Below, piece after piece: positions 1 through 37,820 of a DNA stretch of 37,820 nt. The stretch lies in IMG/VR virus record IMGVR_UViG_3300037285_000140, positions 1 to 37,820 of that record. One strand, written 5' to 3'. The notes under the pieces are model-generated. The model did no database searches. It worked only from the letters and a program-made list of their open reading frames with translations, and was not told the origin of the DNA. Within the stretch, counting starts at the first letter, position 1. Each line of letters opens with the position of its first letter. This DNA is from a virus. The translations under genes and the position numbers were made by a program.

Positions 1-2
1 TT

Positions 3-518
3 ACTTATCGTTTTAGATCATCGTCGACTGTGGACTTTAGATTTGTCGAAGAAGCTGACGAAATATATAAAATACTTCACAGCGCATCAGGGTATCTGAT
101 GCGCTGTGAGCACCGCACTATGATAATTTATAGCAACGACAAGAATATGTTGCTTGACATAGGTAAAAAGATATCAACCGACGAAGTAGAACTCTGGGAG
201 CCAGATAAAGCTGTTGTAAAGTTCCTAACAAGTAATGCTGATATAATTGTTATTGACAAGCCAACTGATTTTCCTTTTAAGATAACGTTTGGTCGCGAGG
301 CAGGTTCGCCTGCATTGGCGACATGGATCGACAATAATACAGATAAAGTCAAGATAGGATCGGTTCTTCTTGGAAATTTGCGTGCGGGTACAAAATGGAT
401 CCAAGGGCAATATTTTTATGTCAGAGATGAGAACATTATCTTTTTACTTCAGCTGATGATTAGTACAAATATAAGCAGAATAGATAAGTTAGTATACAAA
501 GGCGATATAGATAAATAG
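3..518 (+). CDS. Conserved phage hypothetical protein, 5' end outside window
   Basis: The reading frame is open to the left edge, so the gene probably starts before base 1. The first in-frame start seen is GTG at 30, but it has no clear ribosome binding site and in-frame codons precede it. The visible part (171 residues) is soluble, mixed alpha/beta, with no signal peptide or membrane segment. I recognise no domain. It ends at TAG 516-518, overlapping a GATAAATA late-promoter box that serves the next gene. Confidence 0.7.
   Translation, partial: TYRFRSSSTVDFRFVEEADEIYKILHSASGYLMRCEHRTMIIYSNDKNMLLDIGKKISTDEVELWEPDKAVVKFLTSNADIIVIDKPTDFPFKITFGREAGSPALATWIDNNTDKVKIGSVLLGNLRAGTKWIQGQYFYVRDENIIFLLQLMISTNISRIDKLVYKGDIDK
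510..517 (+). promoter_or_regulatory. Candidate T4-type late promoter GATAAATA
   Basis: The box differs by one base from the T4 late consensus TATAAATA. It overlaps the stop codon of the first gene and lies 5 bases before the ATG at 523, so initiation about 6 bases downstream would give a nearly leaderless message. Confidence 0.5.
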
Positions 519-522
519 TTGT

Positions 523-885
523 ATGTCAAATAGTAAAAATATATTATCTGCTCAATCACATCCTGGGGATAGTAGTCCCCAGGATGTTGTGGGCGACCCA
601 TACAAAGGCGACGGCTTCTACGGAAGATCCGACGGAATACATACTGCACAATACAGCGTAGTAGGGTTCATTGGAACTGTTGTAATACAAGCATCCCTTG
701 AAACTAGTCCAGGTGCGCTTGACTGGTTTACAGTAACTGAATCAGCGCATACCAGCGCAGCAGCCGACAGCAACGAAGGTGACGGATCTTTTATTAAGAA
801 CTTCACTGGAAACTATGTCTGGGTAAGAGCAACAATAACCAACTGGACCGACGGAACAGTATCAAGCGTATTATTAAATCATTAA
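523..885 (+). CDS. Small putative virion protein
   Basis: A 120-residue protein rich in Gly, Ser, Thr and aromatic residues, with alternating beta-strand pattern and no membrane segment. The composition is that of small structural or decoration proteins of marine myoviruses, but no named family is recognised. The ATG at 523 has no Shine-Dalgarno sequence. An in-frame GTG at 589 is preceded by AGGA within a perfect hairpin, so the start is uncertain. Position behind a late-type promoter fits a structural role (inference). Confidence 0.6.
   Translation: MSNSKNILSAQSHPGDSSPQDVVGDPYKGDGFYGRSDGIHTAQYSVVGFIGTVVIQASLETSPGALDWFTVTESAHTSAAADSNEGDGSFIKNFTGNYVWVRATITNWTDGTVSSVLLNH
559..586 (+). repeat. 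Perfect 11-bp hairpin inside the start of the gene at 523
   Basis: CATCCTGGGGA (559-569) and TCCCCAGGATG (576-586) are exact reverse complements around a 6-base loop. There is no following U-tract, so it is not a typical terminator. It is GC-rich in an AT-rich genome and covers the AGGA in front of the in-frame GTG at 589. Confidence 0.8.
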
Positions 886-893
886 GGCAACAC

Positions 894-1166
894 ATGGATA
901 ACTTTATAAGTATAATTTGGAAAGAGGGAATACTAGACGAAAATGCAATTGTTGAATCGATTGTAAATCTAGCAAACATACCCCTTACCGAGGACGAAAT
1001 TGATTACAGTCTCAGTGAGAGCAATGATGGCGAAAATGTGTTGCGCATTGCAATAAGTGAAGCGCTAGGTGACGACGATAGCCATGCACTTGCAGAATCG
1101 ATTGCAGAAAAGGTATTCGACTCAGGGTTAACTAACTTTGACATAGAAATTAGTGCAAAGGAATAA
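894..1166 (+). CDS. Acidic hypothetical protein
   Basis: A strongly acidic 90-residue protein, predicted helical, with no recognisable domain. It starts 9 bases after the upstream stop and the next gene begins 3 bases after its own stop, so it is co-transcribed with its neighbours. Function unknown. Confidence 0.65.
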   Translation: MDNFISIIWKEGILDENAIVESIVNLANIPLTEDEIDYSLSESNDGENVLRIAISEALGDDDSHALAESIAEKVFDSGLTNFDIEISAKE

Positions 1167-1168
1167 TT

Positions 1169-1510
1169 ATGAGAATTAATGAGATCGAAGACATTGATGA
1201 ACTAGATCCTAATGCACCACTGCCGTGGGATATGGTTGAAGACTTAATTGCCTATATGAAAAATGAATCTGGCTTTTATAGAAAACATTTATATCCAATG
1301 CTGTTAAATGTACAAGAAGCTGTAGCAAACGGCGGCGAGTACAATAAAAAAGAATTTATTCCACTCATTGACACAGCTATCAAGCAGTATGTTAAAAAGT
1401 ACGAAATTGACCGTAGACCAGAAACAATAATGACTCCGGCACAGAAAATGGAATGTGTTGATAAACTACTAACCGACGAAGTAGAAAACTTCCGTACTGG
1501 AGAATACTAA
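1169..1510 (+). CDS. Hypothetical protein with N-terminal MRINEIEDIDE motif
   Basis: A 113-residue protein, mostly helical. Its first residues MRINEIEDIDE resemble the starts of several proteins downstream (1510, 3347, 4094, 4651), and such a shared start suggests a common targeting peptide. Its final base overlaps the ATG of the gene at 1510. No catalytic motif is seen. Confidence 0.7.
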   Translation: MRINEIEDIDELDPNAPLPWDMVEDLIAYMKNESGFYRKHLYPMLLNVQEAVANGGEYNKKEFIPLIDTAIKQYVKKYEIDRRPETIMTPAQKMECVDKLLTDEVENFRTGEY

Positions 1511-3132
1511 TGAATTTACGAAGTCTATTTGAGCACACCAACAAGACCGCAGTTGTTGCATTTGGGCGGATGAACCCGCCAACTATCGGGCATAAAAAAC
1601 TAGCAGAAACAATTTCTAACTTGCCAGGCGACGGATTTATATTTCTAAGTCATACACAAAAAGGCAAGACTGACCCACTAGACTTCGACACTAAACTAAA
1701 ATTTGCAGAGCAATTCTTTCCTGAGGTTACAGTAGGGGATCCAAATGTTCGCACAATTATAGAAGCATTAAAGGCTGTTGAATCTCGCGGATACAACAGT
1801 GTAATCTACGTCGCCGGCGAAGACCGTGTTGATCAGTTTGCAAAACTAATTCACGAATACAATGGAAAAGAATACAACTTCAATAATATTCATGTTGTAA
1901 GTGCAGGTACAAGAAACCCTGATGCACATGATGCAAGTGGCATGAGTGCTAGCAAGCTGCGTCAAGCAGCAACAGACGGCGACCTTGTTGAGTTTAGCAA
2001 AGGGGTGCCCAACACAGCAGACGGGCTCACAGAGGCGCTGTACGACGCTGTGCGTGCAGGACTCGGCATAAAAGAGGACACAATTACAGAACTATTTGAT
2101 CGTCCTTACAATTGGCAATGGACAAAAAATAGCAAGGATAAACTAACAGCACAATTTGATAGCAAAGAGAACGGTGCGGTCACAGTTGTAATTTCTGCAA
2201 TGTCAAAAGATAGTCGTAGCTTCGAACTAGCATTTCAAAAGGGCGACAGTATAAAGCGTAGCGGAGAAGGCGACGAGTTTGGCATCTTTTCTACAATACT
2301 TGGTATCGTTGGTGCATTCCTTAAGATGCGTCCAGACGCAGAGAGTATGTCATTTTCAGCCAAGCGCGAAGGATTAGCAGCTACAGATCGAAAACATCGT
2401 GACAGTCGCGCATCGCTGTACAAAAAAATGGTTCAGCGGTATGCTACGCAGAATAACTTTGAATTTGCTTGGGACGAAATTGGAAGAATGACAGAATTCT
2501 TGGTACGCAAGAAAGAAAACGTAAGCGATGCAGATGTTCAAGAAGATAAAGAAGTAACTCGCGGGATGTTAAGTGATGTTTACCAAGGCACATCAACAGA
2601 AGCCCTTATAGCAATGTCCAAAGAAAGACGAAAGTATTCACCAAGTTCACGAGAAGGTATGAAGAGAGAAATTGAGAATCGAAATGCTTATCGAGAAGAT
2701 GCTTCTGTTCCAGATTTGCCAGCAATGCAACAACAGCCTAAAACACAACAACAAACCAACAGTCCGGAGGCAGCCGTCACTCCTATACTTCTAAAAAAGC
2801 TAGAACAATACCTTGACAAGTTGTTTGCAAGAATAGGAATTGATGTTGAATTTACAAAACACTTCATCGACAGGGTAAACGATCAACGAAATATAACGCC
2901 AATAACCATACAAGAATTAGTTATACTGTTTAGATCAACTTATAGCAAACACGGTAAAGCAATTGCACAAATGGGTCCAGATGCCCAAGCTGTAATCAAG
3001 GATATGCAAACTGATATTAATCTTCCGTTTGTGCTGAATTGGGATAACAGAAATCAAGAACTGGATCTTGTTGCCAAGACTGTTATGCGCAAGAAAAATT
3101 TTCAGACATCAAACAAGGAATTAAGAGTATGA
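1510..3132 (+). CDS. Nucleotidyltransferase-fold protein with C-terminal extension
   Basis: A 540-residue protein. Residues about 12-190 look like a cytidylyltransferase/NMN-adenylyltransferase Rossmann fold: GRMNPPTIGHKKL carries the (T/H)xGH nucleotide-binding motif, and GMSASKLR near residue 143 matches the (I/M)SxSxLR signature near the end of the fold. The remaining 350 residues are unfamiliar, with a Gln-rich linker near 405-415 and a C-terminal region with the pattern TKHFIDRVNDQR. The start MNLRSLFEHTN belongs to the N-terminal motif shared in this cluster. Nucleotidyltransferase-like proteins near structural genes are common in marine T4-like phages. The substrate is unknown and packaging into the head is an inference from the N-terminus. 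Confidence 0.75.
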   Translation: MNLRSLFEHTNKTAVVAFGRMNPPTIGHKKLAETISNLPGDGFIFLSHTQKGKTDPLDFDTKLKFAEQFFPEVTVGDPNVRTIIEALKAVESRGYNSVIYVAGEDRVDQFAKLIHEYNGKEYNFNNIHVVSAGTRNPDAHDASGMSASKLRQAATDGDLVEFSKGVPNTADGLTEALYDAVRAGLGIKEDTITELFDRPYNWQWTKNSKDKLTAQFDSKENGAVTVVISAMSKDSRSFELAFQKGDSIKRSGEGDEFGIFSTILGIVGAFLKMRPDAESMSFSAKREGLAATDRKHRDSRASLYKKMVQRYATQNNFEFAWDEIGRMTEFLVRKKENVSDADVQEDKEVTRGMLSDVYQGTSTEALIAMSKERRKYSPSSREGMKREIENRNAYREDASVPDLPAMQQQPKTQQQTNSPEAAVTPILLKKLEQYLDKLFARIGIDVEFTKHFIDRVNDQRNITPITIQELVILFRSTYSKHGKAIAQMGPDAQAVIKDMQTDINLPFVLNWDNRNQELDLVAKTVMRKKNFQTSNKELRV

Positions 3133-3350
3133 TGTCTGTTGAAGACCTGCAACGTCTTGCAGGTATAACAGGTGCTGCTGGTTACAAAGAGGTGCAGTTT
3201 GAAGACCCGTATCAAGTTGCTGCTGACAACCGTGCAAGAGAAAAGAATGAAAACATTCAGCCCGGCACCAGAGAATGGATGGATATGTGGTTTGGTAATG
3301 CTAACCCGTATAACAATCCTGTGCAGTTTCGGGGCCGCAGAAGAAAATGA
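3129..3350 (+). CDS. Small hypothetical protein
   Basis: A 73-residue protein starting at an ATGA overlap with the upstream stop and itself overlapping the next start (3347) in the same way. It has a helical acidic N-terminus (MMSVEDLQRLAG) and a basic, Arg-rich C-terminus. An overlapping frame from 3172 lacks such coupling and was not accepted. Confidence 0.6.
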   Translation: MMSVEDLQRLAGITGAAGYKEVQFEDPYQVAADNRAREKNENIQPGTREWMDMWFGNANPYNNPVQFRGRRRK

Positions 3351-3904
3351 ACATCAGCGACTTGCTAAATGAAGATGGCAGGATCGTCAAGGGTGTTAAT
3401 ACCACTGTGGATGTTGGGCCAGATGAAATCAAGACTCAAGCAGCTAAATTTGGCAACACTGTAACCAAAGACGGATTTCCACCAACACTGAGTTCTAAGG
3501 TCACCGGTAAGAGCACCAACGTATTATTTAACCTTGGAATTACCGAAAGTGTTATGATACAGTTACAACGAACACCAATGTACGATATTTTGCATGTGAA
3601 AGAAACAGGCAAAAATCGTGTAGAAATTCGTGGTAAAAAAGGCTACGAATCGTACGGGTACGATCCAACAGAAAAATTACATCAAGTATTAGATAATTTA
3701 GGAAAAGCTGCCAACATCAGTGATTTAATGAATGGTGAGCGTGTTGTCCTCAACCCTCACCATCCACATGGACCAAAGGCAATCAACACCGTAAAGTCCG
3801 AGTCTGGTGCAAGATATACTGCGCTCGAATGGGCATGCATTGAAGGCGGGCAAGACATTAGCGACTTATATTCCACAAAATTATTTGATTGGAATAAATA
3901 CTAA
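3347..3904 (+). CDS. Hypothetical protein with N-terminal MNISDLLNEDG motif
   Basis: A 185-residue soluble protein joined to the upstream gene by an ATGA overlap. The start MNISDLLNEDG fits the N-terminal motif shared in this cluster. A His-rich patch (PHHPHGP) lies near residues 138-144. No known domain is recognised. Confidence 0.7.
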   Translation: MNISDLLNEDGRIVKGVNTTVDVGPDEIKTQAAKFGNTVTKDGFPPTLSSKVTGKSTNVLFNLGITESVMIQLQRTPMYDILHVKETGKNRVEIRGKKGYESYGYDPTEKLHQVLDNLGKAANISDLMNGERVVLNPHHPHGPKAINTVKSESGARYTALEWACIEGGQDISDLYSTKLFDWNKY

Positions 3905-3905
3905 C

Positions 3906-4097
3906 ATGTTAATAAGAGAATTCAGCACAAAGGCCGGCTTTGCTATATTCACAGCCAACGTTAGAGTACGGCAGAAGTATTACAGTCAATGGATACCTGT
4001 GCAAGTTTCTGCAAGAAATATACAAGAAGCAAGAAAAGCACTGCTGGCGCAGTACGGCCCTGATGCTACTATTACCGGAATAAGGCAATCCAAATGA
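3906..4097 (+). CDS. Small basic hypothetical protein
   Basis: A 63-residue protein. I chose the ATG at 3906, directly after the upstream stop, over a longer in-frame extension that would overlap the previous gene by about 100 bases. The start MLIREFSTKAG fits the short hydrophobic/acidic N-terminal motif of neighbours. The rest is a compact alpha/beta protein. Its stop overlaps the next ATG at 4094. Confidence 0.65.
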   Translation: MLIREFSTKAGFAIFTANVRVRQKYYSQWIPVQVSARNIQEARKALLAQYGPDATITGIRQSK

Positions 4098-4648
4098 AAA
4101 TAGACGAAGTTGCAGGCCCAAAAAGCTGCTGGTCTGGTTACAAAAAATCCGGCACACAGGCAGGCACAGGCAAGAACAAAGGCAAGCGTGTTAATAAATG
4201 TGTCAAGGAAGAAGACCTAGATGAGGTTGCGCCACTTGTGGTAGCCGGTGCGATTGCAGCAAAATGGGTACTAAAATTTGCAATCCAAAAAGGCGGTGTG
4301 CCAATGGTTAAATGGTTGGCAAAGAAAGCATTCAAATGGGGGTTAATTAGCGCCGGTGCAATCAAAGCTGCCGAATGGTCTTGGGATAAAGTTACAGAAA
4401 TTGTAGGCGAAGAGATTGCAGCATGGCTTGTAGAAAATGCAGTAGAGCTGGCTGTAGCTGCGGTATTAATCGTAGCAGCAGCTAAATTAAAAAGTTATAT
4501 CGAAAACAAGATGTATAGCCGCATGGATGCGACCGAGATGACAGAGATATACAAACAAAAAGACGGAGATTATGCACGCGACGGCGGACCGATGCCAGCA
4601 AAGAAAAAGCGCGGCCTGCATCCGTTGGGCGGAAAGTTAGTAGGATAA
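4094..4648 (+). CDS. Putative head or membrane-active protein with CWSGYKK motif
   Basis: A 184-residue protein. After the start MKIDEVAGP comes a Cys-Trp-x-Gly-Tyr-Lys-Lys ... Asn-Lys-Cys-Val block (residues about 12-38), a motif seen in many marine-phage proteins of unknown function. Residues about 48-138 contain several hydrophobic Ala/Val-rich helices that could be membrane-inserting, and the C-terminus is basic. The mixture suggests a structural or ejected protein; this is inference. Confidence 0.65.
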   Translation: MKIDEVAGPKSCWSGYKKSGTQAGTGKNKGKRVNKCVKEEDLDEVAPLVVAGAIAAKWVLKFAIQKGGVPMVKWLAKKAFKWGLISAGAIKAAEWSWDKVTEIVGEEIAAWLVENAVELAVAAVLIVAAAKLKSYIENKMYSRMDATEMTEIYKQKDGDYARDGGPMPAKKKRGLHPLGGKLVG

Positions 4649-4650
4649 AA

Positions 4651-4839
4651 ATGAAAATTAATGACATAGTTACAGAAACAGCAAGTGCCGGTGCAAGTAG
4701 TGCAGGCGGCATTGCATCCGTTGCAGGCAGCATGAACACAATGCAAAAGCGCAATGCAGACGGTACTGCAAAGAACGCACTAGACCAAGACAGCCTGTTT
4801 GGTCATGCGGAAAAGAAATCTAAAAAGAAGAAAGCGTAA
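4651..4839 (+). CDS. Small Ala/Gly/Ser-rich protein with basic tail
   Basis: A 62-residue low-complexity protein. The start MKINDIVTETASAG resembles the T4 capsid-targeting sequence found on internal head proteins (acidic amphipathic N-terminal peptide). It is followed by an Ala/Gly/Ser stretch and ends in a Lys-rich tail suited to nucleic-acid contact. It lies 2 bases after the upstream stop. Confidence 0.6.
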   Translation: MKINDIVTETASAGASSAGGIASVAGSMNTMQKRNADGTAKNALDQDSLFGHAEKKSKKKKA

Positions 4840-4845
4840 AATAAA

Positions 4846-4968
4846 ATGTTAAGAGCTAATAATAATAACCCTGCACCGGTTGTGCCCCAGGTAGTCGAGA
4901 AGAAGAAATCAGAAGCAGATCTAATTAGAGAAATGGGCGATAGACTAGCTGCTATCAACAAAGAGTAA
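4846..4968 (+). CDS. Very small hypothetical protein (40 residues)
   Basis: ATG at 4846 to TAA at 4966-4968. The peptide begins MLRANNNNPAPVV, followed by a Lys-rich stretch and a helical C-terminus ending in AINKE. It fills the gap between two genes and sits 6 bases after the upstream stop, but there is no strong ribosome binding site. Confidence 0.45.
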   Translation: MLRANNNNPAPVVPQVVEKKKSEADLIREMGDRLAAINKE

Positions 4969-4998
4969 TTCTATATTTCTGTACTGCGTAAACAAAAT

Positions 4999-5006
4999 GA
5001 TAAATA
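4999..5006 (+). promoter_or_regulatory. Candidate late promoter GATAAATA
   Basis: An exact copy of the box seen before five other genes. Initiation near 5012 would leave a leader with CCGGAGAAAACA before the ATG at 5030, arguing for 5030 and against the in-frame ATG at 4997. Confidence 0.6.
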
Positions 5007-5029
5007 TATTAAAGTTTCCGGAGAAAACA

Positions 5030-5422
5030 ATGACAATTAAAAAAACAAACGAAGGTCTTGGTATAATTGCCGACGAGGCCGAACGCGACCACGAAGTGCA
5101 AATGGCGCGTGCGCAGTTGTACAAGATCGGAAAGTATTCTATTCTTTTGAACAAGCTGTTGGCAAATGTTACCGAAGAAGAAGGCCTTGAAGCATGGCAG
5201 CAATCCAAAATTACAATGGCAGCAGATTACATAGATAGTGTGTATCATGCACTTGAAACTGATCCAAAGGTAATGTCTCCTGCTCCTACTGCGCCGCAAA
5301 CGATGCCTCCTATTGCAACAGGCATGTCGGAATCTCAAATTGACAGTTACAAGCAGAAATTAGCAAAGGCACAAGTCACTGCTCAAAAGAAGTTTATGGA
5401 AACACGTACCTCTTCAAAATGA
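5030..5422 (+). CDS. Conserved marine-phage helical protein
   Basis: A 130-residue mostly helical protein. The central segment (QLYKIGKYSILL ... QQSKITMAADYIDSVYHAL) is of a type I associate with a conserved T4-like marine phage family of unknown function. The start at 5030 has a good Shine-Dalgarno sequence (GGAG) and lies behind the late-type promoter at 4999. The C-terminal third has a Pro-rich linker (residues about 83-96). Confidence 0.7.
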   Translation: MTIKKTNEGLGIIADEAERDHEVQMARAQLYKIGKYSILLNKLLANVTEEEGLEAWQQSKITMAADYIDSVYHALETDPKVMSPAPTAPQTMPPIATGMSESQIDSYKQKLAKAQVTAQKKFMETRTSSK

Positions 5423-6024
5423 TTTTAGAAGATAGTGCCGAGGATCTAGTTTGGAAAACTATTGATGCCAACGATATATGGGTCCTTGACAAACTAATAC
5501 TATCAAGAAAATTAGGGTATACATGTGGTCCAGTTGGCCTAGATGTCCCTATGCCAAATTACTATATAGTTAGACCGTGTGTGAATATGCTGGGCCTTGG
5601 ACTAGGAGCGCAAAAAGTTTGGATAGACAAAGACACCACAACGTTGCCATTAGGATATTTTTGGTGCGAATGGTTTGAGGGCAAACACCTAAGTGTGGAC
5701 TACAATAACGGATTGCAGAAGTTGTGCGTAGAAGGTATCAAAGAAGAAGATACATTTACAAAGTGGTCTGAGTGGAAACGGGTCAACGATCAGGTGCAGT
5801 GTCCAATTATTCTCAATAGTATAATTCCACGATACAACTGGATTAACTGCGAATTCATTGATGGTAACCTTATCGAAGTACACCTGCGACACAACGAAGA
5901 CTTTGACGGAGACATACAGCACTTCATTCCTGTGTGGCACGGCGAAGACACAACTCCTCCGGTTGGATTTAAATACCGTAACTACCCTGATTTACACGGG
6001 CGTATTGGTGCATTTATTAAATAA
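5419..6024 (+). CDS. Conserved hypothetical protein
   Basis: A 201-residue soluble protein, translationally coupled to the upstream gene by ATGA. The segment GYTCGPVGLDVPMPNYYIVRP and the later FWCEWFEGKHLSVDY have the look of an enzyme fold. ATP-grasp-like architecture is possible but I cannot identify catalytic residues with confidence. Confidence 0.65.
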   Translation: MILEDSAEDLVWKTIDANDIWVLDKLILSRKLGYTCGPVGLDVPMPNYYIVRPCVNMLGLGLGAQKVWIDKDTTTLPLGYFWCEWFEGKHLSVDYNNGLQKLCVEGIKEEDTFTKWSEWKRVNDQVQCPIILNSIIPRYNWINCEFIDGNLIEVHLRHNEDFDGDIQHFIPVWHGEDTTPPVGFKYRNYPDLHGRIGAFIK

Positions 6025-6029
6025 AAACA

Positions 6030-6058
6030 TTGACAGAACTACGTTTATCTATTATAGT
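6030..6058 (+). promoter_or_regulatory. Sigma70-like promoter before dsbA
   Basis: TTGACA (6030-6035), a 17-base spacer, and TATAGT (6053-6058), immediately upstream of dsbA with AACGGAGA as ribosome binding site. Confidence 0.75.
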
Positions 6059-6083
6059 TAAGTAATTATAACGGAGATATTTA

Positions 6084-6350
6084 ATGAGCGATAGAGTCTA
6101 TGGACCCGAAGAAAAAGATAAACTAGAGCGACTAATCAAAGAGGGCGTCAGCGTCCTTCAGGAAGTAGAAGATCTAAACGGCGGATTGAAAGACACCGTT
6201 AAATCAGTTGCAGAAGAACTTGATATCAAAGCAAGTCTTATCAACAAAGCAATTAGAGTAGCAAAGAATCGTGACTGGGACAAGCATCAGGATCAGTTTG
6301 AAGATCTTGAAGCAATACTTGCAATTACTGGATACGATACAGATGCCTAA
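6084..6350 (+). CDS. dsbA: DsbA-like double-stranded DNA-binding protein
   Basis: An 88-residue charged helical protein with the size and layout of T4 DsbA, a dsDNA-binding protein that binds near late promoters: an acidic N-terminal helix, a central LNGGLKDTVKSVAEELDIKAS segment, and a C-terminal acidic helix after KNRDWDKHQDQF. The assignment rests on length and pattern similarity and on its place just before the polymerase. It is read from a strong sigma70-like promoter. Confidence 0.65.
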   Translation: MSDRVYGPEEKDKLERLIKEGVSVLQEVEDLNGGLKDTVKSVAEELDIKASLINKAIRVAKNRDWDKHQDQFEDLEAILAITGYDTDA

Positions 6351-6579
6351 AGAAATTCCCGTACATAAGGACATTCTTGGTAATATAATTACGGTTGGGG
6401 CCACTGTTGTGTATCCTGACCGTAATTCACTAAGTATCGCAGTAGTTGAAAAACTTAATCCAAAGATGATCAATGTAACAGCGGTTCGACGCACGTATCT
6501 AGACAGGAAATATCCAAGCGATCTGTTGGTTGTGGATGATCCAAAAATTACATTATACATGTTAAAAAACAGTAAATAG
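6343..6579 (+). CDS. Small hypothetical protein, possible beta-barrel
   Basis: A 78-residue protein starting at ATG 6343, which overlaps the end of dsbA by 8 bases. I prefer this to a longer frame from 6271 that would lie mostly inside dsbA. The beta-rich sequence (ITVGATVVYPDRNSLSIAVV) resembles a small SH3- or KOW-like barrel, but no family is recognised. Confidence 0.6.
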   Translation: MPKEIPVHKDILGNIITVGATVVYPDRNSLSIAVVEKLNPKMINVTAVRRTYLDRKYPSDLLVVDDPKITLYMLKNSK

Positions 6580-6617
6580 TATACAGAATCGCTCACTATA
6601 CGAGCAGGTTAATGGTA

Positions 6618-6635
6618 TGCTGGCCAAAAGCAGCG
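6618..6635 (+). promoter_or_regulatory. Candidate translational operator of DNA polymerase
   Basis: TGCTG (6618-6622) and CAGCG (6631-6635) form a 5-bp stem (one U-G pair) with an 8-base loop GCCAAAAG, directly abutting the Shine-Dalgarno GTGGAG (6635-6640) of the polymerase gene. T4 and RB69 gp43 repress their own translation by binding a hairpin of the same shape and position. The loop sequence differs from T4. Confidence 0.45.
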
Positions 6636-6646
6636 TGGAGAAATAA

Positions 6647-8143
6647 ATGTCATACGTCGATGCAATGTTCGACCGGAACGCTGATGTAATTAGAGTTGTT
6701 GAGAGAACAGACAATGGCAAACGCAAGTTTGTTGACTATCCTGTAAAGTACACATTTTACTACGAAGACCCTAAAGGAAAGTACAAAAGTATATTTGGAG
6801 ATCCTTTAACTAAAATTGTTTGCAAGAGCACAAAAGACTATCGAAAAGAACTTGCAATAAATCGAGACAAGAAGTTATTTGAGTCCGATATTAATCCCAT
6901 ATTCCAGTGTCTAAGCGAAAACTATGAGAATCAAGACGCGCCCAAGCTGAATGTGTGTTTCTTTGACATCGAAACTGACTTTGATCCCGAAAGAGGATTC
7001 GCGCCACCATCGGATCCATTTATGGCAATTACGGCAGTTACAGTATACTTGCAATGGATAGACGCCCTTATCACTGTTGCAATGCCGCCCAAAGGGCTCC
7101 CAATGGACCAAGCCGAAGCAATGTGCAAGGAAAGATGGGGCGACCAAGTAATGTTGTTTCCTAACGATAAGGAAGGAAACGGCGAAAGAGAAATGCTCAA
7201 AGTGTTTCTAGAACTAATCGAAGATGCTGATATCATCAGCGGATGGAACAGCGAAGGATATGATGTTCCGTATACTACAAATCGTATATCGCGCATACTA
7301 AGCAAAAATGATACTAGAAAGTTTTCACTATGGGATCAACTCCCACGCAAGAGAGAATTTGAAAAGTATGGCAAGACTGCAGAAACTTTTGATTATTCTG
7401 GTCGCGTACACTTGGACAGCCTTGAACTGTATAGAAAATATACGTATGAAGAACGTCACACATATAGACTTGATGCAATTGGTGAAATGGAAATTGGCGA
7501 GAATAAAACTGTATACGAAGGCACACTGGATCAATTGTACAACAACGACTTTGAAAAGTTTATTGAATACAATCGACAAGATACTGCATTGCTGGACAAG
7601 CTGGACAAGAAACTACGGTTTATTGATCTAGCTAATGAAATTGCACACGACAACACAGTGTTATTGCAAACTACAATGGGTGCAGTTGCAGTTACCGAAC
7701 AAGCAATTATCAATGAGTCGCACAGGCGCGGCATGCAAGTTCCAAACAGACGCAAGCACGAAGGCAACACACAAGCTGCCGGTGCATACGTAGCGTATCC
7801 TAAAAAAGGATTGCATCAATCTGTAGGATCAATGGACCTTAACTCGCTGTATCCAAGTGTAATTAGAGCACTCAACATGGCACCAGAAAGTATTATTGGG
7901 CAACTTCGCCCAATAATGACAGACGAAATGGTTCACAATGCAATGACGTTGCAGAAAAAATCATTTGCTGCGGCATGGGAAGGTCATTTTGGTACACTAG
8001 AATATGCAGCCGTAATGGAAAAGCGTAGAGATATTGACATTACTATTGACTGGGAAGACGGGCGCAGTGATGTGTTGAGTGCTGCCGAAGTAAACAGTGT
8101 TGTATTCGACAGTAACATGCCCAATATTTACTCACGAGTTTGA
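6647..8143 (+). CDS. 43: DNA polymerase gp43, N-terminal part (exonuclease and start of palm)
   Basis: 498 residues of a family B DNA polymerase. The 3'-5' exonuclease motifs are intact: Exo I FFDIETDF (about 105), Exo II IISGWNSEGYDVPY (about 197), Exo III FIEYNRQDTALLD (about 307). Polymerase motif A MDLNSLYPSVIRALN (about 398) is also present. The frame then runs into TGA at 8141-8143, while homologous sequence continues in the +1 frame (IFTHEFESVIPGLLKRWYSER). This piece lacks motifs B and C and cannot be a complete polymerase alone. Either the gene is truly split here, or a +1 frameshift restores it, or the assembly has an indel. T4-like phages with split gene 43 exist. The start has the strong site GTGGAG and a candidate autoregulatory hairpin. 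Confidence 0.9.
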   Translation: MSYVDAMFDRNADVIRVVERTDNGKRKFVDYPVKYTFYYEDPKGKYKSIFGDPLTKIVCKSTKDYRKELAINRDKKLFESDINPIFQCLSENYENQDAPKLNVCFFDIETDFDPERGFAPPSDPFMAITAVTVYLQWIDALITVAMPPKGLPMDQAEAMCKERWGDQVMLFPNDKEGNGEREMLKVFLELIEDADIISGWNSEGYDVPYTTNRISRILSKNDTRKFSLWDQLPRKREFEKYGKTAETFDYSGRVHLDSLELYRKYTYEERHTYRLDAIGEMEIGENKTVYEGTLDQLYNNDFEKFIEYNRQDTALLDKLDKKLRFIDLANEIAHDNTVLLQTTMGAVAVTEQAIINESHRRGMQVPNRRKHEGNTQAAGAYVAYPKKGLHQSVGSMDLNSLYPSVIRALNMAPESIIGQLRPIMTDEMVHNAMTLQKKSFAAAWEGHFGTLEYAAVMEKRRDIDITIDWEDGRSDVLSAAEVNSVVFDSNMPNIYSRV

Positions 8144-8822
8144 ATCTGTTATTCCTGGTTTATTAAAGAGGTGGTACTCAGAACGTAAGGAATTACAAAA
8201 AAGGTTAAAGAAAGCAATTGATGCAAAGAACGAAGCAGAAATTGTGTTCTGGGACAAGCGCCAGTTGGTAAAGAAGATTAACCTTAACTCGCTGTATGGT
8301 GCTATTCTTAATCCAGGTTGTAGATTCTTTGACAAGCGCATCGGACAATCAACTACATTAACTGGTAGACAGATTGTTAAGCATATGAGTGCAAAGGTCA
8401 ACGAAATTATTACAGGCGAATATGATCATATAGGCAAGGCTGTTATTTACGGCGACACTGACTCGTGTATAGCAGATTCGGTAATCGAGACTTCATTAGG
8501 AGATATGACCATTGAAAGCCTATTCAATAGGCTGGAAATTAAAACTAAAAATGGAGACAAGGAATACGCACACGACGACGATGTAATGGTAATGTCATAC
8601 GATAGAGAACGCAACGAACCATATATGGGTCATATTAATTATGTGTATCGCCACAAAGTCTCCAAGGATTTATATGAAATTGAGGATTTAGACGGGAATA
8701 TAGTTACAGTAACCGAAGATCATTCAGTAATGGTCGAACGCAACGGTGAATTAATAGAAGTTAAACCTCAGGAAATCGACGAAGGCGATATTATAATAAC
8801 ACTTAATATTCATCATACCTGA
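8097..8822 (+). CDS. 43: DNA polymerase gp43, middle part fused to N-terminal split intein
   Basis: The +1 frame continuation of gp43. It carries the palm/fingers segment with motif B KKINLNSLYGAILNPG and motif C YGDTD. At the latter point the sequence turns into an intein N-half (8463 onward) and ends at TGA 8820-8822. A GTG at 8097 could start an independent polypeptide, overlapping the N-terminal part by 47 bases, but no good ribosome binding site precedes it. Functional polymerase requires protein trans-splicing with the C-terminal part encoded at 9812-10894. Confidence 0.85.
   Translation: MLYSTVTCPIFTHEFESVIPGLLKRWYSERKELQKRLKKAIDAKNEAEIVFWDKRQLVKKINLNSLYGAILNPGCRFFDKRIGQSTTLTGRQIVKHMSAKVNEIITGEYDHIGKAVIYGDTDSCIADSVIETSLGDMTIESLFNRLEIKTKNGDKEYAHDDDVMVMSYDRERNEPYMGHINYVYRHKVSKDLYEIEDLDGNIVTVTEDHSVMVERNGELIEVKPQEIDEGDIIITLNIHHT
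8463..8819 (+). other. N-terminal split intein in polymerase motif C
   Basis: The intein starts within YGDTDS. Taking the TCG Ser at 8463 as residue 1 places the block A Asp-Ser (SCIADSVIE) at the usual positions 5-6 and gives a spliced YGDTD/SVYFS, the normal motif C. The Cys at 8466 is the alternative first residue. Block B is VTVTEDHSVMV, with the TxxH motif. A stop follows after about 119 residues with no endonuclease domain fused. Confidence 0.88.
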
Positions 8823-8828
8823 TAAATA
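8821..8828 (+). promoter_or_regulatory. Candidate late promoter GATAAATA before the homing endonuclease
   Basis: The box overlaps the stop of the N-intein frame and lies 33 bases before the endonuclease ATG, which has its own AAAGGA ribosome binding site. Late expression of a homing endonuclease is also known in T4. Confidence 0.6.
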
Positions 8829-8861
8829 CTATGGAGCAAGCACCGTAAGTAAAGGAATAAT

Positions 8862-9815
8862 ATGCCAAAATGTCTAGAATGTGGATTTGAAGCAAGTAGA
8901 TTGCAGTGGACCCACTTTAAATATAACTGTACAGGACGGTTTGCTTCAGGAAAAGAATATAAAGGTATCTACCCTGACGCAAAACTAGTCGACGATAAAT
9001 TAGCAAAAAAAACCGCTGTTACAAAATCAAACCTAATCAAAAAATACGGCGATCAGGAAGGAAACGAAAGGTGGACATCTTATATAACTAAGCAAGCATA
9101 TAGTAACACGTTCGAATCTAAACTCAAATCGCACGGGTGGACAAGATCAGAATTCGACGACTATAACAATAGCCGAGCTTGTACATTAGAAAATTTAATT
9201 GTTAGGCATGGAGAAGAACTTGGAATATTAAAATGGGAAGAATATGTCGAGAGACAGAGATATACTACAAGTATAGAATATTTTGTAAGTAAATATGGTA
9301 ACAAAGGTGAGTTAAAATGGAATCAATACTGCAAAGATAGAGGAAATTCACAGAATATAGAATTTATAAAACATAAATACAATCTGTCGCAGCCAGAAGC
9401 CGAGGCGTTGCTGGGGAATCGATATAGTAATAGATTTACCTCTAACGCTGAACAAACATTTTTACACAACATAGAAAAACTTATCGGAAAAGTACCGTAC
9501 AGTATAAACAGCAAACAGTATTGTATATGGTCTAATGAGTTGTCTGCTCCGTTGTTCTATGATTTAACGCACAGTGAGAAAAAGAAGATCATAGAATACA
9601 ATGGAGATTACTGGCACTGCAATCCTGAAAAATATAATTCAGATTTTATCATTAAACAATCAGGAGTAACAGCAAAAGAAGTATGGTCTAGAGATAAAAT
9701 TAAATTAGAAGAAGCAAAAAAACGTGGATTTGATGTAATGGTAGTGTGGGATAGACACTACACAGAAAATACTAAACTAGTAGAACAACAAATATTAAAA
9801 TGGTGGAACAAATGA
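8862..9815 (+). CDS. Vsr-like (EDxHD-type) homing endonuclease inside the fractured polymerase gene
   Basis: 317 residues. An N-terminal zinc-finger-like segment (C4, C7, H18, C23) precedes three imperfect repeats of the form KYGxxEGxxKWxxYxxxQ (residues about 57-83, 111-137, 138-165), probably DNA-binding. The C-terminal nuclease resembles Vsr-type folds: AEQTF (E197), LFYDLTH (D234), IIEYNGDYWHCNP (H252), and SRDKIKLEEAKKRGFDVMVVW (D278). This E-D-H-D set is that of the endonuclease family known to sit between split-intein halves in fractured genes. It should cut intein-less polymerase alleles at motif C and so spread the intein cassette. The ATG at 8862 has an AAAGGA site; the stop overlaps the next start. 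Confidence 0.88.
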   Translation: MPKCLECGFEASRLQWTHFKYNCTGRFASGKEYKGIYPDAKLVDDKLAKKTAVTKSNLIKKYGDQEGNERWTSYITKQAYSNTFESKLKSHGWTRSEFDDYNNSRACTLENLIVRHGEELGILKWEEYVERQRYTTSIEYFVSKYGNKGELKWNQYCKDRGNSQNIEFIKHKYNLSQPEAEALLGNRYSNRFTSNAEQTFLHNIEKLIGKVPYSINSKQYCIWSNELSAPLFYDLTHSEKKKIIEYNGDYWHCNPEKYNSDFIIKQSGVTAKEVWSRDKIKLEEAKKRGFDVMVVWDRHYTENTKLVEQQILKWWNK

Positions 9816-10039
9816 AAGATAAATTAATCAAGATATTATTAGCAAACACTAAAGAAGAAGTTGCTGTTTCTGTAAAGGACTTCCTGGATGGAGTTGGATC
9901 TAAGAAACTAAGTTTATCCCGAGGTAAAGTTAAAAGAGTTACCAAAGTTCGAAAAGCTAACGACGAATACGTATACGATATCGGAATGAAAAATAGTAAT
10001 CAGCCTTGGTTCTTTGCTAACAACATCCTAATCCATAAC
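9812..10039 (+). other. C-terminal split intein
   Basis: 76 codons. Blocks F and G read DEYVYDIGMKNSNQPWFFANNILIHN in two adjoining parts, with penultimate His and terminal Asn, followed by Ser as the +1 nucleophile. The half is longer than the 35-45 residues typical of C-inteins, so the break lies where an endonuclease domain would be in a full intein. Confidence 0.88.
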
Positions 10040-10894
10040 TCAGTCTACTTTAGTGCATACAACATGTTAAAAGACGATATCGATGCAGGAAAAGTACCCT
10101 GGGATACTGACAGCGTTATTAAACTGTATGATCAGATAGCCGACGAGACCAATAAGTCGTTCCCGGCGTTTATGGGTGCATCATTTCATTGCCCAAAGAA
10201 GCGTGCCGAAGTTATTGCAGCAGGTAGAGAAATTGTTGCAGAAGCAGGACTGTTCATCACCAAGAAAAGATATGCAGTACTAGTAGTTGACAACGAAGGT
10301 GAGCGCAAGGATGTTGACGGTAAGCCAGGAAAGATCAAAGCGCTAGGACTTGATCTTAAAAGATCAGATACTCCAGTGTTTATGCAAAAGTTCCTAAGTG
10401 AATTACTGACAATGGTTCTTCTGAAGCATCCTGAGCATGACGTGCTCGATGCAATTACCAAGTTTAGAAGAGAATTCAAGGATCGTCCTGGATACGAAAA
10501 AGGTTCGCCAAAACGTGCAAACAACATTCAAGCGTACCAACGCAAAGAAGCAAGTTTAGGAAGAGCAAATATGCCCGGACACGTTCGAGCAAGTATCAAC
10601 TGGAATACACTCAAGCGCATGAATGGTGACAAACACTCGCAGGAGATTGTAGACGGTATGAAGGTTATTGTTTGTAAGGTAAAAGCAAATCCGCTAGGAT
10701 ATACCAGTGTTGCTTTTCCAACAGACGAACTGCGCATGCCAAATTGGTTCAAAGAGTTGCCATTTGACGATAATGCAATGGAGTCAACCATCATTGACAA
10801 CAAGCTAGATAACCTGATTGGTGTGTTAAACTATGATTTACAAAGCACACTATTGAACAATACATTTAGCTCACTATTTGATTTTGGGGACTAG
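9812..10894 (+). CDS. 43: C-terminal split intein fused to DNA polymerase gp43 C-terminal part
   Basis: 360 residues. The first 76 form the C-intein, ending in NILIHN, followed by +1 Ser and the extein SVYFSAYN, which completes motif C. The remainder is the palm and thumb of gp43 (KKRYAVLVV, GLDLKRSDTP), ending in SSLFDFGD, which resembles the T4 gp43 C-terminal clamp-binding peptide. I chose ATG 9812 (ATGA overlap with the endonuclease stop, GGTGGA ahead) over ATG 9800. Together with the frame at 8097 this gives a trans-spliced polymerase; the clamp it should bind is encoded at 12860. Confidence 0.9.
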   Translation: MKDKLIKILLANTKEEVAVSVKDFLDGVGSKKLSLSRGKVKRVTKVRKANDEYVYDIGMKNSNQPWFFANNILIHNSVYFSAYNMLKDDIDAGKVPWDTDSVIKLYDQIADETNKSFPAFMGASFHCPKKRAEVIAAGREIVAEAGLFITKKRYAVLVVDNEGERKDVDGKPGKIKALGLDLKRSDTPVFMQKFLSELLTMVLLKHPEHDVLDAITKFRREFKDRPGYEKGSPKRANNIQAYQRKEASLGRANMPGHVRASINWNTLKRMNGDKHSQEIVDGMKVIVCKVKANPLGYTSVAFPTDELRMPNWFKELPFDDNAMESTIIDNKLDNLIGVLNYDLQSTLLNNTFSSLFDFGD

Positions 10895-10895
10895 T

Positions 10896-11333
10896 ATGAG
10901 AGTAGGTATTACGTTTTCAACTTTTGATTTGTTGCATGCTGGGCACATCGGCATGTTACGCGAAGCTAAAGAAAATTGCGATTATCTGATTGTAGGGTTA
11001 CAGACTGACCCTACAATCGATCGTCCAGAAACAAAAAATAAACCTGTGCAGACTCTAGTAGAAAGGTATGCACAGCTTAACGCAATAAAGTTTATTGACG
11101 AAATTGTTCCATATCAAACTGAGAGTGACTTAGTAGACATACTAGAACTATTTCAACTCGATGTACGTTTCCTAGGAGAAGAATACAAAGATAAGAACTT
11201 TGGCGGCAAATTTGTTTGCGAAGAGCGCGGAATTGATTTGCATTTTAACAAGCGTGACCATCGATTTAGTACCAGCAACTTGCGAGAACGAGTAATAGAA
11301 GCGGAGGCAAATAATGAACAAGTTTATATTTGA
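10896..11333 (+). CDS. Cytidylyltransferase-family nucleotidyltransferase (TagD-like)
   Basis: 145 residues, typical for the glycerol-3-phosphate cytidylyltransferase family. HAGHIGMLREAK (residues 15-26) is the HxGH nucleotide-binding motif and FSTSNLRERV near 127 is the (R/I)xSTSxLR signature. It would transfer a nucleotide to a phosphorylated polyol or sugar. The start is ATG 10896, one base after the polymerase stop. It is followed by a phosphomannomutase-like gene (20-base overlap), so it probably belongs to a sugar-nucleotide cassette. The substrate cannot be told from the sequence. Confidence 0.8.
   Translation: MRVGITFSTFDLLHAGHIGMLREAKENCDYLIVGLQTDPTIDRPETKNKPVQTLVERYAQLNAIKFIDEIVPYQTESDLVDILELFQLDVRFLGEEYKDKNFGGKFVCEERGIDLHFNKRDHRFSTSNLRERVIEAEANNEQVYI
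10988..11018 (+). repeat. 11-bp intragenic inverted repeat
   Basis: GATTGTAGGGT and ACCCTACAATC are exact reverse complements around a 9-base loop, inside the cytidylyltransferase gene. There is no U-tract and the role is unknown. Confidence 0.7.
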
Positions 11334-12054
11334 CGTAGACGGAACCTTGACACCAAGCAGAGGAATGATAGATACCGAATACAAAGATTACTTTTTATCA
11401 TTTTGTCAAGATAACGAAGTATATCTAGTAACCGGGTCTGACAGAGAAAAGACAATAGAACAACTCGGCGAATCAATCTACAACAGTGCTGCAATGGTAT
11501 TTAATTGTTCGGGCAATGACGTTTGGAAAGGGAGGCAACACATTTATACTAACCCGTGGAAGATGTCAGCTGCCGTTGTAGACCATTTAACAAGTGTAGG
11601 ACTAGCCAGTCAATGCCCTGAAAAGACTGGCAACCACATCGAATCACGACCTGGGTCAATTAACTTTAGTACAGTAGGCAGGAAAGCTAACTGTGTCCAG
11701 CGTGCTGCTTATATCGAATTTGACAATCGCACTCACGAACGTGAACATATTGTGAAAACATTTAACAACTGTTTTGGTACCACAGACAATTGCACGGCAT
11801 TAATTGGCGGAGAAACCGGAATTGATATTTCTGCAACAGGCCATGATAAGAGGCAAGTACTTGAAAAAATTAAGTTTACTCCTCGTAAAGATAAACTATT
11901 TTTCTTTGGTGACAAGACAACACCGGGCGGGAATGATTATCCGTTGGCATTCGAAATAAAGACTCGAGAAGTTGGAACTGTTGTTTCTGTTAAAAAATGG
12001 AGAGATACGTTTGAAACATTGTCGTATTACCAAGAGGCCAAGATAGCAAAATGA
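11314..12054 (+). CDS. Phosphomannomutase-like HAD-family enzyme
   Basis: 246 residues with the pattern of the eukaryotic-type phosphomannomutase (HAD-IIB). The catalytic FDVDGTLTPSR has D7 as nucleophile and D9 as acid/base. Substrate-binding and core motifs follow: SRPGSINFSTVGR (111-123), GGETGIDISATGHDKRQVL (165-183), FFFGDKTTPGGNDYP (197-210). The enzyme interconverts mannose-6-P and mannose-1-P and would feed GDP-sugar synthesis. It is coupled by overlap to a nucleotidyltransferase gene before and a nucleotide-sugar dehydrogenase after. Confidence 0.85.
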   Translation: MNKFIFDVDGTLTPSRGMIDTEYKDYFLSFCQDNEVYLVTGSDREKTIEQLGESIYNSAAMVFNCSGNDVWKGRQHIYTNPWKMSAAVVDHLTSVGLASQCPEKTGNHIESRPGSINFSTVGRKANCVQRAAYIEFDNRTHEREHIVKTFNNCFGTTDNCTALIGGETGIDISATGHDKRQVLEKIKFTPRKDKLFFFGDKTTPGGNDYPLAFEIKTREVGTVVSVKKWRDTFETLSYYQEAKIAK

Positions 12055-12812
12055 TAGTTATAGCAGGATTCGGATTTGTAGGGAAAGCTCACTACGACAC
12101 ATTTAAACAACATTACGAATTGATAGTGGTTGATCCATCACACAATGAAAACAAAATAGATGCCCTTGAAGATATAAAAGGCGTGATATGTTGCGTTTCG
12201 ACTCCTGCAAAAAGAGGTGGTGGTTGTGATATGTCGAACGTTATCAATGTTCTGTCAAAAACTCCCAACAGTGCGCCGGTGTTGATTAAAAGCACAATTG
12301 ATCTTAAAGGGTGGAAGAAGGTACAACGAGAATTTCCAGATCACTCTATAACATTCAGTCCTGAATTTTTAAGGGCAGTGTCGGCAACTACTGATTTGCA
12401 GGAAACGAAGCAGTTTATACTTGCTGGTGAAAATGTTATCTTTTGGAGGAACTTTTACAAAACTCGAAATAAAAAATCTAAATTTTTATTAATGTCGGTC
12501 GAAGAAGCCATACTTGCAAAATATTTTAGAAATGCATTTTTGGCAACCAAGGTTAGCTTCTTCAACGAAGTTTATGATCTCTGTAACGAATACGATGTTG
12601 ACTTCGACAGTGTTCGACAGGGAATAACAGATGACACTAGAATTGGACCGAGCCATTCCTTTGTCGAACCTAGTTATGCCAGAGGCTGGGGTGGAATGTG
12701 TTTTCCTAAAGATACAAAGGCTTTATTAAAAATAGCCAACGATAAGAAAATTAATCTAAATACAATCGATGCAGCCGTGGAATACAACAAAACAATTCGT
12801 AAAAAGACTTGA
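12051..12812 (+). CDS. Short UDP-glucose/GDP-mannose dehydrogenase family protein
   Basis: 253 residues. The N-terminal NAD-binding Rossmann motif AGFGFVG, CCVSTP, KSTID and SPEFLRA are followed by the central-domain pattern EEAILAKYFRNAFLATKVSFFNE (K157, N161, K167) and the catalytic-Cys loop RGWGGMCFPKD (C217). These enzymes oxidise a nucleotide-sugar C6 alcohol to a carboxylate. Most family members are 390-450 residues long; this one stops soon after the catalytic loop and lacks most of the C-terminal domain, so nucleotide specificity and activity are uncertain. It overlaps the upstream gene by ATGA. Confidence 0.85.
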   Translation: MIVIAGFGFVGKAHYDTFKQHYELIVVDPSHNENKIDALEDIKGVICCVSTPAKRGGGCDMSNVINVLSKTPNSAPVLIKSTIDLKGWKKVQREFPDHSITFSPEFLRAVSATTDLQETKQFILAGENVIFWRNFYKTRNKKSKFLLMSVEEAILAKYFRNAFLATKVSFFNEVYDLCNEYDVDFDSVRQGITDDTRIGPSHSFVEPSYARGWGGMCFPKDTKALLKIANDKKINLNTIDAAVEYNKTIRKKT

Positions 12813-12837
12813 CGATTAAACAGAACTAATATATAAT
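12809..12837 (+). promoter_or_regulatory. Sigma70-like promoter before the sliding clamp
   Basis: TTGACG (12809-12814), a 17-base spacer, and TATAAT (12832-12837). It overlaps the end of the dehydrogenase gene. Confidence 0.75.
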
Positions 12838-12859
12838 AATAACATAATTGGAGACATAC

Positions 12860-13591
12860 ATGAAAGACATTCTACTTGATATCATAAACCATACACACAG
12901 TCTAGGGTTTATCACGACACTAAAAGTAACAGCAGACGATGACAAAACTACTGTTGAATCACTAACAGACGATCGGTCTGTTATCTTAAGTGCAGTTACC
13001 CACGTTCCTGTTTCTGAGTTTGCTGGAGTGTTCGGTATGCCCGACTTAGGCAAGCTTGCTTATCACTTGAAGAATCCAGAATACAAAACCAGTGCAAACA
13101 TCGAAGTAAAGCACGACGAGCGCAACGGAGTAACAATGCCTACCCACATACATTTTAAAAATGCAAGTAGTGACTTCCAAAATGACTATCGCTTTATGAA
13201 CAGAGCAATCATTGAAGAAAAACTTAAGAATGTCAGATACAAAGGCAACAGTTGGGATGTGTCGTTTGAACCAAGTGCCGCAAGTGTTGCTCGCATGAAG
13301 CTAATGGCCGGAGCACATCCAGAGGAAACTGTTTTCCAAGTCAAGACTGAAGACAACGACCTAAACTTTTACTTTGGTGACTTAAATACGCATGCCGGAA
13401 AGTTTACATTTCAATCTGATATTACAGGATCGCTGTCTCATACACTAGCATGGCCTGTAACAGAAACATTGGCTATTCTTGGATTGGTTGGTGATAAAAC
13501 ACTAAGCATTACCAGCGAAGGCGCGATGAAAATTATGGTCAACAGCGGCATGACAACGTATGATTACATACTTCCAGCACAACAGAAGTGA
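12860..13591 (+). CDS. 45: Sliding clamp gp45
   Basis: 243 residues, the size of T4 gp45 (228). The start MKDILLDIINHTHSLGF, the central GVFGMPDLGKLAYHLKNPEY and the C-terminal VSxSGMTTYDYILP-like end are typical of T4-like clamps. It forms the ring that tethers gp43 and helps activate late transcription. The ATG at 12860 has GGAG 7 bases upstream; a TTG at 12848 in frame is unlikely. In T4 the clamp-loader genes 44 and 62 and regA lie between 45 and 43; here sugar genes lie in between instead. Confidence 0.88.
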   Translation: MKDILLDIINHTHSLGFITTLKVTADDDKTTVESLTDDRSVILSAVTHVPVSEFAGVFGMPDLGKLAYHLKNPEYKTSANIEVKHDERNGVTMPTHIHFKNASSDFQNDYRFMNRAIIEEKLKNVRYKGNSWDVSFEPSAASVARMKLMAGAHPEETVFQVKTEDNDLNFYFGDLNTHAGKFTFQSDITGSLSHTLAWPVTETLAILGLVGDKTLSITSEGAMKIMVNSGMTTYDYILPAQQK

Positions 13592-13601
13592 GATTAAAAA
13601 A

Positions 13602-14081
13602 ATGGACGATTTTGATATAACAGCTTTTGCTAAAATGTTTGACGCAGCTATTGCGTCAGACAACCCGGCAGTAAAAAAAGCACTAAGAAACTTTATGATG
13701 ATTGCTGCTCTTGCAGAATCTGAAAAAGATATCACGGGCCCATTTGAATCATTATTCAATCGGATGGATGCCCTCGAGAGAGAAATTCAGTCAGTGAAGT
13801 CTCCTCCTTCTTATGGAAGTCCTTACTCCGGTGGCTTTTCTGGTTATCCTACCTATCCTAGCTATCCTGGTACAACTAGTGTATATCCAGATACTATGCG
13901 GAGATCCGATACAACTACATCGTACTCAGGGGGTCAGGCCAACACATCGAGTACATCAAGCAGTACAGTTAGCGAAACCGATATCGTTAAACTATTGGCA
14001 GATCTTAAGGACGACAGCTTCTGGTCAGACAACGATGTAAGCAGCTTGGACCAAGCATTCAAGGATTTCAATGCAAAGTAA
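13602..14081 (+). CDS. Hypothetical protein with Pro/Gly/Tyr/Ser-rich linker
   Basis: 159 residues in three parts: a helical N-terminal domain (1-65), a low-complexity linker rich in Pro, Ser, Gly, Tyr and Thr (about 66-130), and an acidic helical C-terminal segment with DDSFWSDNDVSSLDQAFKDF. This form suggests an adaptor between partners. The start ATG 13602 lies 10 bases after the clamp stop, and the gene overlaps the next by 11 bases. Confidence 0.65.
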   Translation: MDDFDITAFAKMFDAAIASDNPAVKKALRNFMMIAALAESEKDITGPFESLFNRMDALEREIQSVKSPPSYGSPYSGGFSGYPTYPSYPGTTSVYPDTMRRSDTTTSYSGGQANTSSTSSSTVSETDIVKLLADLKDDSFWSDNDVSSLDQAFKDFNAK

Positions 14082-15687
14082 TTTAACTGAATCACAAAAC
14101 GACTATGCAGTATTTTTACCTAGTATAAGTGGGTTCTACGGTACGTTTATTGGAAAGCAAAGATTTGGGGAGTATGTCGATCCAGCTCGTATTCCCCAAG
14201 GACTCGGCGAAATGGAAGCTCTTAACTTTTTGAATCCTGACAAAGGCGCATTCAACTATAAATGGGCATTATACTCTGCAGGACACGCAGAACTCGATGT
14301 AAATAAACACAGCGAAAAAGAAGACATGGTTCGCAACAGAGACAGAGAAAATACATGGTTACTAGGCGACTCCGGAGGATTCCAAATTGCCAAAGGACTC
14401 TGGGAAGGCGACTGGACTGATGCAAACTGTCCCAAAGCTGCAAAGAAGCGCGAGCTAGTAATTAACTGGATGGAAGAGTACATGGATTACGGAATGATGT
14501 TGGATATTCCAACGTGGACATTCCAGAATCCTAAAGCAGCAAATGCAGCCAACATTCACAGTTACCAGGATGCTGTAGATGCAACGCACATTAATGCAAA
14601 GTACTATATGGACAATATGCGCGGTAACTTTAAAGTGCTAAATGTGTTGCAAGGTAGCAACCATGCAGATGCCGATCATTGGTACAACGAGTTCAAAGAC
14701 TATTCGGATCCTGCAAAGTATCCCGATACCCACTTCAGAGGTTGGGCAATGGGCGGTCAGAATATGTGTGACGTACACTTAATTCTGCGCAGGCTAGTGC
14801 ATATGATACACGACGGGTTACTTGAAGAAGGATTGCATGACGTTATGCACTTTCTTGGTACAAGTAAACTAGAATGGGCTACACTGCTAACCGACATACA
14901 ACGATCTGTTCGCGAGCATCACAACAAGAACTTTATGATCACATATGATTGTGCAAGCCCGTTCCTTGCAACTGCAAACGGACAAATATATCACAGCATT
15001 AGAATCAAAGATCGAGGCAAGTGGAGTTACATGATGTCTCCGAGCATTGATGATAAGGATTATTCAACCGATACTAGATTGTTCAGTGATGTATTTGTTG
15101 AACGAAAAACTGCCGATGCACACAAGATTGCAAAGAATCAAGCAGAACTTAACCAATTAATAAGTAAGATTGCATTTGAAGACTCTCCGATTAGTCGCCA
15201 TTGCTTGGCTAAAGATATTTGTATCTATGCACCCGGTGATCTAAATAAAATTGGCAAAGAAGGTCGTACCAGTTGGGACAGCTTTTCTTATGCATTGCAG
15301 ATGGGTCACAATGTGTGGATGCACATTGAAAGTACACAACGCGCAAATAGAGAATACGATAATGGCAAGTTTCCGTACATGTTGATCGACGAGAAGTTTG
15401 AACGTACTACATTTAGAGATGTAGTTGATGAAATCTTTAGTCTTAAGGACAAGCAAAAGAGTCTAGACAAAATTGAAGAATATCATAGATTTTGGATGCA
15501 AGTTATTGGCACTCGGTTGAACATCGGCAAGAAGGCTGTTAATGCAAGTACACAATTTGGTAATAACTTTGATGTAAATGCCGAATGCACAACAGAAGCA
15601 CTAAGTGAAGAAGAAGTAGAACAATGGAGCAAAAAGAAAAAAGAAGAGTTTGCTCCTACTTTACCAGATAACCTGTGGGACTTTTAA
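14071..15687 (+). CDS. dpdA: DpdA/TGT-like guanine transglycosylase
   Basis: 538 residues. LLGDSGGFQIAKG (D100, S101, G102) matches the TGT-fold DSGGFQ motif holding the catalytic or base-binding Asp. LDIPTWT (D145) and RGWAMGGQN near 225 correspond to further active-site strands of the TIM barrel. tRNA-guanine transglycosylases are usually about 380 residues with a CxCxxC...H zinc site; I see no such site, and the longer form matches phage DpdA-type proteins that insert preQ0-type 7-deazaguanines into DNA. folE and queE in the same window supply precursors. The DNA substrate is inferred, not shown. Confidence 0.75.
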   Translation: MQSNLTESQNDYAVFLPSISGFYGTFIGKQRFGEYVDPARIPQGLGEMEALNFLNPDKGAFNYKWALYSAGHAELDVNKHSEKEDMVRNRDRENTWLLGDSGGFQIAKGLWEGDWTDANCPKAAKKRELVINWMEEYMDYGMMLDIPTWTFQNPKAANAANIHSYQDAVDATHINAKYYMDNMRGNFKVLNVLQGSNHADADHWYNEFKDYSDPAKYPDTHFRGWAMGGQNMCDVHLILRRLVHMIHDGLLEEGLHDVMHFLGTSKLEWATLLTDIQRSVREHHNKNFMITYDCASPFLATANGQIYHSIRIKDRGKWSYMMSPSIDDKDYSTDTRLFSDVFVERKTADAHKIAKNQAELNQLISKIAFEDSPISRHCLAKDICIYAPGDLNKIGKEGRTSWDSFSYALQMGHNVWMHIESTQRANREYDNGKFPYMLIDEKFERTTFRDVVDEIFSLKDKQKSLDKIEEYHRFWMQVIGTRLNIGKKAVNASTQFGNNFDVNAECTTEALSEEEVEQWSKKKKEEFAPTLPDNLWDF

Positions 15688-15746
15688 CACTTGCTCTTAC
15701 AAGTTACATCGTATACATTGACACACTAACATAACAGGAATTTACA

Positions 15747-16259
15747 ATGAAAAGAATTTACGATACGCTCGTTGACAATGACACTACTACAATGTTTGTC
15801 GGGCAAGAGATCGAGCACACTCCTATGTTTGGACAAAGAACATTGTTTGTAGTTGGCATTCAGCCACTTGAGGATGTTATTATAGCAGTCAACAAGCAAG
15901 GCAGTAGTTGCCAACATATATATCTTGGAGCAAATCACAGCTTTGAACCTAGTGACGACTGGGACGAGCTGATAAAAGGATTACTATCAGAACATTGGTG
16001 GGTTACCTTAGATTTTGATATCAAGCATACCGAATGGGTATTGGAAGGTTTGTGGACTGCACACAATAAATTTATCCCAATGGTTAGTGCAAAACTGCCT
16101 TACATCGAACAGTTAGGCTATAATGCATGTTTAAAGATTGACGACAAAGACTTTAATTCATCCAATCCCGGAGTATGGACACACCGTATACACAATCTAA
16201 AAGATCCTGCTGTATTCACAGACTGGTCTAAATATACCAAGGATAAAATTATTCGTTGA
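15747..16259 (+). CDS. Conserved marine-phage hypothetical protein
   Basis: 170 residues, starting at ATG 15747 behind AGGA. The segment FIPMVSAKLPYIEQLGYNACLKIDD and SNPGVWTHRI look like a conserved family of T4-like marine phages of unknown function. A weak promoter-like TTGCTC (15691) and TATACA (15712), 15 bases apart, lies upstream. Confidence 0.65.
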   Translation: MKRIYDTLVDNDTTTMFVGQEIEHTPMFGQRTLFVVGIQPLEDVIIAVNKQGSSCQHIYLGANHSFEPSDDWDELIKGLLSEHWWVTLDFDIKHTEWVLEGLWTAHNKFIPMVSAKLPYIEQLGYNACLKIDDKDFNSSNPGVWTHRIHNLKDPAVFTDWSKYTKDKIIR

Positions 16260-16284
16260 CAACTGTTAGGGTTACGTGTAATAT
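16256..16284 (+). promoter_or_regulatory. Sigma70-like promoter
   Basis: TTGACA (16256-16261), a 17-base spacer and TAATAT (16279-16284); TATAAT begins 3 bases further on. It lies between the genes at 15747 and 16320. Confidence 0.6.
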
Positions 16285-16319
16285 AATAACTAACAATAAT
16301 AAAAACAAGGAAATACATT

Positions 16320-16706
16320 TTGACACAACCTACACAAAGCGTTTGGGTAACCTTTCGCAAAGAAGGGATACATTTATACCCTGCTGCTGCCAATGATCCT
16401 AAACTTGCAACAGGCGGTTGGGACGACGTAAGCTTTTTAGGCTTGCCACACAGACATATCTTCCATTTTAAGGTACGTATTGAAATCTTCCATGACGACC
16501 GCGATATTGAATTTATACAATTCAAGCGTTGGTTAGAGAAGCTGTACAACGAAGAAATTATACAATTGGATCACAAGAGCTGCGAAATGATCAGCAACGA
16601 CTTGTATAAAGAAATTTCCACAAGGTATCCGGGTCGCTTTGTTGAAATAGAAATCTCCGAGGATGGAGAAAACGGCTCATTAACTTACTATCCTGCTCAC
16701 GCCTAA
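16320..16706 (+). CDS. Conserved phage protein, possible divergent T-fold (QueD-like)
   Basis: 128 residues. The start is TTG at 16320, supported by AAGGAAA 6 bases before it; no usable ATG exists near the N-terminus. LPHRHIFHFKVRIEI followed by IEFIQFKRWLEKLYNE and QLDHKS recalls the layout of 6-carboxytetrahydropterin synthase (HGH-strand, DFxxLK helix, LDHxxL), and length fits that family. The catalytic Cys before the His pair is missing, so the resemblance may only reflect fold or chance. Confidence 0.6.
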   Translation: MTQPTQSVWVTFRKEGIHLYPAAANDPKLATGGWDDVSFLGLPHRHIFHFKVRIEIFHDDRDIEFIQFKRWLEKLYNEEIIQLDHKSCEMISNDLYKEISTRYPGRFVEIEISEDGENGSLTYYPAHA

Positions 16707-16720
16707 CAAGGGGAATCCCA

Positions 16721-16909
16721 ATGGCTATTAACAACCCAACAATCAACAAGGTCTTTAACGATCTAGAAGAATTCAAAGACTTTTGCCGATTTGAAGGACA
16801 CTCCTTCAACGAGACAAATCTCTATAAGTCAGACAGCAGAGTATGGCAGGCTTTCACCAAGTGGAAGAACTGGATGAAAGCTAAAGCAAGAAACAAAGGT
16901 AGAAGATAA
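16721..16909 (+). CDS. Small conserved phage protein
   Basis: 62 residues, with AAGGGGAAT as ribosome binding site. The pattern FNDLEEFKDFCRFEGHSFNETNLY belongs to small basic helical proteins I associate with marine T4-like phages. The stop overlaps the next start (TAATG). Confidence 0.65.
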   Translation: MAINNPTINKVFNDLEEFKDFCRFEGHSFNETNLYKSDSRVWQAFTKWKNWMKAKARNKGRR

Positions 16910-18072
16910 TGCGTAGATTATTCTATATGGGACTTGAAAAATATGAAGGCAGATACACACTTCAACTAGAAGACTGGAGCAAGCGTGCATTTGCGCGGCG
17001 CAGCATTGACTGGTTCTCTGTGCCCGGTGTTACTATAGACAACACCAAATCTATTCAAGTAGGACAAGTACTCGATGCACACGGACGTTCCTATTTTGCA
17101 ATGAGTCAAATGATGAACCTTGTGCAGATGATGCGCAACGGCGAAGTAACAGGCGAAGACGTTGTCTTTTTTGAAGACATGTTCCAGCCTGGAATGGAAA
17201 GCCTTCCGTACATCATGGATCAGATTCCTAAAAAGCAGCGTCCTAAAGTTTGGATGCGCTGTTTGGCACAGTCCATCGACCCTGATGACTTTGTGCATGT
17301 CTGGGGTATGAACAAATGGATGAGCTTGTACGAAGGAATGTGCAACGAATTTGTTACTGGCGTACTAGCAAGCAATGAAGAGATGATTGCTAACATGAGA
17401 GTTGCGAATTGGACTGCACCTATCTACAACATCAGTGGATTGGCGTTCGACAAGGTCGAAGTACAAGGCCGTGTTGCAGAACGCAAGCCGTTTGATGAAA
17501 GAGCCAACCGTGTTGTATTTGCAGCACGTTGGGATCAGGAAAAGCAACCCGGATTCTTTATGGATCTTGCAGAGCAGTATGCTGACAAAGATGTTGAATT
17601 TGCTGTACTGCAAGGTGGACCATTGCGTTCTAACAATGGCGATTATGTAAATCGTGCAAAAGACCTTGTTAGAAAAGGTACATTAAAAGTATACGAAGAT
17701 CTAAAAAAGGATGAATACTACGAGATCCTTAATGACAGTCGTGTTCTGTTTAACTGTGCCCTGCAAGATTGGACCAGCAATACTGTAAGCGAAGCAGATG
17801 CACTAGGTACCAATGTGTTGTATCCAGCATACCGCAGCTTCCCTGAGATCTTCAACAACGACCATACACGATTGTATGTTCCGTGGAGCCTTGGCGATGC
17901 TGCTAACAAGCTGGACGTGCTACTCGAAGGGCAGCACGAAAAAGTTGGAGAGATCTCCGATTGGACAGATGGTACTATCGACCGGTGCCTTGATATCATG
18001 CAAGGCGATGGCGAGGAGTGGAATAGAAACAATCCTCGCTACCGAGATGAAGTAAGCAAAGAGAAATACTAA
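16909..18072 (+). CDS. GT-B type glycosyltransferase
   Basis: 387 residues. The C-terminal half has the GT-B acceptor/donor pattern: VFAARWDQEKQPGFFMDLA, an Arg/Lys-rich donor region, and NCALQDWTSNTVSEADALGTNVLYPAYRSFPEIF, where a Glu in the SEADALG loop is placed like the donor-binding Glu of GT4-like enzymes. It would transfer a sugar from a nucleotide donor. It heads a three-gene unit with a candidate nuclease and an epimerase joined by TAATG and ATGA. The acceptor may be modified DNA, virion protein or host surface. Confidence 0.75.
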   Translation: MRRLFYMGLEKYEGRYTLQLEDWSKRAFARRSIDWFSVPGVTIDNTKSIQVGQVLDAHGRSYFAMSQMMNLVQMMRNGEVTGEDVVFFEDMFQPGMESLPYIMDQIPKKQRPKVWMRCLAQSIDPDDFVHVWGMNKWMSLYEGMCNEFVTGVLASNEEMIANMRVANWTAPIYNISGLAFDKVEVQGRVAERKPFDERANRVVFAARWDQEKQPGFFMDLAEQYADKDVEFAVLQGGPLRSNNGDYVNRAKDLVRKGTLKVYEDLKKDEYYEILNDSRVLFNCALQDWTSNTVSEADALGTNVLYPAYRSFPEIFNNDHTRLYVPWSLGDAANKLDVLLEGQHEKVGEISDWTDGTIDRCLDIMQGDGEEWNRNNPRYRDEVSKEKY

Positions 18073-18686
18073 TGAGAGTTAAAAGTATAAAATTTGGACT
18101 AACAGTTGGAGATTCTGTGCCAAAGCAGGATCCGTACGATCTCGGGAATGTAGGAAGATATCTAGAACATGTAATACAAAGTCAAGGCATTGTATTACAG
18201 AAAACAGGAATAGATATTCCTTCTCTGAACATGGAAGTAAAGACTCGTAAAAATAGTGCGAAGTCAGCATTAACTGTTTGTCGAATGCATGTTGACGATA
18301 TTATATCAACTGATTATAACGATTCACTAGTTTACCAAAGTGCCGAAAATCTTTTAATTGTTAGATACTGCGACGATGAAAATGTTGTAACTTCGGTTGA
18401 GGTACACAATTGGAATAAGGATTCGTTGGTAAAAGAGTTTATATCTTCGTCATACGAAGCTGCAAGAAAACGGCTTGCAGCTGGGACATATGACAACAAG
18501 CATTATATCAAAGGTGAAAAAACAAATCGTGGTTATTTTGAAAAGCCCAAGCCAAAAAAGAATAAAAAGAATAAAAAGAAGAAGAATCCCGACAGTGATA
18601 TGTATGCGTTTAGATTAGGAAAGTCGTCTCTTATTAAAATGGAGAAGTGTAAAAATTCCGGCCTGCATTTGTTTGATTACGGATGA
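18072..18686 (+). CDS. Candidate PD-(D/E)xK-like endonuclease
   Basis: 204 residues. GIDIPSLNMEVKTRKNS (D48, E55, K57) is the D-x(n)-ExK core of restriction-endonuclease-like folds, preceded by a helix with E32 (LGNVGRYLEHVI). A lysine-rich stretch (about 153-168) could bind DNA. No specific family is recognised. It is coupled to the glycosyltransferase (TAATG) and epimerase (ATGA). A nuclease beside modification genes could act on unmodified DNA; this is inference. Confidence 0.55.
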   Translation: MRVKSIKFGLTVGDSVPKQDPYDLGNVGRYLEHVIQSQGIVLQKTGIDIPSLNMEVKTRKNSAKSALTVCRMHVDDIISTDYNDSLVYQSAENLLIVRYCDDENVVTSVEVHNWNKDSLVKEFISSSYEAARKRLAAGTYDNKHYIKGEKTNRGYFEKPKPKKNKKNKKKKNPDSDMYAFRLGKSSLIKMEKCKNSGLHLFDYG

Positions 18687-19555
18687 AAGTATTGGTCACA
18701 GGAGCATCTGGATATATTGGGAGCCATGTTTGTAAGTTACTAAAGCAACATGGACATCATGTAACTGCTTGGGATATTAATTTCTGGGGAGAACACAATG
18801 ATATCAGCGGCTACTGTGACCGCTTTCTAACTTTTGATGTTACTAAAGAAGTAAGTGGCGAGTTTGATGCTGTGGTACATTTGGCAGGACGAAGCCTGGT
18901 AGGACCTAGTATGAAGGCGCCAACTGAGTATTATCGAGTGAACGTTGCCGGTACTGCTAACTTGTTAGACAGAGTGCAAACAGATCACGTGTTGTTTGCA
19001 AGCACCAGCAGTGCTTGGGAAATGGCAAGTCCGTATGCAAGAAGTAAAGTAGCAGCAGAAGATGTAATCAAAGAGAAAGCAACCGGATATACTATCTTTA
19101 GGTTCTTTAATGTAAGCGGAACTGACGGAACAAACAGACAACTAGGACCGCCTAGTCACCTTATAAAAATTGCAGCAATGGCTGCTGCCGGCAAGATACC
19201 ACAAATAGAAATATACGGCAATGATTATCCAACAAGAGATGGTACTTGTATTAGGGATTATGTTCATGTTGTCGACTTGTCCAAAGCTATTATAAAGGCT
19301 GTAGAAAGTGGACCTACTAATACACTATACGAAAGTCTAGGTAGTAACCAAGGATATAGTGTTTTAGAAGTCCTAGACACAATGGAACTAGTGTCGGGTG
19401 TGAAATTAAATACAACCATTGTTGGCAGGCGCGCAGGAGATGCAGTAAGCTCGGTTGTCGACAAACTAAGTAACTTTATTACTTTAGAAAAGAGTATCGG
19501 CGACATGTGTTTAGATCAGTACAACTTTGAAAGAACATACAATGGCAATGGGTGA
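18683..19555 (+). CDS. galE: UDP-glucose 4-epimerase-like protein
   Basis: 290 residues of an extended short-chain dehydrogenase. GASGYIGSH (7-15) binds NAD, STSSAW near 108 and Y118xxxK122 form the active site, and YGNDYPTRDGTCIRDYVHVVDL is the GalE signature. It is about 45 residues shorter than bacterial GalE, mainly at the N-terminal half and the C-terminus. It would supply UDP-galactose-type donors for the glycosyltransferase encoded at 16909. Confidence 0.85.
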   Translation: MKVLVTGASGYIGSHVCKLLKQHGHHVTAWDINFWGEHNDISGYCDRFLTFDVTKEVSGEFDAVVHLAGRSLVGPSMKAPTEYYRVNVAGTANLLDRVQTDHVLFASTSSAWEMASPYARSKVAAEDVIKEKATGYTIFRFFNVSGTDGTNRQLGPPSHLIKIAAMAAAGKIPQIEIYGNDYPTRDGTCIRDYVHVVDLSKAIIKAVESGPTNTLYESLGSNQGYSVLEVLDTMELVSGVKLNTTIVGRRAGDAVSSVVDKLSNFITLEKSIGDMCLDQYNFERTYNGNG

Positions 19556-19790
19556 ACCAATTAACGTAGGTGATTTAAAATACGACCACTGCGGGCAGGC
19601 CAGTATCTGGGATGGGACCCAATGGGCTGTACTTATTCACAACAAACCAGTGCCGCCAAAGTTGTGGGTAGACACTTTACCAGATATCCACAAACTGGAA
19701 CAGATGTGCAAAGATTATCCAGGATTAGGAAAAGCTTATGAAAATTTTAAAACAATATATAGCATGGTTGAACACCACTACAAAGACTAG
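19542..19790 (+). CDS. Small hypothetical protein, paralogue of the next two
   Basis: 82 residues from ATG 19542 (a second ATG at 19548). It overlaps the end of galE. The N-terminus has a beta-rich segment (SIWDGTQWAVL) and the C-terminus a helix of the form KxYPGLxxAYENFxxxYxxVE that recurs in the proteins at 19810 and 20106. Confidence 0.6.
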   Translation: MAMGEPINVGDLKYDHCGQASIWDGTQWAVLIHNKPVPPKLWVDTLPDIHKLEQMCKDYPGLGKAYENFKTIYSMVEHHYKD

Positions 19791-19809
19791 GAAAAGAGTA
19801 AGAAAAAAA

Positions 19810-20109
19810 ATGGAAAACAGTGCAATCGCCGCAGTTGGATCAAATGGGACAGTGTGGACAGCAACCAATTGTAGTTCAGCGTTTATTACCAATGACAGCC
19901 GGACTTTTAACGAAGAAACATCATCAAACTTAACAGTAAATGGCAGAGACATTCTACAGGAACTAGATGAAATTCGAAATACATTAATGTTGTTAAGCAG
20001 AGACGTCAATATGGAAGAAAAATACCCAAAGTTAAAAGAATTAAAAGATGCATACGATCGGCAACTAGTAATCTACCAGACTTGGGATGCAGTAAAGGGA
20101 ACAAAATGA
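19810..20109 (+). CDS. Small hypothetical protein with shared C-terminal helix
   Basis: 99 residues from ATG 19810. The last 30 residues (EEKYPKLKELKDAYDRQLVIYQTW) repeat the helix pattern of its neighbours. The N-terminal half is Ser/Thr/Asn-rich and beta-like. The stop overlaps the next ATG (20106). Confidence 0.6.
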   Translation: MENSAIAAVGSNGTVWTATNCSSAFITNDSRTFNEETSSNLTVNGRDILQELDEIRNTLMLLSRDVNMEEKYPKLKELKDAYDRQLVIYQTWDAVKGTK

Positions 20110-20456
20110 CAGAGTTTATAGATCAAGCTGTTGGCTCAGGCAGCGTAAATGTGAAGCTAGACGGTGGGGCAACGCCTCATTATGCGCCGGATGATAATAT
20201 TCCATTTGACGGCGCACTACGCGTTAATGGCAGCGAAGTAGAATATTACAATGCAAAGGCGTGCCGTTGGTCTACATGGCATGGCGCAACATTAAGTGTA
20301 GAGATTTTGCCAGTATACGAAAGCGCATTGTGGTGGGCCGTAGAAGAAAAACAAAAAGCAGAACAACTGGAGGAGAAGATGAAGAAATTTCCCAGCTTGC
20401 GGTTAGCCAAGGAGAACTTTGATATGGTGAAAGCGTTGGTTGAAAATGACAAATAA
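20106..20456 (+). CDS. Small hypothetical protein with shared C-terminal helix
   Basis: 116 residues. A beta-rich N-terminal domain with WSTWHGATL is followed by a charged helix ending MKKFPSLRLAKENFDMVKALVE, matching the pattern in the proteins at 19542 and 19810. Its end overlaps the next start at 20446. Confidence 0.65.
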   Translation: MTEFIDQAVGSGSVNVKLDGGATPHYAPDDNIPFDGALRVNGSEVEYYNAKACRWSTWHGATLSVEILPVYESALWWAVEEKQKAEQLEEKMKKFPSLRLAKENFDMVKALVENDK

Positions 20457-20736
20457 CAACAAAAGTAAAAGTTCACTAATTCACACAGATGAACACGGAG
20501 AACACTGGATCTTTATTGACCCTAAAAAAGGCGGTGGGCTCAGAGGATCAGAAATATCACAGGAACAAATGGACGAACTCGATCCAGAGAAGTGTTATTT
20601 AAATCGAGTCAACGCGTGGAGCCAGGAAGCAGTCGATCGGTTAGACTGGTTGTTGAGTTTAAGTGACTACCGAATGCACGACTATGACCGAAAAACATTT
20701 GAATCAATAATTGTTCGTAGGAGGAACATACAATGA
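20446..20736 (+). CDS. Small hypothetical protein
   Basis: 96 residues from ATG 20446, overlapping the previous gene by 11 bases and the next by 4 (ATGA). Charged, soluble, no recognised domain. Confidence 0.6.
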   Translation: MTNNNKSKSSLIHTDEHGEHWIFIDPKKGGGLRGSEISQEQMDELDPEKCYLNRVNAWSQEAVDRLDWLLSLSDYRMHDYDRKTFESIIVRRRNIQ

Positions 20737-21032
20737 ACTGGATTAAGAAAAAACTTATAAAGTGGATAAGCAACGGACTGAATACATCCAACAAAGACGA
20801 AGTCTATGATTATGGATCTAAAGGCGTCAGGTGCACTACAGAAGACAATAGTCCCCGCACCCAACCTCAGCTTAATTTTAGAATCTACAATGCAGTAAAT
20901 GGACAGATTCTTGAATTCAACCATTACAACAGAGTAACGGACCGCGACGAAAATACAGTTTATCTTGTTGACAAAAATGAAAAGATTGGCGATTACGTGG
21001 CAAAGTGTCTTACCCTTGAGATGATGAAATGA
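20733..21032 (+). CDS. Conserved phage hypothetical protein
   Basis: 99 residues behind AGGAGGAAC, one of the strongest ribosome binding sites in the window. A beta-rich core (LNFRIYNAVNGQILEFNHYNRVTD) resembles small proteins of marine myoviruses of unknown function. Coupled by ATGA to the phosphoribosyltransferase gene. Confidence 0.65.
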   Translation: MNWIKKKLIKWISNGLNTSNKDEVYDYGSKGVRCTTEDNSPRTQPQLNFRIYNAVNGQILEFNHYNRVTDRDENTVYLVDKNEKIGDYVAKCLTLEMMK

Positions 21033-21571
21033 AGAAAAAGTATTATACTTGGAACGATGTTGAAAGTGCAGCAACTTCGATTATGTCACAAATGTATGAA
21101 GACGAATGGCGTCCTGATTATATAGTAGGAATTACTCGTGGCGGACTTTGCCTTGCTACTATTCTAAGTCATATGAGCAAGATACGTATGCAAACGCTTA
21201 ATGTTAGATTGCGAGACGGGTTCAACGATTGTGAATCTAACCTTTGGATGGCCGAAGAAGCGTTTGGCGTCAATGACGGGTCAAAAGGCATAACCGGAGC
21301 AAGGTGGGATCCGATACATAGGAAGAACATTCTTATTGTAGACGACATCAATGACACTGGGGCTACGTTTGAATGGATCAAAGACGACTGGCAAAGTGGT
21401 TGCTTGGCAAATGAGAGCGATGTATGGAAAAGCGTTTGGGGCAAAAATGTCCGCTTTGCAACAATGACCGACAACACCGGAAGTGCGTTTGGCGATGTTA
21501 ACTATACCTGGGACGAAGTAAACAAGTCCGAAGATAACCTTTGGCTTGTATACCCTTACGAAAATTACTAA
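21029..21571 (+). CDS. Phosphoribosyltransferase
   Basis: 180 residues. YIVGITRGGLCLA (31-43) forms the N-terminal PPi loop and ILIVDDINDTGAT (101-113) is the PRPP-binding motif of type I phosphoribosyltransferases. The shape is closest to xanthine/hypoxanthine-guanine salvage enzymes, which would return purine bases to the nucleotide pool. It could help guanine economy next to a deazaguanine pathway, but base specificity cannot be read. Confidence 0.82.
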   Translation: MKKKYYTWNDVESAATSIMSQMYEDEWRPDYIVGITRGGLCLATILSHMSKIRMQTLNVRLRDGFNDCESNLWMAEEAFGVNDGSKGITGARWDPIHRKNILIVDDINDTGATFEWIKDDWQSGCLANESDVWKSVWGKNVRFATMTDNTGSAFGDVNYTWDEVNKSEDNLWLVYPYENY

Positions 21572-22009
21572 ATGCCCAGTATAGTCAACATATCTAAGAT
21601 CGACAAGGTGGAAATTCACGAATATTTACCAAATGCGACATTGCATAGAGAGCGGTGGACACTTGAGATCGAAGACGAATATCCGTATATAGCATATGTT
21701 CTTGATTCCAACGAAAACGTCCGTATGCTGAAAAATATACGTGTATACATCGAACGTTACGGCATAGACGATGCTTTGTATCACATCGTTAATAAAAATT
21801 ATCAATACTGCTGGAATGTTGACAAGGCAAAATATATGTGGGACGAGGACTGGAGTACAGTGTCTAATACATGGTGGAAGTTTTATTTTGCTTCTGAAAG
21901 AGATTTAACCATGTTGTTTTTAAAATACAGCGGAATATTATACACAACACTACCTAACTATCGTCCAGGTTGTGAATGGCACGATGACACTAATACAAGA
22001 CAACGGTAA
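21572..22009 (+). CDS. Hypothetical protein rich in Trp and Tyr
   Basis: 145 residues starting directly after the upstream stop. Unusually aromatic (WWKFYF, YQYCWNVDKAKYMWDEDW). No known domain and no signal peptide. Confidence 0.65.
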   Translation: MPSIVNISKIDKVEIHEYLPNATLHRERWTLEIEDEYPYIAYVLDSNENVRMLKNIRVYIERYGIDDALYHIVNKNYQYCWNVDKAKYMWDEDWSTVSNTWWKFYFASERDLTMLFLKYSGILYTTLPNYRPGCEWHDDTNTRQR

Positions 22010-22023
22010 AAGGAGAAACTACC

Positions 22024-22224
22024 ATGAGAGAACAAATGCTAAGTGCAGTAAAGTTACATGCTAAAGGACACATCGAGAAGCACCGAATCAACATAGAAAT
22101 TTATCTTAAGAATCCAACAGGTATCGGAGAGCACTCGGACATCATGGAATCTGTTGAGGTCGAACTTGCAGAAATGTCTAAATATCACGATCAACTTGAA
22201 ATGCTCAAAAAATACTTCAGTTAA
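22024..22224 (+). CDS. Conserved small helical phage protein
   Basis: 66 residues, with AAAAGGAGA as ribosome binding site. The pattern HAKGHIEKHRINIEIYLKNPTGIGEHSDIMESVEVEL is split here into one continuous helical hairpin, a family I associate with T4-like marine phages and of unknown function. Confidence 0.7.
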   Translation: MREQMLSAVKLHAKGHIEKHRINIEIYLKNPTGIGEHSDIMESVEVELAEMSKYHDQLEMLKKYFS

Positions 22225-22227
22225 TGA

Positions 22228-22256
22228 TTGACAAAAACCTAAATATATGGTACAAT
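22228..22256 (+). promoter_or_regulatory. Sigma70-like promoter before folE
   Basis: TTGACA (22228-22233), a 17-base spacer and TACAAT (22251-22256), followed by a 60-base leader with CGGAG before the folE ATG. Confidence 0.8.
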
Positions 22257-22316
22257 GTAAGTAAGTATATGTTGTATCATATATTACGACATCCACGTCA
22301 TTAACTCGGAGTAGAA

Positions 22317-23003
22317 ATGAAAACAAGTAAAATAATTAAAGCAAGATTAGAAGAAGCAGGCGCAAGATACTGGGCAGGCGACAATATTGCAAAATATATT
22401 AAAGAAGGCGAAAAAGATGAACTAATTGGCGAACTATCTGTACAGTTCGAAAAGGTTCTAGAACATTTGGTCATTGACATAAAAAATGATCCAAACAGCA
22501 AAGACACAGGCAGACGCCTTGCTAAGATGTACATTACAGAAATTATGAGTGGGCGGTATAATACTATACCAAAAGCAACAGCATTTCCAAATGACCCAGT
22601 GACTGGATACAACGGTATGCTGGTCATTCGTTCCGAATTAAAAAGCATGTGTTCGCATCATCATCAGCCAGTGTCTGGTGTAGCTTACATCGGCATTATT
22701 GCTGCTGACAAACTTATTGGACTGAGCAAGTATACCCGCATTGCTCAATGGTGTGCAAGACGCGGAACACTACAAGAAGAACTAGCAGTAGACATTGCCA
22801 AGGAAATTGGTGTTGCTACAAAGTCTAGCGATATAGGAGTCTACATTCAGGCACAGCACGGATGTTGCGAAAATAGAGGCATTATGGCAACTAGCAGTCT
22901 TACACAAACAACTGTGCTACATGGTGCATTTAAAGATGATGCAGCTACAAAGAAGGAGTTCTTTGACAATATTAAATTGCAGCAGGACTTTTCTCTACGC
23001 TAA
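22317..23003 (+). CDS. folE: GTP cyclohydrolase I
   Basis: 228 residues, the length of bacterial FolE. MCSHHHQPVSG holds zinc ligand C112 and the adjacent His residues, IGLSKYTRIAQW is the GTP-binding segment, and QAQHGCCENRG supplies the second Cys ligand (C183). FolE turns GTP into dihydroneopterin triphosphate, the first step towards both folate and 7-deazaguanines; queE nearby points to the latter. Its last 32 bases overlap the 3' end of a minus-strand HNH gene, and its last 39 codons are duplicated at 23683-23802. Confidence 0.92.
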   Translation: MKTSKIIKARLEEAGARYWAGDNIAKYIKEGEKDELIGELSVQFEKVLEHLVIDIKNDPNSKDTGRRLAKMYITEIMSGRYNTIPKATAFPNDPVTGYNGMLVIRSELKSMCSHHHQPVSGVAYIGIIAADKLIGLSKYTRIAQWCARRGTLQEELAVDIAKEIGVATKSSDIGVYIQAQHGCCENRGIMATSSLTQTTVLHGAFKDDAATKKEFFDNIKLQQDFSLR

Positions 23004-23589
23004 AGTTCTTTTTAAGTTTATAAGGAGTAGTATTAAAGTGTCTTGCGGCAGCACCAACAGAAGGAAAAGTTATATCTTTAACAATAACTGGGCTACAGTT
23101 TGGATTGTTGTTTTGCTGTCGCATACGCTCTCTTTGTTTAGGAGACTTCATAGGATTATGTTTAGTCATTCGTTGACGGACTTGTTCAACTATTTCCGGA
23201 GAAGAGAAAACATTCTCTTTACCTCTTTTGTAAGAACCCTTTCTTTTACGGGTTTCTACCATCTTGCGGTAAGATTCTTCAGTACAATAGATTTGCGGGC
23301 TCGGTGCTTTAGAGGTATCGTATGATTTGTCAAATAACAAATAGGCATACATCATTTTATGCTTATACTCACCGTCAGTTATTTCTATTAAAAGTCTATG
23401 ACATACGCGATGCTCCTTATAAGTTAAAACAACAAGGTTATCACTATCATCTGTTCCGCCCATACAACGAGGTATAATATGATGAGTTTGATAACTATCG
23501 CCTACTTGCTTTACCCTATTTTGGAATTTAGCATTTTTAATAATGGAGTGATAAATGCTTGAATACTTATTTTTTAAAAAGATTGACAT
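22972..23589 (-). CDS. HNH homing endonuclease inserted between folE and queE
   Basis: 205 residues from the ATG at 23589 (AGAGG 8 bases before it on the minus strand); a longer frame to 23655 lacks this support. YQTHHIIPRCMGGTDDSDNLVVL with KEHRVCHRLL is the HNH motif (H36, H37, N51, H60). The C-terminal half has basic NUMOD-like repeats and IKDI-like TFPSVGAAARHFNTTPYKLKK, an IENR1-type helix-turn-helix. It lies opposite to its neighbours, its 3' end reaches into folE, and it is flanked by two copies of the folE 3' end. This is a free-standing mobile endonuclease gene. Confidence 0.9.
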   Translation of the reverse strand: MSIFLKNKYSSIYHSIIKNAKFQNRVKQVGDSYQTHHIIPRCMGGTDDSDNLVVLTYKEHRVCHRLLIEITDGEYKHKMMYAYLLFDKSYDTSKAPSPQIYCTEESYRKMVETRKRKGSYKRGKENVFSSPEIVEQVRQRMTKHNPMKSPKQRERMRQQNNNPNCSPVIVKDITFPSVGAAARHFNTTPYKLKKNFSVEKSPAAI

Positions 23590-23611
23590 TTTGAAACCTC
23601 TGTTGTATAAT
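23583..23611 (+). promoter_or_regulatory. Consensus sigma70 promoter before the folE remnant and queE
   Basis: TTGACA (23583-23588), a 17-base spacer, TATAAT (23606-23611): a perfect consensus. It overlaps the first codons and leader of the minus-strand HNH gene. Confidence 0.8.
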
Positions 23612-23620
23612 ATATAATAG

Positions 23621-23628
23621 TATTTATC
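23621..23628 (-). promoter_or_regulatory. Candidate late promoter for the HNH gene
   Basis: GATAAATA on the minus strand, 32 bases before the HNH ATG at 23589. Its expected start point leaves the AGAGG ribosome binding site in the message. Confidence 0.55.
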
Positions 23629-23642
23629 AATCTGGATGCTGT

Positions 23643-23650
23643 GATAAATA
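23643..23650 (+). promoter_or_regulatory. Candidate late promoter before the folE remnant and queE
   Basis: GATAAATA 21 bases before the ATG at 23671, with GAGGAA as ribosome binding site in between. Confidence 0.55.
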
Positions 23651-23670
23651 CGCAAATAATGAGGAATAAT

Positions 23671-23805
23671 ATGAAACAGACATTTATAGCAACTAGTAGT
23701 CTAACACAGACTACTGTACTAAAAGGTGCATTTAAAGATGATCCAGCTACAAAGCAAGAGTTCTTTGAGAACATTAAATTACAACAGGAGTTTGCCCCAA
23801 GATGA
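23671..23805 (+). pseudogene. Duplicated folE C-terminal fragment (44-codon ORF)
   Basis: After MKQTFI the frame encodes ATSSLTQTTVLKGAFKDD and on to LQQEFAPR, matching the last 38 residues of FolE with only a few substitutions (H to K, A to P, K to Q, D to E, SLR to APR) and many synonymous changes. It has its own ATG, a GAGGAA site and a promoter, and its TGA overlaps the queE ATG, so it may be translated as a leader peptide. It lacks all catalytic residues and is most simply a remnant of homing by the adjacent HNH gene. Confidence 0.85.
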
Positions 23806-24698
23806 AACTGAGATATTCCGAAGCATTTTACAGCGTACAGGGCGAAGGCAGATTTGTAGGAGTACCGAGTGTGTTTTTACGCACATTTGGTTGTAACTTT
23901 CGATGTATGAATTTTGGATTAGGCAAAGAAGAACCTAGTCGTAAAGAAAAACATGCCAACGGTCAGCGTTATAACGAAGAAGTCAAAGCACTAATAGATG
24001 CTGACGTACACAAGACTACTGAAAAGTTTGAAGACTTGCCAATTATCCACACTGGTTGTGATACATATGCAAGTATCTATCCAGAATTCAAGCATCTTGT
24101 ACACAACAGAACAGTCGACGAAGTTGTAGAACATCTGTTATCACTTACGCCAGAAGGCAAATGGACAATGGATAATGGCCAAGATGTTCATCTGATCTTA
24201 ACAGGCGGTGAACCTTTGCTTGCATGGCAACGTGTTTACGTAGAATTATTTGAACATCCTCGTATGCAGGATCTGCGAAATATTACAGTCGAAACAAACA
24301 CCACACAGACGTTGCACAAAGAGTTCTTTGACTATCTACACAACAACGATAGAATTACAGTTACATGGAGTTGTTCACCTAAGCTTAGTGTTAGCGGAGA
24401 AGAATGGGATGCTGCTATCAAGCCGGCTATTGCAAAAGAGTACACCAGAGTAAATGGTAGTAATTTATATCTTAAATTTGTTGTTGCAGATCGCAGTGAC
24501 ATCAACGAAGCCGGTCGGGCAGTGGAAGCGTATCGAGAAGTCGGCATTGAATGTCCAGTATACTTGATGCCATTGGGCGGAAGATCAGAAGAATACAATC
24601 TCAATGTACAAGAGGTTGCAAATATTTGTATGGAAAAGGGTTGGAGATTTACTCCTAGACTACACATAGAATTATTCGGCAACGCTTGGGGAACTTAA
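23802..24698 (+). CDS. queE: QueE-like radical SAM 7-carboxy-7-deazaguanine synthase
   Basis: 298 residues. SVQGEGRFVGVPSVFLRTFGCNFRC is the QueE N-terminus with C31 and C35. The third cluster Cys is not in the usual CxxxCxxC place; GCDTYASIYPEF (C86), corresponding to the canonical C-D-T, comes 50 residues later, after an inserted segment. TGGEPLLAW (134-142) binds SAM, and VETNTTQT and WSCSPKLSV follow as in QueE. It makes CDG from the FolE/QueD product, on the way to preQ0. It is coupled by ATGA to the folE remnant. Confidence 0.88.
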   Translation: MKLRYSEAFYSVQGEGRFVGVPSVFLRTFGCNFRCMNFGLGKEEPSRKEKHANGQRYNEEVKALIDADVHKTTEKFEDLPIIHTGCDTYASIYPEFKHLVHNRTVDEVVEHLLSLTPEGKWTMDNGQDVHLILTGGEPLLAWQRVYVELFEHPRMQDLRNITVETNTTQTLHKEFFDYLHNNDRITVTWSCSPKLSVSGEEWDAAIKPAIAKEYTRVNGSNLYLKFVVADRSDINEAGRAVEAYREVGIECPVYLMPLGGRSEEYNLNVQEVANICMEKGWRFTPRLHIELFGNAWGT

Positions 24699-24727
24699 TA
24701 GTCCTCAATAGAAAAAAAGGAAAAGAT

Positions 24728-24895
24728 ATGAAAAATAAAATAAGCGAAGAAACAATCAACGATATAATATATTTTATGAAAAAAAGAACATTGAAATCAT
24801 TGCAGCAAGCAAATCTTCTACTCTCTGCAGAACTCATTGCACAGTATCATAGAGAACCTAGTAGTAATATAACACAAGAGGAATGGTTAGTATGA
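24728..24895 (+). CDS. Small helical hypothetical protein
   Basis: 55 residues from ATG 24728, with AAAAGGAAAAG ahead. Highly helical and charged; no domain. Its stop overlaps the next start (ATGA). Confidence 0.6.
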   Translation: MKNKISEETINDIIYFMKKRTLKSLQQANLLLSAELIAQYHREPSSNITQEEWLV

Positions 24896-25239
24896 GAAAA
24901 TTTTTACAATCACATGCAATTGATCCAGAGACATTTGAGTTAATAATAAAACTAGTTGAAAAATACGACGACGGTACTATTGTTCCTATTTCTGAACGTC
25001 GTCTTGTGGGAACGGAATCAAAGTATACACTTCAAGAACAGGCTGATATTGACAGGGTTAATCAAACGTTGCGCGAGTGCGGGATTGATATAATGACTGG
25101 AGAAGAAACAGATTACATGCTCGATCCAAGTGGTATGGTCAAGTATGGAGAACATGCAATAAAGAATGACAGCAATAGAGAAATGCAAGAACTTGCTGGA
25201 TTTGTAGTCGAGAAGACAGTAAGGTACACCAACGAATGA
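24892..25239 (+). CDS. Hypothetical protein
   Basis: 115 residues. I chose ATG 24892 (AGAGGA about 10 bases upstream) over ATG 24883, which would leave almost no spacing. Acidic, helical, soluble. The stop overlaps the next ATG at 25236. Confidence 0.6.
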   Translation: MRKFLQSHAIDPETFELIIKLVEKYDDGTIVPISERRLVGTESKYTLQEQADIDRVNQTLRECGIDIMTGEETDYMLDPSGMVKYGEHAIKNDSNREMQELAGFVVEKTVRYTNE

Positions 25240-25805
25240 AAAATTGGATTAAAAAGGTCACAGGTATTGCAGACTTGGAGGTAGCAGCGCAAGTTGCTAC
25301 CGACACACGCATTTCTGAGGAAAAAAGAATATCGGCTCTTCTTGTTCAACAAGGAAAAAATTTAGAAGAAGCTACTGCTGCTACTGCAAAAGCAAAACTT
25401 GCTGCACAGGAAGAAATAGCAGCAGCAAAACTTGCTGCACAAGAAGCAAACGAAGCAGCAGAACTTGCTGCACAAGAAGCAAACGAAGCAGCAGAACTTG
25501 CAAAAATGTCCATTAAGGACCGTGCAACCGCAAACGGCGAAATCTGGGTTAATGTACTCGACATTCATATAAACCAAGATGACATTCGTAATGGATTCTT
25601 TGAACTAGACTGGAATGACTTGTTTGTTACAGACTTGGTACTAAACGGTTACGGAACCAAAGACGATCCAGAAGAAGAAGTAGTTGATAGATGGTTTAAA
25701 GAGATTGTTTCTCAAATGCTCAGCGACGAAGGGCTTGACCCAAGACGCAGCAGCGGCTATATTAATGTAACGCCCCTTAGCAAGGGCAAATCGGAGATTT
25801 CATGA
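25236..25805 (+). CDS. Coiled-coil protein with conserved C-terminal domain
   Basis: 189 residues. Residues about 40-90 form an Ala/Glu-rich coiled coil built from three 11-residue repeats (LAAQEANEAAE). The C-terminal 100 residues (NGEIWVNVLDIHINQDDIRNG with DPEEEVVDRWF) look like a conserved phage domain of unknown function. Overlaps rnh by ATGA. Confidence 0.65.
   Translation: MKNWIKKVTGIADLEVAAQVATDTRISEEKRISALLVQQGKNLEEATAATAKAKLAAQEEIAAAKLAAQEANEAAELAAQEANEAAELAKMSIKDRATANGEIWVNVLDIHINQDDIRNGFFELDWNDLFVTDLVLNGYGTKDDPEEEVVDRWFKEIVSQMLSDEGLDPRRSSGYINVTPLSKGKSEIS
25398..25496 (+). repeat. Three tandem 33-base repeats
   Basis: Units at 25398-25430 (diverged), 25431-25463 and 25464-25496 (the last two identical) encode an 11-residue coiled-coil unit. 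The identity of the last two units suggests recent slippage expansion. Confidence 0.85.
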
Positions 25806-26788
25806 CCACATACATACTAGTAGACACAGCTAACACATTCTTTCGGGCACGGCATGTAGTACGCGGAGATATCGATACCAAAGTTGGCATGGCATTGCAC
25901 ATTACACTAAACAGCGTTAAAAAAGCATGGACTGACTTTAATGCCGATCATGTTGTATTCTGTCTCGAAGGTCGTAGCTGGCGCAAAGACTTTTACGAGC
26001 CTTACAAGCGCAATCGCAAGGAACACAAAGATGCAATGACGCAGACTCAGCAGGAAGAGGATGTTGCATTCTGGGAGATATTTGACGAGTTTAAAAACTT
26101 TGTTACCGAAAAGACCAACTGCACTGTTATTCGAAATTCGGTACTTGAAGCAGATGACTTAATTGCCGGATGGGTACAAGCGCATCCAGATGACAATCAT
26201 GTTATTATTAGCACAGATGGAGACTTTGCTCAACTAGTTAGTCCTACTGTCCGACAGTACAACGGAGTTAGCAATGTTACCATTACACACGAAGGGTATT
26301 TTGAAGATAACGGCAAAGCTGTAATTGACAAAAAGACCAACGAAGTAAAGCTTGCACCCGAACCAGCATTTATGTTGTTTGAAAAGTGTATGCGCGGCGA
26401 CGTAAGTGATAATGTGTTTAGTGCATATCCAGGAGTGCGTAAAAAAGGCACATCTAAAAAAGTTGGACTAATTGAAGCATTTGAAGATAAGACCAACAAA
26501 GGTTTTAATTGGAATAACATGATGTTGCAACGGTGGGTTGACCACAATGGCAGTGAACATCGTGTGTTAGATGATTATAATCGCAATGTAATATTGTGCG
26601 ACTTAACAGCACAACCGCTGCACATTAGAGAAGAGATCAACAATTCTATTAACGCAGTTGAACGCAAGGAAGTATCACAAGTAGGACTTCGATTAATGAA
26701 GTTTTGTGCCAAGTGGGACATGCAAAGAATTGCAGACCAAGCCGCATCGTATGCATCAGCATTAAATGCCAAATACCCAGGAAAGTAA
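25802..26788 (+). CDS. rnh: RNase H / 5'-3' exonuclease (T4 rnh family)
   Basis: 328 residues, near T4 RNase H (305). FEN-type metal-binding motifs are present: ILVDTANTFFRARH (D8), VLEADDLIAGW (D118, D119), ISTDGDFAQL (D139, D141), and CMRGDVSDNVFSAYPGV, a helix-hairpin region. The enzyme removes RNA primers and adjacent DNA from Okazaki fragments behind the gp43/gp45 replisome. Confidence 0.88.
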   Translation: MTTYILVDTANTFFRARHVVRGDIDTKVGMALHITLNSVKKAWTDFNADHVVFCLEGRSWRKDFYEPYKRNRKEHKDAMTQTQQEEDVAFWEIFDEFKNFVTEKTNCTVIRNSVLEADDLIAGWVQAHPDDNHVIISTDGDFAQLVSPTVRQYNGVSNVTITHEGYFEDNGKAVIDKKTNEVKLAPEPAFMLFEKCMRGDVSDNVFSAYPGVRKKGTSKKVGLIEAFEDKTNKGFNWNNMMLQRWVDHNGSEHRVLDDYNRNVILCDLTAQPLHIREEINNSINAVERKEVSQVGLRLMKFCAKWDMQRIADQAASYASALNAKYPGK

Positions 26789-26789
26789 A

Positions 26790-27260
26790 ATGAAAGCAAA
26801 AGAAATATTAAAAGGCAAGTTTTGGATCCTTGAAGAGCACGGGGTCCGCATAGGAACACTGAGCAAAGACGAGGAGAAATTTATCTTTTCTAAAAAGGGA
26901 GAAGTAAGTTTTTACAAAAACGAGACGCAACTTGCCAAGCGGTTTGGCAACAACCCGCTAACAGTAAAAATTATTGCTCCTGCAGCTGAGTCCATCAATT
27001 TAGATGTACACGGGTTTCCAACAAGATCACATGCCTATAACGGGTTGTATGACATTTCTCGCAAGCTTCCGTTGTTTACAAAAAGTGAAAAGTCAAAAAG
27101 TGTGTATTGTGCAGGATATTACCTGATCAAGTTTAACGTTAACTGGCTTAAGAGTTTTTGTCCTAAGTTGATTACCATCGAACGGAACGAGTACGTCGGT
27201 CCATTTAAAACAGAGATTGAAATGAAAGCAGCGTTATCTAATGTCAGTAGAACCAATTAA
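26790..27260 (+). CDS. Conserved marine-phage hypothetical protein
   Basis: 156 residues from ATG 26790, 1 base after rnh. The N-terminal FWILEEHGVRIGTLSKDEEKF is a pattern I associate with marine T4-like phages. No catalytic motif is recognised. It overlaps the next gene by 20 bases. Confidence 0.65.
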   Translation: MKAKEILKGKFWILEEHGVRIGTLSKDEEKFIFSKKGEVSFYKNETQLAKRFGNNPLTVKIIAPAAESINLDVHGFPTRSHAYNGLYDISRKLPLFTKSEKSKSVYCAGYYLIKFNVNWLKSFCPKLITIERNEYVGPFKTEIEMKAALSNVSRTN

Positions 27261-27486
27261 TACATTACCAATACAGCAATTTATTCAAAAAGTCAAAGCA
27301 GCTGAAGCTAGCAACTCCAAAGAAGTTAGACTAGATGCTGCTACTGCCAAGAGCCTTGCATTTACACTAGGTATAGTGATGAGCAGATTGCACGGAGACT
27401 TGGAAAGATTTGTAACTGAAAATGCAGCTAGCAACAGCGACGAAGTTATTAGAGTTGAGCTCGACGGTGGAGATATCTGGCAATAG
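27241..27486 (+). CDS. Small conserved helical protein
   Basis: 81 residues. The central amphipathic helix pair (RLDAATAKSLAFTLGIVMSRLHGDLE) is typical of small phage proteins of unknown function. Its stop lies 6 bases before the hairpin of the next gene. Confidence 0.65.
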   Translation: MSVEPINTLPIQQFIQKVKAAEASNSKEVRLDAATAKSLAFTLGIVMSRLHGDLERFVTENAASNSDEVIRVELDGGDIWQ

Positions 27487-27491
27487 CATAA

Positions 27492-27533
27492 GTGCTCCGT
27501 TATAGATAAATATATACGTATATAACGGAGCAC
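27492..27533 (+). promoter_or_regulatory. RBS-masking hairpin with late promoter in its loop
   Basis: GTGCTCCGTTATA (27492-27504) and TATAACGGAGCAC (27521-27533) form a perfect 13-bp stem. The loop contains GATAAATA (27505-27512). The right arm holds the GGAG ribosome binding site, 8 bases before the ATG at 27539. Late transcripts would start near 27518, without the left arm, leaving the site free. Confidence 0.8.
27505..27512 (+). promoter_or_regulatory. Candidate late promoter GATAAATA
   Basis: Located in the loop of the hairpin 27492-27533; the predicted start point lies just before the right arm. Confidence 0.65.
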
Positions 27534-27538
27534 GCCTT

Positions 27539-27829
27539 ATGAGTCGACCAAAGCCAACAATATTGTTAGAATCTATTAACAGCCAAACTTACAGATGTGA
27601 GCAAGTTCTAGAAGCTGCCGGAATATGGGCAGTCTTTTATAAAGGGTTACCCTTTAACTTAAAAAGTTCAAATTCTCTAACACATTATCCTGGTCCTAAA
27701 TATAAAAAAACTAGTTTCTCAAATCCCGGACACGCTTATAATTTAGCCAAGAAGCTTAACTCAACATTTAGATCAAGTGACTTTGCTGTGTTTGAATTGT
27801 CATCTACTATTAATGAAGTTAAAGAATGA
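27539..27829 (+). CDS. Hypothetical late protein
   Basis: 96 residues, basic, with SRPKPTILLESINSQTYRCEQVLEA at the N-terminus. No domain is recognised. The hairpin/late-promoter arrangement upstream predicts translation only from late transcripts. It overlaps the next gene by ATGA. Confidence 0.65.
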   Translation: MSRPKPTILLESINSQTYRCEQVLEAAGIWAVFYKGLPFNLKSSNSLTHYPGPKYKKTSFSNPGHAYNLAKKLNSTFRSSDFAVFELSSTINEVKE

Positions 27830-28212
27830 ATAAAATAGTGTATACTAAAGTGTTTTTACAACAGTTGGGTAAAACGTCAAATGATGATTCTGCAAAAGAA
27901 TACCTTCCACTGTGGTGGCAGAATACTCGTAACAAAGAAGGCAGCGGACTACGCCTAACTGACTTAGGGTTAGAAGTTGTTAATCAACTAGACATATCAA
28001 CTTACGACATACCGTTTGCGCCCGACATGCCGCTTACTACACAAGTCATCATTTTTTTAGACAAGTTTATAGATTGCCCGTATCACCTAGACAAACGCGG
28101 CATACACGTTACTAACGAGCGTAAAGCCGTCGAGTTAGCTCTCTTTAGCGGAGACTTGCGTAAATACGGCATTGCAAAGGCGCTGACTAGGTCTAAGAAT
28201 CTTAACAACTAA
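27826..28212 (+). CDS. Conserved marine-phage hypothetical protein
   Basis: 128 residues. LPLWWQNTRNKEGSGLRLTDLG, FLDKFIDCPYHL and ALFSGDLRKYG form a pattern I associate with a common T4-like marine-phage family of unknown function. Coupled to the upstream late gene by ATGA. Confidence 0.7.
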   Translation: MNKIVYTKVFLQQLGKTSNDDSAKEYLPLWWQNTRNKEGSGLRLTDLGLEVVNQLDISTYDIPFAPDMPLTTQVIIFLDKFIDCPYHLDKRGIHVTNERKAVELALFSGDLRKYGIAKALTRSKNLNN

Positions 28213-28251
28213 CATGTAATGCATTAAATCTCACAATCCTCAAAAAAGTTG

Positions 28252-28280
28252 TTGACGTAGCTTGATACAGGTGCTATAAA
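28252..28280 (+). promoter_or_regulatory. Sigma70-like promoter before the MoxR-type ATPase gene
   Basis: TTGACG (28252-28257), a 17-base spacer, TATAAA (28275-28280), then a leader with AAAGGA before ATG 28316. Confidence 0.75.
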
Positions 28281-28315
28281 GTATGTAGGCACTGCAACAC
28301 ATAGAAAGGATTACA

Positions 28316-29398
28316 ATGTCTGAGATTACTAGAACCGTTAGCCCAAATAAGGGTAAAGCTGCAATTCGTCACGCGATGATGAAGCAACGTCCAATTTTCC
28401 TCTGGGGTCCTCCAGGTATCGGCAAGTCCGACATTGTGCATCAGATTGGCGCCAGCCTTGATGCACTTGTTATTGACATTCGTTTGTCACTGTGGGAACC
28501 AACTGACATCAAAGGCATTCCTTACTTTGACTCAAACATCGGCAAGATGGTATGGGGCGAGCCAGTTGAACTTCCAGACGAAGATCAAGCTAAAAAGCAT
28601 AAGCACATTATTTTGTTCTTGGACGAAATGAACTCTGCTGCGCCAGCTGTACAAGCTGCTGCATATCAGCTTATTCTTAACCGCAAGGTTGGTATGTACA
28701 AGCTGCCAGACAATGTAATGATCATTGCTGCTGGTAACCGAGAAGCAGACAAAGGCGTTACATACCGTATGCCGGCTCCGCTTGCTAACCGTTTTGTACA
28801 CCTCGAAATGGCTGTTGACTTTAACGACTGGTTCCAGTGGGCAGTTGACAACAAAGAACACAAGGACGTCGTTGGCTTTCTTCAGTTCTCTAAGAAAGAC
28901 TTGTATGACTTTAGCCCGCAGTCAAAAAGCCGTTCATTTGCAACGCCACGTAGTTGGTCGTTTGTGAGCGAACTTCTAAGTGATGAGCTTGACGAAGGCA
29001 CCCTAACTGACCTGATTGCTGGCGCAGTCGGCGAAGGCCTTGCAGTCAAGTTTATGGCTCACCGAAAGGTTGCATCTAGTATGCCAGATCCAACCGAGAT
29101 CCTTGCAGGACGCGTAAAAGAGATGAAGGCAAAAGAAATCAGTGCCATGTATTCCTTGACTGTGTCTCTTTGCTACGAACTCAAAGAAGCTAACGACGCT
29201 GGCGATAAGAAGTTTGACGACAAAGTCAACAACTTCTTAAAGTTTACAATGGACAACTTTGACACCGAACTTGTGGTCATGGGCATTAAGCTTGCCTTGT
29301 CACAGTACGGACTGCCAATTGATCCTGATGCAGTCGAATGCTTTGACGAGTTCCACGATCGTTACGGCAAGTACATCAAGGCTGCGCAAGCTTCCTAA
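28316..29398 (+). CDS. MoxR-type AAA+ ATPase
   Basis: 360 residues. Walker A GPPGIGKS (31-38), Walker B IILFLDEMN (D103, E104), sensor-1 IIAAGN and an arginine-finger region LANRFVHLEM follow MoxR-type AAA+ order. Such ATPases work with a VWA-domain partner as chaperones or metal-insertion machines; the next gene encodes one. The C-terminal 150 residues form the usual lid helices. A strong terminator hairpin follows. Confidence 0.85.
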   Translation: MSEITRTVSPNKGKAAIRHAMMKQRPIFLWGPPGIGKSDIVHQIGASLDALVIDIRLSLWEPTDIKGIPYFDSNIGKMVWGEPVELPDEDQAKKHKHIILFLDEMNSAAPAVQAAAYQLILNRKVGMYKLPDNVMIIAAGNREADKGVTYRMPAPLANRFVHLEMAVDFNDWFQWAVDNKEHKDVVGFLQFSKKDLYDFSPQSKSRSFATPRSWSFVSELLSDELDEGTLTDLIAGAVGEGLAVKFMAHRKVASSMPDPTEILAGRVKEMKAKEISAMYSLTVSLCYELKEANDAGDKKFDDKVNNFLKFTMDNFDTELVVMGIKLALSQYGLPIDPDAVECFDEFHDRYGKYIKAAQAS

Positions 29399-29400
29399 AG

Positions 29401-29455
29401 TGAGTCAAGTGGGCAGGATCATCCTGCCCACTTTCTCTTACTAGAGGTTGACTCA
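29401..29455. repeat. Outer 8-bp inverted repeat around the terminator
   Basis: TGAGTCAA (29401-29408) and TTGACTCA (29448-29455) are exact reverse complements enclosing the terminator hairpin. The right arm contains the -35 box of the next promoter. Confidence 0.75.
29409..29431 (+). terminator. Rho-independent terminator after the AAA ATPase gene
   Basis: GTGGGCAGGAT (29409-29419) pairs with ATCCTGCCCAC (29421-29431), a GC-rich hairpin followed by TTTCTCTT. It lies 10 bases after the ATPase stop. Confidence 0.75.
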
Positions 29456-29476
29456 CTGAAAGATAAATGTTACACT
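29448..29476 (+). promoter_or_regulatory. Sigma70-like promoter before the VWA gene
   Basis: TTGACT (29448-29453), a 17-base spacer, TACACT (29471-29476). A GATAAATG near-match to the late box lies in the spacer (29462-29469). Confidence 0.6.
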
Positions 29477-29503
29477 ACTATATAGACAACACATGAGGTA
29501 AAA

Positions 29504-30799
29504 ATGTCCGTTAAACAAACTGCATCCAACGCAAAAAAGAACTGGGCACCAAACCCGGATCTTACACCAGAAGAGCTTAAAGTTATGGGAGAAGATGTAA
29601 TGGATCGCATTATCATCGCCCGGCTTGGTCTCCTTCTGCGGCATCCGTTCTTTGGCAACATGGCAACTCGACTGCGCGTCGAAGCGGCTGATGACTGGTG
29701 CCCAACTGCTGCTACTGACGGACGCCACTTGTACTACAATACCCAGTTTTTTGCATCAATGACCAACAAAGAAATTGAGTTTGTTATTGCACACGAAGTT
29801 CTGCATTGTGTGTTTGATCACCTTGGACGACGCGAAGAACGCCACCCAAAATTGTACAATATTGCTGCTGACTATATTGTCAACAACTTACTTGTACGTG
29901 ATCGCATCGGACATAAGCCAAAGCTAATTGACTGTTTTCAAGACTTCAAGTACGACAAGCTGACTTCCGAGGAAGTGTATGATCTGTTGTTTGATGAAGC
30001 CGAAAAGAACGGCCAGAGTGCAATTGATGCGCTTGGTGAAATGCTCGACGAGCACCTCGACTGGGGTCCTAGTGAAGATGGCGAAGAAGGCGTCGGCGAA
30101 GGCAAAGACGGAAAAGGCAAAGGTCGGCCGCGTTACAACGACGACGAAATGCGTGCTATCAAAGACGAGATCAAAGAAGCTATGCTACAAGCGCATCAGG
30201 CTTCGGGCGCCGGTAACACACCAGGCGAGATCACTCGCATGATCAAGGAACTGACTGAGCCCAAAATGAACTGGCGTGAGCTGCTTCGTCAGCAGATTCA
30301 GAGCACTGTTCGCAGTGACTATTCATTTAGTCGCCCAAGTCGTAAAGGTCAGTCTACTGGCGCAATTCTTCCAGGTATGATGTTTGCAGAAACAATTGAC
30401 CTTTGCATATGTCTTGATATGTCAGGTTCGATTGGCGACGAGCAGGCACGCGATTTCTTAAGCGAGATCAAAGGTATTATGGAAGAATACCAAGACTACC
30501 AGATCAAGCTATGGTGCTTTGACACTAAAGTCTACAACGAGCAGGACTTTAGTGCAGATGGTGGCGATGATTTGATGGACTACAACATCATGGGCGGTGG
30601 CGGCACCGACTTTATGGTCAACTGGGATTACATGAAAGAGCACGGTATCGAGCCTAAGAAGTTTATCATGTTTACAGACGGGTATGCCTGGAACAGCTGG
30701 GGTGATGAGAATTACTGTGATACAATCTTTATTATTCACAGCCACCATGATAAGACAGTCGAAGGGCCGTTTGGTGTAACTGCACACTACGAGGCATAA
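29504..30799 (+). CDS. VWA-like protein with HExxH metallopeptidase-like domain
   Basis: 431 residues. The N-terminal domain carries HEVLH (H97, E98, H101), the zincin motif, within IEFVIAHEVLHCVFDH. A charged low-complexity linker (about 180-215) leads to a C-terminal VWA-like domain with LCICLDMSGSIGDEQ, whose DxSxS is the metal-ion-dependent adhesion site, and GGGGTDF. This matches the DUF2201-type partner of MoxR AAA+ ATPases. The pair probably remodels or cleaves a protein target, which is unknown. Confidence 0.82.
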   Translation: MSVKQTASNAKKNWAPNPDLTPEELKVMGEDVMDRIIIARLGLLLRHPFFGNMATRLRVEAADDWCPTAATDGRHLYYNTQFFASMTNKEIEFVIAHEVLHCVFDHLGRREERHPKLYNIAADYIVNNLLVRDRIGHKPKLIDCFQDFKYDKLTSEEVYDLLFDEAEKNGQSAIDALGEMLDEHLDWGPSEDGEEGVGEGKDGKGKGRPRYNDDEMRAIKDEIKEAMLQAHQASGAGNTPGEITRMIKELTEPKMNWRELLRQQIQSTVRSDYSFSRPSRKGQSTGAILPGMMFAETIDLCICLDMSGSIGDEQARDFLSEIKGIMEEYQDYQIKLWCFDTKVYNEQDFSADGGDDLMDYNIMGGGGTDFMVNWDYMKEHGIEPKKFIMFTDGYAWNSWGDENYCDTIFIIHSHHDKTVEGPFGVTAHYEA

Positions 30800-30800
30800 C

Positions 30801-31100
30801 ATGAACATGAAAAGCGTTAATCCACTTAACATTCATGAAGTAAGGAGGACATTATTTTGTCCTCCTTACTTCGAGAAAGCTCCGTTGCCGTGTGCAACCG
30901 GTGGGCCATCGACGCGAGGAAGCGGTGTTGTAAATAGACTAATTGTTAGTTGGGTAAATGATAATCTAACAGGTCGTTTCTATATTGGTTTATCTGTTGA
31001 TGTTACTAGCAAATTTCCTGTTCGTACAGAGACATATATTGCATTTGAAAATCCTAGCGAATTGACTATTTTTATGCTATCGTGTCCACATCTGAATTAA
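30801..31100 (+). CDS. Hypothetical protein, start region inside a long hairpin
   Basis: 99 residues from ATG 30801 (GAGG 9 bases ahead). The first 25 codons include a perfect 15-bp hairpin, so the N-terminal sequence may not be protein-constrained, but no in-frame downstream start is convincing. The body (VVNRLIVSWVNDNLTGRFYIG) is beta-rich. No domain recognised. Confidence 0.5.
   Translation: MNMKSVNPLNIHEVRRTLFCPPYFEKAPLPCATGGPSTRGSGVVNRLIVSWVNDNLTGRFYIGLSVDVTSKFPVRTETYIAFENPSELTIFMLSCPHLN
30837..30872 (+). repeat. Perfect 15-bp hairpin
   Basis: GAAGTAAGGAGGACA (30837-30851) and TGTCCTCCTTACTTC (30858-30872) pair fully around TTATTT. The left arm contains a consensus AAGGAGG Shine-Dalgarno sequence that would be buried. 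No U-tract follows. Confidence 0.85.
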
Positions 31101-31144
31101 TAATTAAAAAACAGAGATATATATTAAGGACAAAGGAGATAATA

Positions 31145-31450
31145 ATGTCTGCACAAGAAACTAAACAAGAAACTAAACAAGAAACTAATCAAGAAACTAA
31201 TCAAGCTAATCCAAATGATCTTACGATCCAGGATCTTGCAACAATGAAGGGCATCATCGAGCTTGCTAGCGAACGCAGCACATTTAAGCCCGGTGAGCTA
31301 GCAGCAGTCGGCAGTGTGTATAACAAGCTTGAATCATTTCTGAAAGCAGTTGAAGCCCAGCAAGCTGCTACCAAGGAGTCTGAAAACAAAGAAGACACAC
31401 TAGATGAAGCAGTTGCAGACTATGCGTCAACGAATGGAAAAACTAAATAA
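31145..31450 (+). CDS. Conserved phage protein with QETK/QETN repeats
   Basis: 101 residues from ATG 31145, with AAAGGAGAT ahead. The N-terminus has four 12-base repeats encoding (Q-E-T-K/N). The core (TMKGIIELASERSTFKPGELAAVG with YNKLESFL) is a pattern I associate with marine T4-like phages, adjacent to the same partner gene. Overlaps the next gene by one base. Confidence 0.7.
   Translation: MSAQETKQETKQETNQETNQANPNDLTIQDLATMKGIIELASERSTFKPGELAAVGSVYNKLESFLKAVEAQQAATKESENKEDTLDEAVADYASTNGKTK
31154..31201 (+). repeat. Four 12-base tandem repeats
   Basis: Two copies of CAAGAAACTAAA and two of CAAGAAACTAAT in a row, in frame, encoding QETK QETK QETN QETN. Confidence 0.85.
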
Positions 31451-32202
31451 TGACTAGCCTAAAACATATTGGAAGATTAAAAAATAACAAGCGCCGTGCA
31501 ATTATTGCATACAGAACTGTGCCAGATGCACCTACTTATGCATTAGTGGTGCTCACTGAATCACTCCCAGCAGACGAGCACGACACGTTAATGAGATTAG
31601 TTGAGTCTTCTACTGGACAACTTGCACACGAACTAGCAGATGCAATGTATCGTACAGTTATGCCCGATGGCAGAAACATGCTAGCAGCGTTGCACGCAAC
31701 TGGACAACTACGAAAAGTAGCCACCAACGAGATTGAGATGACGCCGGACACCCACACCAGCATCGGTCTTGATGAACTTAACGAAATTATTGCACAGCAA
31801 AAAGGTGTTGCAATCGAAGATCTTGCAATAAAGCCTATTATTAGCGAAGAAGTTAAACAGGCTGCCGAAAAGAAGAAACTGCAAGACGATGCTGACCTAG
31901 CTGCTATGCAGGCAACCAGCGACGACCCAATTGTACACGCAATGAATCTAGCTATAGGAGAAAAGAATCCTGGATTACTCGCTGAGGTTGATCCAGTTAA
32001 AATGGTCGAAGCGGCGCCAGAGGTGTCCAATGCCGAGCTAGCTGCACAACTACGTGACCATGCAGACCAAATGGTTAAGACTGCGGAAATGCTTAGAAAG
32101 CAGGCCGAAACTGTTTCACCTAATGTAATCAAAGCTGCACCAACAAAGCGTCGCGCGCCTGCAGTGAAGAAGCCAGTAGCCAAGAAAGCAACAAGTGCCT
32201 AA
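31450..32202 (+). CDS. Conserved T4-like marine-phage protein
   Basis: 250 residues. The N-terminal 115 residues (LKHIGRLKNNKRRAIIAYR, LPADEHDTLMRLVES, DGRNMLAALHATGQL) are of a conserved type with unknown function. The middle and C-terminal parts are Ala/Glu/Lys-rich helices, ending in a basic Pro/Lys/Ala tail that could contact nucleic acid. It overlaps the next gene. Confidence 0.7.
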   Translation: MTSLKHIGRLKNNKRRAIIAYRTVPDAPTYALVVLTESLPADEHDTLMRLVESSTGQLAHELADAMYRTVMPDGRNMLAALHATGQLRKVATNEIEMTPDTHTSIGLDELNEIIAQQKGVAIEDLAIKPIISEEVKQAAEKKKLQDDADLAAMQATSDDPIVHAMNLAIGEKNPGLLAEVDPVKMVEAAPEVSNAELAAQLRDHADQMVKTAEMLRKQAETVSPNVIKAAPTKRRAPAVKKPVAKKATSA

Positions 32203-32512
32203 AAAATCAAAAAAGGTGTCTATCAAAGGAGACGATTATTGGGATCCAATTTTTGACTCCATTGATATGCAATACCTTCCTCTTGAGTATCTAGACAAGA
32301 TTCTCCTTACGTTCGAAGATGGAACACAATGGGATATTGATCTTAAAGATAGTCGGCAGAAACAAACTGTTGACCAGATCGAAACCAGCCTTGATGAGTT
32401 GTTCGAGGAATACGATCCGTATATTGAAGAAATTGATTTTCGACTAGACATGGAACGTGTTAAAAAAGATCTGACAACAAGAGTTTTTAGATTCCTTAAA
32501 TTAAATAAATGA
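32195..32512 (+). CDS. Small acidic conserved protein
   Basis: 105 residues starting at GTG 32195, overlapping the upstream gene by 8 bases. IDMQYLPLEYLDKILLTFEDGTQWDIDL is of a conserved phage type. A basic N-terminus is followed by an acidic body. Confidence 0.6.
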   Translation: MPKKSKKVSIKGDDYWDPIFDSIDMQYLPLEYLDKILLTFEDGTQWDIDLKDSRQKQTVDQIETSLDELFEEYDPYIEEIDFRLDMERVKKDLTTRVFRFLKLNK

Positions 32513-32513
32513 T

Positions 32514-32565
32514 ATTTCTCCTAGAGTGATAAATATATGTAACTATAATATCACCTAGGAGAAAT
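32514..32565 (+). promoter_or_regulatory. RBS-masking hairpin with late promoter inside
   Basis: ATTTCTCCTAGAGTGATA (32514-32531) pairs with TATCACCTAGGAGAAAT (32549-32565), 17 base pairs with one bulged A. The right arm contains the AGGAG ribosome binding site of the tail-fibre gene. GATAAATA (32528-32535) spans the end of the left arm and the loop, so late transcripts starting near 32541 would lack the left arm. Confidence 0.8.
32528..32535 (+). promoter_or_regulatory. Candidate late promoter GATAAATA for the tail fibre
   Basis: Lies within the RBS-masking hairpin, 36 bases before the ATG at 32571. Confidence 0.65.
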
Positions 32566-32570
32566 ACAAC

Positions 32571-33392
32571 ATGTCATTGAGATTAAGACGCGGCGTCGAT
32601 GCCGAGAGAGCAGCAATTGTCTTTGATGAAGGCGAACTTGTTTATACAACAGACATCAAAGAACTTTATGCAGGTGATGGTGCTACTGCTGGAGGAATAC
32701 TTGTTTCTAGTGCGCAGATTCCCGGAGCATTGATTCAAAATCTAGACCTTGGTGAAAACGATATAGTAGGCACAGGAAATATTGACATTAGTGGTAATGT
32801 GACTGCTAACAGGCTTATAGGATCAGTATTAGGAGATCTATCAGGATCTGTATTTGCTGACGATTCAACATTGATTATTAATGGTCAAACATCCGTTATT
32901 ACAGGCGATCTTGTTGGAAGTGTTGTGTCCGATGATAATAATAATTTTCTTTATGCCGATACAAATAGTACACCATTAAATATTTTTAAATATAGCGGAA
33001 CGCTTACTAACCCTACTGATTCAGCAGACTTTGCAAAAATAGGCATAAGATTTGGATCATATAATACTGCTGCTGCTGGCTATGTTACCGAATCGTTGAT
33101 TTATTCGTATCATCAAACAGCAGGAGGAGGGTTAATAGCATTAGCGCCGGTGGCAGCAGATAACACAACATTTTTTGAGACTGCACTTGAATTAGATGGT
33201 AATGCACAAACTATGTCAGTTTCCGCCCCAAATGGAACTAGTTTTAATGGTGCTATTACTCCAGGTGTGTATGCAGATGACACTGCACGAGATACTGCGA
33301 TTACTACTCCGCTAGCAGGAATGATGGTATTTAACACTACTGGTACTAAGTTTCAAGGATACACCGGAGTAGCGTGGGTAAACTTAAACTAA
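32571..33392 (+). CDS. Tail-fibre-like protein
   Basis: 273 residues. The start SLRLRRGVDAERAAIVFDEGELVYTTDIKELYAGDGATAGG is given here as one continuous N-terminal domain in two overlapping motifs, LRLRRGVDAERAAIVFDEGE and YTTDIKELYAGDG, typical of short tail-fibre or tropism-determinant N-termini of marine phages. The middle is Gly/Asn/Ser-rich beta repeat. The end GMMVFNTTGTKFQGYTGVAW is a common fibre C-terminal element. Host binding is the likely role. Its late promoter and hairpin fit a virion protein. Confidence 0.8.
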   Translation: MSLRLRRGVDAERAAIVFDEGELVYTTDIKELYAGDGATAGGILVSSAQIPGALIQNLDLGENDIVGTGNIDISGNVTANRLIGSVLGDLSGSVFADDSTLIINGQTSVITGDLVGSVVSDDNNNFLYADTNSTPLNIFKYSGTLTNPTDSADFAKIGIRFGSYNTAAAGYVTESLIYSYHQTAGGGLIALAPVAADNTTFFETALELDGNAQTMSVSAPNGTSFNGAITPGVYADDTARDTAITTPLAGMMVFNTTGTKFQGYTGVAWVNLN

Positions 33393-33917
33393 TATTTCCC
33401 AAACATTTTGATTGGTATAGAATATATCGGCATTAGATTCTATTAATTTACATTGGCCTGCTGGGGCTAGTACCTTCGCAACAAAGTTATTCATTCGAAC
33501 ACTTCCAGGTTCAGCGGACACGTTAGTTGTAAAGATAAGTGCTTTTGCTCCCTGGCTTCTTGCATGAGCGACCTGGTATGGCAATATAAATCCCCAATTA
33601 AAGTCGTTTTTCATAATTCTAAAATTACCAGGAGCTCTGGCTCTGTATTCTTTTAACGTAGCAGTGCGTACCATAAGTCGCCAACAGTCTTTTTTATAAG
33701 TATCGTAGCTGTGACAGCCGCTTATACTTACTATTTTATTGTCTGTGTAGGTATACCACCAAGCCTCATTTCCCCAGAGGCCGATTTTCATTGCAGCAAC
33801 AGACTCGTTATTTTTCATACCTTGCGTCTTGCACTGATCAGCAAAGGTAAATAATGTGTCAGGAACACTATTTATGTTTAATTCTTTAATTTCAAAATCT
33901 GTAATACGTGATAACAT
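33384..33917 (-). CDS. Conserved protein, possible GNAT-like acyltransferase
   Basis: 177 residues on the minus strand, converging with and overlapping the tail-fibre stop by 9 bases. The layout (GNEAWWYTYTDNKIVSISGC, RLMVRTATLKEYR, FILPYQVAHARSQGAKALIFTTN) resembles a GNAT fold with its central strand pair and CoA-binding helix, but a clear R/QxxGxG/A loop is not seen. The ATG at 33917 lies 10 bases from the divergent start at 33928. Confidence 0.6.
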   Translation of the reverse strand: MLSRITDFEIKELNINSVPDTLFTFADQCKTQGMKNNESVAAMKIGLWGNEAWWYTYTDNKIVSISGCHSYDTYKKDCWRLMVRTATLKEYRARAPGNFRIMKNDFNWGFILPYQVAHARSQGAKALIFTTNVSAEPGSVRMNNFVAKVLAPAGQCKLIESNADIFYTNQNVWEILV

Positions 33918-33927
33918 ACTTATACTT

Positions 33928-34590
33928 ATGCCAAGTAAGACAGTACAGGACGACTTATTGATCTTGATAAGTCACGGTAGCGGCGGCGTGGGCGCAGCCG
34001 AATGGGGTGCCGCTAAGTTTTTTTTAAAAAACGGATATAAAGTAGGACTACTTGATTATTTTTCAAAATGGAATATAGATAAGCTTTTTTGGAGTTACCA
34101 AGATCATAACAGTGATGCGCACACTGTATCGTTTAATACAATACTTACTAATATTAATTTTCCAACAGAAAAAATTGTACATATAGGATTTAGTCTAGGC
34201 GGATACCTTGGACTAATAAATAGTAACAAGTTTTATAAAAACTTCTGCTTCTACCCTGGTATATTAGGATATCTCGGGCAGCAAAACTTTGATAATACTA
34301 CTGTTATTATTGCCGAAAATGATAATTGGTGTACATTTAACAACACGTTTAACAACACCTGGTTTGCCAAAGATTGCTATCATGGATTTATGATACCTAA
34401 TAAAAATAAGGATATACCTGTTGCAAAATATAACTTTCCTGCGTCAATGTCGCATGGCCAATATCTAAATTTAATGCCAAATCACACCTATTTAACAAGT
34501 ATGTACGGACATACTGAAGAAATAATTAGGTTGCAATCCAACGACAGATATAGTATAGTATACTTAAACAGGATACTAGAATCATTATGA
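33928..34590 (+). CDS. Alpha/beta hydrolase
   Basis: 220 residues from ATG 33928; longer frames would run into the divergent gene. ISHGSGGVGAAEW (14-26) forms the oxyanion loop, GFSLGGYLG carries nucleophile S89, and IIAENDNWC and SMSHGQY are candidate Asp and His positions. The form is like dienelactone-hydrolase-type esterases. It is coupled by ATGA to the ATP-grasp gene, so the two may process the same small molecule. Confidence 0.75.
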   Translation: MPSKTVQDDLLILISHGSGGVGAAEWGAAKFFLKNGYKVGLLDYFSKWNIDKLFWSYQDHNSDAHTVSFNTILTNINFPTEKIVHIGFSLGGYLGLINSNKFYKNFCFYPGILGYLGQQNFDNTTVIIAENDNWCTFNNTFNNTWFAKDCYHGFMIPNKNKDIPVAKYNFPASMSHGQYLNLMPNHTYLTSMYGHTEEIIRLQSNDRYSIVYLNRILESL

Positions 34591-35906
34591 ATATCATTAT
34601 TCTAACACACGAACGAAGTCTTAATAAAACAGAAGGGTTGTTAAATGCGCTAGACGGTTATAATGTACACTTGGTACTAGATACTTCATTGAGTGACGTT
34701 GATAGGCCGTACGTTAAACTTGCAAATAATATTATTGTATCAAAGGGGTTTGACATAATTGACATTGTTAGTAAGATACCAACATGTGACAAAATATGGT
34801 GCGCAAGCGAAAACTTGCTACCGGTACAAAGTCAACTCGAGAGTTACTACGGCATTAATAATATAACACCATTTGCCGCCGAGGTGTTAAGTAATAAGCA
34901 ACTGTTTGATGACTTTTGTAGATCGATAGGATTATCACAGTTTGTTCCTCAAAGCATTACTCCGACGTTCCACAGTCAATTAGATATTTTTAAAAATAGA
35001 GAAATATTTACCAAGCCGGATATTGGAACTGGTAGTAATGTATTCTTTCCAGGCGCTGATCAAAATGCTCCTGATATCGAATATCGTCGATGGAATAACA
35101 AGTATCATTTTCTGCAACATCTCAAGGACACTAGTTCACATAAAGACTTTTTTAAGTTTAATAAACACGGAATACACACTGCACGATTTAATTCCAAAGC
35201 TTGTAAAATTATGGTACAGGAATATCACTGGACCGAAGAGCCGTGCGTTAGTCCAATTGGCATAGTGAAAGACGGGATCGTTAACATACTATGCTACATA
35301 AAAGTAAGTAAGGTCAAGTACGGCGACAAGCTAGACGTAAATAAAAATCCAACCCAACTACATTCAAATAGTAAGAACAGCGATATTGCAAAAGATATTG
35401 CTGTGTGGAGTGTGTCTGCAGACGAAGTAGACCCAACTAAAGATCAAAAAATGAGATTCTTTTTACAAACCATTGTAGACAAATTACAGATTAAAGATTT
35501 ATTTTTTGCAGGGCCCGACTTTCATATTCATAGTAATAACTTAACAGCAATTGATTTTAATCCGCGGTCGGGGCAGTTTATGAATATTTTAGATAAAGCT
35601 AATGGATACACAATATTTTCGGCGTTGCTACAGGGTAAAGACGTAACTATTAAAAATAAATTATTATGGGGATGTGCAATGCTAGATTCGGGCACAATTA
35701 CTAATGTTAAAAACTTGGACGCAGTATCTCCGTTTTTTAATTATCAAAATACAGAAATTTCTGCTGGCACTGTTATTCCTAAGTTTCAAAACCTTCAAAA
35801 TAAAAAGTTTAATGTTAACTTAGACATTATAGGTAGCAACGAGCAAGAGCTGTTTGACCGATATAAAGGAGTCAACCAGCTCTTGCAAAGTTGCATTACT
35901 TACTAA
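34587..35906 (+). CDS. ATP-grasp superfamily enzyme
   Basis: 439 residues. An N-terminal pre-ATP domain is followed by SNKQLFDDFCRSIGL (start of the ATP-grasp fold), EIFTKPDIGTGSNVFF (ATP lysine and Gly-rich loop), MVQEYHW (hinge) and AIDFNPRSGQF (metal-binding Asp/Asn). Such enzymes join a carboxylate to an amine or thiol through an acyl phosphate. Substrates are unknown. It is coupled to an alpha/beta hydrolase gene. It ends 11 bases inside the convergent tctC-like gene. Confidence 0.78.
   Translation: MNIIILTHERSLNKTEGLLNALDGYNVHLVLDTSLSDVDRPYVKLANNIIVSKGFDIIDIVSKIPTCDKIWCASENLLPVQSQLESYYGINNITPFAAEVLSNKQLFDDFCRSIGLSQFVPQSITPTFHSQLDIFKNREIFTKPDIGTGSNVFFPGADQNAPDIEYRRWNNKYHFLQHLKDTSSHKDFFKFNKHGIHTARFNSKACKIMVQEYHWTEEPCVSPIGIVKDGIVNILCYIKVSKVKYGDKLDVNKNPTQLHSNSKNSDIAKDIAVWSVSADEVDPTKDQKMRFFLQTIVDKLQIKDLFFAGPDFHIHSNNLTAIDFNPRSGQFMNILDKANGYTIFSALLQGKDVTIKNKLLWGCAMLDSGTITNVKNLDAVSPFFNYQNTEISAGTVIPKFQNLQNKKFNVNLDIIGSNEQELFDRYKGVNQLLQSCITY
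35844..35885. repeat. Near-perfect 15-bp inverted repeat at a convergent gene junction
   Basis: CAAGAGCTGTTTGAC (35844-35858) and GTCAACCAGCTCTTG (35871-35885) pair at 14 of 15 positions around a 12-base loop. It lies at the 3' end of the ATP-grasp gene beside the convergent tctC end and could act as a two-way terminator, though no U-tract follows. Confidence 0.5.
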
Positions 35907-36663
35907 AGTTTAATACAGCTTCATTAAAAATTGCAAGGTTGTCTTCGGTTCCTCCGACATAAGTTGTTGATCCCTTAAACATGTCTAACCACTCAACGCT
36001 TTTACTTAATGTAGCTGTTGTGGCACGTAGCTGTGCCGTGATAGATACGTCTGTATTTACAGTTGTAATTACATCAACAAAGCGGAAACCTAGGTCGCCG
36101 GCACTGCTAAACGCAATACATCTTGTTGAACTGTCTTCTTGAATTACAGCCTGACGTGATGTGATAGTAAACACTGTATCTGCATCGCCTGCAATATAAC
36201 CTGTTGTTGTGCTGCCGCTGCCGTCAAATGGTACAACTACAAAGTCAATGTTGTGTGCTGAACCAAGGTCTGCCAAAAAGTTAGCAACTGGTTCGCTGCC
36301 CCATGTAGCTAATTTGACTTGTTGACCTGACATATCAGATAGCGAAGTAAACGTTCTGCTACACATCATTGTTTCGTATGTCATCAATGCAACTAAGTTC
36401 TCTGCATCAATTAATGGACTTTGTAAGTTTGTATCTCCAGGCCATTCACTGCTCCACATAGTAAGAATGTTGTCTCCTTGCATATACGAAAATGCGGTTA
36501 CTGGATTATTAGCTTGTACAAATGTATGATCAATAGTTTCGCCGATTGTTGATAGTACTTGTCTAAACGCTCCAGCTTCGCTGCCAGGGTTAACGATCTG
36601 CATTTCTGCAGTAGCAGTTGTTGCTATTAAAATTGCTGCTACTGTTGTAATTAAAGTCTTCAT
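35896..36663 (-). CDS. tctC: TctC/Bug-like periplasmic solute-binding protein
   Basis: 255 residues. A signal peptide (MKTLITTVAAILIATTATA, cleavage before EMQIV) marks export. The body has the TctC pattern: a start strand MQIVNPGSEAGA, SLSDMSGQQVKLATWGSEP, VPFDGSGSTTTGYIAGDADTVFT. It is about 65 residues shorter than usual TctC proteins. It would capture a carboxylate for the TctA-like permease encoded 9 bases upstream in the same operon. The minus-strand ribosome binding site TAGGAG is strong. Confidence 0.75.
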   Translation of the reverse strand: MKTLITTVAAILIATTATAEMQIVNPGSEAGAFRQVLSTIGETIDHTFVQANNPVTAFSYMQGDNILTMWSSEWPGDTNLQSPLIDAENLVALMTYETMMCSRTFTSLSDMSGQQVKLATWGSEPVANFLADLGSAHNIDFVVVPFDGSGSTTTGYIAGDADTVFTITSRQAVIQEDSSTRCIAFSSAGDLGFRFVDVITTVNTDVSITAQLRATTATLSKSVEWLDMFKGSTTYVGGTEDNLAIFNEAVLNFSK

Positions 36664-36672
36664 GTTGTTCTC

Positions 36673-37818
36673 CTAAGATATGATAACGATTGCCCGGATT
36701 AGGCTTTCGTAGAATAGATCACTAAGAAAAAATCCGTATATTGCTGGACTTGTATCCCAATGTCTGAGTGTGTATCCTAGTACTGATAGACACAGTATAC
36801 ATATAAACATCCAACTATGTATTGGAAAAGTTATAATACTCACTGTACTAATAGTAGTTAGTATCAAGAGATTTACCATATTTCTATAAGTTTTATAAAA
36901 ATATGCTACTCTAGCTAACAAATTAAAGCCATACCAACTTAATACTAAACAAATAAAAGTTACAAACGGTATAATATATATTATTTTATGTAATTGATTA
37001 ATTGTATTTTCAGCAGTAAAGACAAAGCCGTTCTCTAACATGAGATAATAGATTAAGACTTCACTGCCTGTGATAGGTATAGCTAAGATAAGCAAAGGAA
37101 GTAATGAACTAAGTGCGCCACTGTTGTTCGCTGCCTCTGCGGCTGCTATGCTCTTTAATACAGGCTTACGAAAAAATCGTTTGACTATATTGGCACTTGC
37201 ATAGCTGCCAAGAATGTTTGTTACACCCGGTATAAGGCCGCACCAAAAACCAATAAAGCTTCCTAGTAAAGCAGGTATTATAATACCTTTACCAACTGCA
37301 AATGTATTTATGCTCCGTTCCTTTGTTATGGACAAATCACGGTTAGTTGCAAGTTCGGGAACTATATACAATCCAACCATTATGCTTGCAAAAGGTATGC
37401 CCAGTGCTAAGTAAGAGTTGCCAAATGTAGCAAAACTATCAAAGGTAATAGGGTCAATTCCTACTCTTGCAAGTAGCCCGCCGAGCCCAAAGAGTGCAAG
37501 TGTAATTATCTTATTTTGTTTTGTAAGAAATGTAATCATTGTGATTGCACTAAAGATTACAATAGTCTGAACAACACTGTTATAGAATTTAAAAATATGC
37601 AATATATTAGGCAATACAGTAATAAACACGATTAATGCAAATGCTACACCTATACTACTGCTTATTGCATTGCTACTCACTGCAAGGCTGCCGAATCCTT
37701 TACGATACAATCGGTGGCCTTCCCTAGCAGTGCTAATTGCTGTTGCATCGCCGGGGATGCCGTATAATATTGCTGTAACGCTATTTGTGTAGTTGGCCGT
37801 GATTAGTACGGCAACATA
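36673..37818 (-). CDS. tctA: TctA-like tripartite tricarboxylate transporter permease, 5' end outside window
   Basis: 381 residues are visible, and the frame stays open through the window edge at 37818; a TTG at 37710 is not the start. TNSVTAILYGIPGDATAISTAREGHRL is the first TctA signature (GIPG followed by a charged G-x-x-L), given here in two parts. The second half has FWCGLIPGVTNILGSYA and AAAEAANNSGALSSLLPLLI, the mirrored signature of the family. Eight or more hydrophobic segments are visible. The canonical partner TctB is not between this gene and tctC; it could lie upstream, outside the window. Confidence 0.85.
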   Translation of the reverse strand, partial: YVAVLITANYTNSVTAILYGIPGDATAISTAREGHRLYRKGFGSLAVSSNAISSSIGVAFALIVFITVLPNILHIFKFYNSVVQTIVIFSAITMITFLTKQNKIITLALFGLGGLLARVGIDPITFDSFATFGNSYLALGIPFASIMVGLYIVPELATNRDLSITKERSINTFAVGKGIIIPALLGSFIGFWCGLIPGVTNILGSYASANIVKRFFRKPVLKSIAAAEAANNSGALSSLLPLLILAIPITGSEVLIYYLMLENGFVFTAENTINQLHKIIYIIPFVTFICLVLSWYGFNLLARVAYFYKTYRNMVNLLILTTISTVSIITFPIHSWMFICILCLSVLGYTLRHWDTSPAIYGFFLSDLFYESLIRAIVIIS

Positions 37819-37820
37819 GT

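What the first reader, a model, noticed from the sequence alone, without database searches (positions are those of the whole stretch)
8463..10042. Split intein plus EDxHD endonuclease fracturing DNA polymerase at its catalytic YGDTDS motif
The polymerase frame passes into an intein N-half at YGDTD, stops, and is followed by a free-standing Vsr-like endonuclease with its own late promoter, then a C-intein ending NILIHN/S that resumes at SVYFSAYN. This is the fractured-gene architecture known from metagenomic phage genes such as helicases and ribonucleotide reductases, here at the most conserved residue set of a replicative polymerase. Residue 1 appears to be Ser rather than Cys, which restores a normal motif C. 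The phage then depends on trans-splicing for replication.
Basis: partly seen in the sequence, partly recalled or inferred. Interest (0 to 1): 0.85.

Follow-up and report, generated by a model that had tools for sequence, protein, structure and literature searches.

The report
Phage polymerase split by mobile intein
A giant bacterial virus carries its DNA-copying enzyme in separate pieces, with a self-splicing protein element cutting through the catalytic centre and a gene-copying nuclease lodged in the gap; the arrangement is real and was already known from a few other viruses, but its relatives show it spreading between viruses and carrying its own "late" control switch.

Summary
The polymerase runs to YGDTD, enters an N-intein at Ser1 (8463-8819) and stops. 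A free-standing EDxHD endonuclease follows (8862-9815), then a C-intein ending HN (to 10039), and the polymerase resumes at SVYFSAYN. Intein-less relatives read YGDTDSVYFSAY with one Ser, so Ser1/Ser+1 splicing restores motif C exactly. All 64 distinct homologous N-inteins have Ser1, and 63 carry the His specific to Ser1 inteins. The endonuclease model matches I-Bth0305I and Vsr. The "late promoter" also holds up: ATAAATA precedes the endonuclease in 42 of 54 distinct homologues (3.5 expected) and is the most enriched upstream 7-mer in this lineage. This is a new member of a known kind: Aeromonas phages Aes123/Aes508 have the same break with an experimentally studied split intein, and Pseudomonas phage MIJ3 has a similar one. 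What I did not find in the literature held here: a late promoter plus RBS hairpin on a split-intein endonuclease, homologous elements at two neighbouring sites (YGD|TDS and YGDTD|S), and 99%-identical empty and occupied alleles. Caveat: the window lacks 23 nt at 8121/8122 that its relatives have, so its polymerase N-part is also broken in frame, for real or by assembly error.

The parts
6647..8143 (+). Polymerase N-terminal ORF (exonuclease domain and first palm motifs); ends out of frame after the 23-nt deletion
   Evidence: PF03104 E 1.4e-16, PHROG 262 E 5.5e-106; for the frame break
8121..8122 (+). Junction at which 23 nt present in near relatives (L082, L165-L168) are missing; breaks the frame between polymerase N-part and fingers/palm part
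   Evidence: other relatives have 24 nt where the window has 1
8124..8462 (+). Polymerase fingers and palm up to YGDTD (N-extein), in the frame of ORF 8097-8822
8463..8819 (+). N-intein, 119 aa, Ser1 (TCG 8463-8465), motif NX His64 preceded by Arg, N3 His87; stop TGA 8820-8822
   Evidence: TIGR01445 25.8 bits; 64/64 homologues Ser1 and 63/64 NX His
8822..8829 (+). ATAAATAC, T4-type late promoter element upstream of the endonuclease
   Evidence: 42/54 homologous leaders against 3.5 shuffled; most enriched upstream 7-mer; gp55-like sigma in relatives
8829..8849 (+). Weak hairpin ACTATGG..CCGTAAG after the promoter; Shine-Dalgarno AAAGGA (8851-8856) lies outside it
   Evidence: z -0.7 in the window; stronger and RBS-containing in many relatives
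8862..9815 (+). Free-standing EDxHD (Vsr-like) homing endonuclease, 317 aa; conserved E197, D234, H252
   Evidence: PHROG 22677 E 2.3e-52; AF2 pLDDT 91; Foldseek best I-Bth0305I, then Vsr; alignment A1
9812..10039 (+). C-intein, 76 aa, ends NILIHN; ATG overlaps the endonuclease stop (ATGA)
   Evidence: 33% to the SCTP-2 contiguous intein
10040..10894 (+). Polymerase C-extein from Ser+1 (TCA): SVYFSAYN... to the stop
   Evidence: PHROG 1918 E 1.6e-43; 95% to L082, 83% to intein-less L086

Best explanation
This is a mobile, naturally split Ser1/Ser+1 intein in the family B DNA polymerase of a jumbo phage distantly related to T4. Shown: the coding sequence is interrupted after YGDTD by an N-intein and a stop, an EDxHD endonuclease gene occupies the gap, and a C-intein reopens the polymerase at Ser+1. 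Inferred: the two intein halves find each other after translation and splice the polymerase fragments through oxyester chemistry, restoring YGDTDSVYF. The endonuclease, expressed mainly late from its own T4-type promoter, cuts intein-less polymerase genes at motif C, and recombination copies the whole cassette into them. The late timing would keep the nuclease from interfering with polymerase production early in infection.
For: Intein HMM and PHROG matches; both halves fit one contiguous intein; Ser1 in 64/64, NX His in 63/64, N3 DH in 64/64, +1 Ser or Thr; single-Ser motif C in intein-less relatives; EDxHD fold and conserved E, D, H; mobility: empty L158 against occupied L003, about 99% identical on both flanks, a 92-97% identical insert in a polymerase that is 66-84% identical in DNA (WIN against L171), at least 8 presence/absence changes on the polymerase tree; late promoter; same layout with an experimentally studied intein in Aes123 (PMC11923092).
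Against: No splicing or cleavage was measured. The C-intein alone scores weakly against PF14890 (E 0.012). The window's polymerase has a second frame break (8121/8122) that the intein does not mend, so this copy may be a non-functional variant or an assembly error.
Confidence: 0.9

Rival explanations
1. Residue 1 is the Cys at the second codon (YGDTDS|CIADS...), so the intein is a Cys1 intein and the ligated polymerase has an extra Ser (YGDTDSSVYF).
For: In the window a Cys follows the Ser, and Cys1 is the commonest intein nucleophile (general knowledge).
Against: Most homologues have V, L or I where the window has Cys, always after Ser; 64/64 have Ser1 and 63/64 carry the NX His described as specific to Ser1 inteins (PMC10189870); intein-less polymerases have a single Ser.
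Confidence: 0.03
2. The break is a degenerate remnant: the window's polymerase is a pseudogene (23-nt deletion plus split intein) and this copy does not splice usefully.
For: The 23-nt deletion breaks the frame and is absent from all near relatives; no good start site for the second ORF was found; no second copy of the polymerase C-half in the 37.8-kb record.
Against: Intein, endonuclease and C-extein are intact and conserved in catalytic residues; one indel in a metagenomic contig may be an assembly error; T4-like phages with a polymerase split into gp43A and gp43B are functional (PMC2988022).
Confidence: 0.2
3. The endonuclease is an unrelated nuclease that happens to lie between two polymerase genes which work as separate subunits, without splicing.
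For: Split gp43A/gp43B subunits co-purify and are active in phage 25 (PMC2988022); L082 has lost the endonuclease but keeps the halves.
Against: The halves carry conserved intein motifs up to the exact junction and match a contiguous intein; without splicing each half would keep a long intein tail at the catalytic motif C.
Confidence: 0.04

Closest known systems
Aeromonas phage Aes123/Aes508 gp43B-1 / VSR-like endonuclease / gp43B-2 with the Aes123 PolB1 split intein
   Same: Same gene, same insertion point (D/TD then Ser1, Ser+1), homologous Vsr-like endonuclease in the gap, overlapping ORFs; the intein's trans-splicing and crystal structure are published (PMC11923092, PMC13014065)
   Different: T4-like Straboviridae rather than jumbo phage; 32% identical endonuclease; endonuclease overlaps the N-intein ORF, so there is no leader with promoter; gp43A/gp43B split as well
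Pseudomonas jumbo phages MIJ3, PA5oct, Cassandra (split PolB with split intein)
   Same: Split intein at YGDTD|S, C-half 47.7% identical; reported for MIJ3 in PMC6892783
   Different: A longer endonuclease between the halves, called HNH in PMC6892783; it did not come up in the search with the window endonuclease
Klebsiella jumbo phages KP13-7 and phiKp_21
   Same: N-intein, homologous endonuclease (37%) and C-intein in PolB
   Different: Insertion two codons earlier, YGD|TDS with Thr+1; annotated as hypothetical proteins
Fractured genes with EDxHD endonucleases (Dassa et al. 2009; paper not held here)
   Same: Split intein halves with a free-standing EDxHD endonuclease between them (from general knowledge)
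   Different: Described for other genes as recalled; not checked against the paper
T4 I-TevI, segB and Aeh1 mobE expression switch (late promoter plus RBS hairpin; PMC2988022)
   Same: Late promoter directly upstream of a homing endonuclease inside an early/middle gene; hairpin with RBS in relatives of the window
   Different: There tied to introns or free-standing genes, here to a split intein; hairpin weak in the window itself

Membership tests
Fractured gene with split intein | Host gene interrupted at a conserved site by N-intein and stop, then C-intein and restart | tested here: met
Fractured gene with split intein | Free-standing endonuclease ORF between the halves | tested here: met
   8862-9815
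Fractured gene with split intein | Protein trans-splicing | not testable with these tools
   Needs co-expression and mass spectrometry
Cysteine-less class 1 split inteins (Aes123 PolB1 type) | Ser1 and Ser/Thr+1 | tested here: met
   Ser1 in 64/64; +1 Ser or Thr in all junctions counted; single Ser in intein-less motif C
Cysteine-less class 1 split inteins (Aes123 PolB1 type) | Motif NX His preceded by Arg/Lys, and N3 His | tested here: met
   Arg63-His64 and His87 in the window; 63/64 and 64/64 in homologues (motif from PMC10189870)
Cysteine-less class 1 split inteins (Aes123 PolB1 type) | No essential cysteine | tested here: inconclusive
   One Cys at position 2 of the N-intein, none in the C-intein; position 2 is V, L or I in most homologues, so it is probably not essential
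EDxHD homing endonucleases | Vsr-like catalytic fold | tested here: met
   Foldseek best hit 3r3p I-Bth0305I (probability 0.99, E 0.06), then Vsr 1vsr and 1cw0; profile search top 3 all Vsr, E 0.12-0.16
EDxHD homing endonucleases | Conserved E, D, H, D residues | tested here: met
   E197, D234, H252 invariant in 19 sequences; the last Asp conserved in most, not all
EDxHD homing endonucleases | Site-specific cleavage of the intein-less allele | not testable with these tools
   Genetic traces of mobility only
I-TevI-type late expression switch | T4-type late promoter immediately upstream of the endonuclease | tested here: met
   (sequence statistics; transcription not measured)
I-TevI-type late expression switch | Hairpin that includes the RBS | tested here: inconclusive
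   In relatives 79% of cells paired against 16-52% when slid, shuffles 25/500 as high, but RNAalifold predicts no consensus structure; in the window the hairpin is weak and leaves the RBS free

The most novel reading that the evidence does not exclude
A family of jumbo-phage split inteins carries, with its EDxHD endonuclease, an I-TevI-like late promoter and RBS-hairpin switch, and has moved at least twice between two neighbouring Asp residues of the polymerase motif C (YGD|TDS and YGDTD|S), each time keeping Asp at -1 and a Ser/Thr at +1 so that splicing still restores the catalytic site.
Probability: 0.6. Interest if true: 0.6.

Novelty: new member of a known kind. Interest (0 to 1): 0.45.

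Why it matters
A replicative polymerase whose catalytic motif is assembled only after trans-splicing is a strong test case of how a selfish element survives in an essential gene. [quoted passage not shown] The near-identical empty and occupied alleles, and the conserved late promoter, make homing and its timing directly testable.

Tried and rejected
Cys1 reading of the junction: rejected. TATAAATA as the promoter consensus: absent from the window and not above control in the 251-kb relative; ATAAATA upstream of ORFs is the enriched form. RNAalifold on 37 leaders gave no structure; the hairpin rests on the named-structure counts and single folds. Pfam and NCBIfam gave no significant family for the endonuclease. 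Rfam found no intron in the window. A ribosomal frameshift to rescue the 23-nt deletion was considered and has no support. In the first polymerase tree L021 was mislabelled as intein-less; one search replaces it. Dassa et al. 2009 and Bhagawati et al. 2019 are not held, so comparison with them is indirect.

Full report
What is there. The record is a 37,820-base virus contig. Its nearest relative, a 251-kb contig (L082/L039), is 98% identical in the N-terminal polymerase protein, so the window is probably a piece of a jumbo phage. Polymerase sequence runs from 6647 to YGDTD (8462), passes into an N-intein at Ser (8463) and stops at 8822. A 317-aa endonuclease follows (8862-9815). A C-intein (9812-10039) ends in HN and the polymerase resumes at SVYFSAYN.

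The intein. TIGR01445 matches the N-half above its cut-off, and by position its first column falls on the Ser of YGDTD|S; PF14890 matches both halves, below its cut-off. Both halves align to one uninterrupted intein in Salicola phage SCTP-2, which shows that they are two parts of one domain. Across relatives, 64 of 64 distinct N-inteins begin with Ser, 63 carry the Arg/Lys-His pair that Pasch et al. (PMC10189870) describe as specific to Ser1 inteins, and all have the N3 His; the residue after the C-terminal HN is Ser or Thr. Intein-less relatives have one Ser in YGDTDSVYF, so only the Ser1 reading restores the native sequence.

The endonuclease. It has no significant Pfam family, but PHROG 22677 at E 2.3e-52. 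A profile from 19 relatives finds three Vsr entries first in the PDB, at weak E-values (0.12-0.16). The AlphaFold2 model (pLDDT 91) has as best Foldseek hit the catalytic domain of I-Bth0305I (probability 0.99, E 0.06, TM-score 0.66 by target), followed by Vsr. E197, D234 and H252 are invariant. I file it as EDxHD on fold and residues; cleavage is not shown.

Mobility. Contig L158 carries the uninterrupted gene and L003 the interrupted one, with 99.4% identity over 2.9 kb before and 99.1% over 1.2 kb after the insertion. Against L171 (same contig as L043) the window's insert is 92-97% identical in DNA while the upstream polymerase is 66-84% identical. On a tree of 40 polymerases the element appears or disappears at least 8 times. 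In L082 the endonuclease has been deleted across a CCTGA repeat (about 806 bases), leaving its last 63 codons and both intein halves, a plausible decay stage of the homing cycle.

Two sites. Homologous elements sit either at YGDTD|S (window, Aes123, MIJ3 group) or at YGD|TDS (most of the other relatives found, and phiKp_21), with Asp at -1 in both. Trees of endonuclease and of intein reject a single clade of YGD|TDS elements (AU p 0.031 and 0.008). The group was named from the alignment, not from the tree, but the p-value for the endonuclease is only moderate. I infer at least two shifts by six bases.

Late expression. Of 54 distinct leaders upstream of the endonuclease, 42 contain ATAAATA (200 dinucleotide shuffles: mean 3.5, maximum 8). 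Upstream of ORFs in the window and in 76 kb of the 251-kb relative ATAAATA is the most enriched 7-mer (13 against 1.3); in the window it also precedes a gene with a weak virion structural protein match (523) and one with a tropism-determinant-like domain (32571). A gp55-like late sigma factor is found in all six large relatives searched (E 1e-15 to 1e-24; 0 of 14 controls). Many relatives also have a hairpin from just after the promoter to the start codon with the Shine-Dalgarno in its loop. As a named structure it pairs in 79% of cells against 16-52% when slid, but column shuffles reach that value in 25 of 500 and RNAalifold predicts nothing, so this part is moderate evidence. In the window the hairpin is weak and leaves the Shine-Dalgarno free. 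The arrangement matches the T4 I-TevI, segB and mobE switches reviewed in PMC2988022; I found no paper in the held library that joins it to a split intein. That the switch works by start-site choice, as in I-TevI, is inferred.

The frame break. Relative to near relatives the window lacks 23 bases between 8121 and 8122, so ORF 6647-8143 and the fingers/palm ORF are in different frames. No good start for the second ORF was found. Whether this is an assembly error, a dead variant or a functional extra split is open; split gp43A/gp43B polymerases work in Aeromonas phage 25 (PMC2988022).

Known or new. Aes123 and Aes508 have the same fracture at the same residues, with an intein whose trans-splicing has been measured and whose structure is solved (PMC11923092, PMC13014065). 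MIJ3 was reported with a split PolB and split intein (PMC6892783), and polymerase genes split by endonucleases are frequent in Jug phages (PMC12363816). The finding is therefore a new member of a known kind. The late switch, the two sites and the allele pairs are the parts I could not find described.

Noticed in passing
window 8121-8122: 23-nt deletion relative to all near relatives breaks the polymerase frame upstream of the intein; real or assembly error not decided.
   Followed up: partly
L082 2335-4060 (251-kb relative): The polymerase is also split in the fingers by an ORF that may be a homing endonuclease, and has a group I intron next to motif B (Rfam RF00028), much as in Aes508.
   Followed up: partly
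L007 2352-2555; L009 4183-4397: Group I introns in the motif B region of the polymerase in two further relatives.
   Followed up: no
window 11314-12054: ORF matching eukaryotic-type phosphomannomutase (PF03332, E 9e-27), next to a cytidylyltransferase-like ORF (10878-11333).
   Followed up: no
window 28316-30799: MoxR-like AAA ATPase next to a DUF2201 metallopeptidase/VWA protein.
   Followed up: no
window 36673-37818, minus strand: TctA tricarboxylate transporter fragment at the contig end, a bacterial-type gene; possible chimera or host-derived gene.
   Followed up: no
L163 3138-4820 (Pseudomonas phage Cassandra): A longer endonuclease, not recovered by a search with the window's, sits between intein halves at the same YGDTD|S site.
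   Followed up: no

Follow-up and report, generated by a model that had tools for sequence, protein, structure and literature searches.

The gene that starts at position 27539 of the DNA analyzed here is very probably controlled by a cis-acting switch that would allow its translation only late in infection. The DNA (the window), a contig fragment of 37,820 bases, comes from a large T4-like environmental phage. Positions 27492-27504 and 27521-27533 of the window form a perfect inverted repeat, complementary in 13 of 13 base pairs, which encloses a T4-type late promoter box. A preliminary description of the window had pointed out the perfect 13-bp stem before the gene and the GGAG in its right arm, and both are present. 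Its interpretation of the arrangement as a regulatory device is now supported by RNA folds, T4 positive controls, the presence of a gp55-type sigma factor in relatives, and conservation among homologues that have unrelated stems. The elements of the region are:

27241-27486, + strand: upstream ORF, 81 amino acids, no assigned function, stop codon 5 nt before the hairpin
27487-27491, + strand: CATAA, 5' half of an outer helix, pairs with TTATG (27537-27541) over a 3-nt bulge (GCC) in the RNA fold
27492-27504, + strand: 5' arm GTGCTCCGTTATA, wholly 5' of the promoter box
27505-27512, + strand: late promoter box GATAAATA, T4-type (NATAAATA), in the hairpin loop, assigned by sequence and conservation
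27518, + strand: G, expected +1, placed by T4 spacing with the box at -13 to -6
27521-27533, + strand: 3' arm TATAACGGAGCAC, includes the Shine-Dalgarno sequence
27527-27530, + strand: Shine-Dalgarno (SD) sequence GGAG in the 3' arm, 8 nt 5' of the ATG at 27539
27539-27829, + strand: ORF of 96 amino acids (MSRPKPTILLE...), member of a widespread uncharacterised phage family
27826-28212, + strand: ORF of 128 amino acids, overlaps the stop codon of the 96-aa ORF (ATGA)

The hairpin loop is 16 nt long. It consists of GATAAATA, as reported previously, followed by TATACGTA, which the preliminary description had omitted. The window holds three perfect stems of 13 bp or more (loops of 3-30 nt), compared to none in 100 dinucleotide shuffles, and GATAAATA occurs seven times, compared to 2.3 expected occurrences. 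In the predicted fold of a read-through RNA (27475-27560, -24.7 kcal/mol, z -4.0), the SD sequence and the AUG are both paired, the latter through the CATAA/TTATG outer helix. Neither this helix nor the overlap of ORF 27826-28212 with the stop codon had been noticed in the preliminary description. The 5' arm lies wholly 5' of the promoter box, and is therefore missing from the late transcript. The earlier estimate of a start at about 27518 agrees with the spacing rule, and the RNA from this position has a predicted fold of only -1.6 kcal/mol and is nearly unstructured. With folding energies predicted at 37 °C and the +1 position borrowed from T4, opening of the SD-AUG region costs 16.2 kcal/mol in the read-through RNA, 2.5 kcal/mol in the late RNA, and 6.4 kcal/mol when the upstream part is shuffled.

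T4-type late promoters have the sequence TATAAATA at -13 to -6 (PMC1524935), the cyanophage late promoter is NATAAATA (PMC2984593), and late promoters are read by gp55 (PMC2988020). The gp55 family (phrog_234) is represented in eight of nine large relatives (E about 1e-21 to 1e-24), and no gp55 gene was found in the 37.8-kb window fragment. The switch may operate as follows. Before late transcription, RNA over 27539 would be read-through from upstream genes, and as the upstream ORF stops only 5 nt 5' of the hairpin, this RNA would run into it. With both arms present the RNA would fold (13 bp plus 5 bp) and bury the SD sequence and the start codon, so that ribosomes could not initiate. Late in infection, the gp55-type sigma factor would initiate at GATAAATA inside the hairpin, and the resulting RNA from about 27518, devoid of the 5' arm, would be translated. 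The ORF at 27826-28212 is probably translationally coupled to the 96-aa ORF, hence under the same switch, and the two overlapping genes would probably be switched together. We infer the presence of the read-through RNA, the start at 27518 and the translational block in vivo. Early expression of the 96-aa protein may be avoided because it would be harmful or wasteful.

Regulation by the same logic has been described by Uzan and Miller for the T4 genes e, soc, 49 and I-TevI (PMC3014915). The window case therefore belongs to a known kind, from which it differs in the gene, in having the box located in the loop, and in how far the stems have turned over. For other homing endonucleases, such structures have been shown or implied, and for I-TevII and segB they have been predicted or implicated (PMC3014915). 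As in T4 e, 49 and I-TevI, a hairpin in the read-through RNA hides the ribosome binding site, and the 5' strand is missing from the late RNA. The computed opening costs are also similar, with read-through and late values of 13.6 and 4.0 kcal/mol for e, 12.7 and 3.2 kcal/mol for 49, and 13.1 and 2.9 kcal/mol for I-TevI. However, the gene is a different one, without detected homology to these three, and the promoter box, which in these T4 genes is located in or beside the 5' arm, is in the loop in the window, with the arm wholly upstream. The geometry closest to that of the window is found in T4 I-TevII, where CCTCGTAT/ATACGAGG closes around TATAAATA. I-TevII (12.9 and 0.4 kcal/mol) and segB (15.8 and 5.6 kcal/mol) are homing endonucleases, whereas no endonuclease match was found for the 96-aa protein in family, sequence or structure searches. 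In the documented soc case, the same measure gives 7.2 kcal/mol for both RNAs, because 6 bp of the arm are retained with the assumed +1. The measure thus depends on the assumed +1, and can miss real cases. The 5' arm of soc lies just 3' of the box and overlaps the start (CATGTAATT/AATTACATG). This is unlike the window, where the arm sits 5' of the promoter, but resembles the TATGCGTA/TACGCATA class of relatives.

That late promoters in general are enriched for such hairpins was considered and rejected. In 89 other genes preceded by NATAAATA, from the window and three large relatives, no excess was seen (median -0.17 kcal/mol, p=0.20). Among late-promoter genes other than 27539, those at 14624 and 126445 (+ strand) of relative G009 and at 210948 (- strand) of relative G001 exceed all shuffles for read-through sequestration.

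The arrangement is common among homologues of the 96-aa gene. More than 570 relatives of the protein are present in the viral collection, and 251 homologous leaders, collapsing to 105 clusters, were compared. In 99 of the 105 clusters, NATAAATA or a close variant is found at least 22 nt 5' of the AUG. Five of the other six have either a similar box nearer to the AUG or another variant of it, and one (L383) has no box. For each of the 99 clusters, the SD-AUG opening cost in the RNA starting at +1 was subtracted from the cost in the read-through RNA. The median difference is 5.7 kcal/mol, compared to 2.1 kcal/mol after shuffling of the upstream part (Wilcoxon p=5e-15), and 50 of the 99 clusters are individually significant at about p≤0.05, although these p-values are optimistic, as the leader clusters are phylogenetically non-independent and relatedness was not corrected for. 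The window (16.2 vs 2.5 kcal/mol) is the most extreme of the compared clusters.

In 25 of the 99 clusters, the stem has little effect. A terminator-like hairpin just 5' of the late promoter is found in 7 of these 25 weak-stem clusters, compared to 2 of 74 strong-stem clusters (p=0.0008). In the Phosso-query set alone, the counts are 6 of 19 and 0 of 28 (p=0.0025). PA5oct (L209) has such a hairpin about 66 nt 5' of the late promoter that serves the homologous gene, and others are found in the weak-stem homologues L210, L296, L298, L300 and L302. In L353, L374, L379 and L382, the box lies so near to the AUG that hardly any leader would be left on the late RNA, and no SD sequence is evident. Terminators and near-leaderless late RNAs would fit with selection for silence from upstream transcripts. 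In the window, a scan of the + strand from the upstream ORF to the ATG at 27539 detected no terminator-like site, and the region 27492-27541 does not combine a GC-rich hairpin with a T-run as intrinsic terminators do; the stem is followed by GCCTTATG.

The stem sequences and positions vary between clusters, and do not represent one inherited sequence. Examples are GTGCTCCGTTATA in the window, CACCAATCTTT/AAAGATTGGTG in L351, TATGTTTAATCT/AGATTAAACATA in L367, ATAGTGTACT/AGTACACTAT in L087, TCCGACCA/TGGTCGGA in L313, and CCAGTAA/TTACTGG in PA5oct. When the downstream half of each cluster was joined to the upstream halves of other clusters, own halves did better than swapped ones in 16 of 99 clusters at p≤0.05, with 5 expected (binomial p=3e-5), in a test that is sensitive only to arms strictly 5' of the promoter. 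In the commonest class, TATRYGTA straddles the expected start, and its partner TACRYATA reaches into the AUG. Own pairing in this class exceeds that with permuted partners (p=0.0005, small effect), and changes in fixed columns are compensatory (pair 4 is G-C in 14 and A-T in 10 cases, pair 5 is C-G in 22 and T-A in 4).

Compensatory change in relatives, suggested earlier as a check, is thus seen in the TATRYGTA/TACRYATA stem; the exact 13-bp stem of the window is absent from all fetched relatives. The nearest one, L081, encodes a protein with 83% identity and uses a TATACGTA/TACGTATA stem, which places it in the TATRYGTA/TACRYATA class. The same SD region has therefore switched its pairing partner between close relatives, and for the same reason compensatory change cannot be judged for the 13-bp stem itself. 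Taken across the leaders, pairing appears to be kept by selection at the level of the gene family rather than for the exact stem of the window. It is possible, at slightly less than even probability, that many lineages of large T4-like phages hold back expression of the 96-aa family to the late phase of infection, by insulation that has repeatedly re-evolved. Most lineages would use unrelated stems that hide the ribosome binding site in at least two geometries (arm 5' of the promoter, or overlapping the start), others a terminator immediately 5' of the late promoter, and a few near-leaderless late RNAs that lack an evident SD sequence.

The rival explanation most worth testing is coupling to the upstream ORF. 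Ribosomes that finish translation of ORF 27241-27486 could open the hairpin, so that 27539 would be expressed from read-through RNA alongside the upstream gene. The distance from the stop codon to the arm is short, 5 nt in the window and -12 to +16 nt in many clusters with upstream arms, and a ribosome terminating there would have part of the 5' arm within its footprint. However, coupling needs no late promoter in the hairpin, yet the promoter is kept in nearly all homologues. Moreover, in the stem class seen most often, the 5' arm lies 3' of the promoter and away from the stop codon, and the terminator between both genes in some relatives would sever the coupling. We therefore consider this explanation improbable. 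The inverted repeat could also act at the DNA level and bind a regulator of the late promoter, with RNA pairing being incidental. Operators are commonly laid out as a palindrome around a promoter, and the arms are alike in the majority class (TATRYGTA). Nevertheless, arms of homologues are unrelated in sequence though their pairing is kept, changes in the TATRYGTA class are compensatory, and the arms shift in position with respect to the promoter while staying with the SD-AUG region, which makes a DNA-level role very improbable. An ordinary hairpin, serving as a terminator or stabiliser of the late RNA or arising by chance, is scarcely credible in spite of other strong hairpins in the window (77-109, 30837-30872), as there is no T-run after the stem and no terminator in the scan, the 5' arm precedes the expected start and so cannot stabilise the late RNA, none of 100 shuffles has a stem this long, and the arrangement is enriched across homologues.

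The preliminary description had treated the hairpin before 27539 as the second of two cases with unrelated stems, and had taken the pair to argue for selection. The other case consists of:

32513-32566, + strand: TATTTCTCCTAG (32513-32524) with CTAGGAGAAATA (32555-32566), 12 bp plus an inner GTGATA/TATCAC of 6 bp
32571-33392, + strand: ORF of 273 amino acids behind this hairpin, weak Mtd_N match

Here, GATAAATA at 32528-32535 is partly within the 5' strand. The match of the ORF to Mtd_N, a tail-fibre/tropism-determinant N-terminal domain, is just under the Pfam cut-off. The arrangement at 32513-32566 is kept in G001 only, and more distant homologues are without it, so that it was rejected as a trait of the gene family. 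Both cases are real.

The 96-aa protein matched no PHROGs, Pfam or NCBIfam family, and no solved relative was found by sequence. AlphaFold2 models it with confidence (pLDDT 87) as a small, beta-rich fold that includes a single helix. The best Foldseek match in the PDB has an E value of 0.5, and no convincing fold was identified. Tic22 was considered as a fold relative and rejected, as its VIA-align Z of 5.0 is within background. The two good matches in BFVD are to phage proteins that are themselves uncharacterised. A megablast search of the window DNA against phage isolates gave no match. Cultured phages with a homologue are the PA5oct group (Pseudomonas aeruginosa), Phosso (Sinorhizobium), Atu_ph07 and SCTP-2.

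If the family-wide silencing is real, it would mark the 96-aa protein as one with strong selection against early production, and this uncharacterised protein would be a candidate for a function that is confined to the late phase and possibly harmful. T4 offers only a few cases (e, soc, 49, I-TevI), whereas here one gene has the arrangement in dozens of distinct leaders. As stems turn over while pairing of the SD sequence and AUG is kept, selection against early expression becomes testable by comparison alone. The homologues in the PA5oct group and in Phosso offer experimental systems. No published RNA ends for PA5oct were found in the open literature, and the MIJ3 phage paper does not contain promoter data.

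Some other features of the window deserve mention. The gene for a family B DNA polymerase is in pieces across 6647-10894 (6647-8143, 8097-8822 and 9800-10894). The piece at 8097-8822 ends with YGDTDS and then CIADSVIETSLGD... (Pfam Intein_splicing, 6.9e-8), and the piece at 9800-10894 opens with sequence ending ...ILIHN before SVYFSAY. The layout suggests that the gene is fractured, with a split intein located at YGDTDS. The ORF at 8862-9815, between polymerase pieces, belongs to phrog_22677, and judged by eye its C-terminal part resembles Vsr-like nucleases. A late promoter box of its own, GATAAATA, is present at 8821, an arrangement shared with several T4 homing endonuclease genes. Strong hairpins are found near the window start (77-109, 14 bp; 558-587, 12 bp). 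A perfect 15-bp hairpin GAAGTAAGGAGGACA/TGTCCTCCTTACTTC, with AAGGAGG in its 5' arm, lies at 30837-30872, just inside ORF 30801-31100. Finally, at 23621-23650 a 10-bp inverted repeat encloses a divergent pair of GATAAATA boxes, which lie about 20 bp from each other and face genes on both strands.

Follow-up and report, generated by a model that had tools for sequence, protein, structure and literature searches.

A predicted late promoter within a ribosome-site-masking hairpin ahead of a tail-fibre-like gene in a phage fragment with large uncultured relatives

The window analysed here, a 37.8-kb IMG/VR fragment (37,820 nt in full), carries a tail-fibre-like gene whose Shine-Dalgarno (SD) sequence lies in the right arm of a long hairpin and whose putative late promoter box overlaps the left arm. 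This arrangement very probably constitutes a promoter-in-hairpin timing switch like those of T4 genes e, soc, 49 and I-TevI, by which the tail-fibre-like protein would be made only from the late promoter. We infer the transcription start site, the timing and the translation block from the sequence. The device itself is known; the novelty lies in the lineage, in the gene, in how deep the co-variation runs and in the indication that jumbo phages use it at more than one gene. The features on which the argument draws are these.

27488-27541, plus strand: second putative device, around the GATAAATA box at 27505-27512, with left arm (CATAA)GTGCTCCGTTATA and right arm TATAACGGAGCAC(...TTATG)
27539-27829, plus strand: second putatively regulated gene, 96 aa, MSRPKPT..., conserved in PA5oct, Phosso, Atu_ph07 and SCTP-2
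29448-29476, plus strand: sigma70-like promoter, TTGACT-17-TACACT with TG before the second hexamer, conserved in two relatives
32195-32512, plus strand: upstream ORF, 105 aa, whose stop codon TGA (32510-32512) abuts the left arm
32513-32531, plus strand: left (anti-SD) arm, TATTTCTCCTAGAGTGATA, complementary to 32549-32566 with one bulged base
32528-32535, plus strand: putative late promoter box GATAAATA, of the NATAAATA type, its GATA forming the inner end of the left arm
32539-32543, plus strand: expected late transcription start, at about 32541, predicted from T4 spacing (PMC3014915) and lying 3' of the left arm
32549-32566, plus strand: right arm, TATCACCTAGGAGAAATA, containing the SD sequence AGGAG at 32557-32561
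32571-33392, plus strand: putatively regulated gene, 273 aa, MSLRLRRG..., with a tail-fibre/receptor-binding-like N-terminus

The earlier note on this DNA had described a 17-bp stem at 32514-32571; the hairpin stands, but its dimensions had to be corrected to 18 bp (12+6), with one bulged base in the left arm, and to a span of 32513-32566. AGGAG, nine bases 5' of the ATG at 32571, is fully paired. The perfect 12-bp part of the stem is the sole inverted repeat detected within 32300-32800, and the window as a whole has six places with short-looped, perfect 12-mer inverted repeats, compared with a mean of 0.17 in Markov shuffles. Folding of 32480-32620 as RNA yields -36.4 kcal/mol (z = -4.7). When the left arm, represented by the 24 bases 5' of the box only, was shuffled, none of 5000 versions paired equally well with the right arm. 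The late box is so placed that an RNA starting at the expected site would lack the left arm; the ribosome site of an RNA beginning at 32541 is free of predicted structure, and the predicted folding energy is -24.2 kcal/mol for the read-through RNA versus 0 for the late RNA. Together with the co-variation of the arms in relatives described below, these predictions uphold the proposal that read-through RNA buries AGGAG while late RNA leaves the site open. An Rfam search returned sub-threshold chance matches only. Elsewhere in the window, a long perfect palindrome (AAGTAAGGAGGAC...GTCCTCCTTACTT, 30837-30872) lies near the start of ORF 30801-31100, and strong GC-rich hairpins at 77-109 (TTCACAGCGCATCA..TGATGCGCTGTGA) and 558-590 (ATCCTGGGGA..TCCCCAGGAT) lie in or beside predicted ORFs.

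The gene had initially been called a tail-fibre gene, a label that we soften to tail-fibre-like: its N-terminus has this character, and the basis of the label is a borderline match to Mtd_N (25.7 bits, below the Pfam cut-off of 26.3); tblastn gave a weak match to an annotated tail fibre of GP100. Close relatives of the window are large uncultured contigs, one of which (G003, 251 kb) encodes homologues of the T4 late sigma factor gp55 (219690-220601, E 2.9e-10) and of gp44, gp46, gp47 and gp43. In the window itself, which is a fragment, gp55 was not found. No homologue of the sliding clamp gp45 was found with a single T4 gp45 sequence as query; a search with the gp45 family PF09116 was uninformative, its controls being silent too. 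At the DNA level, the hairpin region had no match among cultured phages. The window encodes a T4-type DNA polymerase, matches to which are split over three ORFs (6647-8143, 8097-8822 and 9800-10894); an unrelated ORF (8862-9815) with its own GATAAATA at 8821 lies between them, and 6647-10894 has the look of a polymerase split up around an inserted gene. Beyond the tail-fibre-like gene (33384-37820), synteny with both large relatives is lost, and the right end of the window carries a TctA tricarboxylate-transporter gene (Pfam 4e-36), which is unusual in phage.

The identification of GATAAATA as the late box, proposed from the single sequence, is strengthened by its distribution and by the gp55 homologue in the relative. 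Among 361 predicted gene starts from the window and two relatives, it is the top over-represented 8-mer at positions -55 to -12 (13 seen, 0.59 expected), and other NATAAATA forms are likewise enriched upstream of gene starts. Seven GATAAATA boxes occur in the window, two of them within hairpins that mask a ribosome-binding site (32528 and 27505). The first base of the box is C, T or G in hairpin-free relatives of the tail-fibre-like gene and G in most hairpin-bearing ones, because there GATA pairs with TATC of the right arm. Since the first base varies where the hairpin is absent and GATA is part of the stem in most cases where it is present, the promoter box itself would be better written NATAAATA than GATAAATA. 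The T4-like cyanophages S-PM2 and Syn9 carry the same octamer before late genes, as NATAAATA promoters whose first base is free, although the parts of that account that deal with these promoters describe them without masking hairpins, unlike in the window (PMC2984593). At 23621-23650, two GATAAATA boxes lie back to back on opposite strands in a palindrome (GTATTTATC...GATAAATAC), flanked by an HNH-endonuclease-like gene on the minus strand and a QueE-like gene; this is a possible bidirectional late promoter.

Comparative evidence comes from 50 distinct upstream regions of related genes. The NATAAATA box is present in 47 of them, and 20 have a hairpin, counted as such when the stretch ending at the box and the stretch following the expected start form a duplex at least as stable as -15 kcal/mol; in 18 of these 20, each of the four core SD bases is paired. 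Arm pairs such as CCTAGGTGATA/TATCACCTAGG, CCTAGAGTGATA/TATCACTCTAGG, CCCCTAGTGTGATA/TATCACACTAGGGG and CTCCTAAGGTGATA/TATCACCTTAGGAG illustrate how far the sequences have diverged with pairing kept, several pair types being found at almost every stem position (at position -7, A-U 12 times, G-C four times, U-A twice and C-G once). G-U wobbles, with U on the left and G on the right, face an unchanged SD at its positions 0, 1 and 3. On average, a leader's own arms pair at -22.3 kcal/mol and swapped arms at -15.8; none of 200,000 arm-swap permutations paired as well as the own arms (84 of 40,320 when eight leaders only were used), a permutation figure that is weakened by shared ancestry, which the test does not fully remove and which leaves the compensatory pairs unaffected. 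In a MAFFT/RNAalifold consensus of eight leaders, single-base indels threw the left arm out of register and pairing came out too low, so pairs were tallied sequence by sequence. The compensatory changes point to selection maintaining the arms. The late RNAs of nearly all the related genes are almost without structure, and the hairpins are therefore confined to the read-through RNA. Many relatives have the box and no hairpin, which means that the hairpin is not required in all.

Beyond this family, a scan of public viral sequences for CTCC..GATAAATA..GGAG found a stem of at least 8 bp together with a start codon at 10 of 121 sites, compared with 0 of 121 for a scrambled box (Fisher p 0.002). 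The matches include GIY-YIG-like endonuclease genes, named from their N-terminal sequence only; ORFs of this kind with GATAAATA inside a hairpin masking the ribosome-binding site lie at L126 2309, L079 1273 (minus strand) and L084 10151, and homing endonuclease genes of the GIY-YIG class use the hairpin device in T4 (PMC2988022). Against the proposal, strong upstream duplexes in the three genomes also arise where there is no box, at 22 of 405 gene starts versus 4 of 26 with a box, some of these box-free gene starts being doubtful.

An inverted repeat over a promoter could also act as DNA, and the repeat here does overlap the -10 box. Were it the site of a dimeric regulator, with the RNA hairpin incidental, its dyad symmetry would likewise yield paired changes, and T4 I-TevI represses its own late promoter as well as using a hairpin (PMC2988022). 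However, a DNA operator fits poorly with the wobble pairs noted above, which face the unchanged SD at its positions 0, 1 and 3, and with a bulge confined to one arm. Relatives differ widely in loop length and in the sequence of the arms, the right arm is the SD in nearly every case, and at the second gene entirely different arms have taken over, unlike a protein site. We regard this explanation as improbable.

Translational coupling deserves about the same small credence. Ribosomes ending the upstream ORF at 32510-32512 would open the hairpin, and the gene would be co-translated with its neighbour instead of being switched by a late promoter; the left arm begins directly after the stop codon in the window and in relatives, and a terminating ribosome could briefly open the outer stem. 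The right arm with the SD, however, lies 37-54 nt past the stop, outside the ribosome footprint, and the late box sits where it would remove the left arm. The gap at T4 gene e is similarly small, with the left arm about 8 nt after the nudE stop, yet that gene is silenced about 100-fold (PMC3014915).

Slightly less credible still is a role at an operon end, as a transcription terminator, an RNase III site or an mRNA-stabilising hairpin. The stable 18-bp stem at a gene boundary would suit any of these, but no T-run follows the stem, the hairpin was not listed by the terminator scan, its right arm supplies the SD for the gene that follows and, given where the late box lies, late RNA would lack the hairpin. 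Finally, the idea that an ordinary promoter and SD happen to be flanked by pairing sequence, in whose favour AT-rich sequence and the commonness of CTCC/GGAG complementarity might speak, can practically be dismissed given 0/5000 shuffled left arms, 0/200,000 arm swaps and independent sequences in distant relatives.

A masking hairpin of the T4 kind presupposes an RNA that enters from upstream, and the window offers a candidate source. Between the AAA-ATPase and VWA genes, a terminator-like hairpin is followed by the extended -10 sigma70-like promoter (29407-29476 together), an arrangement kept in both relatives (TTGACT...TGTTACACT in the window; TTGACT...TGCTACAAT and TTGACA...TGTTATATT in the relatives). 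The pattern TTGAC...TG.TANNNT occurs 74 times on the coding strand of the large relative, compared with 12-34 times for scrambled forms. This promoter lies 3.1 kb upstream of the tail-fibre-like gene; the genes from it to 32512, including the upstream ORF (86% and 58% identity in the two relatives), are tightly packed, and the terminator scan found no convincing terminator between it and 32513. It is the likely source of read-through RNA, and its transcripts would be early. The protein encoded at 29504-30799, next to a MoxR-like AAA ATPase, is labelled an HNH endonuclease by PHROG (phrog_1314) and matches the Pfam DUF2201 metallopeptidase and VWA families; that PHROG assignment is probably mistaken. 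Also noticed were host-type early promoters in which the spacer between -35 and -10 pairs with the SD of the following gene (L156 near 11685, equivalent to G003 111185; G003 19400 and 53751); they were set aside as a class, early promoters embedded in such hairpins showing no excess over scrambled promoters (12/50 vs 3/16).

The second device lies further upstream, where the hairpin at 27488-27541 masks CGGAG, and possibly the ATG, of the gene at 27539-27829, with the box in the loop; 1 of 5000 shuffled left arms paired as well. In PA5oct and Phosso, just as in the window, the MSRPKPT gene has an annotated ATPase gene nearby. In relatives this gene shows the same logic with different arms, none of 100,000 arm-swap permutations of its leaders pairing as well. 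PA5oct, Phosso, Atu_ph07 and marine contigs combine, as does the device at 32513, a NATAAATA box with a hairpin whose left arm would be missing from late RNA. The arms flank or include the box in the three named phages, the PA5oct stem being modest (-9.8 kcal/mol). Most marine leaders, unlike the 32513 device, have arms of the form TATGCGTA.../...TACGCATATG, with the left arm just 3' of the box and the AUG, not the SD, in the right arm. They co-vary (TATGCGTA/TACGCATA, TATACGTA/TACGTATA, TATGTGTA/TACACATA), but their geometry is less certain as a masking device, since it hinges on the exact start nucleotide.

The precedent cited for this arrangement, T4 e and soc, is real, and the code used here also recovers T4 e, 49 and I-TevII. 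In T4 e, soc, 49, I-TevI/II/III and segB, and in Aeh1 mobE, a hairpin conceals the SD or AUG, its left arm contains or adjoins a late promoter, and the late RNA lacks that arm (PMC3014915, PMC2988022); for gene e, silencing of read-through RNA amounts to about 100-fold, with translation from the late RNA (PMC3014915). The device at 32513 shares with the T4 e type the late box at the left arm and an SD predicted to be hidden on read-through RNA only. It differs in its phage lineage, in serving a tail-fibre-like gene, in arms unrelated in sequence, in a stem of 18 bp versus about 11 bp (T4 e folded here) and in that GATA of the GATAAATA box is itself paired.

By analogy with T4, read-through RNA, whether begun at the sigma70-like promoter (29448) or at the late box (27505), would carry both arms and fold once the right arm emerges, hiding AGGAG so that no ribosome would start on the tail-fibre-like protein. 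Late in infection, a gp55-like sigma would direct polymerase to GATAAATA, RNA would start about 6 nt past the box, and AGGAG would be exposed for want of the left arm. Late read-through from 27505 is expected as well and would remain untranslated.

The T4 device has so far been studied on a handful of T-even genes. On balance, we favour with some reserve the view that promoter-in-hairpin masking forms a general level of gene-timing control in T4-superfamily jumbo phages, invented anew many times, with several genes per genome, fast turnover of arms, stable logic and a box that doubles as part of the hairpin, serving at once as DNA promoter and RNA lock. Co-variation keeps the device in uncultured relatives, and cultured jumbo phages of Pseudomonas, Agrobacterium and Sinorhizobium show it at a second gene, which suggests a widespread means of placing late genes in earlier operons without early protein. 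It also gives a sequence rule for spotting late promoters and late genes in phages known from metagenomes, and a laboratory phage such as PA5oct would allow the question to be tested.
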